A stretch of DNA of 64,000 nt. Origin: an uncultured Sphingomonas sp. Its GTDB lineage: Bacteria; Pseudomonadota; Alphaproteobacteria; Sphingomonadales; Sphingomonadaceae. The DNA lies in contig NZ_CAMLDL010000009.1 of assembly GCF_946478955.1 (NCBI RefSeq), positions 51,480 through 115,479 of the forward strand. Direction: 5' to 3'. Positions 1 to 64,000 of this stretch are shown here, one piece after another (within the stretch, counting starts at the first letter, position 1; each line of letters starts with the position of its first letter). The position numbers and the translations under genes are program-made. Under the pieces are notes generated by a model, which ran no database searches, was not told the origin of the DNA, and saw only the letters and a list, made by a program, of their open reading frames with translations.

Positions 1-1766
1 ATGGCAGTCGCAGCGGCGACCGCGGCAAGGGCATGCAGCGCGAGACCGGGCTGAAGCTGGTCACTGGTATGGCGAAGGGAATTGCCGTGTTCCACCAGCC
101 GCGCGTGGTCGTCGAGCATACCGTTGCTGAAGACATCGAGGCGGAACGCGCCCGCGTCTATTCTGCCTTTCGCAAGATGCGCGAACAGATCGACCATATG
201 ACCCGCGAGGCAGAGTTCGGCACGATCGGCGAGCACAACGAGATCCTCGAGACCTACAAAATGTTCGCCTATGACGAAGGTTGGTCGCGGCGGATCAACG
301 AGGCGATCGATAGTGGCCTAACCGCCGAGGCCGCGATTGAGCGTGTGCAGCAGCGGACCCGCGCGCGGATGCAGGAAATTGACGATCCGATCCTGAAGGA
401 ACGGATGCACGACCTGGAGGATTTGTCGAACCGCCTGCTGCGCATTGTTAGTGGCCGGATGGGCACGGCGGCACAAACCGGCCTGACCAAGGACGCGATC
501 CTGATCGCCCGCAACCTCGGCCCCGCCGAGCTTCTGGAATATGATAAGCGGCGATTGAAGGGCGTGGTCCTGGAAGAAGGTAGCCTGACCGCGCACGTCA
601 CCATTGTCGCCCGCGCCATGGGTGTGCCGGTGGTTGGCCGGGTTTCCGACATTCGCCACATTGCCAATGAAGGCGACCCCATCCTGGTGGACGGCGACAG
701 CGCCAGCGTGATCGTCCGGCCAAGCCGCCCGATTGTTACCAGTTTCGATCAGCGCATGGCGATGAGCCAGAAGCGGCGCGCAGAATATGCCGCGCTGAGA
801 GGGCAGCCTGCCGAGACGACGGACGGCGAACGTTTTACCATCATGATCAACGCCGGGCTGGCTGAAGATGCGGCGATGCTTGACGCGGCGGGCGCGGACG
901 GCATTGGCCTGTTCCGGACCGAATTTCAGTTCCTGGTCGCCGCGACGCTGCCTGGCCGCGAAAGCCAATACCGCCTTTACAAGACCGTGCTGGATGCGGC
1001 GGGGGACAAACCGGTGGTGTTCAGAACCGTCGACATCGGCGGTGATAAAGCCTTGCCCTATCTGAGCGACGAAGGGGACGAGAGCGAAAATCCTGCAATG
1101 GGCTGGCGAGCCCTGCGGCTCAGTTTGGAAAGAAAGGCGCTGATGAAGGCGCAGGCCCGCGCGCTATTGGAGGCGTCATCCGGCAAGACATTGCGCGTCA
1201 TGTTCCCAATGGTCAGCGAGCCGTGGGAATATGAAGAAGCGCGCGCCCTTTTTGAGGAGGAGGCAGACCGCCTTAAGAAGGCGAAAAAGGGCCTGCCCGC
1301 AAAAATCCTTTATGGCGCGATGCTGGAAGTCCCGAGCCTGGCGGAGATGCTGGACGTGATGTTGCCGCGGCTCGATTTCCTGTCGATAGGTACCAACGAC
1401 CTCACCCAATTCCTGTTCGCTGCCGACCGCGCCGACCCGCGCCTGGCCGAACGTTATGACTGGTTGTCACCGGCAATCCTTCGGTTTCTGCGCCGCGTTA
1501 CCAAACAATGTAAAGACGCCGGTGTGCCTGTCCGCGTGTGCGGCGAAATGGGCGGCCGACCGCTGGAAGCACTGGCGCTGATCGGTGTGGGAATCGATAG
1601 CCTGTCGATCACGCCGGCGGCGGTGGGGCCGATCAAGGCGATGGTTCGGTCAATTGATGCGGCCGCGGTTCGTGAGAAGGTGAATGCACTACTGGACAAG
1701 CCGCCAGCGAACCTTCGCAAGTCACTCGGTGACTGGGCAAAACGCCATCGCGTGGCGCTTGGCTGA
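1..1766 (+). CDS. ptsP: Phosphoenolpyruvate-protein phosphotransferase PtsP (EI-Ntr), 5' partial
   Basis: Enzyme I of the nitrogen phosphotransferase system. It autophosphorylates from PEP and passes phosphate to NPr and EIIA-Ntr, a regulatory rather than sugar-importing relay in the cytoplasm. The frame is open from base 3 to the stop at 1764-1766, so the gene runs off the left edge. The ATG at 33 (MQRETGLK) is internal to a linker, not the start. What is missing should be the N-terminal GAF domain usual in alphaproteobacterial PtsP of about 750 residues. Visible parts, counted from the ATG at 33: the N-terminal helical domain, the swivelling phosphohistidine domain with the active His in SLTAHVTIVARAMG (His188), and the PEP-binding TIM barrel with SIGTNDLTQF and the catalytic Cys in VCGEMGG (Cys503). 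The body of the protein looks intact. Confidence 0.95.
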   Translation, partial: GSRSGDRGKGMQRETGLKLVTGMAKGIAVFHQPRVVVEHTVAEDIEAERARVYSAFRKMREQIDHMTREAEFGTIGEHNEILETYKMFAYDEGWSRRINEAIDSGLTAEAAIERVQQRTRARMQEIDDPILKERMHDLEDLSNRLLRIVSGRMGTAAQTGLTKDAILIARNLGPAELLEYDKRRLKGVVLEEGSLTAHVTIVARAMGVPVVGRVSDIRHIANEGDPILVDGDSASVIVRPSRPIVTSFDQRMAMSQKRRAEYAALRGQPAETTDGERFTIMINAGLAEDAAMLDAAGADGIGLFRTEFQFLVAATLPGRESQYRLYKTVLDAAGDKPVVFRTVDIGGDKALPYLSDEGDESENPAMGWRALRLSLERKALMKAQARALLEASSGKTLRVMFPMVSEPWEYEEARALFEEEADRLKKAKKGLPAKILYGAMLEVPSLAEMLDVMLPRLDFLSIGTNDLTQFLFAADRADPRLAERYDWLSPAILRFLRRVTKQCKDAGVPVRVCGEMGGRPLEALALIGVGIDSLSITPAAVGPIKAMVRSIDAAAVREKVNALLDKPPANLRKSLGDWAKRHRVALG

Positions 1767-1850
1767 CGAATGGATCACGCGCGGTTGACACAAGCCCGGC
1801 CGCACCGGAAGTAAAGACACGAAACACGGCGCAAAGCCGGGGGGAGTTCG

Positions 1851-2789
1851 ATGGACGAAACGGTAGAGGACGAAGGCACGCTGACCACAGTGGGGCAGCA
1901 ACTTCGCGAGGCGCGCGAAGCCAAGGGCCTGACGGTCGAAGATGTGGCGGCCGCCACTCGCATTCCGACGCGGCACCTCACCAGCTTGGAAGAAAGTGCG
2001 TGGGACAAATTGCCCGCGGCCACTTACTCCATTGGCTTTGCAAAAAATTATGCTGGTGCCGTCGGCCTGGATCGCGCCGCAATCGGGGATCAGCTGCGCG
2101 CCGAAATGGGCGGCGCTCTACCACCGGCTCCGCCACCAATCGAATATCTGGAAGTTGCCGACCCCAAGCGAAGTTTCCCAAAAGGATTGGTGTTTGGCGC
2201 GCTGGCCCTTCTCGTGCTCGCCGCAGTCGGCCTCGTTTGGGTAAATGAGCGGCAGTTGCAGGCCGATGCCGCAAGCAATGCGGTTGCCGAGAATAATGTA
2301 GTTGCAGCACCCCAGCCCACCAATCCTGCACCGGTGGCGGCACAGCCGGTAACGCTTACCGCAACCGATGCGGTGTGGCTGCAGATCAAGGACGGTCAGA
2401 CCACCTTGAAGCAGGGTGAAATGCAGGCTGGTGAAACCTTTGCGGTTCCCGCCAATGCCGCGTCCCCGATACTCATGACCGGCAAACCCGAGGCGCTGCG
2501 GATCAGCGTCGGTGACAAAATTGCCGCGCCAATCGGCCCGGCCGGTCGGCGCGTAAAGGATGTTAGCCTGAAGGGTGCCGACTTGTTGGCCGCGTCTTTG
2601 GCGCCCGCGCCCGCCGCCACGGCGGCGCCAACCGCTGCACCGCCCACGCGCCAGACCGCACCGCGCAGTCCAGCGGCGCGGCCAGCCGGCACGCCCGCTA
2701 ACAGTGCACCCGCCGCGCCATCAACAACGGCGATGGAGCCCGCGCAGCCTGCAGCCGACGCGCCAGGCCCCGCAACCGGCGCCAACTGA
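1851..2789 (+). CDS. rodZ: RodZ-like HTH/membrane protein with DUF4115 domain
   Basis: 312 residues. An N-terminal cro/xre-type helix-turn-helix (about residues 13-80, containing LREAREAKGLTVEDVAAAT) is followed by a proline-rich linker and one membrane segment (about 111-130, LVFGALALLVLAAVGLVWV). A periplasmic DUF4115 domain follows (about 165-245) and then a low-complexity Ala/Pro/Thr tail. This is the RodZ architecture. RodZ binds MreB through its HTH and tethers the elongation machinery to the membrane, helping set rod shape. The start ATG at 1851 follows a GGGGG-type ribosome site. A TTGACA at 1785-1790 could be a -35 element, but no good -10 follows it. The gene lies 84 bp after ptsP and 77 bp before cpoB. 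The family call is solid; the cell-shape role is inferred from the family. Confidence 0.85.
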   Translation: MDETVEDEGTLTTVGQQLREAREAKGLTVEDVAAATRIPTRHLTSLEESAWDKLPAATYSIGFAKNYAGAVGLDRAAIGDQLRAEMGGALPPAPPPIEYLEVADPKRSFPKGLVFGALALLVLAAVGLVWVNERQLQADAASNAVAENNVVAAPQPTNPAPVAAQPVTLTATDAVWLQIKDGQTTLKQGEMQAGETFAVPANAASPILMTGKPEALRISVGDKIAAPIGPAGRRVKDVSLKGADLLAASLAPAPAATAAPTAAPPTRQTAPRSPAARPAGTPANSAPAAPSTTAMEPAQPAADAPGPATGAN

Positions 2790-2866
2790 TTGTTCAGCGA
2801 GGCGACAGCCGGCCTTCGCCAGCATCACCTCGCCCGCCCGACCCGACCAAGAAGGTGAATAAACTC

Positions 2867-3787
2867 GTGACCCGCATACGTTTCCTCATCGCCGCTTCCG
2901 TCCTTTCCGTGATGGCCTATGCCCCGGCCAGCGCACAGCGCAATCCGTCGCCCGAGCAGCGGATTGACCGGCTCGAAAAGCAGGTGCGCCAGGTTCAGAA
3001 GCGGGTTTTTCCGAAGGGTCAGCCTGCGGATACTGCGGGCGTCGATGACCAACCGGCCGCGACCCAGGACGCGGTGAATGCGATCAATAATCGCCTTGAT
3101 GCAGTCGAACGACAGTTGGCCGACATCGTCCGTACGTCCGAGGAAAATGCCAATCGCGTGTCGACGCTTGAGGCCCAGCTGCTCCGCATGCGCGCCGATT
3201 TTGATCAGCGCCTGCGCAATCAGGAAAATGGCGGCGCCAATTCGGTCGCTGGCTCAGACGATCAAAGCAGCGGCAGCGGTAGCGATGACAATAGCAGCTA
3301 TGACGCGCCGCCGCCGTCGCGTCCCAAGGTTGAAACAAAGCCCAAGCCAAAGCCTGCGGGTACCAAGGCTGTGTCGGCCGACGACCCTGATTTCGATAGC
3401 GGCGCCGAGGCCGATTATGATGCCGGCTATCAGTTGTGGATGCAGGGCAAATATGCCGCCGCGCACGATGCGCTGATCGCAATGGCAAAACGCTATCCCG
3501 GCCATCGGCGCGAAAGCTGGGCCTATAATCTTGCCGGGCGCTCGCTTCTCGACCAGGGCCAATCGCGTAAAGCAGCCGAAGAACTGCTGGCCAATTATCG
3601 CCGCGATCCGAAGGGCGAACGGGCGCAGGACAGTGTGTTTTACCTTGGCCAATCCCTGATGAAACTGGGACAGGCCAGTCAGGCCTGCAAGGCTTATGCG
3701 GAGCTCGAGGAAGTGTATCGCGGACAGGTCCGTCCGCAGCTTTCGACCATGCTGTCCGCAGCCAAGGCGCAGGCGAAGTGCAAGTAA
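2867..3787 (+). CDS. cpoB: Cell division coordinator CpoB (tol-pal system protein YbgF)
   Basis: A periplasmic Tol-Pal accessory protein that coordinates peptidoglycan synthesis with outer-membrane constriction at division. From the GTG at 2867 it begins MTRIRFLIAASVLSVM and ends a signal peptide at PASAQ. A coiled coil follows (RIDRLEKQVRQVQ and a second heptad stretch through NRLDAVERQL), then a Ser/Asp-rich and Pro/Lys-rich linker. The C-terminal TPR domain starts near EADYDAGYQLWMQGKYAAA. An in-frame GTG at 2855 also exists. I prefer 2867 because GAAGG at 2851-2855 sits about 11 bases upstream of it and the signal peptide then starts cleanly. tilS follows after 4 bases, which suggests co-transcription. 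Confidence 0.9.
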   Translation: MTRIRFLIAASVLSVMAYAPASAQRNPSPEQRIDRLEKQVRQVQKRVFPKGQPADTAGVDDQPAATQDAVNAINNRLDAVERQLADIVRTSEENANRVSTLEAQLLRMRADFDQRLRNQENGGANSVAGSDDQSSGSGSDDNSSYDAPPPSRPKVETKPKPKPAGTKAVSADDPDFDSGAEADYDAGYQLWMQGKYAAAHDALIAMAKRYPGHRRESWAYNLAGRSLLDQGQSRKAAEELLANYRRDPKGERAQDSVFYLGQSLMKLGQASQACKAYAELEEVYRGQVRPQLSTMLSAAKAQAKCK

Positions 3788-3791
3788 GCCA

Positions 3792-4742
3792 ATGACGACC
3801 GCGGCGGACGCGGTTCGACGCTTCGCCGACGCCCTCGACGCACTCGTACCGGCGGGGGAACGGGTTGGCGTGGCCGTATCCGGCGGTCCGGACAGTCTTG
3901 CCCTGTTGCTGCTTGCCGCCGCCGCGCGGCCGAATTTGGTGGAGGCGGTGACCGTCGATCATGGCTTGCGACCCGAGAGTGCCGCCGAAGCGGCCATGGT
4001 CGCCCAGGTCTGCGCCGAGCGGGGCATTACCCATACGGTCCTGCGCGCGGATTGGACCGACATCCCGGCTGCCAACATCCAGGCCGAAGCGCGGGCCATG
4101 CGGTATCGGTTGCTACATCGTTGGGCGAGAGAACGGGCGCTTGGCGCCATTGCAACAGCCCATCACGCCGACGACCAGGCCGAAACGACGCTGATGCGGT
4201 TGGCGCGCGGTTCGGGTCTAACCGGCCTGGCCGGAATTCGCCGGATGCGAAATGCTGACGGGTTGCGGATCGTTCGCCCATTGCTGGATTGGCGCAAAGC
4301 CGAATTGGTCGACATTGCCCGTCACGCCGGACTGGCGCCGGTCGACGACCCCAGCAACCGTGATGATCGCTATGCCCGAACCCGCGCCCGCGCCCTTCTT
4401 GCCGACCAGGATTGGTTGATGCCGGAACGGCTGGCCGCAAGCGCGTCGGCATTGGCCGATAGCGAGGAGGCGATGCAATGGATGGTTGCTGGCCTGGCCG
4501 CCGAGCGCCTCATTATCGAAGGAAACGCGATTCTTTTCGATCCTGCGGATCTGCCCCGCGACATCGTGCGCCGCCTGCTTCTCACCGCATTCGGGCAGCT
4601 GGATGCCGTCGTTCCAAGGGGCCCCGATTTGGAGCGAGCGATCAATGCCCTGACCGCCGATCGCCCGGCCAATCTTTCCGGCCTGTTGCTGCGCCCCGGC
4701 GCGCGATGGGTGATCGCGCCGGAACCACCCCGGACCGCATAA
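3792..4742 (+). CDS. tilS: tRNA(Ile)-lysidine synthase
   Basis: ATP-dependent enzyme that converts the wobble cytidine of the CAU-anticodon tRNA-Ile to lysidine, changing its specificity from Met to Ile codons; essential in most bacteria. 316 residues. The N-type PP-loop SGGPDS lies at residues 30-35 and is followed by DHGLRPESAAEA, which is characteristic of TilS. HHADDQAET lies near residue 120, and the DDPSNRDDRYARTR region is also typical of the family. The ATG at 3792 is chosen over upstream in-frame starts because those overlap the end of cpoB and would add residues before the conserved start. The protein is of short alphaproteobacterial type, with little of the C-terminal domain seen in E. 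coli. It lies between cpoB and ftsH. Confidence 0.93.
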   Translation: MTTAADAVRRFADALDALVPAGERVGVAVSGGPDSLALLLLAAAARPNLVEAVTVDHGLRPESAAEAAMVAQVCAERGITHTVLRADWTDIPAANIQAEARAMRYRLLHRWARERALGAIATAHHADDQAETTLMRLARGSGLTGLAGIRRMRNADGLRIVRPLLDWRKAELVDIARHAGLAPVDDPSNRDDRYARTRARALLADQDWLMPERLAASASALADSEEAMQWMVAGLAAERLIIEGNAILFDPADLPRDIVRRLLLTAFGQLDAVVPRGPDLERAINALTADRPANLSGLLLRPGARWVIAPEPPRTA

Positions 4743-4749
4743 TCAAATT

Positions 4750-4784
4750 CATTCCACTGTCATTGTGGGCATTCCATTGTCATT
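4750..4784. repeat. Two 15-bp direct repeats upstream of ftsH
   Basis: CATTCCACTGTCATT at 4750-4764 recurs as CATTCCATTGTCATT at 4770-4784 (14 of 15 bases identical), 20 bp start to start, or about two helical turns. It lies just after the tilS stop and 47 bases before the ftsH start. The spacing on one DNA face would suit a dimeric regulator. No known operator is recognised. Confidence 0.5.
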
Positions 4785-4830
4785 AAGGGGGATGCGCCTA
4801 TCTTAAGGGCGACAAAGGAGAATCGCCCCC

Positions 4831-6786
4831 GTGGACGACAAGAACGAAGACAAGAAGCCCGGCAACCCCTGGACCAAATCCCTGGTGATCTGGGCCGCGG
4901 TAATTCTCGGCCTGGTGTTCTTCGCGCGCGCATTTGACGGCGGTTCCGCCGCGCAAAACGGCGAACAACTGACCTACTCCTCATTCGTTCGACAGGTCGA
5001 CGAAGGCGGCATTCAAAGCGTCACCATGGCGACATCCAATTCGGGTGACGTGTCGATCATCGGCAAAACCCGCGAAGGCAAGGCGTTTGTGACCAACGCG
5101 CCGGCCGGCACCAATGTCGCCGACAAGCTGATCGCAAAGGGCGTCGCCGTTCAGGTGAAGGCAGAGGAACAGACCAGCCTTCTGATGATCATGCTGTATA
5201 ATTCCCTGCCCTTCCTTCTCATCCTTGGCATCAGCTTCTTCGTGTTTCGTCAGATGCAGAAAAATGCTGGCGGTGGGGCCATGGGCTTCGGCAAGAGCCG
5301 CGCCCGGCAGCTGACGGAGAAGCATGGCCGCGTTACCTTTGCCGACGTTGCCGGCATCGATGAAGCCCGCGAAGAACTGCAGGAAATAGTCGAATATCTG
5401 AAGGATCCGGGCAAATTCGCCCGGCTGGGCGGCAAGATTCCGAAGGGCGCGCTGCTGGTCGGCAGCCCCGGCACCGGCAAGACCCTGCTCGCCCGCGCTA
5501 TCGCGGGCGAGGCGGGCGTGCCCTTCTTCACGATCTCCGGCTCCGACTTTGTCGAAATGTTCGTTGGCGTCGGCGCAAGCCGCGTCCGCGACATGTTCGA
5601 ACAGGCGAAGCGGTCTGCGCCGTGCATTGTCTTTATTGACGAAATTGACGCCGTCGGCCGCCATCGCGGTGCCGGTCTTGGCAATGGTAATGACGAGCGC
5701 GAACAGACGCTCAACCAGCTGCTCGTGGAGATGGACGGGTTTGAGGCCAATGAAGGCATCATCATTATCGCCGCCACCAACCGTCCCGACGTGCTCGACC
5801 CCGCCTTGCTGCGTCCGGGCCGATTCGACCGCCAGGTGATGGTGCCGCGCCCCGACATCGACGGGCGTGAGCAAATTCTGGCCGTTCATATGAAGAAGGT
5901 GCCGCTTGCCCCCGACGTCGATCCGCGCGTCATTGCACGCGGTACGCCGGGCTTCTCCGGCGCCGACCTTGCAAACCTCGTCAACGAGGCCGCGCTTCTG
6001 GCTGCCCGTCGCGGCAAGCGGCTGGTCGCGTCCAAGGAATTCGACGATGCCCGCGACAAGGTGATGATGGGTGCTGAACGTCGGTCGATGGTGATGACCG
6101 AGGACGAAAAGAAGATGACGGCCTATCACGAGGCTGGTCACGCGCTCGTCTTTGCCCATGAACCGACCGCCGACCCGATCCACAAGGCGACGATCATCCC
6201 GCGCGGTTTCGCGCTCGGAATGGTCCAACCGCTGCCGGAACGCGACAGCTACAGCTATCACCGCGACAAGATGCATGCGGATATCGCGGTGGCGTTTGGC
6301 GGCCGTGCGGCGGAAGAGCTGATCTTCGGCTATGACAAGGTCTCGTCGGGTGCGTCGAGCGACATTCAGCAGGCCACCCGGCTTGCCCGCGCGATGGTCA
6401 CCAAATGGGGCATGAGCGACGAGCTCGGACCGCTCGATTTCAGCGATAGCGAGGACAATGGCGCCGGCTATTTCGCCCCGCAGCAAAAGCGCATGTCGGG
6501 TGAAACGATCAAGCTCATCGACAGCGAGGTAAAACGCTTCGTTGAACAAGGCCTTGAGCGTGCGCGCGAGATCCTGAACACGAACATTGACCAGCTGCAC
6601 ACCCTTGCGCAGGCGCTTCTGGAATATGAAACGCTGACCGGGGATGAGATCAAGACGCTGCTGGCCGGCGGTTCCATTGATCGGCAAGGTCCGACCGCCC
6701 CGACATTGCCGGCGGCAGGATCATCGATCCCCAAGTCGAAGCGCCCGAAGTCGGGGCTTGGCGGTGCGGCCCCGGCGGGTGCCTGA
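4831..6786 (+). CDS. ftsH: ATP-dependent zinc metalloprotease FtsH
   Basis: Membrane-anchored AAA+ protease that degrades misassembled membrane proteins and selected cytosolic regulators. 651 residues. Two membrane segments (about 15-31 and 112-134) flank the small periplasmic domain. Walker A is GSPGTGKT (residues 211-218, with Ser where many FtsH have Pro). Walker B is [15 protein letters not shown], and the second region of homology ends [10 protein letters not shown]. The zinc site is HEAGH (His433, Glu434, His437) with the third ligand Asp511 in [13 protein letters not shown]. The C-terminal tail is Pro/Ala-rich. The start is GTG at 4831, chosen because AAAGGAG lies 11 bases upstream and no ATG fits. 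Length and motifs are normal for the family. Confidence 0.97.
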
Positions 6787-6820
6787 CACGTCATCCTTTT
6801 GACTGGAATGAATGACTAAT

Positions 6821-6852
6821 CTCCAACCCTTCCCAGATCGGGAGGGTTGGAG
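6821..6852 (+). terminator. Strong hairpin after ftsH, probable terminator
   Basis: CTCCAACCC at 6821-6829 pairs with GGGTTGGAG at 6844-6852, extended inward by TCCC/GGGA with a single bulge and an AGATC loop. The following U content is modest (TGTTGTGCGTTT), so termination efficiency is uncertain. The position, 35 bases after the ftsH stop, fits. Confidence 0.55.
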
Positions 6853-6985
6853 TGTTGTGCGTTTCATCGCCTACCGGGCTCACCATATGGCAGCCTCAAT
6901 GCTGCCAGTTCGCGTTCCGGGGCTATTGACGGCTGACCCATTTGCCCTTCAACCTTTATCGCACCGGTGGTTTAGGGGAGCGTCC

Positions 6986-7363
6986 ATGCGTAAATTGTGC
7001 CTGTTTCTAGCACTGCCCTTGATCGCTACGGCGGCCTCTGCCCAGACGATGAACGCCGAGGCCTTCCATAAACGCGCGGCCGCTCTCAAGGCGAAAGGGG
7101 CGATGGCCATCTTTTCCAGCGGTGAGATCAAGGCGCTAATGGCGGAAGGGAAAGCGTCCGGTGAAGCGGCGCGAAACGAGCGGCTTGCGGCGCAGAAAAC
7201 GGGCCGCGCGCAACGTTATTGCCCGCCCGCTGGCCGCGCATCGATGGACAGCGATGAATTTATGCGGCGTCTGTCCGCCATCGCGCAGGCGGAGCGCCAG
7301 CGCATCGATATGACCGAAGCGACAACGCGCATCCTGGCCGCCAAATATCCGTGCGCAAAATAA
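6986..7363 (+). CDS. Small secreted hypothetical protein
   Basis: 125 residues from the ATG at 6986, preceded by AGGGGAG at 6974-6980. An in-frame extension back to 6812 has no ribosome site and would bury the signal peptide, so it is not used. Signal peptide MRKLCLFLALPLIATAASAQ, then a short helical region rich in Ala and Lys. It ends in a CPPAG...YPC segment: a Cys-Pro, about 40 helical residues, then a Cys near the C-terminus. That C-terminal half resembles the end of Rap1a/Tai-type immunity proteins, but the paired N-terminal cysteines of that family are not evident. I assign no function. It ends one base before the stop of the convergent DUF3667 gene. Confidence 0.7.
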   Translation: MRKLCLFLALPLIATAASAQTMNAEAFHKRAAALKAKGAMAIFSSGEIKALMAEGKASGEAARNERLAAQKTGRAQRYCPPAGRASMDSDEFMRRLSAIAQAERQRIDMTEATTRILAAKYPCAK

Positions 7364-7364
7364 C

Positions 7365-8408
7365 CTATTCGACGATCCCAACACCGAAAATCGCTGTCAG
7401 GAACAGCGACAGGGCAATCGTCGCAAAGGTGAGCAACAGGCACGTGCGGATAAGGGCACTGAACCAGCCAAGCTGATAAGTTCCCTTCAGTTGCCGATAC
7501 ATATGGAATGGCGGCACAAGGAGCAGCAACGCAGCAGCAGCGCCTAGCCCGACAGAAACCAGGATCAATCCCAGAATGACCAAAAGCGTCATGAATGCTA
7601 GCGAATAGGTCACGAAAACCGTGTGATCATACAGTCGGAATCGGCGACTGAACGGGAACAGCAGCCACAGGAATGGGACCGAAATAGGGATAAGGGCCCA
7701 GCTGAATTTGTATGCACTGGTCTTGAATTTATAGAGCGCAAGTTCCGGATTTTTGGCCAGTTTTGCAAAGGGGGCAGCGATCACATGGGGAACGTCCGGA
7801 TCAAGCTGGACGCCTTGTGGAATTTTGCCCACAGACAAATTCTTTAGCCCCGCCAGATCTTCTTCCTCCGATGCTATTCTGCGGTCGAGTTCGGCGGTAG
7901 GTTGCCCGGCCTTCACGGCGGCAGCGCGCTTGTCGCGTAATGCCGCCAGATCGGCGTCACCCTTCGCGATGTCCGTACGTAATTGGTCGCCTATATTTGC
8001 TTCAACCGAGCTGCCGAAACCGCCGGTGAAGCTGGCAACGGCGAACATGATAAAGATGGTGAACAGGAAAAGCGCCATCGGCGACACGAATTTTGCGCGT
8101 TCGCCGTCAATGTAGCGGCGAGTCAGCTCCCCCGGCCGCCACGCCAGCATCGGCAGCGTGCGCCATGTCTTGCCTTCAAAATGCAGCACGCCGTGGAGCA
8201 AGTCGTGGAAAAAGGCGCCAAGGGTCCGATGGACATGGGCATGTTGGCCGCATTGGACACAGAAATTGCCACGCAGCGCCGTGCCGCAATTGAGACAATT
8301 GGATTCCGCCGTATGCCCGTCGCCTGAAATCTCACCGGCTTTGGGCTCTACCGTGCGCCCAACCATCATGCCGGTTACCGCATCGCCGATTCCGCCCAAT
8401 TCGCTCAT
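7365..8408 (-). CDS. DUF3667 family membrane protein with N-terminal zinc ribbon
   Basis: About 347 residues. An N-terminal zinc ribbon (CLNCG...FCVQCGQ) is followed by a conserved block (HRTLGAFFHDLLHGVLHFEGKTWRTL and GELTRRYIDGERAKFVSP). Then come one membrane segment, a charged coiled stretch (ADLAALRDKRAAAVKAGQP), and three further membrane segments toward the C-terminus. This is the DUF3667 pattern common in Sphingomonadales and Xanthomonadales; its function is unknown. I place the start at the ATG at 8408, which has GGGGGCG upstream. The longest frame begins with a TTG at 8462, only 25 bp from the divergent nadD start and without a ribosome site. Convergent with the small secreted protein. 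Confidence 0.85.
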   Translation of the reverse strand: MSELGGIGDAVTGMMVGRTVEPKAGEISGDGHTAESNCLNCGTALRGNFCVQCGQHAHVHRTLGAFFHDLLHGVLHFEGKTWRTLPMLAWRPGELTRRYIDGERAKFVSPMALFLFTIFIMFAVASFTGGFGSSVEANIGDQLRTDIAKGDADLAALRDKRAAAVKAGQPTAELDRRIASEEEDLAGLKNLSVGKIPQGVQLDPDVPHVIAAPFAKLAKNPELALYKFKTSAYKFSWALIPISVPFLWLLFPFSRRFRLYDHTVFVTYSLAFMTLLVILGLILVSVGLGAAAALLLLVPPFHMYRQLKGTYQLGWFSALIRTCLLLTFATIALSLFLTAIFGVGIVE

Positions 8409-8487
8409 CAATCGCCCCCGGTTTATCGCGTCTCCATACGTCGAAGGAGTGGCGTCGGCCAAGGGGCAATGCTAGCCAATTACAAGA

Positions 8488-9111
8488 ATGACGAAGCGCA
8501 TCGGCCTTCTAGGCGGCAGTTTTAACCCGGCGCACCTCGGCCACCGGCGCATGAGCCTGGCCGCAATGGATGCGCTTGGGCTGGATGAATTGTGGTGGCT
8601 GGTTTCCCCCGGCAACCCGTTGAAGCCCAAGGCGGGAATGGCACCGTTCGAAGCGCGCCTGGCATCGGCCCGGGAAATGGCCCGCCGAAGCCGCATCAAG
8701 GTCAGCGATTTTGAAGCCGCGGCCGGTACGCGATACACGGTGGACACCATCGAGGCGCTGTTGAAAAAATGGCCGAACGACCGCTTCGTCTGGTTGATGG
8801 GCGAAGATACTGTGGCCCAATTCCATCAGTGGAAAGACTGGCGAAAGCTGGCGCGAATGGTGCCGATTGCGGTGCTAAGCCGTCCCGGCTATGATGACGA
8901 CGCCCGAACGGCGCGCGTTTCGGGCTGGTTGCGGCGGTTCGTCCACCCTGCATCCACCGCGAGACAATGGACGGACTGGAGTGCACCGGCGATTATCTTC
9001 CTTCGCCTGCCACCCGACCGGACTTCCGCAACACGCATTCGCGCGCTCAACCCCGACTGGCACCGTCGTTACCTGAACGATGGTGCCGCGCCGACCGTTT
9101 CGAAGGAGTGA
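8488..9111 (+). CDS. nadD: Nicotinate-nucleotide adenylyltransferase
   Basis: Transfers AMP from ATP to nicotinate mononucleotide, the penultimate step of NAD synthesis. 207 residues. The nucleotidyltransferase signature GGSFNPAHLGHRRMS is at residues 9-23 (the HxGH motif). SPGNPLKPK and the C-terminal ISATRIRAL-like motif (TSATRIRAL) are typical of NadD. It opens a tight plus-strand run: its TGA at 9109-9111 is followed within 3 bases by the rsfS start. The nadD-rsfS-rlmH order is conserved in alphaproteobacteria. Confidence 0.95.
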   Translation: MTKRIGLLGGSFNPAHLGHRRMSLAAMDALGLDELWWLVSPGNPLKPKAGMAPFEARLASAREMARRSRIKVSDFEAAAGTRYTVDTIEALLKKWPNDRFVWLMGEDTVAQFHQWKDWRKLARMVPIAVLSRPGYDDDARTARVSGWLRRFVHPASTARQWTDWSAPAIIFLRLPPDRTSATRIRALNPDWHRRYLNDGAAPTVSKE

Positions 9112-9113
9112 CT

Positions 9114-9518
9114 TTGTCCGATACTGCCCCTGCGCCCGCCGCTGCGACCGATCCGGTCGACGTCGAGGCGCTGCATGCGCTTGTCATGAAAAGCCTCGAT
9201 GACGACCAGGCGGTCGAAGTCGTGACGATCCCGCTTGCCGGCAAGTCGTCGATCGCCGATCATATGGTGATCGCGTCGGGTCGCTCGACGCGCCAAGTTG
9301 CATCGATGGCCACAAAATTGGCCGACAAGATCAAGCAGCAGTTCGGCCGAATTGTTCGCGTCGAAGGCCTGCCGACGGCGGATTGGGTCCTGCTCGATGC
9401 CGACGATGTTATCGTCCATCTGTTCCGGCCTGAAGTCCGCACCTTCTATAATCTGGAACGGATGTGGGCGTTCGGGGATGACGATAAGCCCGCCAAGCCC
9501 GCCAGCGCCGGCGCCTGA
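9114..9518 (+). CDS. rsfS: Ribosome silencing factor RsfS
   Basis: Binds ribosomal protein L14 on the 50S subunit and blocks subunit joining in stationary phase or starvation. 134 residues. The conserved core includes VVTIPLAGKSSIADHMVIASGRSTRQV, GLPTADWVLLDADDVIVHLF and EVRTFYNLERMW. The start is a TTG at 9114, because GGAG at 9105-9108 is well placed. The protein then begins MSDTAPAPAA, matching the usual N-terminal length; upstream in-frame starts lie inside nadD. A short Pro/Ala/Lys tail follows the domain. Confidence 0.93.
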   Translation: MSDTAPAPAAATDPVDVEALHALVMKSLDDDQAVEVVTIPLAGKSSIADHMVIASGRSTRQVASMATKLADKIKQQFGRIVRVEGLPTADWVLLDADDVIVHLFRPEVRTFYNLERMWAFGDDDKPAKPASAGA

Positions 9519-9536
9519 GCGCCACACGGGAAGCCG

Positions 9537-9959
9537 ATGCTTCTCCATATCATTGCCCGCGGCAAGATCGGTCGGTCGCCAGAGGCGGAGCTCGTCGAGC
9601 GCTATTTGAAGCGCATTGCCTGGCCGACAAAAGTTACCGAATTGCCTGACCGGGGCGGGACTATGCCGGCGGGCGCCGCCAATGCAGTGACGATCGTGCT
9701 TGATGAACGCGGCAAGGCCATGGGATCGGCCGATTTCGCCCGTAAACTGGAAGGGTGGCGCGATACTGGGCGCCGCGAGGCGCGATTCCTGATTGGCGCC
9801 GCAGACGGCCATGACGGCGATCTGCGAAACGGCGCCGATCTGTTGTTGAGTTTTGGACCGGCGACATGGCCGCACATGATGGCCCGCGCGATGCTGGCCG
9901 AACAATTGTTTCGCGCGACTAGCATCCTCGCCGGCCACCCCTATCATCGGGAGGGATGA
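9537..9959 (+). CDS. rlmH: 23S rRNA (pseudouridine1915-N3)-methyltransferase RlmH
   Basis: SPOUT-class enzyme that methylates pseudouridine 1915 in helix 69 of 23S rRNA on assembled ribosomes. 140 residues, the usual size. Family motifs: LDERGKAMGSADFARKL, FLIGAADGHDGDL and the C-terminal LAEQLFRATSILAGHPYHR that forms the trefoil knot. Its TGA (9957-9959) overlaps the ATG of the envC-like gene at 9956, indicating translational coupling. Confidence 0.95.
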   Translation: MLLHIIARGKIGRSPEAELVERYLKRIAWPTKVTELPDRGGTMPAGAANAVTIVLDERGKAMGSADFARKLEGWRDTGRREARFLIGAADGHDGDLRNGADLLLSFGPATWPHMMARAMLAEQLFRATSILAGHPYHREG

Positions 9960-11140
9960 TGCGCGCCCTTCCCTTTCTTGTCGCGGCCACCCTGCCCCTG
10001 GTTGCGGCAGCGGCGCCGGTCTTGCCGCGGGGGCCAAGCGCCGACCAGCAACTGGTCGATGCCCGCAGGGATGCTGCCAATTCCGCACGCGAACTGGGTC
10101 GGCTGGAGGCAGCGGTGCAGAACGCCAACGACGAAGTGGCGCGGCGCAAGGCGGAGCAGGCCGTAGCGGCGGCGGCCATTACCGACGCCGAGGCGCGGAT
10201 AGGGGAGGCCGATGCTGAAGCGCGCCTCGCCGACGCCCGAGCGGCCTATGGAAAGGCGCGGCTGGATCGTGAGCGCGCACCCATCGCCGGATTGATTGGC
10301 GGCCTTGTGGCGATTGGACGCGAGCCGCCGCTGCTGGCCCTTTTCGATGGCACGTCACCCGAAGAGCTGGTCCGACTGAAAGCATTGGTCGATGTGATTG
10401 ACCCGATCATTCGGCAGCGGACGGCGCAGCTGGCAGCACAATATGAGGCTCAGCAAAGGCTGGCGGCAACGGCGCAGACGGCGCGCAGGCGCCTCGCGGA
10501 GAATCGCACCCTCCTGACGCAGCGGCAGGTGAAATTCGCCGCGTTGGAGGCTGCTGCCGCCGGTCGGGCAGCAAGCCTTACCAACCAATCGGTTTCGGCG
10601 GGCGACCGCGTCCTTGCCGATCAGGAAATGTTACAAGGCGCAGAAGCCGCCGCTCGGTCGCAGGGAAGCGCCTTGGTACAGGCCCGCACGCTTGCCGCAC
10701 TTGGTCTGTCACCGCCAAGGCCGGTGGCGGGCGATGCCGCCCTGCCCACCAGCGACTTTGCCTATATGATCCCGGTTGATGCGCCGGTGATCGATGGCGT
10801 CGGGTCGATCAGCAGGGCGGGAATTGTCGCCCGCGGAACCCGATTCAACGCGCAGCGGGGAGCCCCCCTTGTTGCGCCGGCATCGGGCACCATTCGGTTC
10901 GCGGGGCCGTTCCGCAGCACGGGAGGCGTTATCATTATCGACCATGGCAAGGGCCGAACCAGCCTGCTGCTTGGAGTCGCATCAACCCTAAAGAAGGGGG
11001 AGAAGGTCGCCATTGGTCAGAAAATTGGAATTGCCACGGGCGATGTTGATGTCGAATTTCGGGACAATGGGCGCATTTTGTCGCCTGCCTTCATCGCAGC
11101 TTCATCTCCCCCGCTGTCCAATGCCGTCAGAACCCGCTAA
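9956..11140 (+). CDS. envC: EnvC-like murein hydrolase activator with degenerate LytM domain
   Basis: 394 residues. Signal peptide (MMRALPFLVAATLPLVAAAAP), long coiled coil (about residues 30-240), then a C-terminal LytM/peptidase M23 domain (about 280-390, with RGAPLVAPASGTIRFAGPF and GVIIIDHG). The zinc-binding residues of active M23 enzymes are not in place: there is no HxxxD before the APASG strand, and the HxH is replaced by DVDVEF. This matches EnvC, which activates cell-separation amidases rather than cutting peptidoglycan itself. It lies directly upstream of ctpA, an envC-ctpA order conserved in many proteobacteria. Confidence 0.85.
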   Translation: MMRALPFLVAATLPLVAAAAPVLPRGPSADQQLVDARRDAANSARELGRLEAAVQNANDEVARRKAEQAVAAAAITDAEARIGEADAEARLADARAAYGKARLDRERAPIAGLIGGLVAIGREPPLLALFDGTSPEELVRLKALVDVIDPIIRQRTAQLAAQYEAQQRLAATAQTARRRLAENRTLLTQRQVKFAALEAAAAGRAASLTNQSVSAGDRVLADQEMLQGAEAAARSQGSALVQARTLAALGLSPPRPVAGDAALPTSDFAYMIPVDAPVIDGVGSISRAGIVARGTRFNAQRGAPLVAPASGTIRFAGPFRSTGGVIIIDHGKGRTSLLLGVASTLKKGEKVAIGQKIGIATGDVDVEFRDNGRILSPAFIAASSPPLSNAVRTR

Positions 11141-11173
11141 TCTGCCCGGCGAATTAGTCCAGGAAGTCATACG

Positions 11174-12511
11174 ATGAGCCGCATCGCCAAATTTCTCCCG
11201 CCCCTCGCACTCGTCGGCGCATTGTCGATGGTGCCAATCGCGACAACCGCAATGGCCGCCGCCGAATCCGATACGCAGAAGGAGCTTGAAACCTTCTTCG
11301 ACGTGTTTGAACGGGTCCGCGCCAATTATGTCGACAAGGTCGATGACCATACGCTGATCAAGGGTGCAATCGACGGCATGTTGTCTGCGCTGGACCCCCA
11401 CAGCAGCTATGCCGAAGCATCGGACTTTACCCAGTTGAAGACGACAACTGATGGCAATTACGGCGGCCTCGGCCTTAGCGTGTCGTCCGAAGATGGTGCG
11501 GTGAAAGTCATCGCGCCGACCGAAGACAGTCCCGCCGACCGCGCAGGGATCAAGGCCGGCGATTTCATCACCCATATCAACGGTGAATTTCTGTATGGCT
11601 ACTCCCTCGACGAAGCGGTGGAGAAGATGCGAGGCAAGCCCGGTACCGCCATCAAGCTGACCATCGTGCGGCCGGGCCGCGACAAACCCTTCGACGTCAC
11701 CGTCGTCCGTGAGAAAATTGAGCTGAAGCCGGTGAAATGGGAGGTCAAGAATCGCATCGGCATCGTCAATATCAATGGATTTTCCGCCAATACTGGTGCC
11801 CTGACGCGCGAAGCGCTCATCGGAATCGACAAGGCAACTGGTGGCCAGGCGCTGGGCTATATCGTCGACCTGCGTTCCAACCCCGGCGGGCTGCTCGATC
11901 AGGCGGTTGAGGTTAGCGATGCGTTCCTTGACCAGGGCGAAGTTGTTTCAGAACGCGGACGCGAGGCGAGCGACATTGAACGTTTCTATGCCAAGCCAGG
12001 CGACCTTGCCCACGGCAAGCCGGTTATTGTTCTGGTCGACGCCGGATCGGCATCGGCGGCCGAAATTGTCGCCGGAGCATTGCAGGATCACCGCCGCGCC
12101 ATCGTGATGGGCGAACGCAGCTTCGGCAAGGGATCGGTCCAAAGCGTCATGCAGATGGGCCCGCAGGCCGCGTTGCGCCTTACGACCGCCCGCTATTACA
12201 CGCCGTCGGGCCGGTCGGTTCAGGCCGGTGGGATCGACCCAGATATCGCCGTGCCGCAGCTGAGCGATCCTGATTGGAAGACCCGGCCGCTGTTGCGTGA
12301 GGCCGACCTGCGCCGCCACCTTGTCAGCCAGGCAAAGGTGAAGGACGAAGTGCTGGAAGATGATGATCAGCCCGATCCCCGCTTCACCGCAACTGCGGAA
12401 GAACTGGAGAAGAAGGGCGTTAAGGACTTCCAGCTCGATTATGCGCTGAAAACGCTTGGGCGCCTTGCCCCGGCACCGGTGGCAGCCCCCGCCAAAAAGG
12501 CGGGTCGTTGA
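11174..12511 (+). CDS. ctpA: S41 family carboxyl-terminal processing peptidase
   Basis: Periplasmic serine/lysine protease that trims or degrades envelope proteins from the C-terminus. 445 residues. Signal peptide (MSRIAKFLPPLALVGALSMVP, cleavage after TAMAA), N-terminal helical domain (FFDVFERVRANYVDKVDDHTLI), PDZ domain (about 95-180, GLGLSVSSEDGAV), then the catalytic core. The serine motif is GSASAAE (residues 291-297), and the general-base lysine is in GKGSVQ. The start ATG follows AGGAAG. The C-terminal tail beyond the core is charged. The stop overlaps the dsbB start (TGATG). Confidence 0.95.
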   Translation: MSRIAKFLPPLALVGALSMVPIATTAMAAAESDTQKELETFFDVFERVRANYVDKVDDHTLIKGAIDGMLSALDPHSSYAEASDFTQLKTTTDGNYGGLGLSVSSEDGAVKVIAPTEDSPADRAGIKAGDFITHINGEFLYGYSLDEAVEKMRGKPGTAIKLTIVRPGRDKPFDVTVVREKIELKPVKWEVKNRIGIVNINGFSANTGALTREALIGIDKATGGQALGYIVDLRSNPGGLLDQAVEVSDAFLDQGEVVSERGREASDIERFYAKPGDLAHGKPVIVLVDAGSASAAEIVAGALQDHRRAIVMGERSFGKGSVQSVMQMGPQAALRLTTARYYTPSGRSVQAGGIDPDIAVPQLSDPDWKTRPLLREADLRRHLVSQAKVKDEVLEDDDQPDPRFTATAEELEKKGVKDFQLDYALKTLGRLAPAPVAAPAKKAGR

Positions 12512-13005
12512 TGCTGGCGCCGCCGCAACAGCAATCGACGGAGTCACTTGCGACCGCCCGGCTATTGGCCTTTGCGATTCCCGTGACGCTGCTGGCCGGC
12601 GCCTACGGGTCGCAGATTTTCGGAGGGCTTTGGCCCTGTGAAATGTGCTGGTGGCAACGCTATGCCCATTTCGCGGCGCTACCCTTTGCTATTGCCGCCT
12701 TGGTGTCGCCGCTGAATGCGCCTCAGACCAGGCCGCTGACCCTGCTAGCGGCGCTGGCAATTGCGGTTTCGGGCCTTATCGGCGCTTATCATGCGGGCGT
12801 GGAATGGAAGATACTGCCTGGCCTTACCACCTGCACCGCCGGCGGGCAGAAGAGCCTACAGGACATTTTGAACACGCCGATGATCCAATGCGATCAGGTC
12901 CAGTGGGACTTGTTGGGTGTGTCGCTGGCCGGATGGAACGCGCTGTTTTCGCTGAGTGGGGCCGCGCTAATCTTCTGGCTCGCGCTTCGCCGGAAAAGCG
13001 CATGA
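12511..13005 (+). CDS. dsbB: Disulfide bond formation protein B
   Basis: Inner-membrane quinone reductase that re-oxidises DsbA-type thiol oxidases in the periplasm. 164 residues, four membrane segments. The first redox pair is CEMC after the first segment (GGLWPCEMCWWQRY), and the second periplasmic loop holds the other cysteine pair (LTTCTAGG and IQCDQ). It starts at ATG 12511, sharing a base with the ctpA stop. Its own TGA overlaps the coq7 start. Likely substrates in this window include the DsbA-like lipoprotein at 23.2-24.0 kb and the four-cysteine secreted protein at 13.6 kb (inference). Confidence 0.92.
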   Translation: MLAPPQQQSTESLATARLLAFAIPVTLLAGAYGSQIFGGLWPCEMCWWQRYAHFAALPFAIAALVSPLNAPQTRPLTLLAALAIAVSGLIGAYHAGVEWKILPGLTTCTAGGQKSLQDILNTPMIQCDQVQWDLLGVSLAGWNALFSLSGAALIFWLALRRKSA

Positions 13006-13538
13006 CCGATTGGCGACCGGGTCAGCACAAGGCCGACGTGGATTCGATGATCCGGGTCGACCAGGCGGGCGAATTTGGTGCCAAGCGCATCTACGAGGGC
13101 CAGCTTGCGGTGCTGGGTCGAGGGTCGGCCGCCGCTCACGAGGTCGCGCGAATGGCCGCCCAGGAACAGGAGCATCTCGACCGCTTCAACCAGTTGATGG
13201 GCGAACGGCGGGTCCGGCCGACTGCGCTCCAGCCCTTCTGGAACGTCGCCGGCTTTGCCCTTGGCGCTGCGACCGCCCTGATCAGTGAAAAGGCAGCGAT
13301 GGCGTGTACCGACGCCATTGAGACCGAGATTGATAAACATTATGCGGAGCAGCTGGCCGAGCTTGGCGAGACTGATCCGGAATTGAGCGCCGATATTGCC
13401 CGGTTCCAGGCCGAAGAATTGGAGCATCGGGCCACAGCGCGTGAACATGGATCACAGGAAGCGATAGGCTATCCGGTTCTGACGGCGGCCATCCGCATCG
13501 GCTGCCGGGCGGCAATCGAACTTTCGAAGCGTATTTGA
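13002..13538 (+). CDS. coq7: Demethoxyubiquinone hydroxylase (COQ7/CLK-1 family)
   Basis: Di-iron mono-oxygenase for the late hydroxylation in ubiquinone synthesis. 178 residues. The carboxylate-bridged di-iron ligand set is visible: Glu in QAGEFGAKRIYEGQ, the EQEH pair, a Glu in the DAIETEIDKHY helix and the second EELEH pair. The start is the ATG at 13002, which overlaps the dsbB stop. A longer frame open from 12645 is only read-through in the other phase of dsbB. Placement beside dsbB is sensible, since DsbB feeds electrons into ubiquinone. Confidence 0.95.
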   Translation: MTDWRPGQHKADVDSMIRVDQAGEFGAKRIYEGQLAVLGRGSAAAHEVARMAAQEQEHLDRFNQLMGERRVRPTALQPFWNVAGFALGAATALISEKAAMACTDAIETEIDKHYAEQLAELGETDPELSADIARFQAEELEHRATAREHGSQEAIGYPVLTAAIRIGCRAAIELSKRI

Positions 13539-13597
13539 ACGGAACTCAAAGGGCGGCTCAACCGCTGTACCGGCGAATTGGAAGGATTTGAGAGACA

Positions 13598-13993
13598 ATG
13601 TCGACGCTGAAGCTTCTGGCCCTGTCCGTAGCGGTAGTGGTGCCAACGCTGATCCCCGCAACCCCGGCCGTCGCCCAGCGGGTCAACGAAATTGTCGTAT
13701 TCGGAAATGACCCCTGCCCGCGGTCGACCGACAGCGACATTTTCGTCTGTTCGCGCAAGAGCGAACGGGAACGCTATCGGATCCCCGAAAAGCTCCGTCC
13801 CAGCGGCACCTATCAGGAACGGCAGAGTTGGGCCAATCGCGCCAAGGCGTTCGAAACCTATGGCCGCACCGGCGTTAACAGCTGCTCGCCGGTTGGGCCG
13901 GGTGGTTGGACCGGCTGCACACAGCAGCTGATCAAGCAGGCGTTCGACGAGCGTAAGGAACAGTCCGAGACCGATACGGCGCCGGAAGAGTGA
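13598..13993 (+). CDS. Secreted four-cysteine protein, GPGGWTGC family (copy A)
   Basis: 131 residues. Signal peptide (MSTLKLLALSVAVVVPTLIP, cleavage after AVAQ). The mature part holds exactly four cysteines, at 40, 51, 96 and 107, so two Cx10C pairs. Conserved stretches are DIFVCSRKSERERYRIP and SCSPVGPGGWTGC. A second gene in this window (61868-62233, minus strand) has the same four cysteines with identical spacing and the same GPGGWTGC block. I recognise no named domain. Export plus even cysteine number suggests disulfide bonds formed by the Dsb system, whose dsbB lies 0.6 kb upstream. The 41-bp hairpin array begins at its stop codon. Function unknown. Confidence 0.75.
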   Translation: MSTLKLLALSVAVVVPTLIPATPAVAQRVNEIVVFGNDPCPRSTDSDIFVCSRKSERERYRIPEKLRPSGTYQERQSWANRAKAFETYGRTGVNSCSPVGPGGWTGCTQQLIKQAFDERKEQSETDTAPEE

Positions 13994-14130
13994 TCCCGAC
14001 GCGCCAGTCCTGGGGACTGGTGCCAAAGGGATCACCGCAGCGCGCCAGTCCTGGGGACTGGTGCCAAAGGGATCACCGCAGCGCGCCATTGCGAAGGACT
14101 GGTGCCAACCGCATCAAGGCGACGCGCCAG
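13992..14130 (+). repeat. 41-bp tandem array of hairpin units
   Basis: Units start at 14001, 14042 and 14083, with a truncated fourth at 14124 (GCGCCAG), all in exact 41-bp phase. Units 1 and 2 each hold a perfect CCAGTCC/GGACTGG palindrome with a TGG loop. G-U pairing extends it to a 10-bp stem in RNA (14001-14023 and 14042-14064). Unit 3 keeps the right arm (GGACTGGTGC) but has a diverged left arm. Linkers read GGGATCACCGCA. The array fills most of the 188-bp gap between copy A of the four-cysteine family and the peptide transporter. It may act as a transcript-end structure or a REP-like element; there are no CRISPR-type spacers. Confidence 0.85.
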
Positions 14131-14181
14131 CTATGATTTTCCTGCTTCCCTTCGCTCCCCGTAACGCTAGGCTCCGCGCCC

Positions 14182-15582
14182 ATGAGTATTGCCGACGCCA
14201 CGCCCGACTTTGAAGAAGATTTCAAAGTCGACGACAAGAACGACCGCGCCTTCCTGGGCCACCCGAAAGGGCTCGGCTACCTATCCATCGTCGAAGGATG
14301 CGAACGCTTTTCCTATTATTCCATGCAGACGCTGCTGACGCTCTACATGGTCAATTATCTGCTGCTGCCCGGCAAAATGGAGCATGTGGTCGGCCTCGAA
14401 TGGCTGCGCAACCATCATTGGGACGGGTTGACTGGCCAGCCGCTTAGCAGCGCGATTTTCGGCGATTATACCTCACTTGTTTATCTAACGCCCATCCTGG
14501 GCGGGATTGTCGCGGACCGTTTTATTGGCCGCAGGGCCGCCTTGATTGCCGGCGGCGTCATCATGGCGATCGGCCACTTCCTGATGGCATTTGAGGGCCT
14601 GTTTATTTTTGCCCTTCTGTCGCTGATCGTTGGTGTTGGCCTGTTCAAGGGCAATATCGCCAGCCAGGTCGGCGCGCTTTACAAGGATAATGACCTGCGC
14701 CGCGCCATGGCGTTCCAGATCTTTTATATCGCCATCAACGTTAGCGTCATCGCCGCGCCCCTGATCAGTGGTACGCTCGGTGAAAAGGTGGGCTGGCACT
14801 GGGGATTTGGTTGTGCCGGCGTAGTGATGGTTGTCGGCCTGCTGTTGTTCCTCAAGGGCCAGAAATATCTGCCAGACAATATCCCGCACAAGGCAAGCGA
14901 TGGGCCGCGCGAGAAGATGAGCCAGGGTGATTGGGGCCGCGTGATCGCGCTGTGTCTACTGGTCCCCGCAATGGCCGTGGCGCTGCTCACCAACCAGGAA
15001 ATCTTCAACGCCTATCTGGTGTGGGCGGACCAGAGCTTTCAGTTGACCTTCTTTGGCGTCACCGTGCCGACGACCTGGATGATCACCATCGACGCGACGC
15101 TGTCATTTTCCATGCTGGTCGCCGTCGCGGCGTTCTGGGCCTGGTGGGGAAAGCGCCGCAAGGAGCCTGACGAACTTGGCAAGATGATCATCGGTAGCTT
15201 TTTCACCATTGCCGGCGGCCTGTGCCTCTACATCGCCGCGTTGACGCAAGGGCCCGGCAAGATCGGTTTGTTCTGGCCGGTGATGTTTCACCTGATGAAT
15301 TCGATCGGTTTCGCCAACATCCTGCCGGTCAGCCTGGCGCTGTTCACCAAGGTCGCGCCCAAGGCGCTCAATTCGACCGTGGTAGGCATTTATTACCTCG
15401 CCTTCTTCATGGCCAACAAGATTGTCGGCCACGTCGGCGAATGGTTCAGCACCATGCCCACCACAACGTTCTGGCTAATCCATGTGGCCAGCGCATGCGT
15501 TGGGCTTCTCGCCTTCATCCTGTTCAAAATGCTGGTTGCGAACAGGATGGTGGCAAAGGACGTCGGACTAGACCCCGCCTGA
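14182..15582 (+). CDS. POT/PTR-family proton-dependent peptide transporter
   Basis: 466 residues with about twelve to fourteen membrane segments. It imports di- and tripeptides with protons across the inner membrane. Signature: GYLSIVEGCERFSYYSMQTLLTLYM in segment 1 (the ExxERFxYY-type motif of the family, here EGCERFSYY), and the GRRAALIAGGVIMAIGHF MFS loop. FQIFYIAINVS is the second PTR2 signature region. It is convergent with the secreted CocE/NonD hydrolase (12 bp between stops), which could supply short peptides; that link is inference. Confidence 0.9.
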   Translation: MSIADATPDFEEDFKVDDKNDRAFLGHPKGLGYLSIVEGCERFSYYSMQTLLTLYMVNYLLLPGKMEHVVGLEWLRNHHWDGLTGQPLSSAIFGDYTSLVYLTPILGGIVADRFIGRRAALIAGGVIMAIGHFLMAFEGLFIFALLSLIVGVGLFKGNIASQVGALYKDNDLRRAMAFQIFYIAINVSVIAAPLISGTLGEKVGWHWGFGCAGVVMVVGLLLFLKGQKYLPDNIPHKASDGPREKMSQGDWGRVIALCLLVPAMAVALLTNQEIFNAYLVWADQSFQLTFFGVTVPTTWMITIDATLSFSMLVAVAAFWAWWGKRRKEPDELGKMIIGSFFTIAGGLCLYIAALTQGPGKIGLFWPVMFHLMNSIGFANILPVSLALFTKVAPKALNSTVVGIYYLAFFMANKIVGHVGEWFSTMPTTTFWLIHVASACVGLLAFILFKMLVANRMVAKDVGLDPA

Positions 15583-15594
15583 GGTGGCGGACTG

Positions 15595-17493
15595 TTAGTT
15601 GACGACGGGCAGGTAAATCGCGCTCGGCGTCGCGCCGCCATAATAGACCTTTTGCGTCGCCACCCGATAATCCCCCTTCTTCGCATAGAAGATGTTGGGG
15701 ACAAAGGTTTGCGGATTGCGATCATAGACCGGGAAGAGGCTCGACTGCACTTGCACCATGATGCGATGTCCCGGAAGGAAGACATGGTTCACATTGGGCA
15801 GGTCGAAGCGATAGCGTTCGGCCTTGCCGGGCTTCAGGGCCCGTGGTTTGGCAAAGCTGTCGACATAGCGGCCGCGAAAAATTTCAATGCCGATGGGTAG
15901 CTCAAAACCTTCCATCGCTGGCTTTGCGCCCTGGCCCTGACCTTCATTTGCGTCGTCGGGATAGACGTCGATGAGTTTTACCACCCAATCGCTGTCGGTG
16001 CCGCTGGTTGAGGCGAACAGGTCGACGGCCGGGGCACCCATGATGTGAACGGGTTTGGTCAGCACATCGCCGGTGAAGGAAATGACATCGGGTCTATCCG
16101 TCACAAACCGCTGGTCACGAACGAGCCACGCCTTCCATTGGTCGCCGTCCCCCGTCACGGGCCTGGCGGTGTAGGGAATTGGCTTCGCCGGATCGGAGAC
16201 ATAGGCAACCGAGCCGTTGCTGCTGGATGGAGCGAAGCTGACCGACGCGCCGGCGGTCAGATATAGCGGCGTGGGCTTGCCCATCGGCCACGCCGGGCTT
16301 TCCTGCCACTGATCAATTCCGGTCGCATAGGTCAGCGCGGCGGGCGTAGACGGATCTGGCGCGCCCTTCAGATGGTGGTCAAGAAAGGGTTTCATCCACC
16401 GTTGCCGCCACTGGAGCGCGGTATCGCCTGCGAAGGTCAGATCTCCCAGCTCATATCCATAATGGTTGGCGCCGCTATGCCGCCATGGTCCGATCACGAG
16501 GTGGAGCAGGCCGGTCCCTTCATATTTATCCTTCAGCGCCTTGTAGACCGCCGGGGCGCCATAACTGTCCTCCTGATCCCACTGGCCCAGTTCCAGCATC
16601 GTCGGAACGGTGAGCGGGTGCGCCGCCATCCATTGATCGACCGCCTGTTCTGACCAGAATTCGGTGTAGGCCGGATTCTGAAACAGCTTCTGTACGAAGG
16701 GGTAGTGGCTAGCACCCAGGCTCTCGGCGTAATCAGCCATTGAACCGGCCTTGAGCAATTTGGTGTAAAGGTCGCCGCCCCCAGTCGCGATGCCGCCGTC
16801 ATCGCCCTTGGCCGTGCTCTGGCTGACGGCGAAGTCGATGCTGCTGGGACGGAACGCGCCATTGTGAAACCAATCGTCGCCGCGCCAGCCATCGACCATG
16901 GGACTTTCTGGAACGGCCGCCTTCAACGCCGGGTGAGGATTGATTTCCGCCGCCAGCGTCAGGAAACCGAGGTAGGATGAGCCAATGACCCCAACCTTGC
17001 CATTGCCTTCCGGGACATTCTTCACCAGCCAGTCAATGGTGTCATACGCGTCGGTACTTTCGTCGATGCCCGTGTTATTCAGCGGGCCGACAATCGGGCG
17101 GTTCATTACGAATTGCCCTTCCGACCGATGCATACCGCGAATGTCCTGATAAACCCGGACGTAGCCGTCGTTGACGAAATCCGCGTCCATGACCGGCAGG
17201 ATGTCGACGATCTTCTGGCTGGCCGTCCTGTGGACGCTGCCAAAGGCGTCATAGGGAGTACGAGACAGGAGAATCGGGCCGCCTTTGGTCCCCTTCTTCA
17301 TCACAATTACGGTGTAAAGCTTCGTCCCGTCACGCATCGGCACCATCGCCTCCCGGCGGATGAAATCGGCGTCGGGACGAACGGCGTCGTAGCTGGCAAC
17401 CACGTCGGGCGTCATAGGCGTGACGGGCGGCGGCGGTGCGGCCGCAATCAGAGCGATAGAGGCGGCCGCGATGAAGAGCGTGGTGCGAGTCAT
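15595..17493 (-). CDS. Secreted CocE/NonD family hydrolase (X-Pro dipeptidyl-peptidase-like)
   Basis: 632 residues from the ATG at 17493: signal peptide MTRTTLFIAAASIALIAAAP, then an alpha/beta-hydrolase domain (VPMRDGTKLYTVIVMKKG, SRTPYDAFG, DIRGMHRSEG). The nucleophile is the first Ser of GVIGSSYLGF; the acid and His lie in the DLTFAG...GPWRHSG region. The C-terminal jelly-roll domain is typical of X-Pro dipeptidyl-peptidase (VHIMGAPAVDLFASTSGTDSDWVVKL, FLPGHRIMVQV). Substrates could be proline-containing peptides, esters or acylated compounds; the sequence does not decide. The frame extends to 17541, but that stretch would precede the signal peptide with a basic non-signal leader, so I use 17493. 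Confidence 0.88.
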   Translation of the reverse strand: MTRTTLFIAAASIALIAAAPPPPVTPMTPDVVASYDAVRPDADFIRREAMVPMRDGTKLYTVIVMKKGTKGGPILLSRTPYDAFGSVHRTASQKIVDILPVMDADFVNDGYVRVYQDIRGMHRSEGQFVMNRPIVGPLNNTGIDESTDAYDTIDWLVKNVPEGNGKVGVIGSSYLGFLTLAAEINPHPALKAAVPESPMVDGWRGDDWFHNGAFRPSSIDFAVSQSTAKGDDGGIATGGGDLYTKLLKAGSMADYAESLGASHYPFVQKLFQNPAYTEFWSEQAVDQWMAAHPLTVPTMLELGQWDQEDSYGAPAVYKALKDKYEGTGLLHLVIGPWRHSGANHYGYELGDLTFAGDTALQWRQRWMKPFLDHHLKGAPDPSTPAALTYATGIDQWQESPAWPMGKPTPLYLTAGASVSFAPSSSNGSVAYVSDPAKPIPYTARPVTGDGDQWKAWLVRDQRFVTDRPDVISFTGDVLTKPVHIMGAPAVDLFASTSGTDSDWVVKLIDVYPDDANEGQGQGAKPAMEGFELPIGIEIFRGRYVDSFAKPRALKPGKAERYRFDLPNVNHVFLPGHRIMVQVQSSLFPVYDRNPQTFVPNIFYAKKGDYRVATQKVYYGGATPSAIYLPVVN

Positions 17494-17551
17494 GGCAGAA
17501 ACGCTAGGCCCCTGTTTCCGTAGCGGCAAGACCGCTACCACGCTCGCCTTC

Positions 17552-19672
17552 CTACAGGCTGAAGCGAACCGTTCCCCGAACCGTGCGCGGTGCGCCCGGC
17601 GTCAGATTATTGTCGGTATGGGTCATGCCGATATAATCCTTGTCGAACAGATTCTCGACATTGACCTGCAATTCGACATTGCGGGCGACCCCGACATAGG
17701 CCGCCGCGTCGACGCGCGTATACCCAGACACCTTCACGGTGTTGCTGGACGAGGCATAATAGCTCGACTGATGATAAATGCCGGCGCCCAGGCCGATGCG
17801 CTTGTTGATGTCATAACGGCCCCAGAGGGACCCAGTGAAATGCGGGACGCTGGCAACGTCATTGCCAGCGGCGCCGGCCGTGCTGGTCGTGCGGTAGCGG
17901 GCGCGTTGCAGCGCCGCCGACGCCGCAACCGACAACTGGTCATTGATCTTGCCGTTGAGACTAGCCTCGATCCCCTTCGACCGCTGTTTCCCGGCAAGAA
18001 CCGTGTTGCCGCCATTGTCGATGGCACGGGTGTTGCTGCGGTCGAGGATGTAGGCGGCGAGCGCGAGATCGAGCCGCTGGGCCACGCTCCATTTCACACC
18101 GACTTCCCGGTTCAGAAACTTCTCTGGCTCGAGGGCGGCGGTAGTGGCAGTCAAACTTGAAAACTGGTCGCCCGATTGCGGCAAAAAGCTTTTGGACCAG
18201 CTTCCATAGACCGAAATTTTCTCGGTCGGCTTGAGGACCAGACCAAGCCGCGGCGACCAGAGCGAATCCTTGCGCGACAGCTTTTCGCCATTGATGTTGT
18301 TGCGATAATCGAGGTCAAACCAGTCGTGGCGAAGACCAGCGACAATCTCGACATGATCGCCGATTTTCGCCTGATCCTGAACATAAATGCCCCATGCGGT
18401 TGCTGTGGTGTCACCGTCGGTCGCGGCGCGCACGCCGTCGCGGAAGGTGATCGCCGGAAGTTGGTACGCCATGCCGATTGGAACGAACAGGCGCTGGCCG
18501 TTATTCACCGCGCCCGCCGTGCCATCGAAATAGCCTTGCTGACGTGCCGAATTGCCGTCCTGCCAGCCATAATCAACGCCCATCAGCAGCGTGTGGCGCA
18601 CAGGGCCGGTCGTCAGGTCCGCAATGAAGTCATTCTGCACAAACACAGATTCGCGGGTCGACGTTGACCGATACGCCTCCATGCCGACCATGCCGTTCGC
18701 CTGAACCGCCGTAGCAGCGAGCGCATTGGCATAGCTTTTGTCATAATGGCCATAACGGGCTTTACCCGACCAGCGCAGCGTATCGGTGAAGCGGTGCGAG
18801 GCGGAAAGGTCAACGACATGCGCGTCGAGCGACAGTTTATTAGCCTGCGGTGATCCGAAGAACGTATCGCGATTGCCCTTCAATGGCCGACCATCGAGGG
18901 ACGGGATACCGCGATCCACAGTCCTGCGGTCACGGTTATATTCGTAGGACAGGTCGATGCGGGTGTCGGCGCCAACGTCCCAGCCCAGTGTCGGATTGAT
19001 AGCGAAACGGTCGCCGTCGACATGGTCGCGGTAGCTGTCGAAGGTTTCGTAGGCTGCATTGAGCCGGCCGCCGACGCCCTCACCCAGCCTGATGCCGAGG
19101 TCGGTCGCCGCGACCCAGCTACCGTGACTGTCGATCGATGTGGCGCCGCGCACAAAATTGGTGTCGGTTGCCTTTTTGGTCACGCGATTGACGATGCCGC
19201 CGCCGCCGCCGCGACCGAAGATCATGGCATTGGGGCCTTTAAGCACTTCAACCCGCTCTACATTATAGAGGCCGCGATAATATTGTACGTCGTCGCGGAT
19301 GCCGTCGACGTAGAAGTCGGCGGTCGTATTCTGTCCACGTAGCAGAATCTGATCGCGGTGCCCCTCGCCCGATGCCACCGTTGCACCCGGCACCGCGCGC
19401 AAGACGTCGGTGATCGACTTCATGCCCTGATCGGCAATCTGCTCGGCGGTCACAACGGTCACCGCCTGCGGCACATCCTTGAGCGGCGTGTCGGTCTTGG
19501 TCGCAGTCGACAGATTCCGGGTATCATAGCCATCGCGCTGGCCGGTCACGATAATCGGGTCGGCCATCGCCAGCTTTACCGCGCTATCGCCCTCCCCATC
19601 AGCCTGCGCCTGTGCGGGCGATGACAAGACGGTGGTCGCCAGCATGGCGGATGCGAACGAGGCGCGAAGCAC
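17552..19672 (-). CDS. TonB-dependent siderophore receptor
   Basis: 706 residues. Signal peptide ending SPAQAQ. The plug domain (about 45-165) is of the siderophore type: DVPQAVTVVTAEQIADQGMKS, YVDGIRDDVQYYRG and VEVLKGPNAMIFGRGGGGG. A 22-strand barrel ends in the usual aromatic C-terminus (VRGTVRFSL). It resembles Fiu/BfrD-type catecholate receptors. No signalling extension precedes the TonB box-like region (PIIVTG), so it should not itself signal to an ECF/FecR pair. A Fur-box-like sequence lies 47-65 bp upstream. Likely role: energised import of an iron-siderophore across the outer membrane. The ligand is not determinable from sequence. Confidence 0.9.
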   Translation of the reverse strand: MLRASFASAMLATTVLSSPAQAQADGEGDSAVKLAMADPIIVTGQRDGYDTRNLSTATKTDTPLKDVPQAVTVVTAEQIADQGMKSITDVLRAVPGATVASGEGHRDQILLRGQNTTADFYVDGIRDDVQYYRGLYNVERVEVLKGPNAMIFGRGGGGGIVNRVTKKATDTNFVRGATSIDSHGSWVAATDLGIRLGEGVGGRLNAAYETFDSYRDHVDGDRFAINPTLGWDVGADTRIDLSYEYNRDRRTVDRGIPSLDGRPLKGNRDTFFGSPQANKLSLDAHVVDLSASHRFTDTLRWSGKARYGHYDKSYANALAATAVQANGMVGMEAYRSTSTRESVFVQNDFIADLTTGPVRHTLLMGVDYGWQDGNSARQQGYFDGTAGAVNNGQRLFVPIGMAYQLPAITFRDGVRAATDGDTTATAWGIYVQDQAKIGDHVEIVAGLRHDWFDLDYRNNINGEKLSRKDSLWSPRLGLVLKPTEKISVYGSWSKSFLPQSGDQFSSLTATTAALEPEKFLNREVGVKWSVAQRLDLALAAYILDRSNTRAIDNGGNTVLAGKQRSKGIEASLNGKINDQLSVAASAALQRARYRTTSTAGAAGNDVASVPHFTGSLWGRYDINKRIGLGAGIYHQSSYYASSSNTVKVSGYTRVDAAAYVGVARNVELQVNVENLFDKDYIGMTHTDNNLTPGAPRTVRGTVRFSL

Positions 19673-19718
19673 GATTGGATTCCCCTTTTCCCGGCAACGG
19701 TGTCGGGGAGCCTCTAGT

Positions 19719-19737
19719 ATTATTGATAGTCATTCGC
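19719..19737 (-). promoter_or_regulatory. Fur-box-like operator upstream of the TonB receptor
   Basis: Read on the minus strand this is GCGAATGACTATCAATAAT. It matches the classical 19-bp Fur box (GATAATGATAATCATTATC) at about 12 of 19 positions, including the AATGA...ATCA core. It sits in the 79-bp gap between the smc stop and the receptor start, where an operator for iron-repressed expression is expected. Confidence 0.6.
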
Positions 19738-19751
19738 AATAGCGAATCTTT

Positions 19752-22700
19752 CTATTCCGCCGCTAGTAGTTGTTCCGCGCCGCCAAGGTCCACTGAGACA
19801 AGGCGGCTGACCCCTTTTTCGATCATGGTCACGCCGTACAGCCGGTCCATCCGGCTCATCGTTACGGCGTTGTGGGTCACGATCAGATAGCGTGTATCCG
19901 TTTCCCCGCTCATCCGCTGCAGCAGGTCGCAAAAACGTTCGACATTGGCATCGTCGAGCGGTGCATCGACTTCGTCCAGGACGCAAATCGGCGCCGGATT
20001 GGTGAGAAACAGCGCAAATATAAGCGCGACAGCGGTGAGCGCCTGTTCGCCGCCCGACAGAAGCGTCAACGATTGCAGTCGCTTACCCGGAGGCTGCGCC
20101 AGAATTTCCAGGCCGGCTTCCAGTGGATCATCGCTTTCCACCAACTCGAGGTGCGCCTCTCCGCCGCCGAAAAGAGTAGTAAACAGGCTCCGAAAATGGG
20201 CATCGACCTTCTCAAAGGCATCCAGAAGCCGGATGCGCCCTTCACGATTCAGGCTGCCGATTGAACCGCGAAGCCGCAGAATCGCCTGCGCAAGTTCATC
20301 CTTCTCCGCGACATTCAATTCGCGGCTGCTATCAAGTTCGGCGAGTTCCTGTTCCGCGACCAGGTTGACCGGGCCAATTCGCTCGCGGTCTGCCGTCAAT
20401 CGCTCCAGCGTTTCCTTCTCCACATCAGGATCACCGAGCGCGTCTCTGTCAAAGCCAAGCTTTTCAGGCAGAAGTGGCGGCGGACATTCAAATTTCTCTC
20501 CGCAAATGCGCCCATATTCGAGCCTTCGGGCAACTTGCGCTTCGGCCCGCGCCGCCGCACCGGCGCGGGATTCGCGGGCGGCGGCGAATGCCTCGCCTGC
20601 CTCGGCCAGCGCGCGCTGCGAGACCAAAACTGCTTCCTGCGCCCCACGCTCCGCTTCAAGCGTTTTCGCAATCTCCGCCTCGCTGGCGGCAATTTCATCT
20701 TCCAGGCTGATGATCTCGGCCGCGTGACGTTCCGGTTCGCCGATTAGCTCTTCCTGTTCCTCTTCCAATGCCATTGCACGGCCCGCCGTTTCGGCAAGAC
20801 GTTGTTCGGCCTGAAGTGCGCGCGCGCGCCATTCGCCTTTCTCCCGACCGGCGGCGGCGTGCCGCTCGCGGTCGGCGGCGGTTTCCCGGGCGCGCGTTGC
20901 CGAACGCGCGCGGCAATCGGCGACCTTCTCTCCCGCCTGTGATGCAATGTCGCGAGCGGCCGCCACCTCCTGGCCCATCGCATCTGGATCGGGCAGCGCG
21001 GCAAGGTTGCGCATCGCTACTTCGACCGCTTCTTCAGCTGCCGTCAGCAGCGGGATCAGGTCGGCCCTGCGCTCCTCCAGCCCCGCGCGCTGGCCGTCCA
21101 GCCGTTCCAGCGCCGCAGCGGCGCTGTCCCCCGCCCGCGCAGCCTCTCGCGCCGACCGTTCCGCATTCGCCGCGTCCATGCGGGCCTGTTCGGCGGCGCG
21201 ACGGTGCGTTTCAACGGCAGCGGCCGCATCGTCGCGGGCCAGCGCCGCACTGGCAACGGCCGTATCAAGTGCGGGCAGTTGCCCGTCTATCTCCGCCAGG
21301 CGGTTGGCGCGCAGCAGGCGCTCCGCCGCCGCGGCGCCGGCCCCTTCGCTGACAAAGCCATCCCAGCGGCGCATCATACCAGCGCGCGTTACCAGACGCT
21401 GGCCCGCCGCGAGCGGCTGCCCATCATCACGATCCGCCACGCCAATTTGCGCCAAACGCCGATGGAGTGCGGATGGCGCCGTCACGTGCGTCAATAGCGA
21501 CGTCAGACCGGGCGGAAGGGCCGGATCGCCTGCATCCACCTCACTGCCCATCCAGCGCCGCGGCCCCTCGCCGCCCATCTCCGCCTCGATATCCTCACCA
21601 AGCGCCGCAGCCAGCGCATGTTCAAAGCCGCGATCGGCGCGCAATTCTGCGATCGCTGCGCCGCCGCCGTGAGACAGAGCCTTGGCCAGCGCGTCGCGTT
21701 CCGCCCGCGCCGCCGCCAAAGCGGCCCGCGCGGCGGCGAGCCTGCTTTCCGCCTCATCGCGCGTGTTGACCGCATGATTGCGCCCCTCCTCCGCCGATTT
21801 CAGCGCCGCCTCTGCCTTGGCCAGCGCCGTGGCGGCGGCTTCACCTTGCCTACCGGCGTCGTTGATGGCGGCACGTTCGGTCGCACCGTCGCCAAGACCA
21901 GCAAGTTGCTGTGCCAATCGGTCGGCGTCCGCGACAACCCGCGCCGATTGCGACCGCGACGCATCCAAGGCGGCGTCCGCCACGCGCCGTTCGGCCCGCA
22001 TTGCGGCTTCCTTGGCCAACAGAGCAGCAAGCGCCGCTTCGGCTTCGCGCGATTCTGCTTCCGCTGCGGTCAGCTCCTGCGCAATTCGCACGGCGATCGT
22101 TTCCGCGTCGGCAAGACGGGTTTCCAGTTCGTCCCGTTCCAGATCGAGGGCGTCCAATGCCTTGGCGGCATCCGCCTTCAGCGCCTGTTCGCGCGCCGTT
22201 TCGGTGGCGAGTGATTGCGCCAGTCGCTCCAGCTCTGACAAGCGACGGATCACCGTGTCGCGCTTTGCCCGCGCCGTTGCCAGGGCGTGCGCAAGGTTGC
22301 GCCCGGCATCACGCGCCGCGACCGACGCATCGCGGCGCTCGGCGAGCGCAGCGGCCGCCGTTTCCTGAAGGCGCTGGGCAACCGCCATCGCCTCGCCAAG
22401 CCGGGTGACGTCGCCCTCCGCCGCCTTGGCTTCGGCCGCTGCCGCTTCAGCCGCGCGATCCGCCTCGACCCAGCGGGCGAAGATGAGTTTGCCCTCAGCC
22501 AGCAAAATCTTGACGGTCAGAGCGCGGTATCTTTCAGCCGCACGGGCCTGCCTCCGCAGCGCCGACGCCCGCGCCTCCTGATCGCTGAGCAATTCATCAA
22601 GACGCTGAAGATTCGCCTCGGTCGCGCGCAACTTCTGCTCGGCGTCCTTGCGGCGTGCGTGGAGCCCGGAGATCCCGGCCGCCTCTTCCAGCATTTGCCG

Positions 22701-23174
22701 CCGCTCAACCGGCTTCGCAGCGATGACGGCGCCGATACGCCCCTGACTTACCAGCGCCGGAGAATGGGCCCCGGTGGCGGCATCAGCGAATAATAACGAC
22801 ACGTCCTTCTGGCGCACATCGCGCCCGTCGAGGCGGTAGGCGCTACCGGCACCCCGCTCAATCCGGCGGGTGACTTCACTTTCCCCACCGTGATCAACGT
22901 CACCTTCGCCCACCGCCCGCTCGATGAGCAGCGATACTTCTGCGAAATCGCGGGCTGGGCGAGTGGCCGTGCCGGCAAAAATAACGTCTTCCATGCCCCC
23001 GCCGCGGAGCGATTTGGGGCTGGCCTCACCCATCACCCAACGGATGGCTTCGAGGAGGTTGGACTTGCCGCAGCCGTTGGGGCCGACGACGCCCGTCAGC
23101 CCAGGTTCAATCCTGAGCTCTGCGGGTTCAACAAAGCTTTTGAACCCGCTGAGTTTCAGTCGTCGGAACCGCAA
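19752..23174 (-). CDS. smc: Chromosome segregation protein SMC
   Basis: 1140 residues. Condensin-type ATPase that loads at parS/ParB sites and extrudes DNA loops to organise and segregate the chromosome. Walker A GPNGCGKS at 31-38, then QGRIGAVI; two very long coiled-coil arms rich in Ala, Glu and Arg; the hinge at about 505-620; the C-terminal head with the ABC signature LLSGGEQALTA and Walker B/D-loop CVLDEVDAPLDDAN. The coiled coils produce many long spurious frames on the opposite strand; these are shadows. It lies 29 bp downstream of the DsbA-like lipoprotein gene, which is read in the same direction. Confidence 0.97.
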   Translation of the reverse strand: MRFRRLKLSGFKSFVEPAELRIEPGLTGVVGPNGCGKSNLLEAIRWVMGEASPKSLRGGGMEDVIFAGTATRPARDFAEVSLLIERAVGEGDVDHGGESEVTRRIERGAGSAYRLDGRDVRQKDVSLLFADAATGAHSPALVSQGRIGAVIAAKPVERRQMLEEAAGISGLHARRKDAEQKLRATEANLQRLDELLSDQEARASALRRQARAAERYRALTVKILLAEGKLIFARWVEADRAAEAAAAEAKAAEGDVTRLGEAMAVAQRLQETAAAALAERRDASVAARDAGRNLAHALATARAKRDTVIRRLSELERLAQSLATETAREQALKADAAKALDALDLERDELETRLADAETIAVRIAQELTAAEAESREAEAALAALLAKEAAMRAERRVADAALDASRSQSARVVADADRLAQQLAGLGDGATERAAINDAGRQGEAAATALAKAEAALKSAEEGRNHAVNTRDEAESRLAAARAALAAARAERDALAKALSHGGGAAIAELRADRGFEHALAAALGEDIEAEMGGEGPRRWMGSEVDAGDPALPPGLTSLLTHVTAPSALHRRLAQIGVADRDDGQPLAAGQRLVTRAGMMRRWDGFVSEGAGAAAAERLLRANRLAEIDGQLPALDTAVASAALARDDAAAAVETHRRAAEQARMDAANAERSAREAARAGDSAAAALERLDGQRAGLEERRADLIPLLTAAEEAVEVAMRNLAALPDPDAMGQEVAAARDIASQAGEKVADCRARSATRARETAADRERHAAAGREKGEWRARALQAEQRLAETAGRAMALEEEQEELIGEPERHAAEIISLEDEIAASEAEIAKTLEAERGAQEAVLVSQRALAEAGEAFAAARESRAGAAARAEAQVARRLEYGRICGEKFECPPPLLPEKLGFDRDALGDPDVEKETLERLTADRERIGPVNLVAEQELAELDSSRELNVAEKDELAQAILRLRGSIGSLNREGRIRLLDAFEKVDAHFRSLFTTLFGGGEAHLELVESDDPLEAGLEILAQPPGKRLQSLTLLSGGEQALTAVALIFALFLTNPAPICVLDEVDAPLDDANVERFCDLLQRMSGETDTRYLIVTHNAVTMSRMDRLYGVTMIEKGVSRLVSVDLGGAEQLLAAE

Positions 23175-23203
23175 GGCCCGCCGCCCCCCGAAGCGCCCGA
23201 GGC

Positions 23204-23956
23204 CTAGTCGGCCAGAGCCCGCTTGATCGCGGGTTCCAGCTTCTCCCAGGTCGCGGTGTCTTGAACAACATTGCCGTTGATCAGGAAGGTAGGCGTTCCG
23301 GGCAGGTTATATTGCGAGATTGCATCGGCATTGACCTTCACCAGCTTGTCGGTGAGCGCGGGATCCGCGAGGCACTTTTGCGCCTGGTCGCGGGGAAGAC
23401 CGCGCTGCGCCGCCCACGGCAGGAAACCGGCCATGTCGGCTACGGTGGTGAACTGAACCGCCGGTGCCGCATTCTGGATCGCCTGCAGGCGCGATTGATC
23501 TCCAGCCTGGATCTTCGCGAACCATTCAGGCTGATCGGCATAAAGGCTGCGGGTCAGGCCGAAGAAGCTCGCTTCGCCGCCGCATTGGGCCAGGATCGAC
23601 GCGGTCATATCGATCGGGTCACGCACGAAGTTGCGGAATTCCCAGCTGACCAAGCCCTTCTTCACATAATTGTCGATCAGCGGCTTCACGCCGGTTTCAT
23701 CGAATTCGCGGCAGTGGGGGCAGGTCATCGAACCATATTCGACCAGCTTCACCTTGGCATTCGGGTTGCCCATCACATAGCCACCTTCCGGGGTAGCCTT
23801 CACGACGGTTGCCCAATCGCCATTATTTGGGGCCGGAACCGGCGCAGCCGTAACAGCCGGCGCATCACCCCCGCCGTCAACCGGCGCAGCCTTGTCCTTG
23901 TTACAGCCCGCCGCAAACAGCGCGGCCGTGGCGATGAGGATGTGTGATGCTTTCAT
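23204..23956 (-). CDS. DsbA-family thioredoxin-fold lipoprotein
   Basis: 250 residues. Lipoprotein signal MKASHILIATAALFAAGC with lipobox cysteine at 18, a Pro/Ala-rich spacer, then a thioredoxin fold with inserted helical domain. The active site is CPHC (Cys79, Cys82) in YGSMTCPHCREFDE, and the cis-proline is in LPGTPTFLING. These are the features of DsbA/DsbG-like or BdbD-like thiol oxidoreductases, acting at the membrane on exported proteins. It could be the partner of the dsbB at 12.5 kb (inference). It shares 4 bases (23953-23956) with the end of the upstream DUF721 gene. Confidence 0.9.
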   Translation of the reverse strand: MKASHILIATAALFAAGCNKDKAAPVDGGGDAPAVTAAPVPAPNNGDWATVVKATPEGGYVMGNPNAKVKLVEYGSMTCPHCREFDETGVKPLIDNYVKKGLVSWEFRNFVRDPIDMTASILAQCGGEASFFGLTRSLYADQPEWFAKIQAGDQSRLQAIQNAAPAVQFTTVADMAGFLPWAAQRGLPRDQAQKCLADPALTDKLVKVNADAISQYNLPGTPTFLINGNVVQDTATWEKLEPAIKRALAD

Positions 23957-24510
23957 TTCTTGTCGCTCCGAACGAGGAATGGGATGATTCTGTCTTTACT
24001 GTTATCGACGCCGGGGGCGCCGGTCGAGCCGCTCAGCTTCGACGCAAGCGATTCGAGCACGGCGCGAAGCTCCGGATCGGCAACTTCGCGCAGGTTTTCA
24101 CCAATGTCCTTAGGAACCGGCGCGGGCTGCGGGCGCGGCGCGCGCGCCGCCGGCCGCGCAATTCGACCTTGCCGAAAGGCCACCTTGGTAACGGCTTCAT
24201 AGCCGAAGAATCGGTTGACCCGTTCCATCACCATCGGCGCAAGATGCTGCATCAAGGGTGCGTGAGCCCCCTCCACCATCAAGGTCAGGGTGCCATCTGA
24301 TTTCTTGCCCGATGGAAAGCGGATCGATTCCGGGACCGATACTTTGGCATATCGCTCCCCGACAATCTCTGCCCAGCGGCTGATCACTGCACTTTGAACG
24401 AAACCGAATTTCTTGAAGCTGGTGCCGGCGATATTGACAGCAAGCTCGCCCGCTGATCGGACGCGCCCTTGTCGTTCATTGATCGTGGAATCGCCTTTGG
24501 ACTTCGCCAT
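23953..24510 (-). CDS. DUF721 family protein
   Basis: 185 residues. DUF721 (DciA-related) block at about 24-110: LAVNIAGTSFKKFGFVQSAVISRWAEIVGERYAKVSVPESIRF, then LTLMVEGAHAPLMQHLAPMVMERVNRFFGYEAVTKVAFRQG. DUF721 includes DciA, which helps load the replicative helicase DnaB in bacteria lacking DnaC; this role is plausible here but not proved by sequence. The start is the ATG at 24510 (MAKSKGDS); a longer frame reaches back through mutY but is antisense read-through. Divergent from mutY with 27 bp between starts, and coupled to the DsbA-like gene by a 4-base overlap. Confidence 0.85.
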   Translation of the reverse strand: MAKSKGDSTINERQGRVRSAGELAVNIAGTSFKKFGFVQSAVISRWAEIVGERYAKVSVPESIRFPSGKKSDGTLTLMVEGAHAPLMQHLAPMVMERVNRFFGYEAVTKVAFRQGRIARPAARAPRPQPAPVPKDIGENLREVADPELRAVLESLASKLSGSTGAPGVDNSKDRIIPFLVRSDKK

Positions 24511-24537
24511 AGCGACGGACCATGGCATAGCAGCGTC

Positions 24538-25572
24538 ATGCCCGCCAGTGCTGCTTGGCAGCTCACCGACCCTACTACCATTCGTAACCGGCTGCTCAGT
24601 TGGTATGATGCAAACGCGCGCAGCTTGCCGTGGCGAAGTCCGCCGGGAGAAAGACCGCCGGCACCATATCACGTCTGGCTGAGTGAGGTCATGCTTCAGC
24701 AAACGACCGTAGCAACCGTGAAACCACGGTTCCGCCGTTTTCTCGATCGGTGGCCAACGGTCCAAGACCTCGCCGCTGCCGACGACTATGATGTGTTGAA
24801 CGAATGGGCGGGCCTTGGCTATTACGCCCGAGCACGAAACCTGATCGCCTGCGCTCGGCAGGTGCGCGATCTCGGCGCCTTTCCGACAAGTGCCGCGGCG
24901 TTGCAGCGACTGCCCGGTCTTGGTCCCTATACGGCCGCTGCAATTGCCGCGATTGCATTTGATGAGCCGGTTGCAGCGGTCGATACAAATGTAGAGCGAG
25001 TGATTTGCCGGCTTGCAGCGATCGATCGGCCGATTGCCGATGTCAGACCGCAGATACGCGACCTGGCGCAATCGATCGTGACACGCGATCGGCCTGGCGA
25101 CGTTGCTCAGGCGATGATGGATTTGGGCTCGACCATTTGCCGCGCCGCCATACCGGTCTGCGAAGCCTGCCCTCTAGCCTCAGACTGTCTGGCCTATCAA
25201 AGCGGCAGACCGGGCAATTATCCCGCATCAAAGGCTCGGAAAGCGCGGCCGCTGCGCCATGGCACTGCCTGGTGGTTTGAGCGCAATGGGGCGATCTGGC
25301 TGGTTCGGCGGCCTGCGAAGGGCATGCTCGGCGGGATGGCCGCGCTTCCCGGCGACGATTGGCATCGGGCTGACCCTGTCGGGAATGCGGCCGCCTCTGT
25401 CGCCCATCATTTCACACATTTCACGTTGAACCTTGCCGTCGTCGAAATACCAAGCCTCCCGACGGGGGATGGTTGGTGGCACCCGCTGGAGCAGATTGGC
25501 ACTGCCGGTCTACCAACTCTATATGTTCGCGCGGTTGAAGCCGTGCTGGCCCAAAAGGAATCCCATGATTGA
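24538..25572 (+). CDS. mutY: A/G-specific adenine DNA glycosylase
   Basis: Removes adenine mispaired with 8-oxoguanine. 344 residues. Catalytic glutamate in WLSEVMLQQTTV, helix-hairpin-helix LPGLGPYTAAAIAAIAF, catalytic Asp in AVDTNVERV. A complete 4Fe-4S cluster motif C-x6-C-x2-C-x5-C is formed by CRAAIPVCEACPLASDC. The C-terminal MutT-like domain that recognises 8-oxoG (about 235-344) is present, with HHFTHFTLNL. The ATG at 24538 gives the normal N-terminus; an upstream in-frame ATG at 24469 overlaps the divergent DUF721 gene. The stop overlaps the nudC start by 8 bases. Confidence 0.95.
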   Translation: MPASAAWQLTDPTTIRNRLLSWYDANARSLPWRSPPGERPPAPYHVWLSEVMLQQTTVATVKPRFRRFLDRWPTVQDLAAADDYDVLNEWAGLGYYARARNLIACARQVRDLGAFPTSAAALQRLPGLGPYTAAAIAAIAFDEPVAAVDTNVERVICRLAAIDRPIADVRPQIRDLAQSIVTRDRPGDVAQAMMDLGSTICRAAIPVCEACPLASDCLAYQSGRPGNYPASKARKARPLRHGTAWWFERNGAIWLVRRPAKGMLGGMAALPGDDWHRADPVGNAAASVAHHFTHFTLNLAVVEIPSLPTGDGWWHPLEQIGTAGLPTLYVRAVEAVLAQKESHD

Positions 25573-26425
25573 GCCCTTCTTCGCTGGTCCCGGTCTCGAC
25601 CGCGCAGACCCATTGCGCGCGCGCCCGGCCGCAGAACTAGATGCATTGGCCCGCGATCCGGCTGCGCGGATGCTGGAATGGCAGGATGGCGCACCTTTGC
25701 TCGATCAAAACGGCCGACTTCGCTGGGTGCCGGTGACGGGCGAGCCGTCGCTATTCCTCGGGTTCGACGATGGCGCGGCCCGCTTTTCCGTGCTTCCCGA
25801 TGGAGACGTTCCTCTCACGGCGACTGGCCACTTCGCATTGCTTGCCCAATTGGGAGCCGACGAGGCACCACTTTTTGCAGCGGCGTTGAGCCTGGCAAAT
25901 TGGCATCGGCGTCATCTTTTCTGCTCAAGCTGTGGGTCGCCTACGCAGCCCAATCGGGCCGGCTGGTCGCGGCGCTGCGGCGCCTGCGCGGCCGAACATT
26001 ACCCAAGGGTTGATCCGGTCGTAATCATGCTGGCCGAATGTGATGGGCGATTGCTGCTTGGGCGCCAACCCCAATATCCACCTGGCCGCTATTCGGCGCT
26101 GGCCGGTTTTGTCGAACCTGGCGAAACAATTGAAGCGGCGGTGGCCCGCGAGTTACATGAAGAGGCGGGGATCACCGTGCGCGACGTTCGCTATGTCGCT
26201 AGCCAACCATGGCCGTTCCCATCCAGCCTGATGATCGGCGCATGGGCACGCGCCGACAGCGAATCGCTGACCATCGATTATCAAGAGCTTGATGACGCCC
26301 GCTGGTTCAGCCGCGAAGAGGTTGAACAGGCGCTGCGGGGAGGCGAAAATCCACCCTTCTTGCCGCCACCGCGCTGGGCCATTGCGCGAACCTTGCTTGA
26401 AGCATGGGCAGATGGCTTGATGTAA
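25565..26425 (+). CDS. nudC: NADH pyrophosphatase / NAD-capped RNA hydrolase NudC
   Basis: Nudix hydrolase that splits NAD(H) and removes NAD caps from RNA. 286 residues. A four-cysteine zinc ribbon CSSCGS...CGACA lies in the middle. The Nudix box GFVEPGETIEAAVARELHEEAGI (23-residue signature) and the NADH-specific SQPWPFPSSLMIG motif follow. The start ATG at 25565 overlaps the mutY end, suggesting co-expression of two nucleotide-quality-control enzymes. The earlier in-frame start at 25433 lies within mutY and is not used. Confidence 0.95.
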   Translation: MIEPFFAGPGLDRADPLRARPAAELDALARDPAARMLEWQDGAPLLDQNGRLRWVPVTGEPSLFLGFDDGAARFSVLPDGDVPLTATGHFALLAQLGADEAPLFAAALSLANWHRRHLFCSSCGSPTQPNRAGWSRRCGACAAEHYPRVDPVVIMLAECDGRLLLGRQPQYPPGRYSALAGFVEPGETIEAAVARELHEEAGITVRDVRYVASQPWPFPSSLMIGAWARADSESLTIDYQELDDARWFSREEVEQALRGGENPPFLPPPRWAIARTLLEAWADGLM

Positions 26426-26493
26426 GGCACGCAGCCCCTTAAAGGGCAACGCCAATTCCAATCGTTATTCCGGCACAGCCGGCAGGGGCTTTC

Positions 26494-27135
26494 ATGCAAG
26501 ACCGTAACAATACCATTGCTGGCTGGGTGCTGTTCGCAGGCATCATCGCGTTGGGATCGTCGATTGTCGCCGGGCAGATGATGAAGAGCCATTCGCCCGA
26601 ACATGGCGGTTTCCCGGTCGAGGGCGCTGCGGAAGGCGACGGCGCGGCGGCAGAGGCTGAAAAGCCGATTGCCTTCTATCTCGCGTCGGCAGACGCTGCG
26701 AAGGGCGAAAATGTCTTCAAGAAATGCACGGCCTGTCACAACGCCGACAAGGGCGGCGCCAACGCGCTCGGCCCGAATCTGTGGGACGTGCTGGGTGAGC
26801 CGATCGGCAAGGGCAAGGGCTTTGCCTTCTCCCCCGCGCTCGCTGATCATGGCGGAACCTGGGATTGGCAGTCGCTGAGCGACTGGCTGGCCAATCCGAA
26901 GAAATTTGCGCCGGGCACGAAGATGACCTTTGCGGGTCTGTCGAATCCGCAGGATCGTGCCGATCTGATGGCGTTCCTGAACCAGCACAGCGATTCGCCC
27001 GAGGCGCTTCCGGCGGCACCTAAGGAAGACGCCGCGCCGGCCGCTGGTGACAATGCCGCGGCTCCTGCGGATGCCAATGCCGCAGCGCCTGCCGATGCCA
27101 ATGCTGCCGCCCCGGCTGCACCGGCCGCTCACTAA
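26494..27135 (+). CDS. Membrane-anchored c-type cytochrome
   Basis: 213 residues. An uncleaved N-terminal anchor (about 9-29, AGWVLFAGIIALGSSIVAG) and an acidic linker precede a class I cytochrome c domain. Haem is attached at CTACH (ENVFKKCTACHNADKGG), and the distal methionine is probably in TKMTFAGL. This matches the CycM/cytochrome c552 type that carries electrons between the bc1 complex and terminal oxidase. An odd Ala/Pro/Asp/Asn tail (about 170-213) with repeats of the form ANAAAPAD follows. A clear hairpin terminator lies 24 bp after the stop. Confidence 0.92.
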   Translation: MQDRNNTIAGWVLFAGIIALGSSIVAGQMMKSHSPEHGGFPVEGAAEGDGAAAEAEKPIAFYLASADAAKGENVFKKCTACHNADKGGANALGPNLWDVLGEPIGKGKGFAFSPALADHGGTWDWQSLSDWLANPKKFAPGTKMTFAGLSNPQDRADLMAFLNQHSDSPEALPAAPKEDAAPAAGDNAAAPADANAAAPADANAAAPAAPAAH

Positions 27136-27156
27136 GCCCGGCATCACTATTCATGA

Positions 27157-27186
27157 AAAAGGCGGCCTTCGCGGGCCGCCTTTTTT
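27157..27186 (+). terminator. Rho-independent terminator after the cytochrome c gene
   Basis: GGCGGCC (27161-27167), loop TTCGCG, GGCCGCC (27174-27180), then six T (27181-27186). The A-run before the stem pairs with the T-run, so it could also terminate the convergent LOG-family gene from the other strand. Confidence 0.9.
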
Positions 27187-27211
27187 GTTGCCGGATGCTG
27201 ACGGCCAACCG

Positions 27212-28072
27212 TCAGTCGAGATTGTAATGCTTGCGCACCAGATCCCAGCCTTCTTCGGCGGTTTCGCACCAGCTGATGAGGTCGAGGTCGTGGCGGCTGA
27301 TAACGCCTTCCTCGGCCAACGCTTCGAAATCGACGACCCGACTCCAGAAGTCCTTGCCATACAGGAGGATCGGAAGCGGGCGCACCTTTCCGGTCTGGAT
27401 CAGGGTCAATAACTCAAACATTTCGTCAAAGGTGCCGAAGCCGCCTGGGAAAACCGCGACCGCACGCGCGCGCAGCAGAAAATGCATTTTGCGGAGCGCG
27501 AAATAGTGGAATTGGAAGCTAAGGTCTGGGGTCACATAGCTGTTTGGCAACTGTTCGTGCGGTAGCACGATGTTAAGCCCTATCGATTCCGCGCCAACAT
27601 TCTGGGCACCCCGGTTCGCCGCCTCCATGAATGAGGGGCCGCCGCCCGAACACACCACAAACTGACGTTCGCCCGGTTGGCTCAGCGAATAGCGGCTGAC
27701 CATTTCGGACAGCTCCATCGCGACATCGTAATAATGCGACTTGGCAACCAGCCGCTCCGCGACCTTTTTGTCCCAGTCGGTCTTGGCGTGCTCCAGCAAT
27801 GCTTTCGCCTTGGCCGGTTCCGGAACACGCGCAGAGCCGTAGAAAACGAAGGTAGAAGCAATATTGGCCTCTTCCAGAAACAGCTCCGGCTTAAGCAGTT
27901 CCAGCTGAAAGCGGACGGCGCGAAGATCTTCACGCAGGAGAAAATCGGTATCCTGAAAGGCCAGCTTATAAGCTTCGCTTTCGGTTTGCGGGCTGGACGG
28001 CACATGCTTGGCCGCCTTGGCATCAACCTTTGACGTCGGGAAGATGCGTTTTGGGGGTTTTTTGTCAGTCAT
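27212..28072 (-). CDS. LOG-family protein (TIGR00730, cytokinin riboside phosphoribohydrolase-like)
   Basis: 286 residues from the ATG at 28072. Rossmann-type fold with FVVCSGGGPSFMEAANRGA and the family signature PGGFGTFDEMFE, whose Arg/Glu residues act in AMP or cytokinin-nucleotide hydrolysis. The N-terminal extension of about 75 residues is typical of the larger bacterial members (type II LOG). Biochemistry in bacteria is often unproven; it may act as a nucleotide 5'-monophosphate nucleosidase. An in-frame GTG at 28093 is an alternative start; neither start has a strong ribosome site. Confidence 0.88.
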   Translation of the reverse strand: MTDKKPPKRIFPTSKVDAKAAKHVPSSPQTESEAYKLAFQDTDFLLREDLRAVRFQLELLKPELFLEEANIASTFVFYGSARVPEPAKAKALLEHAKTDWDKKVAERLVAKSHYYDVAMELSEMVSRYSLSQPGERQFVVCSGGGPSFMEAANRGAQNVGAESIGLNIVLPHEQLPNSYVTPDLSFQFHYFALRKMHFLLRARAVAVFPGGFGTFDEMFELLTLIQTGKVRPLPILLYGKDFWSRVVDFEALAEEGVISRHDLDLISWCETAEEGWDLVRKHYNLD

Positions 28073-28156
28073 AAGTTGGAAAGGCTTAATCACTGAACGC
28101 GAATGGGGGAAGCGTTTTGCGCTTCGTTCAACATAAGACCGAGATTGGAAGCAGAC

Positions 28157-28330
28157 TCACTCGTTGATCACGGCAGCGGCCGCGTCGTAGTTGAAGGGGC
28201 CGCGCCTTGGGAAGTTTCCACTCGGGCAAAGACCTGCACCACCGATCCGTTCAGCCCACATTCTACGCAGAAGAAGCTCCCCGCCAAGAGCATCCATCAG
28301 CGCCAGCAGCGCGGGCAGTGAAGCCAACAT
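28157..28330 (-). CDS. Possible 57-residue small protein
   Basis: Open frame from ATG 28330 to TGA 28157-28159 in the 275-bp gap between the LOG-family gene and the DUF1971 gene. It reads MLASLPALLALMDALGGELL, continues with a basic stretch (LRRMWAERIGGAG), and ends PRRGPFNYDAAAAVINE. Third-position GC bias is reasonable, but no ribosome site is visible. The plus strand also has an open frame here. I recognise no family. It may be a real small gene or the remnant of a larger one; otherwise the gap holds nothing I can identify. Confidence 0.25.
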   Translation of the reverse strand: MLASLPALLALMDALGGELLLRRMWAERIGGAGLCPSGNFPRRGPFNYDAAAAVINE

Positions 28331-28347
28331 TGGGGGTTTTCGGTGAA

Positions 28348-28644
28348 TTATTCGCAGCGAAAAAACTGTATGCTGATAACAGCGCCCGCTAACCGGCCGA
28401 GGTGGTGCGGCACCGTTGGGGGCACCAATAGGCGCGCGGGGGCGCTCATGTCATTGATATCCCCGCTCCCGTCGTCCCAAACAAATTGAACTTGGCCTTC
28501 GTGCAGCGTTAGCTCGCCCCAAACGCCGTCTTTCAATCGATGCTCGCGAAGTAGGCCTGCGGGAATTTCTGATTGCTGGAAAGGTCCGATCAGCTTGTAG
28601 GGCACCAGGCCCTCTGGAAGCGTGCTCGGATAGGGTGGCGCCAT
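28348..28644 (-). CDS. DUF1971 (TehB/YeaR-like) small protein
   Basis: 98 residues from the ATG at 28644. Single cupin-like DUF1971 domain: TLPEGLVPYKLIGPFQQSEIPAGLLREHRLKDGVWGEL and LVPPTVPHHL. E. coli YeaR belongs to the same family and is induced by nitrate and nitric oxide. The start shares a base with the stop of the membrane protein upstream (TGATG), so the three minus-strand genes here form one operon. The longer frame to 28752 lies inside the neighbour. Its place in a haemoglobin/Rrf2 module fits a nitrosative-stress role (inference). Confidence 0.85.
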   Translation of the reverse strand: MAPPYPSTLPEGLVPYKLIGPFQQSEIPAGLLREHRLKDGVWGELTLHEGQVQFVWDDGSGDINDMSAPARLLVPPTVPHHLGRLAGAVISIQFFRCE

Positions 28645-29075
28645 CAGGCGAAGGTCGCAATCAGCAGAATTGAAACCGCGAAGATCGCAATCCCAACCGG
28701 GACGATCAGCACTTGCGAATAGACCGCGCCCACGGACATCGGTCCGCACCATGTTTGCAGCGGTCTCCCCTGATCAAGCGGCGATGGCGCGGACCGTCCC
28801 GGAAGCGCGGCAAGAAGTCCTGCGGTCCCAAAAAACATCAAACCATACAGCGCGGCAATTGTGACCATCATCAGGGCGAAGCCGCTCCCACTGGCCAGCA
28901 TGAACATTGATGCGAAAAAGATGGCGTAACACCCAATCATCAACACCCACACCGCTGCTGGCAGTTGAAAGCCCGGCTGGACGAGGGGCGTCTCGGGCTC
29001 ATCATCCCGCACGGGCTCGGTCCTCGGCTCTATGGCATAGCCAAGGTCCATGGCTTCATGATCGAGGTCAAACAT
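28644..29075 (-). CDS. Three-segment membrane protein of the haemoglobin operon
   Basis: 143 residues. An acidic cytoplasmic N-terminus (MFDLDHEAMDLGYAIEP) precedes three membrane segments (about 39-60, 65-90 and 119-141), with a Pro/Gly-rich loop between segments 2 and 3. I recognise no named family. It overlaps the end of the haemoglobin gene by 8 bases and the start of the DUF1971 gene by 1 base, so it is almost certainly co-translated with both. A role in membrane-linked NO or nitrite metabolism is only suggested by context. Confidence 0.75.
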   Translation of the reverse strand: MFDLDHEAMDLGYAIEPRTEPVRDDEPETPLVQPGFQLPAAVWVLMIGCYAIFFASMFMLASGSGFALMMVTIAALYGLMFFGTAGLLAALPGRSAPSPLDQGRPLQTWCGPMSVGAVYSQVLIVPVGIAIFAVSILLIATFA

Positions 29076-29547
29076 GAGGAAGGTCCTTTCCCGCCCGCGA
29101 TCCCAGCAGGCCGTCGCGATGCATGGCGATTCCGGTCAGCAGACTATCGGCAATATTGCGCGCAGTGCCCCCGACGTTGCGGGTCGCGTCGATGCTCGGC
29201 TCCTCCTCTCGAAGCGTCGCGTAGAACAGCGTCAACCAATGGGCGAAATGCGCCTCACCAACGCCCTCAATCGTGACATGCTTGCGCATCGGGTTCCCAC
29301 TATATTCGCCGCTGTTGTGGAGGACCGAACGCCAGAAGCGTTTCATCGTCGCAAGGTGAGTCGGCCAGTCCTCGATTCGCTCGTTGAAAATGGGGCCGAG
29401 CAGCGCGTCTTCACGTATCTTGCCGTAGAAGCGGTCAACGAAGCTGGCGATATAGGCATCATCGACGCCGGTATCATGCGCCGCCTCGCGCTTTGCCGCG
29501 CGCGCCCGGAGTGCGTGGCGGTGAACGGGATCATCGGCATCATGCAT
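29068..29547 (-). CDS. Group III truncated haemoglobin
   Basis: 159 residues. A 2-on-2 globin of the P (group III) type: DDAYIASFVDRFYGKIREDALLGPIF, then DWPTHLATMKRFWRSVLHNSGEYSGNPMRKH, where the GNPM-x2-H segment is taken to hold the proximal haem histidine, then EAHFAHWLTLF. Group III globins such as Campylobacter Ctb are induced by the NO-responsive regulator NssR and thought to modulate O2/NO chemistry. It is the first gene of a three-gene operon, with an operator-like dyad 14 bp upstream of its ATG, divergent from an Rrf2 regulator. Confidence 0.9.
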   Translation of the reverse strand: MHDADDPVHRHALRARAAKREAAHDTGVDDAYIASFVDRFYGKIREDALLGPIFNERIEDWPTHLATMKRFWRSVLHNSGEYSGNPMRKHVTIEGVGEAHFAHWLTLFYATLREEEPSIDATRNVGGTARNIADSLLTGIAMHRDGLLGSRAGKDLPHV

Positions 29548-29561
29548 TGGTCGACTCGCTT

Positions 29562-29584
29562 AATCAGTATTTGATATACCGATT
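29562..29584. promoter_or_regulatory. Operator-like dyad 1 (haemoglobin side)
   Basis: 23-bp imperfect palindrome of pattern AAT-N3-TAT-N-T-N-A-N-ATA-N3-ATT, starting AATCAGTATTTGATATACCG. Its edge lies 14 bp from the haemoglobin ATG. It is repeated with the same dyad positions at 29603-29625, 41 bp start to start. AT-rich dyads of this size are typical Rrf2-family (NsrR-type) operators. Confidence 0.65.
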
Positions 29585-29602
29585 ATGCTGACTTGCAGCT
29601 TA

Positions 29603-29625
29603 AATCAATATCTCATATACCAATT
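29603..29625. promoter_or_regulatory. Operator-like dyad 2 (regulator side)
   Basis: The second copy begins AATCAATATCTCATATACCA, ends ATT, and shows the same AAT-N3-TAT-N-T-N-A-N-ATA-N3-ATT pattern. It ends 2 bp before the Rrf2 ATG at 29628, leaving no room for a normal ribosome site, so the regulator mRNA is probably leaderless or very short-leadered. Binding here would autoregulate the regulator. Confidence 0.65.
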
Positions 29626-29627
29626 AA

Positions 29628-30074
29628 ATGCAGCTTAGCCTTCAGACCGACTATGCCCTGCGCATCCTGATGGCGCTCGCCGCAAGCGAGGAACAGCTCT
29701 CCGTCGACTGGATCGCGCGTCATTATGGCATCTCCCGCAACCACCTCGCGAAGGTCGCGCAAGGGCTACAGGCGGAAGGGTTCGTCACCACCTATCGCGG
29801 CCGCGGCGGCGGAATGCGCCTGGCGTGCGAGGCCACAGACATCAACGTCGGCGACGTCGTCCGGCGGTTCGAAAATCTCAGCGCGTTCGTGTCCTGCATG
29901 CCCGGCGGCACCGGCTGCGCGATCAACGGCGCCTGCGGATTGAAGCCCGCACTCAGCGGCGCGTTAAGTGCATTTCTCACGCATCTTGATGGCTACAGGC
30001 TGACGGACATCGTCCCCAAGCCTTCGGCAATGATGCAGCGACTGGCGGCCGCCGAAGCAACCGCCGCTGCTTAA
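29628..30074 (+). CDS. Rrf2-family transcriptional regulator, NsrR-like
   Basis: 148 residues. Winged-helix DNA-binding region ([20 protein letters not shown], then [23 protein letters not shown] and the wing [11 protein letters not shown]). Three cysteines follow at 90, 97 and 103 (CMPGGTGC-x5-C), the arrangement that ligates a [Fe-S] cluster in NsrR-type sensors. NsrR loses repression when NO attacks the cluster. The neighbouring haemoglobin operon and the matched dyads support a nitric-oxide-responsive repressor; an IscR/RsrR-like redox sensor is the alternative. The stop overlaps that of the convergent sdhA. Confidence 0.88.
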
Positions 30075-31885
30075 TAGACCCGTGCCTTTGGCTTGATGTA
30101 CTCGATATCGTCGGTCAGCGTGTAGGTGTGGACCGGGCGGTAGTCGATTTTGACCTTGCCGTCCTTGCCGCCCCAGCCGTCGAACCAGGCAATCGTGTGC
30201 TTCATCCAGTTCTTGTCGTCGCGATCCGGATAGTCCTCATGCATGTGTGCGCCGCGGCTTTCCTTGCGGTTCGCGGCGCAATGGATGGTGACTTCTGCCT
30301 GCGCCAGAAGATTGTCCAATTCCAGCGTTTCGATGAGATCGCTGTTCCAGATCAGGCTGCGATCACTGACCTTCACGTCGGTCATCTCATGGTAGATGCC
30401 GTCCATCTTGGTTACACCTTCGGCCAGCGTCCGCTCAGTGCGGAACACGGCGCAGTCGGCCTGCATCGTACGCTGCATCTGGTCGCGGATTTCCGCCGTT
30501 GATTTGCCGCCGTCCGCGTTTCGGAAATAGTCGAGGCGGGTGAGTGCAAGTTTGTCGCCATCCTTCGGCAACGGTGGCTGCGGCGCGCCCGGCTTGATCA
30601 CTTCTGCAAGGCGAAGCCCCGCCGCACGGCCGAACACGACCAGATCGATCAGGCTGTTGGAGCCGAGCCGGTTGGCGCCGTGGACCGACACGCAGGCCGC
30701 TTCGCCGACCGCGAACAGGCCGGGGACGACGCTGTCCGGGTTGCCGTCCTTCAGCGTCACGACTTCGCCATGATAATTGGTCGGGATACCGCCCATGTTG
30801 TAATGGACGGTCGGGACCACCGGGATTGGCTGACGCGTCAGATCGACGCCAGCGAAAATCTTCGCGGTTTCGGTGATTCCGGGCAGGCGCTCGGCAAGGA
30901 TGTTCGCCGGGATATGGTCGAGGTGAAGGAAGATATGGTCCTTGTGCTCACCCACACCGCGCCCTTCGCGGATTTCCATCGCCATTGAGCGCGACACAAC
31001 GTCGCGGCTGGCCAGATCCTTTGCGGACGGCGCATAGCGTTCCATGAACCGCTCGCCTTCGGAGTTGGTCAGGTAGCCGCCCTCGCCGCGCGCGCCTTCG
31101 GTAATCAGCACGCCCGCGCCGTAAATACCTGTCGGGTGGAACTGGACGAACTCCATGTCCTGCAGCGGCAGGCCAGCGCGTAGCACCATGCCGCCACCAT
31201 CGCCGGTGCAGGTATGGGCGCTGGTCGCGCTGAAATAAGTGCGGCCATATCCGCCGGTCGCCAGCACAACCGCCTGCGCGCGGAAGCGGTGGATCGAGCC
31301 ATCATCCATGCATAGAGCGACCAGGCCGCGACACACCTTCTCGCCGTCGGGCCCATCTTCCATGATCAGGTCGATGGCGAAATATTCGATGAAGAAGTCG
31401 GCATCATACTTCAGGCTCTGCTGATAGAGCGTGTGGAGCATGGCGTGGCCGGTACGGTCGGCGGCGGCGCAGGTGCGCTGGGCCGCCGGGCCTTCGCCCA
31501 TATTCTGCATCATCCCGCCGAACGGGCGTTGGTAGATCTTGCCTTCTTCGGTGCGCGAGAAGGGCATGCCGGCATGTTCCAGCTCATAGACCGCCGCCGG
31601 GGCCTCACGCGTCATATATTCGATCGCGTCCTGGTCGCCGAGCCAGTCGGAACCTTTGACGGTATCGTACATGTGCCAGGTCCAATGGTCCGGCCCCATG
31701 TTGCCGAGGCTGGCGGCGATACCGCCCTGCGCCGCGACCGTGTGGCTGCGGGTCGGGAAAACCTTGGTGACACAGGCGGTCTTCAGGCCCTTTTCAGCGG
31801 CGCCCATGGTGGCGCGAAGGCCCGAGCCGCCAGCGCCGACGACGACGACATCATAGACATGGTCGATGATCTTGTAGGCAGTCAT
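30071..31885 (-). CDS. sdhA: Succinate dehydrogenase flavoprotein subunit
   Basis: 604 residues. Catalytic subunit of complex II. It oxidises succinate to fumarate at a covalently bound [23 protein letters not shown] is the FAD-binding Rossmann site. The flavin-linking His is in [10 protein letters not shown], and the substrate site includes HPTGIYGAG and the active-site Arg region. The C-terminus (YIKPKARVY) is usual. It is last in an sdhC-sdhD-sdhA run. No sdhB follows; instead its stop overlaps the stop of the convergent Rrf2 gene. Confidence 0.97.
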
Positions 31886-31888
31886 GGC

Positions 31889-32281
31889 TCAGGCAGCTCC
31901 GAAACAGATTTTGGCGAGGGCGAACAGCGACGCCGCAGTTCCGGCGATACCCACCATTGAAAGGACAAAATGGATGGCGACCCGGTTGCCGTCATTATGG
32001 ACATAGTCGTCCACAAAAACCTTCATCCCGTCGATGCCGTGGCGGAAGGCCGTGATGACGAACAAGGCCATCGGCACCGCAGCCCAGCCATGGGACAGCC
32101 ATTCACGCACCGTCTTGAAATCAAAAGCTGGCAACATCGCGAGTGAAAACAGGAACCACATGGTCAGCAGGATCAAGGCGACGCTGGTGAAGCGTTCCTC
32201 AAGCCAATGGCCGCCGCCGTGGTGCGCGGACCCAAGGCCCTCGACCTTGCCGAGTGGGGTGGCGCTTTTGCCGATGCTCAT
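31889..32281 (-). CDS. sdhD: Succinate dehydrogenase membrane anchor subunit
   Basis: 130 residues, three membrane segments. It anchors SdhAB and helps bind haem b and ubiquinone. The sequence HHGGGHWLEERFTSVALILLTMWFLFS and AFRHGIDGMKVFVDDYVH (the haem/quinone region) are typical of alphaproteobacterial SdhD. The start overlaps the sdhC stop (ATGA), and 3 bp separate its stop from sdhA. Confidence 0.93.
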   Translation of the reverse strand: MSIGKSATPLGKVEGLGSAHHGGGHWLEERFTSVALILLTMWFLFSLAMLPAFDFKTVREWLSHGWAAVPMALFVITAFRHGIDGMKVFVDDYVHNDGNRVAIHFVLSMVGIAGTAASLFALAKICFGAA

Positions 32282-32694
32282 GCCGCACCTCCCATCGCGT
32301 GCTGAAGCATGCCAGTGAACCAGGCCCAGCTAAGGGCGGTGAGGAACAGCGACCCGAACAACGTCATGATCGACCAGAAACGATTGACCTTCAGCTCATA
32401 TCCCGCGCCGATATCAAGGATGAGGTGCCGCAGGCCCGACAACAAATGCTGGAAGAAAGACCAGGTCAGACCGACCAGTACGATCATGCCGAGCGGGTGG
32501 GCCGCGGCCTTTTGAAAGGCGGCATAATCTGCCTCACCGCCTGCAAGGGCGGCAAGCCACCATACCAGCGCGGCAAGTCCGCCGACGGTCAGTGCAATGC
32601 CGGTCGCCCGGTGGAGGATCGACACGATCATCGCCGGTCCCCAATGATAGATGCCGAGGTGCGGCGAAAGGGGCCGCGATTTGGTCGAGCTCAT
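32278..32694 (-). CDS. sdhC: Succinate dehydrogenase cytochrome b556 subunit
   Basis: 138 residues from the ATG at 32694 (MSSTKSRPLSPHLGIYHWGP). Three membrane segments. SILHRATGIALTVGG is the SdhC signature near the quinone site, and the haem-ligand His region is FQHLLSGLRHLILDIG. The longer frame to 32757 adds no conserved residues. The first gene of the sdhCDA unit, divergent from the chemoreceptor. Confidence 0.95.
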   Translation of the reverse strand: MSSTKSRPLSPHLGIYHWGPAMIVSILHRATGIALTVGGLAALVWWLAALAGGEADYAAFQKAAAHPLGMIVLVGLTWSFFQHLLSGLRHLILDIGAGYELKVNRFWSIMTLFGSLFLTALSWAWFTGMLQHAMGGAA

Positions 32695-32845
32695 GGTTCC
32701 AAGAGTCCCAATGGAAGGTTCGCATTGCCACCTAGGCGGCGACAGGCGTGCTGGCAAGCTTGGGCGCGCCCACTAACCGGCTCTTAACCATTATGAGGTC
32801 ATAGCGGGGTAATCGCGATCGCTGGTGATCGCATCAGTTTGGACA

Positions 32846-34195
32846 ATGGGTGACCGACTAATGGCTAATGGCAACGCAGCAACCTACGATCTGGCTCGGA
32901 GCCTTGCGCTATACGATCTCGACGGCGATTTGCCGCAGCGGGCCCGCGAACTGTGGAGCATCATCGGCGAAGACCGAAGCGCCATCGCCCGCGAATATTG
33001 GGCCCGCTACGCCAGATCGCCCGAAGTCCGCGACAAATTCGAGCATGACCGAATGGAGGCCCATGTCCGCATCATCACGCCAATGATTGCCGACCGGTTC
33101 GAGAATATCGCGCTCAGCGGGTGGACCGACACCGCTAAGTCGTTCGTTGAACGCGCACTGGCCGAAAACGTCAGTATCTCCACACTGCTTGCAAGTGTCG
33201 CCTCCGAGACCGAGGCCTGTTTCAAGTCACTGCGCGAACGCGCGAGTGACGACGCCCAGATCGTCGAGCATGCGCGCACCCTCTCGGAGGTGCAGTCGCT
33301 CGAGAATGATTGCTTCATCCATTACGCGCTGACCTACACCCGGTACCAGAGCGAACATGCGCAGGCCCGCCAGGCCAGCGAATTCAACAACAAAGTCCTG
33401 GGCGTCGTCCGCGATTGTTCCAAGGGCAGTGAGGAATTGCGCGGTCATGCCAGCCACACCGCAGCTTCGGCGCGCGGCATGCTCGGCAAAACCAGCGAAG
33501 TCGCTGCCGCGGCCGAACAATCTGCGACCGCAATGCGCGAGGCCGCGCAGACTGCCGCTGGCCTGATCCGCGCGATTGAGGATGCCCGGGGTGAGGTTGA
33601 AATTGCCGCAGACGTCGCAACCCGCGCCGGTGCACAAGCCGGTGAGGCCGTGCAGGTCAGTCAGGCGCTAAGCGGCCATGTCTCAGCGATTGAGTCGATT
33701 CTCGGCCTGATCCGCGACATTGCAGGCCAAACCAACCTCCTCGCCCTCAACGCGACCATTGAGGCGGCGCGCGCCGGTGACGCCGGCCGCGGCTTTGCGG
33801 TCGTCGCGCAGGAGGTGAAGAGCCTGGCCAGCCAGACCGCCCGCGCGACCGACGACATTGCCGCAAAGATCAGCGCCATTATCAGCGCCACCAAGCAGAC
33901 CGTGGACAGCAACGCGTCGATCCAGTCGACCGTCGAGGAAGTGCAGTCGACTGCGGACCGTATTCGCCAGGCGATGGAGCTTCAGGCGCAGACGGTGACC
34001 ATGATCACCGCCGCCGTCGACGAAACCGCGCTCGCGGCCGACTCGATGAGTTCAACGATTGCCGCGATCCGCAGCGACACCGAAAATGTCGCCAAGGATA
34101 TTGATCAGGTCGAACAGGGCTTCGGTCGTTTTGCAAAACAAATCGACGAGTTCCGGGCGACCACCGACGATTTCGTTTCGAAATTCGCCGCCTGA
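32846..34195 (+). CDS. Soluble methyl-accepting chemotaxis protein with globin-type sensor domain
   Basis: About 449 residues with no membrane segment. The N-terminal ~170 residues form an all-helical domain ([39 protein letters not shown]...) of the type seen in globin-coupled or protoglobin-like receptors such as Caulobacter McpB-class proteins. A coiled linker and a signalling hairpin with the conserved tip [23 protein letters not shown] follow. It likely senses O2 or redox in the cytoplasm and drives CheA. The haem ligand is not certain by eye. Three in-frame starts are possible (GTG 32825, ATG 32846, ATG 32861), none with a clear ribosome site. It ends ...SKFAA, with no CheR/CheB docking pentapeptide. 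Confidence 0.85.
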
Positions 34196-34244
34196 TCCGC
34201 TGACGCTCCTTTCGCGAGCGACCCAAGGGCGCTAGTCGTGGCGG

Positions 34245-34949
34245 ATGAACATCCTCCTGACTGGCGCCAGTCGCGGCATTGGCGCAGCCACGCTGAAGGC
34301 GCTCCAACAAGCTGGTCACCACGTCGTCGGCCATAGCAGTAAGGGCAGCGATCAGCTGCTCGCCGCCGACCTGGCGGATCCCGCCGCCCCGCGCCACTTA
34401 TGGGAACAGGCGTTCGATGCCCTGGATGGCCGCATCGATGTGCTGATCAACAATGCCGGTGTGTTTGAAGCGGTGGCCGACAACGCCAGCGATGAGGATT
34501 GGCAGGGGTCATGGGCCCGAACCATGCAGATCAACCTGCAGGCCGCCGCCGACCTTAGTCGTCACGCCATCGCCCATTGGCGGGCACACGAAACCGGCGG
34601 GCGCATCGTCAATGTCGCCAGCCGCGCCGGGTATCGCGGCGATAGCCCCCAGCACTGGCATTACGCGGCGTCAAAGGCGGGCATGATCGCGATGACCAAG
34701 ACCATCGCGCGCGGCTATGCACCCGAACATATCTATGCCTTTGCCGTTTGCCCCGGTTTTACGAGCAGCGAGATGGTCGAGGAATATCTGGCAAGTCGCG
34801 GCGGTCCCGGTCTGCTCGCCGACATCCCGCTTGGCCGCCCGGCAACGGCGGACGAGATTGCCGAGGTCATCCGCTGGCTTGCTATCGACGCCCCGCAAAG
34901 CGCCACGGGCGCTATTATCGACGCCAACGGAGCCAGCTATGTTCGCTAG
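34245..34949 (+). CDS. SDR-family oxidoreductase
   Basis: 234 residues. Classical short-chain dehydrogenase/reductase: cofactor motif TGASRGIG (residues 6-13), NNAGVFE, catalytic Ser in NVASRAG, and the YAASK catalytic pair after it; PGFTSSEM follows. The substrate cannot be assigned. The 3' end overlaps the beta-lactamase gene by 11 bases, so the two are co-translated. The acid Glu/Asn residues and NADP/NAD preference are not resolved. Confidence 0.9.
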   Translation: MNILLTGASRGIGAATLKALQQAGHHVVGHSSKGSDQLLAADLADPAAPRHLWEQAFDALDGRIDVLINNAGVFEAVADNASDEDWQGSWARTMQINLQAAADLSRHAIAHWRAHETGGRIVNVASRAGYRGDSPQHWHYAASKAGMIAMTKTIARGYAPEHIYAFAVCPGFTSSEMVEEYLASRGGPGLLADIPLGRPATADEIAEVIRWLAIDAPQSATGAIIDANGASYVR

Positions 34950-35865
34950 CCTGATTGCCATCGCCCTTGCCGGGCAACAAATCAGCATACCTTTAGGGCC
35001 CAAGCCGGTCGTGCATGAAAAGCCGAAGGCGCCGATTGAGGAATCCGGCCCGCAGTGGGCGGCGGCGTGCAAGGACTGGGACGAGTGGGACACGCCCGCC
35101 CCGCCCGTTCGCATTCACGGCAATAGCTATCTTGTCGGAACCTGCGGCATTTCGGCGATCCTGATCGTCGGTGATGAGGGCGACATATTGATCGACAGCG
35201 GGACCGAGAAAGGGTCAGACGTTGTTCTGGCCAATATTCGCGCGCTTGGGTTCAAGCCCAAGGATATTCGCATCATCCTGGCCAGCCATGAGCATATTGA
35301 TCATGTCGGCGGCATTTCAGTTTTGCAGCAGGCAAGCGGTGCGCGCCTCTATGCCTCGCCCACGGCGGCAAAGGTGTTCGAAACAGGCGCGGCGACACCT
35401 GACGATCCCCAGGCCGGGGAGCATCCCGCGATCCGTGCGGCCCGGGTCGACCGGATCATCAAGGACGGCGAAGAAATCCGGCTGGGCAATTTGATGGTGA
35501 AGGCCATCGCCACCCCCGGCCACACACCGGGCGCGATGAGCTATCGCTGGGTCGCATGCGACGGCGGCGTCTGCCCCACGATCGTTTATGCCGACAGCAT
35601 GAGCCCGGTCAGCCGCAACGGATATCGCTTTTCGGACCATCCCGACTATCTCGCCGCCTACCGGGCAGCAATTGCGAAGGTTGCTTCCAGCCCGTGCGAC
35701 ATTCTCATCACCCCTCACCCGTCAGCGAGCGACATGCGCGCCCGAATGCTGGGTGAAAAGCCGTGGCGCGACGACGATGGCTGCAAGGCCTATGCCGATG
35801 CCGTTTCCAAGAAACTTGATGAACGATTGGCCAAGGAAGCCGATCCCGCGGAGACTGGCAAATGA
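34939..35865 (+). CDS. Subclass B3 metallo-beta-lactamase-like hydrolase
   Basis: 308 residues from the ATG at 34939 (MFASLIAIALAGQQ, a short signal-like start). Zinc ligands are complete for subclass B3: HEHIDH (His117, His119, Asp121, His122), PGHTPGA (third His of site 1) and ITPHPSASDM (His of site 2). Chromosomal B3 enzymes of the LRA/THIN-B group are common in environmental sphingomonads. They hydrolyse penicillins, cephalosporins and carbapenems, but activity here is unproven, and a lactonase or other MBL-fold hydrolase role is possible. Overlaps the SDR upstream by 11 bp and prmA downstream by 4 bp, an unusual operon position for a resistance gene. Confidence 0.88.
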   Translation: MFASLIAIALAGQQISIPLGPKPVVHEKPKAPIEESGPQWAAACKDWDEWDTPAPPVRIHGNSYLVGTCGISAILIVGDEGDILIDSGTEKGSDVVLANIRALGFKPKDIRIILASHEHIDHVGGISVLQQASGARLYASPTAAKVFETGAATPDDPQAGEHPAIRAARVDRIIKDGEEIRLGNLMVKAIATPGHTPGAMSYRWVACDGGVCPTIVYADSMSPVSRNGYRFSDHPDYLAAYRAAIAKVASSPCDILITPHPSASDMRARMLGEKPWRDDDGCKAYADAVSKKLDERLAKEADPAETGK

Positions 35866-36752
35866 GCTGGCGCGTCACCCTGCGTTGCACCCGAGCCGAG
35901 GCCGAGGCCCTGCCGGAAAGCGAGGATCTTTTTCCCTTTGCGGAGGAACCGCCCGTTATCGTCGCGGATGAGCCCGATCCGCACGCCCCGGACGACTGGC
36001 GCATACACGCCTATTTTGCGGAACAGCCTTCGACGCAGGATCTGATCCTGCTTCGCCGCCTCGCCGCGAATGGCGAGCCTGAGGTCGAGCATCTGGAAGA
36101 CACGACCGATTGGGTAACGAAAAGCCAGCAGGGCCTGGAGCCAATCCGCGCGGGGCGTTTTTTTGTGCATACACCGATGCATTTTACGGACCGGCCAAGC
36201 GACACCATCAATTTCGAAATCGATGCTGGCCTCGCCTTCGGTACCGGGCAGCATGATACGACTGCGGGGTGCCTCGCCGCGCTCGATCGGTTGCTGGTGG
36301 CGGGCAAGCGTTTTGACAATATCGCCGATATTGGGACCGGGACGGGTCTTCTCGCCTTCGCTGCGTTGGCGCTATGGCCGCAGGCAAAGGCCATCGCTAC
36401 CGACATTGACCCTATTTCCATCGACGTGACCGAGGACAATGCCGTCATCAACGGCGTGAAGCTTGGTCACGGGGCTGGCGAGGTGCTGCTGGCCGTTGCC
36501 GATGGCATGGACCATCCGCTTATCACCGCCCGCGGGCCGTTCGATCTCCTCATCGCCAATATATTGGCCGGTCCGTTGATCGAATTGGCGCCAGCCTTTG
36601 CCGCTGCCTGCACGCCCGGTGCGAGCGTGGTGCTGGCGGGCCTTCTCGACACCCAGGCCGATGCCGTCATTGCCGCATATGAAGCGCAAGGTTGCAAGGT
36701 GATTGAGCGCGGCGACGGCGAATGGTGCGTGCTGGTGCTTGAGGCCGTCTGA
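35862..36752 (+). CDS. prmA: 50S ribosomal protein L11 methyltransferase
   Basis: 296 residues. SAM-dependent enzyme that methylates ribosomal protein L11 at several lysines and the N-terminus. SAM-binding motif IADIGTGTGLLAFAAL, AIATDIDPISIDVTEDNA and the DLLIANILAGPLIELAP motif are all present, plus GLAFGTGQHDTT, typical of PrmA. It starts with an ATGA overlap with the beta-lactamase. A terminator for the opposing urcA lies just after its stop. Confidence 0.93.
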   Translation: MSWRVTLRCTRAEAEALPESEDLFPFAEEPPVIVADEPDPHAPDDWRIHAYFAEQPSTQDLILLRRLAANGEPEVEHLEDTTDWVTKSQQGLEPIRAGRFFVHTPMHFTDRPSDTINFEIDAGLAFGTGQHDTTAGCLAALDRLLVAGKRFDNIADIGTGTGLLAFAALALWPQAKAIATDIDPISIDVTEDNAVINGVKLGHGAGEVLLAVADGMDHPLITARGPFDLLIANILAGPLIELAPAFAAACTPGASVVLAGLLDTQADAVIAAYEAQGCKVIERGDGEWCVLVLEAV

Positions 36753-36777
36753 TGACCACCGCCTGAAGTACGGATAC

Positions 36778-36806
36778 AAAAAAGCGGGCCCGCAATGCAG
36801 GCCCGC
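36778..36806 (-). terminator. Rho-independent terminator of urcA
   Basis: On the minus strand: GCGGGCC, 9-base loop, GGCCCGC, then TTTTTT. It lies 22 bases downstream of the urcA stop and in the short gap to prmA. Confidence 0.88.
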
Positions 36807-36828
36807 CCGTATGATGGCGATGTGAATA

Positions 36829-37155
36829 TTAGCGGTTTGAAAGCTGCGCCAGTTGTGGCTGCATCTCGGCCCATGCCGCCTTGGCGCATTTGAGCGAACC
36901 AGCCGGATCGGCTGCAGAAAAGCGCGATGCATCGCAAAGATCAGCAATCGCCATCCCGACGCGTTGTTGCAGCGCCTGCTGCCCCGCTTCATTTCGAAGA
37001 TTGAGGTCGGCATAGCTGACGAGACGCTGATTATCGTCAAGGTTGCGATGCCCCTGGACCAGCAATTCATTGGCGCCCGGCGTCAAAGCGGCCTGCGCGG
37101 GCATGCCAATAGAGACGGCTGCAATCATCAGCGCGGGAAGGATTGTTTTGTTCAT
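36829..37155 (-). CDS. UrcA family protein
   Basis: 108 residues. Signal peptide ending PAQAA, then the UrcA core: VSYADLNLRNEAGQQALQQRVGMAIADLCDA and a second Cys in SLKCAKAAW. UrcA-family proteins are small exported proteins common in Sphingomonadales with no established function. The start ATG follows GGGAG. A sigma70-like promoter is visible just upstream, so this is a stand-alone transcript ended by its own terminator. Confidence 0.85.
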   Translation of the reverse strand: MNKTILPALMIAAVSIGMPAQAALTPGANELLVQGHRNLDDNQRLVSYADLNLRNEAGQQALQQRVGMAIADLCDASRFSAADPAGSLKCAKAAWAEMQPQLAQLSNR

Positions 37156-37187
37156 CGCCTGTCTCCCAGTTGTCGGTGTCGATGAAA

Positions 37188-37216
37188 AATATCCCGCGTT
37201 GTCATCACCCTGTCAA
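37188..37216 (-). promoter_or_regulatory. Sigma70-like promoter of urcA
   Basis: Minus strand TTGACA (complement of 37211-37216), 17-bp spacer, GATATT (complement of 37188-37193). It predicts a start about 25 bases before the urcA ATG. The rest of the 277-bp gap up to the ligA stop (37217-37432) is AT-rich and has a small GTCATGAC palindrome, but no gene that I can see. Confidence 0.7.
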
Positions 37217-37432
37217 ACAAGTCTGAACGCACCCCGTTCGACTCGCAGCGACGGCCGACGAATTCTATTTTAATCGCCTGATTTCATATCGTTAAAAGAC
37301 ATTTTCAACATTCGCGTGGTCGCGCCCGACAACCGCGATTCACAAAAAAATATTGATACTGTCATGACGGTGTAACAAACGTGACTTTACCGCCACGCTG
37401 CCGTGCGACGACTCGGTGCCGATCCCTTGCGG

Positions 37433-40191
<2,759 letters not shown>

Positions 40192-40192
40192 A

Positions 40193-40636
40193 TCATTGCT
40201 CCAGGATCTGCTCAGATGGGCCCGTCATAGGCCGAAAAGGTCTGGCTACATCCAAAAAGACGCCGAAATGCCCAACATCGCCGTCACCGCGATCCCATCC
40301 GCCCGTGATCAGGGCGGCACAGCCAACTGCCCCCCGGTCCGGATTCAATCGGCCTATTTCGGTTCGAAATTGGCGGGCTTCATCACGCGGAAGGTAGCCG
40401 ATAAGTTTGCCTTCAATGACCACGGCAACGGCATTATCGTCATGGGGATTGGCGTTATCGTGGGCGAAAATCGCGGCGCAAAGATGCGCCGCACTATCCT
40501 CTGATCGTCCACCCGCAATGTTGCTTAACGCTTGTTGGTAATTTGCCTCACCCACAACCGGAAAATCGAACTGGCCGCTGCCTTGCAACAGGATCGGCGG
40601 CGCGTCGTCCACGCCAATGAAGAAACGATCGGCCAC
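40193..40636 (-). CDS. Stand-alone HIRAN-domain protein
   Basis: 147 residues. The centre (about 22-100) reads like a HIRAN domain: VVGEANYQQALSNIAGG, then DNANPHDDNAVAVVIEGK and LIGYLPRDEARQF, matching the family's E/D-x-x-N-x-x-D-x-NAV-x-V and IGY-hP patterns. HIRAN in eukaryotic HLTF/Rad5 binds free 3' ends of single-stranded DNA; bacterial stand-alone versions are poorly studied. The start is a GTG at 40636 that shares one base with the recN stop (TAGTG), so translation is coupled to recN. A DNA-end or damaged-fork role is suggested by this coupling only. Confidence 0.8.
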   Translation of the reverse strand: MADRFFIGVDDAPPILLQGSGQFDFPVVGEANYQQALSNIAGGRSEDSAAHLCAAIFAHDNANPHDDNAVAVVIEGKLIGYLPRDEARQFRTEIGRLNPDRGAVGCAALITGGWDRGDGDVGHFGVFLDVARPFRPMTGPSEQILEQ

Positions 40637-42288
40637 TAAGCCGTCTCCAACAGCCGTGCGGCCTGGGCGCGAGCCTCCTCCGTAATATCCGCGCCGGACA
40701 GCATCCGGGCGATCTCTTCCCGCCGTTCCTCATGGGTCAGTTTGCGAACCGTAGTACGGGTACCGCCTTCCCCATGCGCCTTTTCGATGCGGTAATGGTG
40801 CGCGGCGCGAGCCGCGACCTGCGGCGAATGTGTCACGACCAGAAGCTGCGATTTTTCTGCCAGCCGGGCCAGGCGCTCACCAATGGCGCTCGCCACCGCG
40901 CCGCCGACCCCGCGATCAATTTCGTCGAAGATCATCGTTGACGTATCGCCGGCCTCCGCCAGCGCGACCTTCAGCGCCAGGATGAAACGGGACAATTCAC
41001 CGCCCGACGCGATCCGTGTCAGCGGGCCAAATGGCGCACCAGGATTTGTCGACACCTCAAATTCAATCCGATCCTTGCCAGATGGCCCCGGTTCCGCCTC
41101 GAGCATCGCCGTCCGGAACCTCGCCGCGTCCAGCTTGAGCGGCGCCAATTCACCGGCCACCGCAAGATCGAGCCGCGCTGCAGCCGCCGCACGGTCGGCG
41201 CACAGGATCGCCGCCTCCTCATCATAGCGGCGCCGAGCTAGCGACAGCTCGGCGTCCAGCGCCGCGATTCGTTCGCTACCCGCCTCGATCAAATTCAGCT
41301 TTGCTGACAATTCCTTGCCGAGCGCGGCCAGCGAGTCCGCATCCACTCGGTGCTTGCGGGCCAGCGCGCGAATGTCGAACAAGCGCGCTTCCACGGCTTC
41401 CAGCTTTGACGGGTCGAACGCCAGCGCGTCGGCCGCCCGCGCAATTTTGTCGTCCGCCTCCGCCGCCTCAATCACGGCGCGATCAAGACTGGCGAGCGCA
41501 TCGGCGAGGAGCGGATGGTCCGCTGCACCCCGTTCGATGCGGCGTGCGGCGGCACGAAGCTGTGCCAAGGCACCGTCCGATCCGCCGAGTAATTCGTCAA
41601 GCCCGGTCAGCGCCTCGCCCGCCTTCTCGCCCGCCTGCATCGCCGCGCGCTGCTCTGCGAGATCCGTTTCTTCGCCGGGCTGCGGCGCCAGCGCATCAAT
41701 CTCCGCGCTTGAAAATGCCAGCCATTCACGGTCGCGCTCGGCCAACGCGGCCGCGTCCCTGGCCTCGCCCAGTTCTGCGTCAATGCGGGTCAGCTGTGCC
41801 CACGCGTTCCGTACCGTCTCTCCGTCAATTCGCCCGAAGGCGTCGAGCAGGGCGCGGTGTCCCTTTGGATTAAGAAGCCCGCGATCATCATGTTGACCGT
41901 GAATTTCGACCAGCCCCGCCGCGAGATCGCGAAGCAGCGCCGCGTTAACACTAGTCCCGCTTGCGAACGCACGGCTGCCGCCGTCCGCCTTCAGCGTTCG
42001 GCGCAGGATGAGCGGCTCACCGGCGTCGAGCTCGATGCCTTGATCGGCGAGATCGCTAAGGGCCGAATGGCCGTGCGGCAGGTCAAATTCCGCGCTGACC
42101 GCCGCCTGCGTCTCGCCTGCGCGGACCAGACCTGTGTCAGCTCGCATCCCAAGCGCCAGGCCAAGACTGTCCAGCAAGATGGATTTGCCGGCCCCGGTCT
42201 CGCCGGTCAAAACGCCCAGCCCCGGCTCGAACGCAAGTTCAAGCCGGTCAATCAGGACGACATCGCGGATCGACAGCTGCCTCAGCAC
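40636..42288 (-). CDS. recN: DNA repair protein RecN
   Basis: 550 residues. SMC-like ATPase that acts early in double-strand-break repair by holding DNA ends together. Walker A GETGAGKS at residues 29-36, two medium coiled coils, and the C-terminal head with RIASGGELSRFILALK (ABC signature) and MIFDEIDRGVGGAVASAIG. Length is standard. The gap to bamD upstream is 17 bp and both are read in the same direction. Long frames on the plus strand here are shadows of the GC-rich coiled coil. Confidence 0.96.
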   Translation of the reverse strand: MLRQLSIRDVVLIDRLELAFEPGLGVLTGETGAGKSILLDSLGLALGMRADTGLVRAGETQAAVSAEFDLPHGHSALSDLADQGIELDAGEPLILRRTLKADGGSRAFASGTSVNAALLRDLAAGLVEIHGQHDDRGLLNPKGHRALLDAFGRIDGETVRNAWAQLTRIDAELGEARDAAALAERDREWLAFSSAEIDALAPQPGEETDLAEQRAAMQAGEKAGEALTGLDELLGGSDGALAQLRAAARRIERGAADHPLLADALASLDRAVIEAAEADDKIARAADALAFDPSKLEAVEARLFDIRALARKHRVDADSLAALGKELSAKLNLIEAGSERIAALDAELSLARRRYDEEAAILCADRAAAAARLDLAVAGELAPLKLDAARFRTAMLEAEPGPSGKDRIEFEVSTNPGAPFGPLTRIASGGELSRFILALKVALAEAGDTSTMIFDEIDRGVGGAVASAIGERLARLAEKSQLLVVTHSPQVAARAAHHYRIEKAHGEGGTRTTVRKLTHEERREEIARMLSGADITEEARAQAARLLETA

Positions 42289-42305
42289 GCCGCCGCCTCT
42301 GCCAC

Positions 42306-43094
42306 TCAGCTCTGCGGCGCGGTGGCCGGGTAGCGCTGCATCAGCTCATAGCTGCGCTTGTACCACTTGCTGCCGGGGTAATTGGCGCCAAGCACCGCTG
42401 CGGCTTTCTCCGCTTCCTGGCGCATGCCAAGGTTCAGATAGGTCTCGACCAGGCGTTCCAGTGCTTCGGGCGTGTGGGTGGTGGTTTGATATTTGTCGAC
42501 CACACTACGGAAGCGGAAGGAGGCTGCGAGCCACTGGCCCGACCGCTGATAAAAGCGCCCTACTTCCATTTCCTTGCCGGCGAGGTGATCATTGATGAGA
42601 TCCAGTTTCAGCCGCGCATCTGTGGCATATCGGCTCTGCGGATAGCGGCGCATCAGTTCGTTGAAACTGTCCGACGCCTGCTGCGTCAGCTTCTGGTCGC
42701 GGGTGACGTCCTCAATCTGCTGATAATAGGACATGGCGATCAGATAATTGGCGTAGGCCGCATCCTTGTTGCCCGGGTGGATCGTGAGGAAGCGCTGCGC
42801 TGAGCTGACGGCATCAGGATATTTCTGCGCCATGTAATAGGAAAAGGCGCTCATCAGCTGAGCCCGGCGGGCCCATACCGAATAGGGGTGCTGACGCTCG
42901 ACCTCGTCGAACATCTTTGCAGCCTGCTCATAGCTGCCATGGTCCGCCCGCTCCTTGGCCATCGCATAGAGGGTGTTGACGTCACGGGCCACATAGGCCG
43001 TGTCACCCTTCACCTTGTTACGCGCACAGCCGCCTGCAGTCAGCAGGAGGGTCGGAAGCAGCACCACGGCCGCAATACGGATCTTATTCACCAT
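42306..43094 (-). CDS. bamD: Outer membrane protein assembly factor BamD
   Basis: 262 residues from the ATG at 43094: MVNKIRIAAVVLLPTLLLTAGGC, with the lipobox cysteine at GGC. Five TPR-like repeats follow (YAMAKERADHGSYEQAAKMFDEVERQHPYSVWARRAQLMSAFSYY...). An essential lipoprotein of the BAM complex that inserts beta-barrels, including the TonB receptor and autotransporter found in this window. The longer frame to 43166 places residues before the signal peptide and is not used. Confidence 0.95.
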   Translation of the reverse strand: MVNKIRIAAVVLLPTLLLTAGGCARNKVKGDTAYVARDVNTLYAMAKERADHGSYEQAAKMFDEVERQHPYSVWARRAQLMSAFSYYMAQKYPDAVSSAQRFLTIHPGNKDAAYANYLIAMSYYQQIEDVTRDQKLTQQASDSFNELMRRYPQSRYATDARLKLDLINDHLAGKEMEVGRFYQRSGQWLAASFRFRSVVDKYQTTTHTPEALERLVETYLNLGMRQEAEKAAAVLGANYPGSKWYKRSYELMQRYPATAPQS

Positions 43095-43184
43095 GGCACC
43101 AGTCCTAGCGCGGGGTTGCGGCGACGCCAAGCGGGGTTTCGCCAAGGCGAGCGCCCACTTCGCCAAAGGGTCAGCAAAGGAAAA

Positions 43185-44138
43185 TCAGGCCGGCTTGGCC
43201 ACCGTTTTGTCCTCTTCCTCGTCGGAACGCAGGAAACTGTCCGGGTTAAGACCCAGCCAGACCAGTGCGGGCGACGAGATGTAGATCGATGAATAGGTGC
43301 CGATAAACGTGCCGAGGAGGATCGCAACGGTCATCCCGAACAGCACGGTTGGCCCGAGAATGAGCAGAACGGCCAGCGCAATCATGATCGACAGCGAGGT
43401 AACAATCGTCCGGCTCAACGTCTCGTTAAGCGAGAAATTGAGCAGAGATACGATCTCCATCTTGCGATATTTGCGCAGATTTTCGCGAATTCGGTCATAG
43501 ATAACGACCGTATCGTTTAGCGAATAGCCGACGATCGTAAGGAAGGCGGCGACCACGTTCAGGTCGAAGGATAATTGGGTCAGTGCAAAAAAGCCCAGCA
43601 CCATCGATACGTCGTGGAACAGCGTAAGCAGCGCGCCGACCCCGAATTGCCACTCGAACCGGAACCAGATGTAGAGCGCGATGCCGAGCATCGATAAGCC
43701 GAGCGCCAATGCGCCGTCCTTGGCCAGCTCTTGCGAGACTTTGCCCGACACCGTGTCTACCGAATCAATGCGCGAGCCGGGATATTGGGATTCCAGCATC
43801 GTGCGGACTTTGGTTGCCGCTGCATTAGCTTCCGATTCGCCGCCCTCCGGCTTGGGAAGGCGGATCTGATAGCTCTTGGGCCCACCAAATTCCTGAATCG
43901 ACGATTCGCCAAGGTTCAGATTGTCGACGCGGCCGCGAAGCTGCTCGACATCCACGGGCTGGCTGAAGGTCGTGCGGATCACCTGACCACCGACAAAATC
44001 GACGCCAAGGTTAAGCCCCCGGACACCGACCAGCACCAGGCTGGCCACCGTCGCGATGATGGACAGGATGAGGGCGATATTCCGCACCCCCATGAAGTTG
44101 ATGTTGGTGTTGTCGGGAACGAGTTTGAGAAGTTTCAT
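43185..44138 (-). CDS. secF: Protein translocase subunit SecF
   Basis: 317 residues, six membrane segments with one large periplasmic domain. Together with SecD it uses the proton gradient to pull exported proteins through SecYEG. Typical motifs: GVRGLNLGVDFVGGQVI, FEWQFGVGALLTLFHDV and VGYSLNDTVVIYDRIRENL. The C-terminal tail is charged (DEEEDKTVAKPA). It lies 15 bp after secD. Confidence 0.96.
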   Translation of the reverse strand: MKLLKLVPDNTNINFMGVRNIALILSIIATVASLVLVGVRGLNLGVDFVGGQVIRTTFSQPVDVEQLRGRVDNLNLGESSIQEFGGPKSYQIRLPKPEGGESEANAAATKVRTMLESQYPGSRIDSVDTVSGKVSQELAKDGALALGLSMLGIALYIWFRFEWQFGVGALLTLFHDVSMVLGFFALTQLSFDLNVVAAFLTIVGYSLNDTVVIYDRIRENLRKYRKMEIVSLLNFSLNETLSRTIVTSLSIMIALAVLLILGPTVLFGMTVAILLGTFIGTYSSIYISSPALVWLGLNPDSFLRSDEEEDKTVAKPA

Positions 44139-44153
44139 GATTTTTCGTCCCCG

Positions 44154-45743
44154 TCAGATATTCAGCGTCTTCGGCCGGGTGCGATGGGCCCATTGGGCAA
44201 CCAGCATCCGGGTGAAGTTCACCGCCGTGTAGACCGAGGTGATGATACCGATCAGCAGCACAACCGCGAAGCCGCGGATTGGGCCGGAACCGAAATACAT
44301 CATCAGGCCGGCGGCGATGGTATTGGTGATATTCGCATCGAAAATGGCGGTTGAGGCTTCCTTATAGCCCGTTTCCAGCGCGTCCATAACGCGCCGGCCA
44401 CGCCGTAATTCTTCGCGAATGCGCTCATTGATCAGCACGTTGGCGTCAACTGCGGCACCGATCGTGAGAACGAAGCCGGCGATGCCCGGCAGGGTCAGCG
44501 TCGCCTTGAACAATGCCATGATCCCAAGGATCATGAACGCGTTGATGATAAGCGCCAACGACGCATACACACCAAAACGACCATAGGTAACGAGCATGAG
44601 CGCGATAACCGCGACGATGGCGGCGGTTGCGGCGATGGCGCCAGCCTTGATCGAATCCTTGCCAAGGTCAGGGCCAACGGTGCGCTCTTCGATTACGTTG
44701 AGCTTCACCGGCAGCTTGCCGGACGACAGGCTAACGGCGAGTTGGCTGGCTTCCTCGACGGTGAAGCTGCCTGTGATCTGGCCTTTGCCGCCGAGAATAG
44801 GCGACTGGATGGTCGGGGCCGACAGCACCTTGTTATCAAGGATGATGGCGAACGGTTTGCCGATATTTTCCTGCGTCACCCGACCGAACCGCTTGGCGCC
44901 GGTCGTGTTGAAGGTGAAGTCGATCGCCGGGCGGCCATTTTCGTCATAGGCCTGGGTCGCCTTGACCAACTGCTCACCCGACACAATCGTCCGGCGCTGA
45001 ACGGCGATAGCCCCCGTTCCGTCGGCCATTGGCAGAATCTGCGCGCCCGGGGGCGCTACGCCCGACGCGACTTGCTGCGCATCGGCATCGGCAACCAGTT
45101 TGAATTCAAGGCGCGCCGTCTGGCCAATCAAATCCTTCAGCGCCTCGGGATCTTCGACCCCCGGAACCTGGACCAGGATGCGGTTATCGCCCTGATTGAT
45201 GACGGTGATTTCCTTGGTGCCCGACGGGTCGATGCGGCGACGAACAACATCGCGCGCCACGACCAACGCTTCCTTCAGCGCCGCCTTGGCCCCGCTTTCG
45301 CTAGGAGTCAGGACGATTCGGGTCGAATCCACCACGCTGACATCCCAATCACGGCGGCCAGTGAGTCCCTGCGGCTGCGTCAGCGCGCGCATTTTCTCGA
45401 CGGCGGCGTCCAGTTGGGCCGGATCGCGAACCATAAAGCTCAGGCGGCCACCGGAGGTTGAAACATCACCGATATCAATCCGCGGGTCGCCGCGCCGAAG
45501 TTCGGACGTTACCTCATCTTCCTTGGACTGAAGCCGCTGTTTGGCTGCATCCTGCGCATCGGCTTCCAGAAGCAGGTGGCTGCCTCCGGCAAGATCGAGA
45601 CCCAAGCTGATTCGCGCCTTGGGTGCCCATGCAGGAAATTTGTCGACGGTCGATTGGGGTAGCAGGCTGGGAATCGCGAGAATGATGCCAACCGCGATAA
45701 TGGCCCAAATCGACCAGACCTTCCAACGGGGGAAGTCGAGCAT
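44154..45743 (-). CDS. secD: Protein translocase subunit SecD
   Basis: 529 residues. First membrane segment at about 9-25, then LGLDLAGGSHLLLE, a large periplasmic P1 domain, and five further segments with GAAVDANVLINERIREELRRGR. Start ATG at 45743; it abuts the yajC stop, so yajC-secD-secF is one operon in the usual order. Confidence 0.96.
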   Translation of the reverse strand: MLDFPRWKVWSIWAIIAVGIILAIPSLLPQSTVDKFPAWAPKARISLGLDLAGGSHLLLEADAQDAAKQRLQSKEDEVTSELRRGDPRIDIGDVSTSGGRLSFMVRDPAQLDAAVEKMRALTQPQGLTGRRDWDVSVVDSTRIVLTPSESGAKAALKEALVVARDVVRRRIDPSGTKEITVINQGDNRILVQVPGVEDPEALKDLIGQTARLEFKLVADADAQQVASGVAPPGAQILPMADGTGAIAVQRRTIVSGEQLVKATQAYDENGRPAIDFTFNTTGAKRFGRVTQENIGKPFAIILDNKVLSAPTIQSPILGGKGQITGSFTVEEASQLAVSLSSGKLPVKLNVIEERTVGPDLGKDSIKAGAIAATAAIVAVIALMLVTYGRFGVYASLALIINAFMILGIMALFKATLTLPGIAGFVLTIGAAVDANVLINERIREELRRGRRVMDALETGYKEASTAIFDANITNTIAAGLMMYFGSGPIRGFAVVLLIGIITSVYTAVNFTRMLVAQWAHRTRPKTLNI

Positions 45744-46078
45744 CAGTCGTTCGCCGGCTTCGCTGCGGCCGTGCCATCGCCAACCTGACTGAGCGTCGAT
45801 TTGACGGCCATCACCTTGAGGCCGCCACCAAGGTCTACTTCGACTTCAGTGTCGCTGACCTTAGTAACCTTGCCGATCAGGCCGCCGCCGGTAACGACGC
45901 GGTCGCCCTTCTTAACCGCCATGATTGACGCCTGATGTTCCTTCGCCCGCTTTTGCTGAGGGCGGATCATGAACATCCAGAAGATCACGAAAATCAGGAT
46001 CCAGGGGATGATGGTGATCAGCGGATTGGGGCCGGCCCCAGTTGCGGCGGCGGCGGCGATAGAAGTGATCATGGTCAT
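45743..46078 (-). CDS. yajC: Preprotein translocase subunit YajC
   Basis: 111 residues from the ATG at 46078 (GGAAG about 12 bases upstream; a second ATG at 46072 is possible). One membrane segment (ITIIPWILIFVIFWMFMIRPQ), then QKRAKEHQASIMAVKKGDRVVTGGGLIGKV. An accessory subunit of SecDF. The frame open to 46222 extends without conserved content. Confidence 0.95.
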   Translation of the reverse strand: MTMITSIAAAAATGAGPNPLITIIPWILIFVIFWMFMIRPQQKRAKEHQASIMAVKKGDRVVTGGGLIGKVTKVSDTEVEVDLGGGLKVMAVKSTLSQVGDGTAAAKPAND

Positions 46079-46243
46079 GGTTCGAATTGATCTTCCGGTC
46101 GAACGGCGCTTGGGAAGGACTCCGGCGCCAATAAATAGATTGGCGGGCCGCCTATCATGGCTTTGCCCGCCTTGCCAAGCGATGCCCGTCCGACTAGATG
46201 GCCGCTCGCAGCGTCCTTGCAAGAGGCGCCGCGTCGAAAAGGT

Positions 46244-46323
<80 letters not shown>

Positions 46324-46413
46324 TCTGTTCAATTCGGGGGATTGATCAGAAAAAGGTCGCCGACGGATGTCGAGACGAGACACGCGCAGACTAACTGTGC
46401 CAAGATTCGCGAC

Positions 46414-47100
46414 ATGCCCCGTCGCCGCAAATCCCGCTGGTCCTGGCCCAAGCGAATCGCGCTTGCGATTCTCGCTCTCCCGCTCGCCTATGTGGCGGCT
46501 GCAATTTTGGGGGCGCTCATTCCTGTCAACGCGAGTTGGAAGGAGCCTGATGAAGGCATCACCATCTACCTCGCCGACAATGGTATCCATGCAGACCTGA
46601 TTCTCCCGATGCGCGCCGAAGGGTTGGATTGGGAGCGGATGTTCCCGGCACATGACTTTCAGGAAAAGCCGTCCGATCCGCAATGGATCGCGATTGGCGC
46701 TGGGGAGCGGCGCGTCTATCTGGAAACCCCGGCCTGGACCGACATAACGCCCGGCACCATCTGGGCTGCGACAACGGGCGGGGACCGGGTGATGCACGTC
46801 GAATGGATTTCCGCGCCCGATTATGCCGTGCGTCAGATCAGGCTGACGCCGGAACAATATCGCCGCTTGTGGGTCGCCGTCCGCGCCAGCTTCGTTCTCG
46901 ACGCAGATGGCAGGCCGGTGCACATCGACCATCCAGGCTATTGGAAGCGTGACGCCTTTTACGACGGAGTCGGAAAGACCAGCGCCATTCAAACCTGTAA
47001 CCAATGGGTCGCCAGCCGGATCAGGCTCGCAGGCGTCAAGGCGCCGTTGTGGGCGCCCTTCACGCCGGGCATTACCTGGCGATATCGCGGCGCGCCCTAA
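46414..47100 (+). CDS. TIGR02117 family (DUF2459) protein
   Basis: 228 residues from the ATG at 46414 ([19 protein letters not shown]): basic N-terminus and one membrane anchor (about 15-35), then a periplasmic DUF2459 domain: [37 protein letters not shown] and [16 protein letters not shown]. The family has a papain-like NlpC/P60 look (NGIHADL and TCNQW resemble Cys/His regions), but no activity is established. The frame open further upstream overlaps the tRNA gene and is rejected. Convergent with hslU; the two stops overlap. Confidence 0.85.
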
Positions 47101-48440
47101 AGGACGTAGCGGCTCAGGTCCGCGTTCTTCGCAATTCCGCTCAGCTGCTGGTCAACGAAGGCGCCGTCAATGGTCAGCGTCTCGCCCTTGCGATCCTCTG
47201 CGGTAAAGCTGACGTCTTCCAGCAGCCTTTCCATCACCGTCGATAGGCGGCGGGCGCCGATATTCTCAACCGCGTCATTCACCTCTGCCGCGATCCGCGC
47301 CAGCGCGGCAATTCCGCTGTCGTCGAAGCTTATATCCACATCCTCGGTTTTCAACAGCGCCCGATATTGTTCGGTGAGGCTGGCCCGGGTGTCGCTCAGG
47401 ATCCGAACGAAATCCGCCTCTGTTAGAGCGGCCAGCTCAACCCGGATCGGCAAGCGCCCCTGAAGCTCTGGCAGCAGGTCAGCGGGCTTTGCGACATGGA
47501 AGGCGCCAGACGCGATGAACAGGATATGGTCGGTTTTGATCGGTCCATATTTGGTCGCAACTGTCGTCCCTTCGATGAGCGGCAACAGGTCGCGCTGCAC
47601 GCCCTCGCGGCTGACGGAGCCGCCGCGCACATCGCTAACCGCGATCTTGTCGATTTCGTCCAGGAAAACGATGCCGTTTTCCTCTGCGTCGGCCAACGCC
47701 ACGCGCGTCACATCGTCCTGATCGACGCGCTTGTCGGCCTCTTCCTCGACCAATTTGGTGAACGCGGCCGGCACCTTCAGCTTGCGCTTCTTCTTGGGCG
47801 GTCCGCCGGTCATTTTCGACATCATTTCGGTAAGGTTGATGACGCCCATGCCGCCCTGCCCCGGCACATCGAATGGCATTGATGGCGCTTCAGCGACCTC
47901 AATTTCCACTTCTGCGGAATCGAGTGCGCCATCGCGGAACCGCTGGCGGAAACTTTCGCGGGTCGCTTCGGATGAGCCCTTGCCGGTCAAAGCATCTAGA
48001 AGCCGGTCCATCGCCGCGCCTTCTGCTGCTTCGCGGACCCGTTCACGGCGGCGTTCGCGCTCCAGCCTGACCGCTTCCTCGACCAGATCGCGGGCGATTT
48101 GTTCAACGTCGCGGCCAACATAGCCGACTTCGGTGAATTTGGTTGCCTCGACTTTCACAAAAGGCGCATCGGCAAGCTTCGCCAGGCGCCGCGATATCTC
48201 GGTCTTGCCGCAGCCGGTCGGCCCGATCATCAATATATTCTTCGGCGTCACCTCGGCGCGCAACTCCGGAGACAGTTTCTGCCGACGCCAGCGATTGCGT
48301 AGCGCCACCGCCACCGCTTTTTTTGCATCCGTCTGGCCAACGATATGTTCGTCCAGTGCGGCGACGATCGCCTTCGGGGTCAGCCCTTTGTCGGACGTGG
48401 GCGCAGCGGCGGGACGGTCAATGGTGATATTTTCGTTCAT
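47097..48440 (-). CDS. hslU: ATP-dependent protease ATPase subunit HslU
   Basis: 447 residues from the ATG at 48440. AAA+ unfoldase that feeds substrates to HslV. Walker A GPTGCGKT, Walker [15 protein letters not shown], the I-domain insertion (about 110-230), sensor motif [18 protein letters not shown], and the C-terminal tail LSRYVL that docks into HslV. A 12-codon in-frame extension has no support. Unusually, hslV is not adjacent: the oxidoreductase gene lies between them. Confidence 0.95.
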
Positions 48441-48472
48441 GCCCGGATAGATTGGATGCGGGCCGGGCCGCT

Positions 48473-49564
48473 TCAAGCCGTGCAGCGAAATGCGCTAAAC
48501 AGTTTGCGGTGTGAGTCTACAATCCGGGCCGTGATCGCCGGGTCGGGCGTCGTGTCCCATTGATCATGCTCGAACGTACCGCCAAGCAGGATGCCGTCAC
48601 CGCGCGGGAACATATAGCCGGCATTACCCAGAAAGGCGTAACGGACCGCCGATTGCGGCTCCAGGATCGCCAGTTGTCCACGAATGGGATGGAGGTCGGT
48701 GTCGCTGAAAAGGTCGCGGCTGCCCAGCCCGGTGCAATTGAAGATGAGATTTTCTGAAAGGCCCATCAGCTCGGCCGGGCTGGTGAATTTGCGAACCTCG
48801 ACCCGGCCGCCGGCGATCATGACGTCGCGCATCATCTGCCGTAGGTATCGTCCGACCTCGACATACATGGTGTCGTATCGAAAGACCTTTTCAACCGGAA
48901 ACGGATGCGCCGCCGGTTCGATCATTCGATTGATGGGCGGGAAATTGGCAATAACGGGAACTTCGGGCGTCCCGTCTTCGACATAGGTTGGCAGCCATCG
49001 AATGCCGTAATCGTCGCCCACCATGATCTGAAATCGTCGCCAGCTATACTCCAGCGCACGCGAAAACTGGGCACGAAATTCCGGCGTGACATCGCTGCCG
49101 CGAAAGACAGAAAATGGATGGAATTGACCGCCCGCAATATTCGACGTGGTTTCGGGTGGCAGGGCAGCGGAATAGATAGTGACCGGAAACCCTGCGTCCT
49201 GCACCAGCCTGGCCATCGACAGGCCGACAATGCCGCTGCCGATGACGGCCACCGGACCGGTATGACCAGGCAGGCCAATGTCGGCCGCAAGCTTCGACGT
49301 GCCCCAGCTCAGGGTAATGCCGCCGCCGCCATGACCATAATTGTGAACCAGCTTTTTGCCGCCCAGCGGTTCCGCCCGAACGACAAATCCCTGGCGCCGA
49401 AACGGCCGAAGGCCGACCACCGAGCGGATAACGCGCGCCGGATCGACGTCGACTGGTGTAAGCGGCGTGCAATCTGTTCGAGCCAATCGGGTTGGCCCCA
49501 CCGTCGCGCAGCCCGCCACCAGGCCCGCACCGACCGTTCCAAGAAAGTGGCGGCGATCAAACAT
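48473..49564 (-). CDS. Tat-signal FAD-dependent oxidoreductase, D-amino-acid-oxidase-like with permuted domain order
   Basis: 363 residues from the ATG at 49564. The N-terminus [19 protein letters not shown] combines a Tat-type RRHFLG motif with a lipobox cysteine (Cys19). Next comes GLRPFRR (51-57), then [15 protein letters not shown] (74-88), and only afterwards the FAD dinucleotide motif VIGSGIVG (107-114). In D-amino-acid oxidases the Rossmann motif is N-terminal and GFRPVRP...HNYGHGG is C-terminal. Here the C-terminus stops just after [14 protein letters not shown] and a final helix, where the missing segment would normally begin. Total length equals a normal oxidase, so this looks like a circular permutation, not a duplication. 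Probable periplasmic D-amino acid or related amine oxidase. It sits between hslV and hslU. Confidence 0.8.
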
Positions 49565-49590
49565 CACCGCCCTACCCTAACCCGCTTTGA

Positions 49591-50139
49591 TCAGGCTTCA
49601 ACCACCTCAATGGTCAAACGGTCATTGGTGAAGACACACACCTCCGCCGCAATAGCCATCGCACGGCGAGCGAGCTTTTCGGGATCACCTTCATAATCGA
49701 CGAGCGCGCGAGCTGCGGCGAGTGCATAATTGCCGCCGCTGCCAATGGCGACGACACCGTCGCCCTCGGTCGTCTCGGGCTCCAGCACGTCGCCATTGCC
49801 GGTAATCACCAGCAGGCTGTCCTTGTCCGCGACGATCATCATCGCTTCCAGGTTGCGCAAATATTTATCGGTGCGCCAATCCTTGGCCAGTTCTACCGCA
49901 GCCCGAAGCAATTGCCCGCGATGCTGCTCCAGCTTTTTTTCCAGCCGTTCGAATAGCGTGAATGCGTCTGCCGTTGCGCCCGCGAACCCGCCGATAACGC
50001 TGCCATCACCGAGGCGCCGTACCTTCTTTGCGTTGGGCTTGATGACCGTATTACCAAGGCTGACTTGTCCGTCGCCGGCGATGACGGTCCGCCCGCCCTT
50101 CTTCACCCCAAGGATGGTTGTTCCATGATATTGTTCCAT
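49591..50139 (-). CDS. hslV: ATP-dependent protease subunit HslV
   Basis: 182 residues. Threonine protease; the N-terminal MEQYHG is removed to expose Thr7 in TTILGVKK. Family motifs [22 protein letters not shown] and [17 protein letters not shown] are present. A sigma32-like promoter can be read just upstream, with a predicted start almost at the ATG. It is followed by the FAD oxidoreductase and then hslU in the same direction. Confidence 0.95.
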
Positions 50140-50147
50140 GTCCGGCC

Positions 50148-50177
50148 ATGTGGGGTGTGTGGGCGTCGCAGTTCAAG
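50148..50177 (-). promoter_or_regulatory. Candidate heat-shock (RpoH) promoter of hslV
   Basis: Minus strand CTTGAAC (complement of 50171-50177), 15-base spacer, CCCCACAT (complement of 50148-50155). It resembles the sigma32 consensus CTTGAAA...CCCCATNT. The predicted transcript would begin within about 2 bases of the hslV ATG, so the mRNA would be leaderless, which fits the absence of a clear ribosome site. Confidence 0.45.
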
Positions 50178-50182
50178 TGGGG

Positions 50183-50770
50183 CTAGGCCCCGTCCGTTTC
50201 GTGCAGCGCCCGTTCCACGCGCAGGTCAGGGATGAACCATATAATGGCAATGGCGATGTAACAGACCACCGCCGCATAGACGTTGACGAACGACAGTGCG
50301 ATCCCCGCAAATTGAATCGCCAAGCTTATCCACTCCTTGGTGCCATGGCCCAGCGCCGCATGGAGGGCGCCATTCTCACCTTCCGACACAATCACCGTCC
50401 GCTCCAACAAAATATAGGCGAGGGAGGACATCAGCCGCACCACACCATAGGCCGCAACCGGCAAGGCATGGAGCCCGTCCTCGCCGATCCATCGGATGAC
50501 AAATGGAAACAGGCTGAGCCAGAATAATAGGAACAGATTGGACCATAGAATCCTGCCGTTCACGTGGCGGACAAGGCTCATCATATGATGGTGGTTGTTC
50601 CAGAAGATGCCCACGTTGACGAAGCTGAGTGCGTAGGCAACGAACAATGGGACGTCGGGCCGCAACGCGTCCCAGGTCGAGTCCTTTGGCGTTGGTAATT
50701 CCAGCACCATGATGGTGATGACGATGGCAATTACGCCATCGGTGAACGCGTTGATCCGCTCGGTTCTCAT
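50183..50770 (-). CDS. TMEM175 family (DUF1211) putative potassium channel
   Basis: 195 residues from the ATG at 50770. RINAFTDGVIAIVITIMVLEL is the signature first segment (RxxxFxDGVxAIxxT). FWNNHHHMMSLV follows, and about six membrane segments are present in total. Bacterial TMEM175 proteins form tetrameric K+-permeable channels lacking the canonical selectivity filter. The longest frame, back to 51046, runs into the upstream hydrolase and is not used. Confidence 0.88.
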   Translation of the reverse strand: MRTERINAFTDGVIAIVITIMVLELPTPKDSTWDALRPDVPLFVAYALSFVNVGIFWNNHHHMMSLVRHVNGRILWSNLFLLFWLSLFPFVIRWIGEDGLHALPVAAYGVVRLMSSLAYILLERTVIVSEGENGALHAALGHGTKEWISLAIQFAGIALSFVNVYAAVVCYIAIAIIWFIPDLRVERALHETDGA

Positions 50771-50798
50771 GGACTGACTGCTCCCCCGCTGAGCCGCT

Positions 50799-51731
50799 TC
50801 ACTGCGCCGGGCCCGCGCGGACTTCAAGCACACGGTGCAGGAAGGCCACAACGTCGTCACGCACCGGATTGAGATGTCGGAACAGCGGAGAGAAGCTTTT
50901 AATGAGATCGCTGTGTGTTTGGCCGCGATAAAGCTTAACTTCCACCTCTGCGCCTGACGCCGCCAGCGTGCGGGCCATCGACTGGCTATTGCGGGCGCGG
51001 ACCACAACGTCGCCGGTTCCGGTGATAAGCAACGTAGGCGGTGCATCCGCGCGCGCGAAGTGAACTGGCATCACCGCCGCCGGATCAGGCCAGTCGCCCA
51101 TCGCCAGCCGGGTTTCACGATAAGCCATCGGATCGAAATCGAACGGACCCGACAGCAGCGCCGTCGCCCGAATGTGATCGACGACACCGTAGCGCGGATC
51201 GTAAGCGATGAGAGCTGCCAGATGCGCGCCCGCGCTGTGGCCGCTAACGGCGATGCGCGATGGATCGCCGCCGAAATCCCCGGCATGACGGGTCGCCCAT
51301 CTCACCGCCGCCGCGCCGTCCTCTACAAATGATGGGAAGACATGGTCCGGCAAACGGCGATAATCGGGAAGCACCGCGATAAAGCCCTTCGCCGCCAACG
51401 CCCGACCCACAAAGCCAAAGTCGCGCCGCTCCCCGCTTTCCCAGCCGCCGCCATAGAAGAAAATGATAATGGGAAGCGGACCGCTCGCCCCATTTGCCGG
51501 AACCCAAACATCCAGCATTTGGCGCGGATCGGGTCCGTAAGCGGCCGAGGCGGCAAGTATGGCCCGATCTCCGCCCCACACCCGGCGACTGGCCCAATCG
51601 AGCATCGCGGCTAAACTGAGGCCAATCCGCGGAAGCCGGTCGAGCGCGCCCCGGGCCATGGAAACGATGCGACGGCCAAATGGTCCCGGCTTGCGTGGTC
51701 GCTGGGTCGGATACGCGCTCGACAGTTTCAT
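50799..51731 (-). CDS. Alpha/beta hydrolase (BD-FAE/esterase type)
   Basis: 310 residues. The oxyanion-hole motif is FFYGGGW instead of the commoner HGGG. Nucleophile Ser166 in SGHSAGAH; the catalytic acid is near LLITGTGDVVV and the His in GQTHSDL. Bears a hydrophobic N-terminal region but no clear signal peptide. Resembles the acetyl-xylan/feruloyl esterase-like and kynurenine-formamidase-like groups; the substrate is unknown. It begins 3 bp after the holin gene, in the same direction. Confidence 0.85.
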   Translation of the reverse strand: MKLSSAYPTQRPRKPGPFGRRIVSMARGALDRLPRIGLSLAAMLDWASRRVWGGDRAILAASAAYGPDPRQMLDVWVPANGASGPLPIIIFFYGGGWESGERRDFGFVGRALAAKGFIAVLPDYRRLPDHVFPSFVEDGAAAVRWATRHAGDFGGDPSRIAVSGHSAGAHLAALIAYDPRYGVVDHIRATALLSGPFDFDPMAYRETRLAMGDWPDPAAVMPVHFARADAPPTLLITGTGDVVVRARNSQSMARTLAASGAEVEVKLYRGQTHSDLIKSFSPLFRHLNPVRDDVVAFLHRVLEVRAGPAQ

Positions 51732-51734
51732 GGC

Positions 51735-52148
51735 CTATTTCTCAACACCCTTCACCTTGCCCCAAGTCCTCGCCGCTGTGTACCCGAGGTACCCGGTGCC
51801 GAATAGCGCGTAGAGCTCCTCCGGGATCCCGCGCAGATAGGCCGCCATTCCGGTGACGATACTTTGCGCCATTTTGGGGTCGGCCGCGGCGATCAGGCCC
51901 ATCGGGATCGCCCACAGAATGAGCGCATACATCATGTAGAGAAAGCTGGGGCGGGCCCGGCTCGTCCAGGGGTCGTTGGATTGCGCCTCTGCGACGATTG
52001 CCTGCATCTGCGCGCCGATGGTCGCTAGTTCCTGATCACCCTGCAATTTGATCAGCTCGAGCTTGGCTTTGTCGCGCGCCTGCGGGTCAGGGATGATCTT
52101 GTCGAGGAGTTTTGAAACGGGGCCAATGATGGCGTCGAGAAATCCCAT
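51735..52148 (-). CDS. 3-TM holin, GTA-release type
   Basis: 137 residues from the ATG at 52148 (MGFLDAIIGPVSKLLDKIIPDPQARDKAKLELIKLQGDQEL). An amphipathic N-terminal helix and a charged helix precede NDPWTSRARPSFLYMMYALILWAIPMG and further hydrophobic segments. This is the pattern of the 'holin of 3 TMs for gene-transfer release' family (Pfam GTA_holin_3TM). It would permeabilise the inner membrane so that the endolysin encoded upstream can reach the wall. No phage structural genes are in the window. Confidence 0.85.
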   Translation of the reverse strand: MGFLDAIIGPVSKLLDKIIPDPQARDKAKLELIKLQGDQELATIGAQMQAIVAEAQSNDPWTSRARPSFLYMMYALILWAIPMGLIAAADPKMAQSIVTGMAAYLRGIPEELYALFGTGYLGYTAARTWGKVKGVEK

Positions 52149-52244
52149 GATACTAGTCCTTATGAACGGCAGTTGGCGCTTCGCTAAGTTCACAAATTCG
52201 TGGACGGCGGCGCCTTTTCAGACCGAATGTGTGATTTTTGAGCG

Positions 52245-52793
52245 TCAAAATGTACCAATTCGGTTGGCAAGCCAACCGTAGAGAAATGCCTCATTGGCTG
52301 GGCGCTTCTCCGCGAGGCGAAGGTACCGTTCACCCTGCAAGGCCTCCAACGCGCGGAGGAGTACCGTCTCGCCGCCGCGCAGGCCCCGCGCTGCAAGGAA
52401 AGCCTCCAGGGCGGCGAGCGTCAATGCGCCTATCCGCCCATCGGGCGTCAGGTCGGGATAATCCTTGCCGTTTCGGTTAAGCGCGGTCAGCGCGCGCTGC
52501 AGGAAGGTCGTCGCGACAGACGGCCCCATATTGACCCCTGTGTCAAACAATTCCGCAGCGACCCGCGGCAAGCGCCTGGCCACCTGGTCAAAGCGGGGCC
52601 GGAGCCAGAAGAGACGGCGGTAAATGGCAGCCGCTTCGGCGCGAGGAAGTGCGCGCATCGCACCGCCATATCCGTGCGCCCGTGCGACCGCTTCGGTAAT
52701 TCCGAACATTGTCGGACCGCCACGATCGGCGGGGTGATGTACATAGCCGCCTTCCCGGTCGATCAATTCGTCGATTAATCCCACTTCGTCCAT
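52245..52793 (-). CDS. Glycoside hydrolase family 108 lysozyme (endolysin)
   Basis: 182 residues. N-terminal GH108 catalytic domain: LIDREGGYVHHPADRGGPTMFGIT, where the Glu of EGGY is the catalytic acid. A peptidoglycan-binding domain follows (LFDTGVNMGPSVATTFLQRAL and LTPDGRIGALTLAALE). No signal peptide, so release needs a holin, which is encoded 96 bp downstream. The start ATG at 52793 follows GAGGTG. Typical of phage or gene-transfer-agent endolysins. Confidence 0.9.
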   Translation of the reverse strand: MDEVGLIDELIDREGGYVHHPADRGGPTMFGITEAVARAHGYGGAMRALPRAEAAAIYRRLFWLRPRFDQVARRLPRVAAELFDTGVNMGPSVATTFLQRALTALNRNGKDYPDLTPDGRIGALTLAALEAFLAARGLRGGETVLLRALEALQGERYLRLAEKRPANEAFLYGWLANRIGTF

Positions 52794-52857
52794 CGCAACA
52801 CCTCATGGTTAGATTGAGTTGTTACGTTGAACCATATAGGATAAATGTAGGAAAGAA

Positions 52858-53547
52858 TTATTCTCGAGACTGGAGCGCGGATAGCACCTTCTGCGTCAGC
52901 GCCTCACAGTTCGCCCCGGCGAAGGGGAAAGTGCCGATCATCGCTGATCCCACTTCGGGCGCCAACGCGTCCCGCATTTTACGGCGGGCACGCATCAAGC
53001 GCGTCTTAACGGTGGCCGGAACCAGTCCCAAGACCTCGGCCGTTTCCTCAACGCTCAGTCCCTCAATATCACGCAGCACGAACACCGACCGAAATGCATC
53101 GGGAAGACTAGCCACGGCCCGCTCCAACAATTTCCGGAGCTGTTCGCGGGCCAAGCCGACATCCGGCGCCGGCGGATCCGATCCCCGCATTAACATCTCG
53201 CGATAGGTTTCCAGCACGGCAACTCCTTCCGCATCAAGATGCCCTTTGCGACGACGATTGGCGCGAATGCGACCAAGGGACTCATTAATGACGATCCGGG
53301 TCAGCCAGGTTGACAGGGCCGACCTTCCTTCAAATTCGTCGATGCGGTCAAAGGCCTTGAGATAGGCCGCCTGAACGACGTCCTCCGCTTCCGTCCGGTC
53401 CTTCACAATGCTCCATGCCGCGCGAAACAAACGCTGGTTGTTGGTCGTAATCACGAGGCGTAGCGCAACCGGATCGCGCCGGGCACATCGCCGCGCTAAC
53501 TCCAGGTCGTCCGCCGCGACTGGCGAAACCTGCTGCAATGCCGTCAT
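52858..53547 (-). CDS. ECF-type RNA polymerase sigma factor
   Basis: 229 residues. Region 2 (QRLFRAAWSIVKDRTEAEDVVQAAYLKAFDRIDEFEGRSALSTWLTRIVINE) and region 4 (LPDAFRSVFVLRDIEGLSVEETAEVLGLVPATVKTRLMRARRKMRDAL) are complete. A C-terminal extension of about 35 residues contains FAGANCEAL with a single Cys. No anti-sigma factor gene is adjacent. Its start overlaps the end of the cupredoxin gene (ATGA), which follows the DUF4142 gene, so the three form one operon with the sigma gene last. Confidence 0.9.
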   Translation of the reverse strand: MTALQQVSPVAADDLELARRCARRDPVALRLVITTNNQRLFRAAWSIVKDRTEAEDVVQAAYLKAFDRIDEFEGRSALSTWLTRIVINESLGRIRANRRRKGHLDAEGVAVLETYREMLMRGSDPPAPDVGLAREQLRKLLERAVASLPDAFRSVFVLRDIEGLSVEETAEVLGLVPATVKTRLMRARRKMRDALAPEVGSAMIGTFPFAGANCEALTQKVLSALQSRE

Positions 53548-53864
53548 TTTGCAACCCCCATCATCGTTCGCATCGCTGGGTGATACCGGCAGCTAACCGA
53601 CAATGGTCCCGCCTCGCGGATGGTGACCGTCGCCGATTTTCCGGGCTGCAGATCAACATCAAAGCTACCGTCCTTTGCCGTGGCCGTATGGCGAAACATA
53701 TCGCGGTTTACCCAGAATATCCGGTCGCCGACACGCAATCCAGCGGGCACCGTGCCGAACGCCATCTTGTCGATCACGACGGTATAGGTTCGCGATGCTG
53801 CGGAAGCCGGGGGCGAAGGCATCTGCAGCATCGCGGCGACGGCCAGCATGAAGGAGGTTCTCAT
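53544..53864 (-). CDS. Periplasmic cupredoxin-domain protein
   Basis: 106 residues. Signal peptide ending PASAA, then a plastocyanin-like domain: VVIDKMAFGTVPAGLRVGDRIFWVNRD. Copper ligands appear complete: His in MFRHTATA, then Cys, His and Met in CRYHPAM. A small blue-copper electron carrier or copper-binding protein. Coupled by overlap to the sigma factor, and 7 bp after DUF4142. Confidence 0.88.
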   Translation of the reverse strand: MRTSFMLAVAAMLQMPSPPASAASRTYTVVIDKMAFGTVPAGLRVGDRIFWVNRDMFRHTATAKDGSFDVDLQPGKSATVTIREAGPLSVSCRYHPAMRTMMGVAK

Positions 53865-53871
53865 TTGGCCG

Positions 53872-54399
53872 TCAAAGCTCGGTCTTCAGATGTTCGGCGT
53901 GGACCTGATGCTCACTGAAAAGAGTGAGGCCGCTTTCCAGCAACGATTTCAGTTCGCCGTTATCTGCTGCGGGAATCAGTGTATTTTTGAGCGCGCCGTT
54001 CACCGTTTGGTGAAAGGCGATTTCATTATCCACATAAGCGCGGTCGAAGGCCGCACCGCTCAGATGGGCCAGCCGATCCCGGTTTGTCGCAGCCTGCGTC
54101 GCCAATGCCTTGCTGGTGTCATTGTCGACCGGCGTAACGCCCAATTTCCGGACAAGCGCCAGCGCCTGATCGTTCACCGCCTGATGATCCCGCAGCATGA
54201 CCGACGCGAAGGACCGCACCTCCTTGTTGTGCGACTTGGCAAGCGCCTGCTTTGCCGCATCAACATCGAGCGCGCCTGCGGTGTAGGCGATGTGGGCGAT
54301 CACTGCGTCACTCGGACCGCCATCAGCGGCGGCGGTTGCGGCCGCCGCCATTATCGAGGTGGCCGCCGCTACGGCGAGTAGACGAAGGGTGATGGTCAT
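53872..54399 (-). CDS. DUF4142 periplasmic protein
   Basis: 175 residues. Signal peptide ending AATAAA, then the ferritin-like four-helix DUF4142: AAKQALAKSHNKEVRSFASVMLRDHQAVNDQALAL...ALATQAATNRDRLAHLSGAAFDRAYVDNEIAFHQTVNGAL. Function unknown; genes of this family are often linked to stress-responsive sigma factors. First gene of the DUF4142-cupredoxin-sigma operon. Confidence 0.9.
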   Translation of the reverse strand: MTITLRLLAVAAATSIMAAAATAAADGGPSDAVIAHIAYTAGALDVDAAKQALAKSHNKEVRSFASVMLRDHQAVNDQALALVRKLGVTPVDNDTSKALATQAATNRDRLAHLSGAAFDRAYVDNEIAFHQTVNGALKNTLIPAADNGELKSLLESGLTLFSEHQVHAEHLKTEL

Positions 54400-54456
54400 G
54401 TCATTCCTTTCCGGTGCTGCCGGGCCGGTCCACTACCGTCCCCGCAATCTGCCCGG

Positions 54457-54485
54457 TTTGATACCGGCCCGATGGAAAGGTTCCC
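54457..54485 (-). promoter_or_regulatory. Candidate ECF-type promoter of the DUF4142-cupredoxin-sigma operon
   Basis: Minus strand GGGAACC (complement of 54479-54485) and GTATCAAA (complement of 54457-54464), with 16 bases between GGAAC and TATCA. GGAAC is the commonest ECF -35. It lies 58 bases before the DUF4142 start and overlaps the ribosome site of the divergent peptidase gene. Autoregulation by the operon's own sigma factor is the natural hypothesis. Confidence 0.4.
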
Positions 54486-54490
54486 GTCCG

Positions 54491-55816
54491 ATGCGGTTCA
54501 ATTCGTTGATGCTCCTCGCCTCCCCTCTATGTCTTGCGGCAGCGACTGTGTTGGCGCCCCCCGCGTCCGCTCAGCTGAGCGCACCCGAACGAACGATGAT
54601 CAGCACCGTGGACAAGCATCACACCCAAACGATTGACCTGTGGACGCAGCTGGTAAACCAGAACAGCGGCTCAATGAATCTCGACGGTGTGAAGACTGTC
54701 GGGGACATGGTGGCCATAGAGTTCAAGAAGCTAGGTTTCACCACCGAGTGGCGCGACATGAAATTGACCGGGCGTTCGGGCCATCTCATCGCCACCCATA
54801 AGGGAAGCGGGACCGGGAAGCGTCTGCTGCTGATTGGACACCTCGATACGGTGTTTGAACCCGATTCGAAATTTCAGAAGATGCAGATCATTGGCGACAC
54901 GGCGCACGGTCCGGGCGCTGGCGACGACAAGGGCGGTATCATCGTCATCCTGGCCGCTCTTCAGGCGATGAAAGCGGCGGGGACGCTGGACCGTGCCAAT
55001 ATTGAAATTGTGCTGACCGGCGATGAAGAAGACAGCGGCTCGCCCCTTGACGTTGCCCGGCAGGATCTGGTCGCTGCCGGAAAGCGGGCCGACGTTGCGC
55101 TCGATTTCGAAGGCCTGAGCGTCGACGGTGGCAAGGATATGGGCGTTGTCGCGCGGCGCGGTTCGTCCAACTGGAAAGTCACCGTCACCGCAACGCCTGC
55201 ACATAGCAGCGGCGTTTTCTCCGACGATGCAGGCTATGGTGCCATCTATGAAATGGCGCGCATCATCGACACTTTTCGCACCCAGGTCCGCGACGACAAA
55301 CTGACCTACAATGTCGGCCTGATCGGCGGCGGCCAGACCGTGGACCTCGACCATGACGAGATTCGCCTGAGTGCGACCGGCAAAACCAACATCATTGCCG
55401 GAAAAGCCGTCGTTCGCGGCGACATTCGTGCCCTGACGCCGGAGCAGCTGGACCGCACCAAGGCGAAGATGGCGGCGATCGTCGCGGCGCCGCTGCGCGG
55501 GACAAAATCGGTGATCGAGTTTGAAGCGGGCGGATACCCGCCGATGGCGCCAACCGCCGGAAACCGTGCGCTTCTAACCGCGCTGAACAAGGTCAACGCC
55601 GATATGGGGCTGGACGCGCAAGGGGAACTTGATCCGCTGAAACGCGGCGCTGGCGACATTAGCTTTGTCGCCGCCGATGTCGACGGGCTCGTCGGCCTAG
55701 GACCGGCCAGCGGCGGCGATCATAGCGATGCCGAGACCGTCGATATTCCGTCCGTCTGGCGCCAGGCGAAACGGGCCGCCATTCTCATGAGCCGCCTCGC
55801 CGCCCAGCCGCGCTAA
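54491..55816 (+). CDS. Secreted M20-family metallopeptidase
   Basis: 441 residues from the ATG at 54491, with GGAAAGG upstream. Signal peptide ending PASAQ. Zinc ligands: His in LIGHLDTVFEP, Asp in GAGDDKGG, Glu pair GDEEDSGS, Asp in ALDFEGLS and a C-terminal His in GGDHSDAE. A dimerisation domain is inserted between. Resembles carboxypeptidase G2/glutamate carboxypeptidase-type M20 enzymes. It probably trims peptides or acyl-amino acids in the periplasm. A hairpin follows 28 bp after the stop. Confidence 0.9.
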   Translation: MRFNSLMLLASPLCLAAATVLAPPASAQLSAPERTMISTVDKHHTQTIDLWTQLVNQNSGSMNLDGVKTVGDMVAIEFKKLGFTTEWRDMKLTGRSGHLIATHKGSGTGKRLLLIGHLDTVFEPDSKFQKMQIIGDTAHGPGAGDDKGGIIVILAALQAMKAAGTLDRANIEIVLTGDEEDSGSPLDVARQDLVAAGKRADVALDFEGLSVDGGKDMGVVARRGSSNWKVTVTATPAHSSGVFSDDAGYGAIYEMARIIDTFRTQVRDDKLTYNVGLIGGGQTVDLDHDEIRLSATGKTNIIAGKAVVRGDIRALTPEQLDRTKAKMAAIVAAPLRGTKSVIEFEAGGYPPMAPTAGNRALLTALNKVNADMGLDAQGELDPLKRGAGDISFVAADVDGLVGLGPASGGDHSDAETVDIPSVWRQAKRAAILMSRLAAQPR

Positions 55817-55843
55817 ACGGCGACTAACGGATTGACCCTACGG

Positions 55844-55868
55844 AATGCGTGACGGCCCACGCATTTTC
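55844..55868 (+). terminator. Hairpin after the M20 peptidase, probable terminator
   Basis: AATGCGTG (55844-55851), loop ACGGCC, CACGCATT (55858-55865), then TT. Perfect 8-bp stem but a short T-run. Confidence 0.5.
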
Positions 55869-55983
55869 CAAACCGCTGTGGCTTTGCCGTCACTTGTCTG
55901 ACCACCGGGCAGCAGAGTAGATTTGCGACCACGGAACTCGCCCATCAAACGCGGCGGGAAATTGGGGAAGGACGCCTGACCAC

Positions 55984-57915
55984 ATGACCAAGACATTTAT
56001 CGGCGCGGCGCTTGTCGGTGCCAGCATGCTCGCCTTTACGACGCCCGCCACGGCGCAGCGCATCGACCGGGTCGTCTCCTTCGGTGACAGCTATGCCGAC
56101 ACGGGTAACGCCTTCAAGGTGATCATGAACGATCCGCTCGTCCCAGCCGGGACCAAAGCTCAGCTCCAGCAAGTCTACCCAACGGGCCGCTTTTCCGGTG
56201 GCACCAACTATATTGATACGCTGGGTCAAATCCTGGGCGCACCGATCGACAATTACGCGGTTGGCGGCGGCATGGCCGGCACATTCCCGGTTCCATTTGG
56301 TAGCGGTGCATCGAACAATGTGAGCTGCGGCCCCGGCGTGGTCGCTGGATCGCCCGACATCTGTCCGATGGGCTTTACGTATGAGGTTGATCAATTCCTC
56401 AATGTCGGGACACAAAATCCGATTTTCCCGACCGGGTCTTCTGCGCTTGGGCCCAATGACCTTGTGACGGTCTCGATTGGCGGTAATGACGCCCGCTATT
56501 ATCAGCAGAACTATTCGGCTTACCCGATGGCCCCATTTGTCGCCGGTTCGATCACGGCGGCCGGCGCAAATCTCGATCGCCTGGTCTCGGCCGGCGCGCA
56601 GAACATCAGCTTCCTTGCCGGCGATACCGGCAGACTTCCGGAAGTATTGGCCGATCCCGCGGCGGCGGCGCTTCGCACAACCTATTCGACACAGTTCAAC
56701 GCAGCGATGCAGAGCAAGCTGTCGGCATACGCCGCCAATGGCGTGATGGTTCATTACCTCGACCTCAACAAGGTCCTCGACAATGTCCTGGCCAATCCGG
56801 CCGCCTATGGCATTACCAATGGAACCGCCGCTTCAGCCTATACCTGCCCAACACCTACGCCGACGGCGCCGGGCTGCCTGCTCAACTCGTCGGGCTATAT
56901 GTTTTACGTCGACGGCCTTCACTTGACGTCGGACGGGTTTGCGATTGTGGCCCGCTACGTTGCTGCCCAGCTGCGGGCACCGCTGACGCTTCAGGCGTCG
57001 AGCGATATGGGCCTTCTGACCGCGACCCAGTGGGGCAAGACGCTGACCAGCCGCATGGACGGCAGTGCGCCGCGCGACGGCAACGAAGCGACTGGAATGA
57101 GCTTCTACCTGCTTGGTGATACGGCCGCCCGCACCTTGAAAGCCGGTGCGCACAATGACCAGTTCCGCGCCAGCAGCGTCGGCGCCACGGCCGGCGTTGA
57201 ATTTGGTTTCGGTACCGGCAGCGCCGGCCTGGCCGTCAACTACAGCCGTCCGAAGGCCAATTTTGAAAATGATGCCGGCAATGTGAAGGGCCGGTCGATC
57301 CAGGTAGGCGGTTATGGCTCGTTCGGTTTTGGCCCGCTGTTTGCGCAGGCTTATGCCGGTTATGGTTGGGATAAGGCCAAGATCACCCGTCTCGGCGTGG
57401 TTGAAGATATGCGGGCCAATCCAAAGGGCAATCATTTGGTCATCGGCGGCAAGGCCGGTTATCTGATGACCGTTGCCGAAATGCGCGTCGGTCCGGTCAT
57501 TGGCCTCGATTATGCCAAGGCCAAGGTCGACGGCTACACCGAAACCGGTGACCAGGCGCTGACCCTCAATGTGTCGAACGTGAACTATAAGACACTTCGC
57601 GGCAGCGCAGGCCTCGAAGTACGCGGCGACATGGGCGACAATGGCGTGAAATTCCGTCCCTATGGCTCGGTCGTGGTTGAAAAGGATTTCACCGGTGACG
57701 GCCGCGCAATCCTCTTCTCGCAGACGGCATCGCCAACCATCGTCAACAGCTTCGACTTCGATAAGGCATCGAAGAAGGCCTATGGCCGCTTCAGTGCTGG
57801 GTTCAGCGCGGAAATCACCGGCGGCCTGAGCGCGGTGGCCGATGCGTCAACTACGCTGGCCAAGAAGCAGGGCAACGAAACCTCGGCGCGCGCCGGGCTC
57901 AAGCTCGCTTTCTAA
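55984..57915 (+). CDS. GDSL-type autotransporter esterase
   Basis: 643 residues. Signal peptide (MTKTFIGAALVGASMLAFTTPATAQ), SGNH/GDSL hydrolase domain (about 28-335): block I SFGDSYADTGN with Ser36, the block III motif IGGNDARYY, and block V DGLHLTSDGF giving Asp and His. The C-terminal autotransporter beta-barrel (about 365-643) ends with the aromatic residue in LKLAF. This is the EstA/ApeE-type plan: the esterase is displayed on the cell surface. Two paired cysteines (SCGPG...DICPM and TCPTP...GCLL) lie in the passenger. A strong terminator follows. Confidence 0.92.
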   Translation: MTKTFIGAALVGASMLAFTTPATAQRIDRVVSFGDSYADTGNAFKVIMNDPLVPAGTKAQLQQVYPTGRFSGGTNYIDTLGQILGAPIDNYAVGGGMAGTFPVPFGSGASNNVSCGPGVVAGSPDICPMGFTYEVDQFLNVGTQNPIFPTGSSALGPNDLVTVSIGGNDARYYQQNYSAYPMAPFVAGSITAAGANLDRLVSAGAQNISFLAGDTGRLPEVLADPAAAALRTTYSTQFNAAMQSKLSAYAANGVMVHYLDLNKVLDNVLANPAAYGITNGTAASAYTCPTPTPTAPGCLLNSSGYMFYVDGLHLTSDGFAIVARYVAAQLRAPLTLQASSDMGLLTATQWGKTLTSRMDGSAPRDGNEATGMSFYLLGDTAARTLKAGAHNDQFRASSVGATAGVEFGFGTGSAGLAVNYSRPKANFENDAGNVKGRSIQVGGYGSFGFGPLFAQAYAGYGWDKAKITRLGVVEDMRANPKGNHLVIGGKAGYLMTVAEMRVGPVIGLDYAKAKVDGYTETGDQALTLNVSNVNYKTLRGSAGLEVRGDMGDNGVKFRPYGSVVVEKDFTGDGRAILFSQTASPTIVNSFDFDKASKKAYGRFSAGFSAEITGGLSAVADASTTLAKKQGNETSARAGLKLAF

Positions 57916-57936
57916 CGAGAAGTCCGCAAACATATG

Positions 57937-57969
57937 GGGCGGCGCAGCTTTCGGCTGCGCCGCCCTTTT
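57937..57969 (+). terminator. Rho-independent terminator after the autotransporter gene
   Basis: Perfect 12-bp stem GGGCGGCGCAGC (57937-57948) / GCTGCGCCGCCC (57954-57965) with a TTTCG loop, then TTTT. Confidence 0.92.
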
Positions 57970-58022
57970 ATATGCAGAACCCATATTCCCTTTGGCTCAA
58001 GCTTACGTCATGAGGGCGATTG

Positions 58023-59561
58023 ATGGGTGACAGCAGCATCTCTGCAGCCGTTGACGGCACCGCCGAACGTGCACGCCGCAGCCGAACACGCATAATCGCC
58101 GGTCTGCGGCGAAAGTGGCGCCGGGTGATCGACAACGTGGACCAGGAAAGCATCCTGAAACGCATTGATGGCGAAGCCGGCCTGTCCGGCCGCTATGTCT
58201 TCATGATCCTAATGTCGGCGGGCATTGCCATCCTGGGGCTTCTGCAGTCATCCCCAGCAGTCGTCATTGGCGCGATGCTTATGTCGCCGCTGATGAGCCC
58301 GATTATCGGCGGCGGATTTGCGCTGGCCGTCGGCGACGTAAAGGAATTGAAGCGTTGCCTGATCACACTCGCGATCGGCACAGCTGTTGCCATCTTCTTC
58401 GCCGCGCTGATCGTGTTCCTGTCCCCGATTAAAACGGTTACGTCGGAAATTGCCGCTCGCACCCGGCCCAATTTATTTGATCTGTTCATTGCGTTGTTTT
58501 CTGCGCTGGCCGGTGCCTATGCGATGATCCGGGGGCGTGAGGGAACGATCGTTGGTGTCGCCATTGCCACTGCGTTGATGCCGCCACTCGCCGTCGTCGG
58601 CTTCGGCCTCGCCACCTTCAACGGGACAGTGTTCGCAGGCGCGCTGATGCTGTTCTTCACGAACTTCATGACCATCGGTTTGTCGGCGGCGGTCATGGCG
58701 CGCCTGTACGGGTTCCGAACCAACCTGACCCCTGATCAAACCCGGCTGCAGGCTTATGGCATTTTGGGTGCGCTGGTCATCCTTGCCATTCCGCTCGGCT
58801 GGTCACTGCGCCAGATCGCGTGGGAAGCAAACGCGTCGCGCCTCGCCAACAGCACCATTCAGGAAGAATTTGGTCCCAAGGCGCGGATCAGCCAAGTCGA
58901 TCTGGATTATGACGCCAAACCGGTTGCGATTACTGCGTCCGTCCTTACCCCGGCATTCAACGCGTCGGCGGAAAAGGATGCGCAGGCCAAGCTCAGCGAG
59001 ACGCTAGGCGTTCCGGTCAGCGTTCAGATTGATCAATATCGCGTCGGCACCGACCCCAATGCGGCGCAGGCAGCGGAACTGACGGCGGCGCGGCAAAAGG
59101 CGCAAGCGGAAACCCGTGACCGCCAGATTGAGGAATTAACCGGAACGCTGGCGATGATGGCCAACATCCCGCCCGACCAGGTGCTGGTCGATCGCGAACA
59201 TCGCCATGCAGTGGCGCGGGCAAAGCCCATTCCGGGCGCATCGCTTGCCACCTATCGCGCGTTGGAGGCGCGGGTCGCAGCAGCAGCGCCGGGCTGGACC
59301 ATCGAACTGCGCCCGCCCCCGCTACCGCTGCCCAATATTAGCTTTGACCAGAGCGGCAAACCCGACGAAGCGCAGTTATCGCTGCTGGCGTGGGCGGCTA
59401 GTCGATCCGATCTGGCGGTGCAATTGAGCGGCCGGAGCAATGACGTTGCGGTTTGCGAGAAAGCCCTGACCGAAGCCGGCGCCAATGATGTGCAGACCAG
59501 CGCGGGACGCGGGACGACGGTAACAACCCGGTGGGTCACGCCCCAGCCGCCCGCGCAATAA
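58023..59561 (+). CDS. DUF389 (TIGR00341) membrane protein with long C-terminal extension
   Basis: 512 residues from the ATG at 58023. The DUF389 core is at about 55-245: LSGRYVFMILMSAGIAILGLLQSSPAVVIGAMLMSPLMSPIIGGGFAL, then GREGTIVGVAIATALMPPLAVVGFGLA, six membrane segments. About 260 soluble residues follow. The last roughly 80 (SFDQSGKPDEAQLSLLAWAASRSDLAVQLSGRSND) look like an OmpA/MotB-type fold with the order and spacing of that family but without a clear NX2LSXXRA motif. Function unknown. Confidence 0.85.
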   Translation: MGDSSISAAVDGTAERARRSRTRIIAGLRRKWRRVIDNVDQESILKRIDGEAGLSGRYVFMILMSAGIAILGLLQSSPAVVIGAMLMSPLMSPIIGGGFALAVGDVKELKRCLITLAIGTAVAIFFAALIVFLSPIKTVTSEIAARTRPNLFDLFIALFSALAGAYAMIRGREGTIVGVAIATALMPPLAVVGFGLATFNGTVFAGALMLFFTNFMTIGLSAAVMARLYGFRTNLTPDQTRLQAYGILGALVILAIPLGWSLRQIAWEANASRLANSTIQEEFGPKARISQVDLDYDAKPVAITASVLTPAFNASAEKDAQAKLSETLGVPVSVQIDQYRVGTDPNAAQAAELTAARQKAQAETRDRQIEELTGTLAMMANIPPDQVLVDREHRHAVARAKPIPGASLATYRALEARVAAAAPGWTIELRPPPLPLPNISFDQSGKPDEAQLSLLAWAASRSDLAVQLSGRSNDVAVCEKALTEAGANDVQTSAGRGTTVTTRWVTPQPPAQ

Positions 59562-59566
59562 TTCAA

Positions 59567-59686
59567 TCAGCGACCGGCGCTGACGTTGCGCGGTGCGACT
59601 GACGCATCGACCGGATCATTACCGCCCGCGCACGACAGCAGCGTCAAAAATGCCACGAACGGCAGGATCGGCAAAAGTCTAAGCAT
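59567..59686 (-). CDS. 39-residue small lipoprotein
   Basis: Short frame from ATG 59686 to TGA 59567-59569. It begins MLRLLPILPFVAFLTLLSCA, a classic lipoprotein signal with lipobox LLSC (Cys19). The mature peptide is about 20 residues (CAGGNDPVDASVAP...). Size and layout resemble entericidin-like or other tiny lipoproteins. The convergent DUF389 stop is 5 bp away. No homologue is recognised. Confidence 0.6.
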   Translation of the reverse strand: MLRLLPILPFVAFLTLLSCAGGNDPVDASVAPRNVSAGR

Positions 59687-59765
59687 CAATGCGTCTAACG
59701 TTCATCGGCCGGACAGGTTTCATGGACGTTGACATGTCGGCGCAGATGGAGCCTCCTTCAATGCC

Positions 59766-59798
59766 AGAGGGGCACCAGTGCCCCTCTCACTGGAGGGG
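59766..59798 (+). promoter_or_regulatory. Two mutually exclusive hairpins before a ribosome site
   Basis: AGAGGGGCAC (59766-59775) is a perfect inverted match to GTGCCCCTCT (59778-59787). Alternatively CCCCTC (59781-59786) pairs with GAGGGG (59793-59798), which is the Shine-Dalgarno region (GGAGGGG) of the gene starting at 59807. Both use the same CCCCTC, so only one can form. Confidence 0.4.
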
Positions 59799-59806
59799 GG
59801 ATCAAC

Positions 59807-60271
59807 ATGACAGAAGACGCAATTTTGGGGCCGGTAAAAACGCCGATTCACCTATGGATTGTCGGCGCGATTGCGACAATCTGGAACGCCTTTGGCTGCT
59901 ACGACTATTTCATGACGCGCACGCAAGGCGCGGCCTATATCAAGTCGATGTTGCCGACGGCCGATGCCGACGCGATGATGGCCTATATCAACGGTTTCCC
60001 GATTTGGGCCGCCGCCGGCTGGGGCCTTGGCGTCTGGTGCGGGCTCGCGGGATCCATTCTGCTGGTGCTGCGCAATCGCTTTGCGGTGCCGGCTTTTGCG
60101 CTGTCGCTGCTCGGCGCAGTGGTTGGCCTCGGCTATCAGATCACCCACCCCGCCGACATCGCCGAGATGCATGAGGGCGCCAATGGCGTAATGCCCTATG
60201 TCATCATCCTGTTCGCCCTGGGCCTGTTCATATATGCGCGCGCCATGCGCACCAGAACTGTCCTGCGCTAG
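59807..60271 (+). CDS. Small four-segment membrane protein
   Basis: 154 residues from the ATG at 59807, which follows a strong GGAGGGGGG. About four membrane segments (about 13-32, 68-86, 92-109, 128-145). Motifs TPIHLWIVGAIATIWNAFGCYDYFMTRTQGAAYI and NGFPIWAAAGWGLGVWCGLAGS recur in unnamed alphaproteobacterial proteins sometimes labelled 'sugar transporter'; that label has no support here. The stop overlaps that of the convergent S10 peptidase. Confidence 0.8.
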   Translation: MTEDAILGPVKTPIHLWIVGAIATIWNAFGCYDYFMTRTQGAAYIKSMLPTADADAMMAYINGFPIWAAAGWGLGVWCGLAGSILLVLRNRFAVPAFALSLLGAVVGLGYQITHPADIAEMHEGANGVMPYVIILFALGLFIYARAMRTRTVLR

Positions 60272-61773
60272 CGGCCGCGAATGAACCGGCGGATGTCCGT
60301 GCTAAGCTTCCGCCGGTCTTCGTCGCGCACGTACATCATGTGTCCGGCATGATAATAATGATACTCGATCCGATCCTGCGGAATGCCGGTGCGGCTGAGC
60401 GAATATTCGGCGGCGAAGAACGGCGTTGCGAAATCATAATAGCCTTGCGCCACGAGCACACGTAGGCCGGAATTTTCCCGCAGCGCCTGGCCGATGTACG
60501 GCGCCACATTCATATAGGCATTGCTGTCGCGGCCGCCGATCCGCCAATCCCAATCCCGGCCAATGCCGCTGATCGATTGATATTCTCGGTCGGTCTTGAA
60601 GCCCAGGGCGCCCCGTTCCCACGCATTGACCGCCGCCGTGTAGCCGGCATCAATGCCATAAAAACTGGGGTCATTGTCCGGGCTTTCCCCGGCGTTATCA
60701 TAATCCTTGCCGGTGTACCGGCTATCGAGCCGCCCGACCGTCAAACCGCGATCCCGGAGCAGTTGTTTGTAAAAACGGTCCGGCGTCACGCGAAGGTCCG
60801 CCTGCTCCAGATAATCTTCCGACAGGCCGGTGAACCGCGACAATTGCTGACGGATGGTTGCGCGCTCTTCCGGGCTCGCCTTCTGCCCTTTCAGCAAGAA
60901 GCTGGCGTACGGCCCAAGCGCCCATTGCCGAGCCTCGTCGGTGAACGCTTCGACTGACGCGGCCTGGGCCTTGCCATGATATAGGGCCGTCGCGGCGAAG
61001 GACGGCAGGTTGGTGATATAACCAAGCTCATTTCCCTGCGCGTCCGATCCGGCTGCAAAGTCGAGCACGGTCGAAATCAGCATAATGCCGTTCAGGCCAA
61101 CGTCGTTGAACGTGACATTCATCAGCTGGTTGGCGACCGCCGCGCTACGCGTGGTGCCATAGCTTTCACCGCCAAGATACTTCGGACTGTTCCAGCGGCC
61201 GTTGTCATTCAGCCAGCGCCGAATGACCTCCGCCACCAGCTTCGCGTCTTGCGTCACTCCGTAATAATCCTTGGGGTCAGCTTTACCGATCAGATGGGAA
61301 AAGCCGGTGCCGGGCGGATCGATGAAGACGATGTCGGTGGCATCAAGAATTGAGTCCGGATTGTCGACAATTGGGTAGGGCGGTGCGCCATCATCGCGTC
61401 CGTCGGAAGGAATAGCGACCCGTTTGGGGCCGAACGCGCCCATCATCAGCCATACAGAACCCGACCCCGGTCCGCCGTTGAACAGGAAGGTCACGGGCCG
61501 GTTTGTATCGCGCGGTTCCTTTACATAGGCGGTGGTGACGACAGCGACTTCGGGCACGTCATCCTTATTGCGAATGATCGTTTCGCCAATCGTGGCGCTA
61601 TAGTTCATGCGCTGGCCGCCAAAGGTGCCCGAAAAGCGCGTCGTATGCGATTGGGGAACGACCTGCTCAACCTGTGGCACGGCCTTGGCATCAGGTTTCG
61701 CGGCGGGCTTGTCCTGCGCCATTGCGCCCATTGGCAATATTGCGACCGCCGCCAACAGCATCCAATTCCGCAT
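60268..61773 (-). CDS. Secreted S10 family serine carboxypeptidase
   Basis: 501 residues from the ATG at 61773, with GGGGG upstream. Signal peptide MRNWMLLAAVAILPMGAMAQ. Alpha/beta hydrolase of the S10 type: FLFNGGPGSGSVWLMMGAFGP (oxyanion hole), FIDPPGTGFSH, nucleophile Ser204 in GGESYGT, acid near LVAQGYYDFATP and His in YHAGHMMY. Removes C-terminal residues from peptides at acidic pH in characterised relatives. A bacterial S10 enzyme of the Xanthomonadales/Sphingomonadales type. The frame upstream to 61854 precedes the signal peptide and is not used. Confidence 0.92.
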   Translation of the reverse strand: MRNWMLLAAVAILPMGAMAQDKPAAKPDAKAVPQVEQVVPQSHTTRFSGTFGGQRMNYSATIGETIIRNKDDVPEVAVVTTAYVKEPRDTNRPVTFLFNGGPGSGSVWLMMGAFGPKRVAIPSDGRDDGAPPYPIVDNPDSILDATDIVFIDPPGTGFSHLIGKADPKDYYGVTQDAKLVAEVIRRWLNDNGRWNSPKYLGGESYGTTRSAAVANQLMNVTFNDVGLNGIMLISTVLDFAAGSDAQGNELGYITNLPSFAATALYHGKAQAASVEAFTDEARQWALGPYASFLLKGQKASPEERATIRQQLSRFTGLSEDYLEQADLRVTPDRFYKQLLRDRGLTVGRLDSRYTGKDYDNAGESPDNDPSFYGIDAGYTAAVNAWERGALGFKTDREYQSISGIGRDWDWRIGGRDSNAYMNVAPYIGQALRENSGLRVLVAQGYYDFATPFFAAEYSLSRTGIPQDRIEYHYYHAGHMMYVRDEDRRKLSTDIRRFIRGR

Positions 61774-61867
61774 ACCCCATCCCCCTTTTTCGAATGACAG
61801 AAACGCTAAGCCTGCCCCCCCCAGACAGCAATGTCGCCGGTAGAAGGTGCACATACGTTGGTCGATG

Positions 61868-62233
61868 TCACCATTTGCGTTTCGGGCGATTGAGGCCGTT
61901 GGCCGATTGCTGGTCCTTTTCGCGCCACGTCTTCAGCAAGCATCCCGTCCAGCCGCCGGGCCCGATGGCGGAGCAAGAACCCGGCCCTGCTTCTCCGCCT
62001 TCGGTCCATTTCATTCGTTCCCGCATGACACTTTCGCTTGTCTCCGCATCGGGATCGAACGGCGCATCACGGCCGGGCATCCGGTATTTTTCATTCCGCT
62101 TGCGCTGGCCGCAAACGACGATGTCCTTTGAATTACGCGTTCGGCACTCCTGCTCCTCAACAGCGCGCGTGGCCTCGGCGGACAGGTCGGGCGCTCTTTG
62201 CATCAACAGCAAGGCCAGCCCGACGAGGATCAC
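61868..62233 (-). CDS. Four-cysteine protein, GPGGWTGC family (copy B)
   Basis: 121 residues. Short hydrophobic N-terminus (MILVGLALLLMQ) acting as a signal or anchor. Four cysteines at 30, 41, 87 and 98 have the same two Cx10C spacings as copy A at 13598-13993. The shared blocks are DIVVC...KYRMP and SCSAIGPGGWTGC. Start is a GTG at 62233 whose GTGA overlaps the uvrB stop, so it is translationally coupled to uvrB. The linker between the two cysteine pairs is longer on the left, and the tail is basic. Function unknown. Confidence 0.75.
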   Translation of the reverse strand: MILVGLALLLMQRAPDLSAEATRAVEEQECRTRNSKDIVVCGQRKRNEKYRMPGRDAPFDPDAETSESVMRERMKWTEGGEAGPGSCSAIGPGGWTGCLLKTWREKDQQSANGLNRPKRKW

Positions 62234-64000
62234 CGCTTACCGCCCCATTTCTTCTGCGTTTTGCCATAGCCGGTTCGGCGGGTGCCAGGTTTACCTTGGG
62301 TTGCATTGCCCACCGGTCGCGGCGCCACCCGGTCTGTGTCAGGGATACCAAGCTCATCTTCTTCCAGCCGCCGGATCTGGTCGCGGAGGCGGGCGGCCTC
62401 TTCAAATTCGAGGTCCGCCGCAGCTTTTCTCATCTTTTCTTCCAGCTCGCCGATGTAGTGGCGCAGGTTATGCCCCACCATGTGCGGCACATCTTCTTCA
62501 CCCGTATCCACCAGCACTCCGTCCTTGGTCGATACATGGGCAAGAATATCGGCAACGCCTCGGCGCACGCTTTCCGGCGTGATCCCATGTTCGAGGTTAT
62601 AGGCTTCCTGCTTTTCGCGGCGGCGGCCCGTTTCGGCGAGTGCGCGCTCCATGCTACCGGTTACAGTGTCGGCGTAAAGGATCACCCGTCCGTCGACGTT
62701 ACGCGCCGCGCGACCGATCGTCTGGATCAGCGACGTCTCGGATCGGAGGAATCCTTCCTTGTCGGCGTCGAGAATCGCAACGAGCCCGCATTCGGGAATA
62801 TCCAGGCCCTCACGCAGCAGGTTGATCCCGACCAGCACATCATACACCCCAAGCCGAAGATCACGGATGAGTTCGATACGTTCCAGCGTTTCGACATCGC
62901 TGTGCATGTACCGGACTTTCAGTCCTGCCTCGTGGAGATATTCGGTAAGATCCTCTGCCATTCGCTTGGTCAGCGTTGTAACGAGCGTGCGGTAACCCCG
63001 CTCTGCCGTCTTTTTCGCTTCATGAACCAAGTCGTCGACCTGGTCCTCGACCGGCTTGATCTCGACTGGCGGGTCGATGAGGCCCGTGGGGCGGATCACC
63101 TGCTCGCTGAAAACGCCGCCGGTTTCATTCATTTCCCATCCGCCGGGTGTTGCGGACACAAACACCGACTGCGGACGCATCGCATCCCATTCGTTGAAGC
63201 GAAGCGGGCGGTTGTCGATGCAGCTCGGCAGGCGGAAACCATATTCGGCGAGTGTGATCTTGCGCCGATGGTCGCCCTTTGACATCGCGCCGATTTGCGG
63301 GACCGTCTGGTGACTTTCATCGACAAACAGGAGCGCGTTGTCGGGTAGATATTCGAACAAGGTTGGCGGTGGTTCGCCGGGCAGGCGACCAGTGAGAAAG
63401 CGGCTGTAATTTTCGATCCCGGCACAGCTTCCAGTCGCGCCAATCATTTCAAGGTCAAAGTTGGTCCGTTGCTCCAGCCGCTGCGCCTCTAGCAACCGTC
63501 CTTCGCCCACCAATTCCTTCAGCCGTTCCGCCAGCTCATGCTTAATCGCCTCGGCGGCCTGCTTCATCGTTGGGCCGGGCGTCACATAGTGGGAATTGGC
63601 GTAGACACGGACGGCGTCGAGCGTTCCCGATTTCTTGCCGGTCAGCGGATCAAATTCGACAATTTCCTCGACATCATCGCCAAAGAAACTGATTCGCCAG
63701 GCGCGATCCTCATAGTGAGACGGAAAAATTTCGAGGTTGTCACCGCGCACACGAAAGGTGCCTCGCGTGAAGGCGGCGTCGTTACGCTTATACTGCAGCG
63801 CGACCAGCTTGCGGATAATTTCCGACTGATCGGCCGTCTGTCCCTTCTTCAAATCGAAGATCATGGCCGAATAGGTTTCGACCGACCCGATACCATACAG
63901 GCAACTGACCGAAGCGACGATGATGACATCGTCCCGTTCCAGCAACGCGCGGGTGGCGGAATGGCGCATCCGGTCGATCGCCTCGTTCACGCTCGACTCC
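62230..64000 (-). CDS. uvrB: UvrABC system protein B, 5' partial
   Basis: Damage-recognition helicase of nucleotide-excision repair. The frame is open to the right edge (residues ESS before the internal GTG at 63990), so the N-terminus with Walker A lies outside. Visible: ASVSCLYGIGSVETY (beta-hairpin region follows), LLFVDESHQTVPQIGAM (DExH helicase box II), SVFVSATPGGWEM, VGINLLREGLDIPECGLVAILDADKEGFLRS and IQTIGRAARN (motifs V and VI). The C-terminal UvrC-binding UVR motif YIGELEEKMRKAAADLEFEEAARLRDQIRRLE is also present. The tail is basic. Confidence 0.96.
   Translation of the reverse strand, partial: ESSVNEAIDRMRHSATRALLERDDVIIVASVSCLYGIGSVETYSAMIFDLKKGQTADQSEIIRKLVALQYKRNDAAFTRGTFRVRGDNLEIFPSHYEDRAWRISFFGDDVEEIVEFDPLTGKKSGTLDAVRVYANSHYVTPGPTMKQAAEAIKHELAERLKELVGEGRLLEAQRLEQRTNFDLEMIGATGSCAGIENYSRFLTGRLPGEPPPTLFEYLPDNALLFVDESHQTVPQIGAMSKGDHRRKITLAEYGFRLPSCIDNRPLRFNEWDAMRPQSVFVSATPGGWEMNETGGVFSEQVIRPTGLIDPPVEIKPVEDQVDDLVHEAKKTAERGYRTLVTTLTKRMAEDLTEYLHEAGLKVRYMHSDVETLERIELIRDLRLGVYDVLVGINLLREGLDIPECGLVAILDADKEGFLRSETSLIQTIGRAARNVDGRVILYADTVTGSMERALAETGRRREKQEAYNLEHGITPESVRRGVADILAHVSTKDGVLVDTGEEDVPHMVGHNLRHYIGELEEKMRKAAADLEFEEAARLRDQIRRLEEDELGIPDTDRVAPRPVGNATQGKPGTRRTGYGKTQKKWGGKR

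What the first reader, a model, noticed from the sequence alone, without database searches (positions are those of the whole stretch)
48473..49564. Circularly permuted D-amino-acid oxidase-like flavoenzyme with a Tat/lipoprotein signal
In D-amino-acid oxidases the order is Rossmann GxGxxG first and the substrate/FAD segment GFRPVRP...HNYGHGG last. Here GLRPFRR (51-57) and HNYGHGG (74-80) come first and VIGSGIVG (107-114) second. The C-terminus ends at the point where the moved segment would start, after [11 protein letters not shown] and one helix. The length (363 with signal) equals one enzyme, so this is a permutation and not a fusion of two copies. A Tat-type RRHFLG plus lipobox would place a folded flavoprotein outside the cytoplasm. 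I do not know of a described permuted DAAO.
Basis: partly seen in the sequence, partly recalled or inferred. Interest (0 to 1): 0.75.

Follow-up and report, generated by a model that had tools for sequence, protein, structure and literature searches.

The report
Circularly permuted, exported D-amino-acid oxidase relative
This gene encodes a flavin enzyme of the D-amino-acid oxidase kind whose last part has moved to the front of the protein; the rearranged form, usually with export signals, occurs in many bacterial groups and seems to stem from one event.

Summary

It is a family, not a one-off: all 80 GTDB loci kept are permuted, and one branch (100/99) separates 36 permuted from 20 canonical proteins. 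A twin-arginine signal is present in 94 of 94 permuted proteins by a loose rule, a following Cys in 86; a smaller related clade mostly lacks the signal. In most sphingomonad loci the gene lies between hslV and hslU. Substrate-binding Arg, Tyr and GHGG remain. Cys32 and Cys361 may clamp the new ends (inferred). Activity, localisation and electron acceptor are untested. Nine paper searches found no description.

The parts
48473..49564 (-). Circularly permuted DAAO-like flavoenzyme, 363 aa, ATG start taken (an in-frame GTG lies one codon upstream, at 49567)
   Evidence: open frame; Pfam DAO PF01266 E 6.2e-33; swapped-order PDB matches
49478..49564 (-). Residues 1-29: twin-arginine signal (DRRHFLG) and lipobox VAGC with Cys19
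   Evidence: sequence; R4, R5, G18, C19 invariant in the 24 rows of A1; RR+hydrophobic in 119 of the 120 listed closest proteins, P0001 among them
49469..49471 (-). Cys32, candidate disulfide partner of Cys361
   Evidence: invariant in 24 rows; a Cys at this place in 120 of 120; the pairing is inferred
49268..49444 (-). Residues 41-99: moved segment, the C-terminal part of canonical DAAO (Arg53 = pig Arg283; GHGG with Gly80 = pig Gly313)
   Evidence: alignment; hhalign to canonical columns 258-316, E 1e-23
48479..49258 (-). Residues 103-362: Rossmann/FAD body, the N-terminal part of canonical DAAO (Tyr317 = pig Tyr228)
   Evidence: hhalign to canonical columns 3-259
48482..48484 (-). Cys361, third residue from the C-terminus
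   Evidence: invariant in 24 rows; Cys in the last four residues in 120 of 120
49591..50139 (-). hslV, 26 bp upstream of the gene
   Evidence: TIGR03692 and NF003964 above cut-off
47097..48440 (-). hslU, directly downstream (ATG at 48440 taken; the mechanical ORF runs to 48476)
   Evidence: TIGR00390 above cut-off; start site inferred

Best explanation
P0001 is a naturally circularly permuted flavoenzyme of the D-amino-acid oxidase fold. Shown: the canonical C-terminal segment (Arg283, GHGG) precedes the Rossmann body, and the protein is one enzyme long. Inferred: it folds with FAD in the cytoplasm, is exported by Tat, is cut at the lipobox and held by a lipid on Cys19. The active site is assembled across the permutation, Arg53 and Gly80 from the moved segment and Tyr317 from the body, so that a small D-amino acid (perhaps from peptidoglycan or peptides) would be oxidised to the imino acid outside the cytoplasm; the flavin would be reoxidised by O2 or by a periplasmic electron carrier. 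In the sphingomonad-type proteins Cys32 and Cys361 may form a disulfide that closes the new ends. My separate estimates: permutation 0.97, Tat export 0.85, D-amino-acid substrate 0.6, disulfide 0.6, O2 against another acceptor about even.
Against: No activity, FAD content or location was measured. Pig Tyr224 has no Tyr partner (Gly313 here), and the positions aligned with pig Leu51 and Gln53 are Gln147 and His149, so the substrate may differ. Tyr317 is Tyr in 71 of 82 clade A rows and not among the common residues of clade B. Permutation and export are not strictly tied: 4 of 5 clade C proteins show no signal (by eye). The joint presence of the two Cys rests on 3-4 changes on the tree and is not significant. 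The moved segment was not superposed. The NCBIfam scan shows no DAAO-specific match, only sub-cut-off ones.
Confidence: 0.75

Rival explanations
1. It is a permuted DAAO-fold dehydrogenase, not an oxidase: electrons leave the flavin to a periplasmic cytochrome c or quinone.
For: In permuted clade B (21 rows) a small c-type cytochrome gene follows directly downstream in 3 loci that form one subclade (L105, L123, L124; Pfam checked for L105 only). In clade A, 8 gammaproteobacterial-type loci (L025 itself included) have a gene with a CxxCH motif 0.5-3.6 kb downstream on the same strand (no Pfam match).
Against: The sphingomonad loci have hslV and hslU as neighbours. Gene neighbours of a subclade need not hold for P0001.
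Confidence: 0.45
2. The substrate is not a free D-amino acid but another small amino or hydroxy acid, or an end residue of a peptide.
For: Pocket and lid residues differ from pig DAAO, and the residues aligned with human DASPO Arg216 and Arg237 are Phe (roles from passages of PMC8260693). S9-type peptidase genes lie near some permuted genes (same strand in L063, L067, L073, L105).
Against: The carboxylate-binding Arg and Tyr and the GHGG loop are kept; DAAO/DASPO are the nearest solved relatives by sequence and fold.
Confidence: 0.35
3. The N-terminal segment completes a neighbouring subunit (domain-swapped oligomer) and not its own body.
For: A monomer model cannot exclude it; conservation would look the same.
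Against: The monomer model is confident, residues 31-100 at block pLDDT 95-99, with seven residues between the helix that ends at 97 and the Rossmann strand that begins at 105.
Confidence: 0.08
4. Artefact: an assembly error, or a stray C-terminal fragment fused to a broken gene.
For: None found.
Against: Same order in 80 of 80 kept GTDB loci and in 94 of 100 proteins with both modules (most were chosen by a permuted query), and in 33 of 33 matching genomes among 149 of the family of G001 by the printed ranges; no second tail copy in 94.
Confidence: 0.01

Closest known systems
D-amino-acid oxidase / D-aspartate oxidase (pig 1kif, human DASPO 6rkf)
   Different: order of segments; twin-arginine signal and lipobox; lid Tyr224 and pocket residues not kept; activity unknown
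Ordinary-order bacterial DAAO-like proteins (L081-L085, L087, P0121-P0240)
   Same: alignable over profile 3-305 once P0001 is rotated; seam without loss
   Different: canonical order; twin-arginine signal in only 4 of 120; other side of one branch
Glycine oxidase ThiO (TIGR02352)
   Same: DAO superfamily; weak match, 56.1 bits
   Different: far below the curated cut-off of 250.8; lower structural Z, 17-18; canonical order (recalled)
Respiratory-chain amino-acid dehydrogenases and deaminases (DadA, L-amino-acid deaminase)
   Same: possible functional parallel: amino-acid oxidation with electrons to the respiratory chain (recalled)

Membership tests
D-amino-acid oxidase (strict, canonical) | N-terminal GxGxxG Rossmann strand, C-terminal GHGG segment | tested here: not met
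   reverse order
D-amino-acid oxidase (strict, canonical) | Arg283 and Gly313 (GHGG) equivalents | tested here: met
   Arg53 and Gly80 by the alignment; invariant
D-amino-acid oxidase (strict, canonical) | Tyr228 equivalent | tested here: met
   Tyr317 in P0001; 71 of 82 in clade A
D-amino-acid oxidase (strict, canonical) | active-site lid Tyr224 | tested here: not met
   aligned with Gly313; a lid Tyr is not universal in the family (recalled)
D-amino-acid oxidase (strict, canonical) | FAD-dependent oxidation of D-amino acids with O2 | not testable with these tools
   needs purified enzyme
Pfam DAO PF01266 | score above gathering cut-off | tested here: met
   115.2 bits against 27.9; best stretch residues 105-358
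Glycine oxidase ThiO TIGR02352 | score above curated cut-off | tested here: not met
   56.1 against 250.8 bits
Natural circular permutant of DAAO | both parts homologous, swapped, complementary, not duplicated | tested here: met
Natural circular permutant of DAAO | moved segment occupies the same place in space | tested here: inconclusive
   confident single-chain model, but the returned alignments cover only about 100-358; no coordinates to superpose
Tat-exported lipoprotein | twin-arginine motif, hydrophobic stretch, lipobox Cys | tested here: met
   (pattern rules of my own, no dedicated predictor)
Tat-exported lipoprotein | TatC-dependent export and lipidation | not testable with these tools
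   needs bench work

The most novel reading that the evidence does not exclude
A circular permutation that arose once in the DAAO lineage founded a cross-phylum family of flavoenzymes, mostly Tat-exported lipoproteins of the cell envelope, with further branches that lack the signal or are coupled to a cytochrome c; in sphingomonads a disulfide across the old chain connection replaces the lost peptide link.
Probability: 0.5. Interest if true: 0.75.

Novelty: new variant of a known kind. Interest (0 to 1): 0.66.

Why it matters
DAAO is one of the best studied flavoenzymes (recalled). A natural permutant with many members on one side of a single branch allows a direct test of how a permuted fold is tolerated and spreads. 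It also points to oxidation of D-amino acids at the bacterial cell envelope, and to an exported, possibly disulfide-clamped DAAO scaffold that could be of practical use in biosensing or biocatalysis.

Tried and rejected
Rejected: fusion of two copies (0 of 94 with two tail matches); assembly artefact; ThiO membership; permutation as a strict requirement of export, since 4 of 5 clade C proteins show no signal (by eye).

Led nowhere or weak: the structural alignments covered only residues about 100-358, so the place of the moved segment was not checked directly. The lipobox rule without the RR requirement does not discriminate (119 of 120 close proteins, but also 82 of 120 canonical). The Cys-pair test has too few independent changes (4 and 3 changes; 3 independent pairs on starred branches, 2 the same way, 1 without difference; p 0.5); the one N-only row there (L128) comes from a truncated slice. 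Neighbour clustering outside sphingomonads gave no general partner. My cytochrome rule missed L105 and L124 and gave one spurious-looking hit in L108. The promoter/terminator scan was uninformative (2 promoter-like sites, 1.0 expected; 1 terminator-like, 2.2 expected). Searching the window's own genome was not possible.

Rows dropped: L088 had no frame that matched both modules; of 109 permuted rows one search used 106 (two lack the H[NH]YGHGG string, L126 lacks the GLRP-type string); L137 (end branch 3.01) is outside the residue counts quoted and outside the tree. The trees used 97 and 56 of 247 classified rows. Labels A and B are operational: L077, L080 and L138 group with B, so neither label is one clade.

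Full report
Observation. The gene is on the minus strand, 49564 down to 48473, 363 aa. Pfam finds DAO (PF01266), 115.2 bits, best stretch residues 105-358, profile 2-299 of 353. Against PDB sequences, DAAO and DASPO match in stretches of reversed order, e.g. human DASPO 6rkf: query 102-346 to 12-261 and query 32-94 to 267-331; the other three alignments that I printed (fungal 7ct4, yeast 1c0i, pig 1an9) show the same swap.

Is it a permutation of one enzyme? I built a profile from six canonical-order bacterial DAAO-like proteins found in the phylum survey around Edaphobacter and scored P0001 (residues 30-363) started at every third residue. The best single-domain score was 173.2 bits over profile 3-305, for starts at 99 and 102; native order gave 125.9 bits over 3-251. 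Profile alignment of the N-terminal part (28-100) and the C-terminal part (290-363) of the family with 138 canonical sequences gave canonical columns 258-316 (E 1e-23) and 184-259 (E 2.2e-18): the two ends meet at 258/259; residues 28-40 are extra and did not align. None of 94 permuted proteins has two tail matches.

Family. The protein search gave 7956 matches among 7995 scored candidates; only the best 120 were listed, and how many of the rest are permuted is not known. Of these 120 (P0001 included), 119 have HNYGHGG before GxGxxGL by simple pattern and one lacks a pattern. By record titles they come from Sphingomonadales, other Alphaproteobacteria, Gammaproteobacteria, Acidobacteriota, Gemmatimonadota, Eremiobacterota, Chloroflexota, Bacteroidota and a few more; many are metagenome bins, whose labels can be wrong. 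The query was permuted, so this scan says nothing of relative frequency. Genome surveys with P0001 at E 1e-8, in groups around a locus's genome (each genome's best-looking candidates only are scored): family of a Sphingomonas genome, 33 of 149 genomes, all in permuted order by the printed ranges; its phylum, 11 of 249, all permuted by ranges; phylum of Edaphobacter, 17 of 149: 10 permuted, 6 canonical, 1 fragment; phylum of Larkinella, 22 of 198: 3 permuted (one, L137, very divergent), 10 canonical checked by sequence, 9 not fetched. Plasmid records: 13 matches, 8 fetched, of which 6 permuted and 2 canonical (the Mesorhizobium one, on two overlapping frames, judged by eye).

Origin. With all rows brought to canonical order, 97 rows need one change of order (support 97, quick tree), and 56 rows (36 permuted, 20 canonical) one change on a branch with 100/99 support, present in 100% of 200 bootstrap trees. 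This fits one permutation event in this sample. The root was not inferred; that canonical order is the older one rests on canonical order being the rule in the DAO superfamily (recalled). Eukaryotic DAAOs were not in the trees.

Export. The 24 rows of A1 keep R4, R5, G18 and C19. By my rule (RR, then a hydrophobic stretch, in the 95 residues before the moved segment) 94 of 94 permuted proteins of the first set qualify, and 86 of 94 also have a Cys after a small residue; the other eight look more like signals without a lipid Cys. Start codons of distant members were not fixed, so these counts are approximate. Control: 119 of 120 close proteins against 4 of 120 canonical ones. In three rhizobial plasmids the gene is followed by a thiamine-diphosphate enzyme gene, and in two of them preceded by an FAD-binding oxidoreductase gene (annotation; Pfam checked only in L101, where the latter is of the berberine-bridge type).

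Substrate site. Arg283 and Tyr228 hold the substrate carboxylate and Gly313 the amino group in human DAAO (passages of PMC6279847). They align with Arg53, Tyr317 and Gly80 through the pig chain. Arg53 and the GHGG loop are invariant in 108 permuted and 138 canonical rows; Tyr317 is Tyr in 71 of 82 clade A and 5 of 5 clade C rows, but in clade B mostly Ser or Asn (9 and 5 of 21), so clade B probably differs in substrate or chemistry. The positions aligned with pig Leu51, Gln53 and Tyr224 are Gln147, His149 and Gly313 here, and those of DASPO Arg216 and Arg237 are Phe (DASPO roles from passages of PMC8260693). I therefore favour a small or neutral D-amino acid, at moderate confidence.

Cysteines. 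Cys32 and Cys361 flank the cut and are present in 120 of 120 close proteins, whose part after residue 20 has only three cysteines in 104 of 120 and four in 16. In wider sets they occur together: 37 both, 56 neither, 1 one only, of 94; 33, 72, 1 of 106 with other windows (the single case is a slicing artefact). The tree shows only 4 and 3 changes, so this is suggestive, not significant.

Context. Of 24 sphingomonad loci, hslV lies upstream in 23 and hslU downstream in 22; the held DNA of L007 ends too early for hslU, and L015 shows neither. Of four further clade A loci from the family survey, three (L098-L100) show both; L089 shows neither in its 4.5 kb. None of the 56 other loci shows hslV or hslU in the held DNA at E 1e-10. 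In some loci 0.5-1.5 kb separate hslV from the gene. In the window the gaps are 26 bp and, with the inferred hslU start, 32 bp, so co-transcription is likely but untested. Why an exported enzyme keeps company with a cytosolic protease is unexplained. In a subclade of B a small c-type cytochrome gene follows directly (L105, L123, L124), and L105 also has an S9 peptidase gene upstream. Some members may thus be dehydrogenases that feed cytochrome c.

Literature. Nine searches of the held open-access library listed no permuted DAAO. For these I saw the listings. Passages were seen in PMC12452685, PMC6279847, PMC9844085 and PMC8260693; in PMC4699246 only that none of my terms occurs. 'permut' does not occur in the three papers where I looked for it. 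Preprints and most subscription papers are not held.

Verdict. The permutation is real and conserved, and apparently of single origin in this sample; the enzyme is a new variant of a known kind. Export is well supported by sequence; activity, acceptor and the disulfide are inferences.

Noticed in passing
window 47097-50139: The gene sits between hslV and hslU, as in 26 of 28 clade A sphingomonad loci with hslV upstream (25 of 28 with hslU downstream); why is unexplained.
   Followed up: partly
L089:2780-3127 (-): A short, decayed second copy of the N-terminal part of the permuted gene lies upstream of an intact one.
   Followed up: no
L102:2926-3989: Mesorhizobium permuted gene annotated as two overlapping reading frames.
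   Followed up: no
L101, L102, L104: Permuted genes without visible signal next to a thiamine-diphosphate enzyme gene, in L101 and L104 also an FAD-binding oxidoreductase gene, on rhizobial plasmids: a possible small pathway.
   Followed up: no
L105:4119-4547, L123:4645-5061, and downstream of the gene in L124: Small c-type cytochrome gene directly downstream of a clade B permuted gene.
   Followed up: partly
window 51735-52793 (-): GTA-type three-TM holin next to a glycosyl hydrolase 108 protein, resembling a phage or gene-transfer-agent lysis pair.
   Followed up: no
window 50183-51046 (-): Homologue of TMEM175 potassium channels (Pfam PF06736).
   Followed up: no
window 52858-54399 (-): Probable ECF sigma factor (by eye) beside a weak cupredoxin-like match and a DUF4142 protein.
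   Followed up: no
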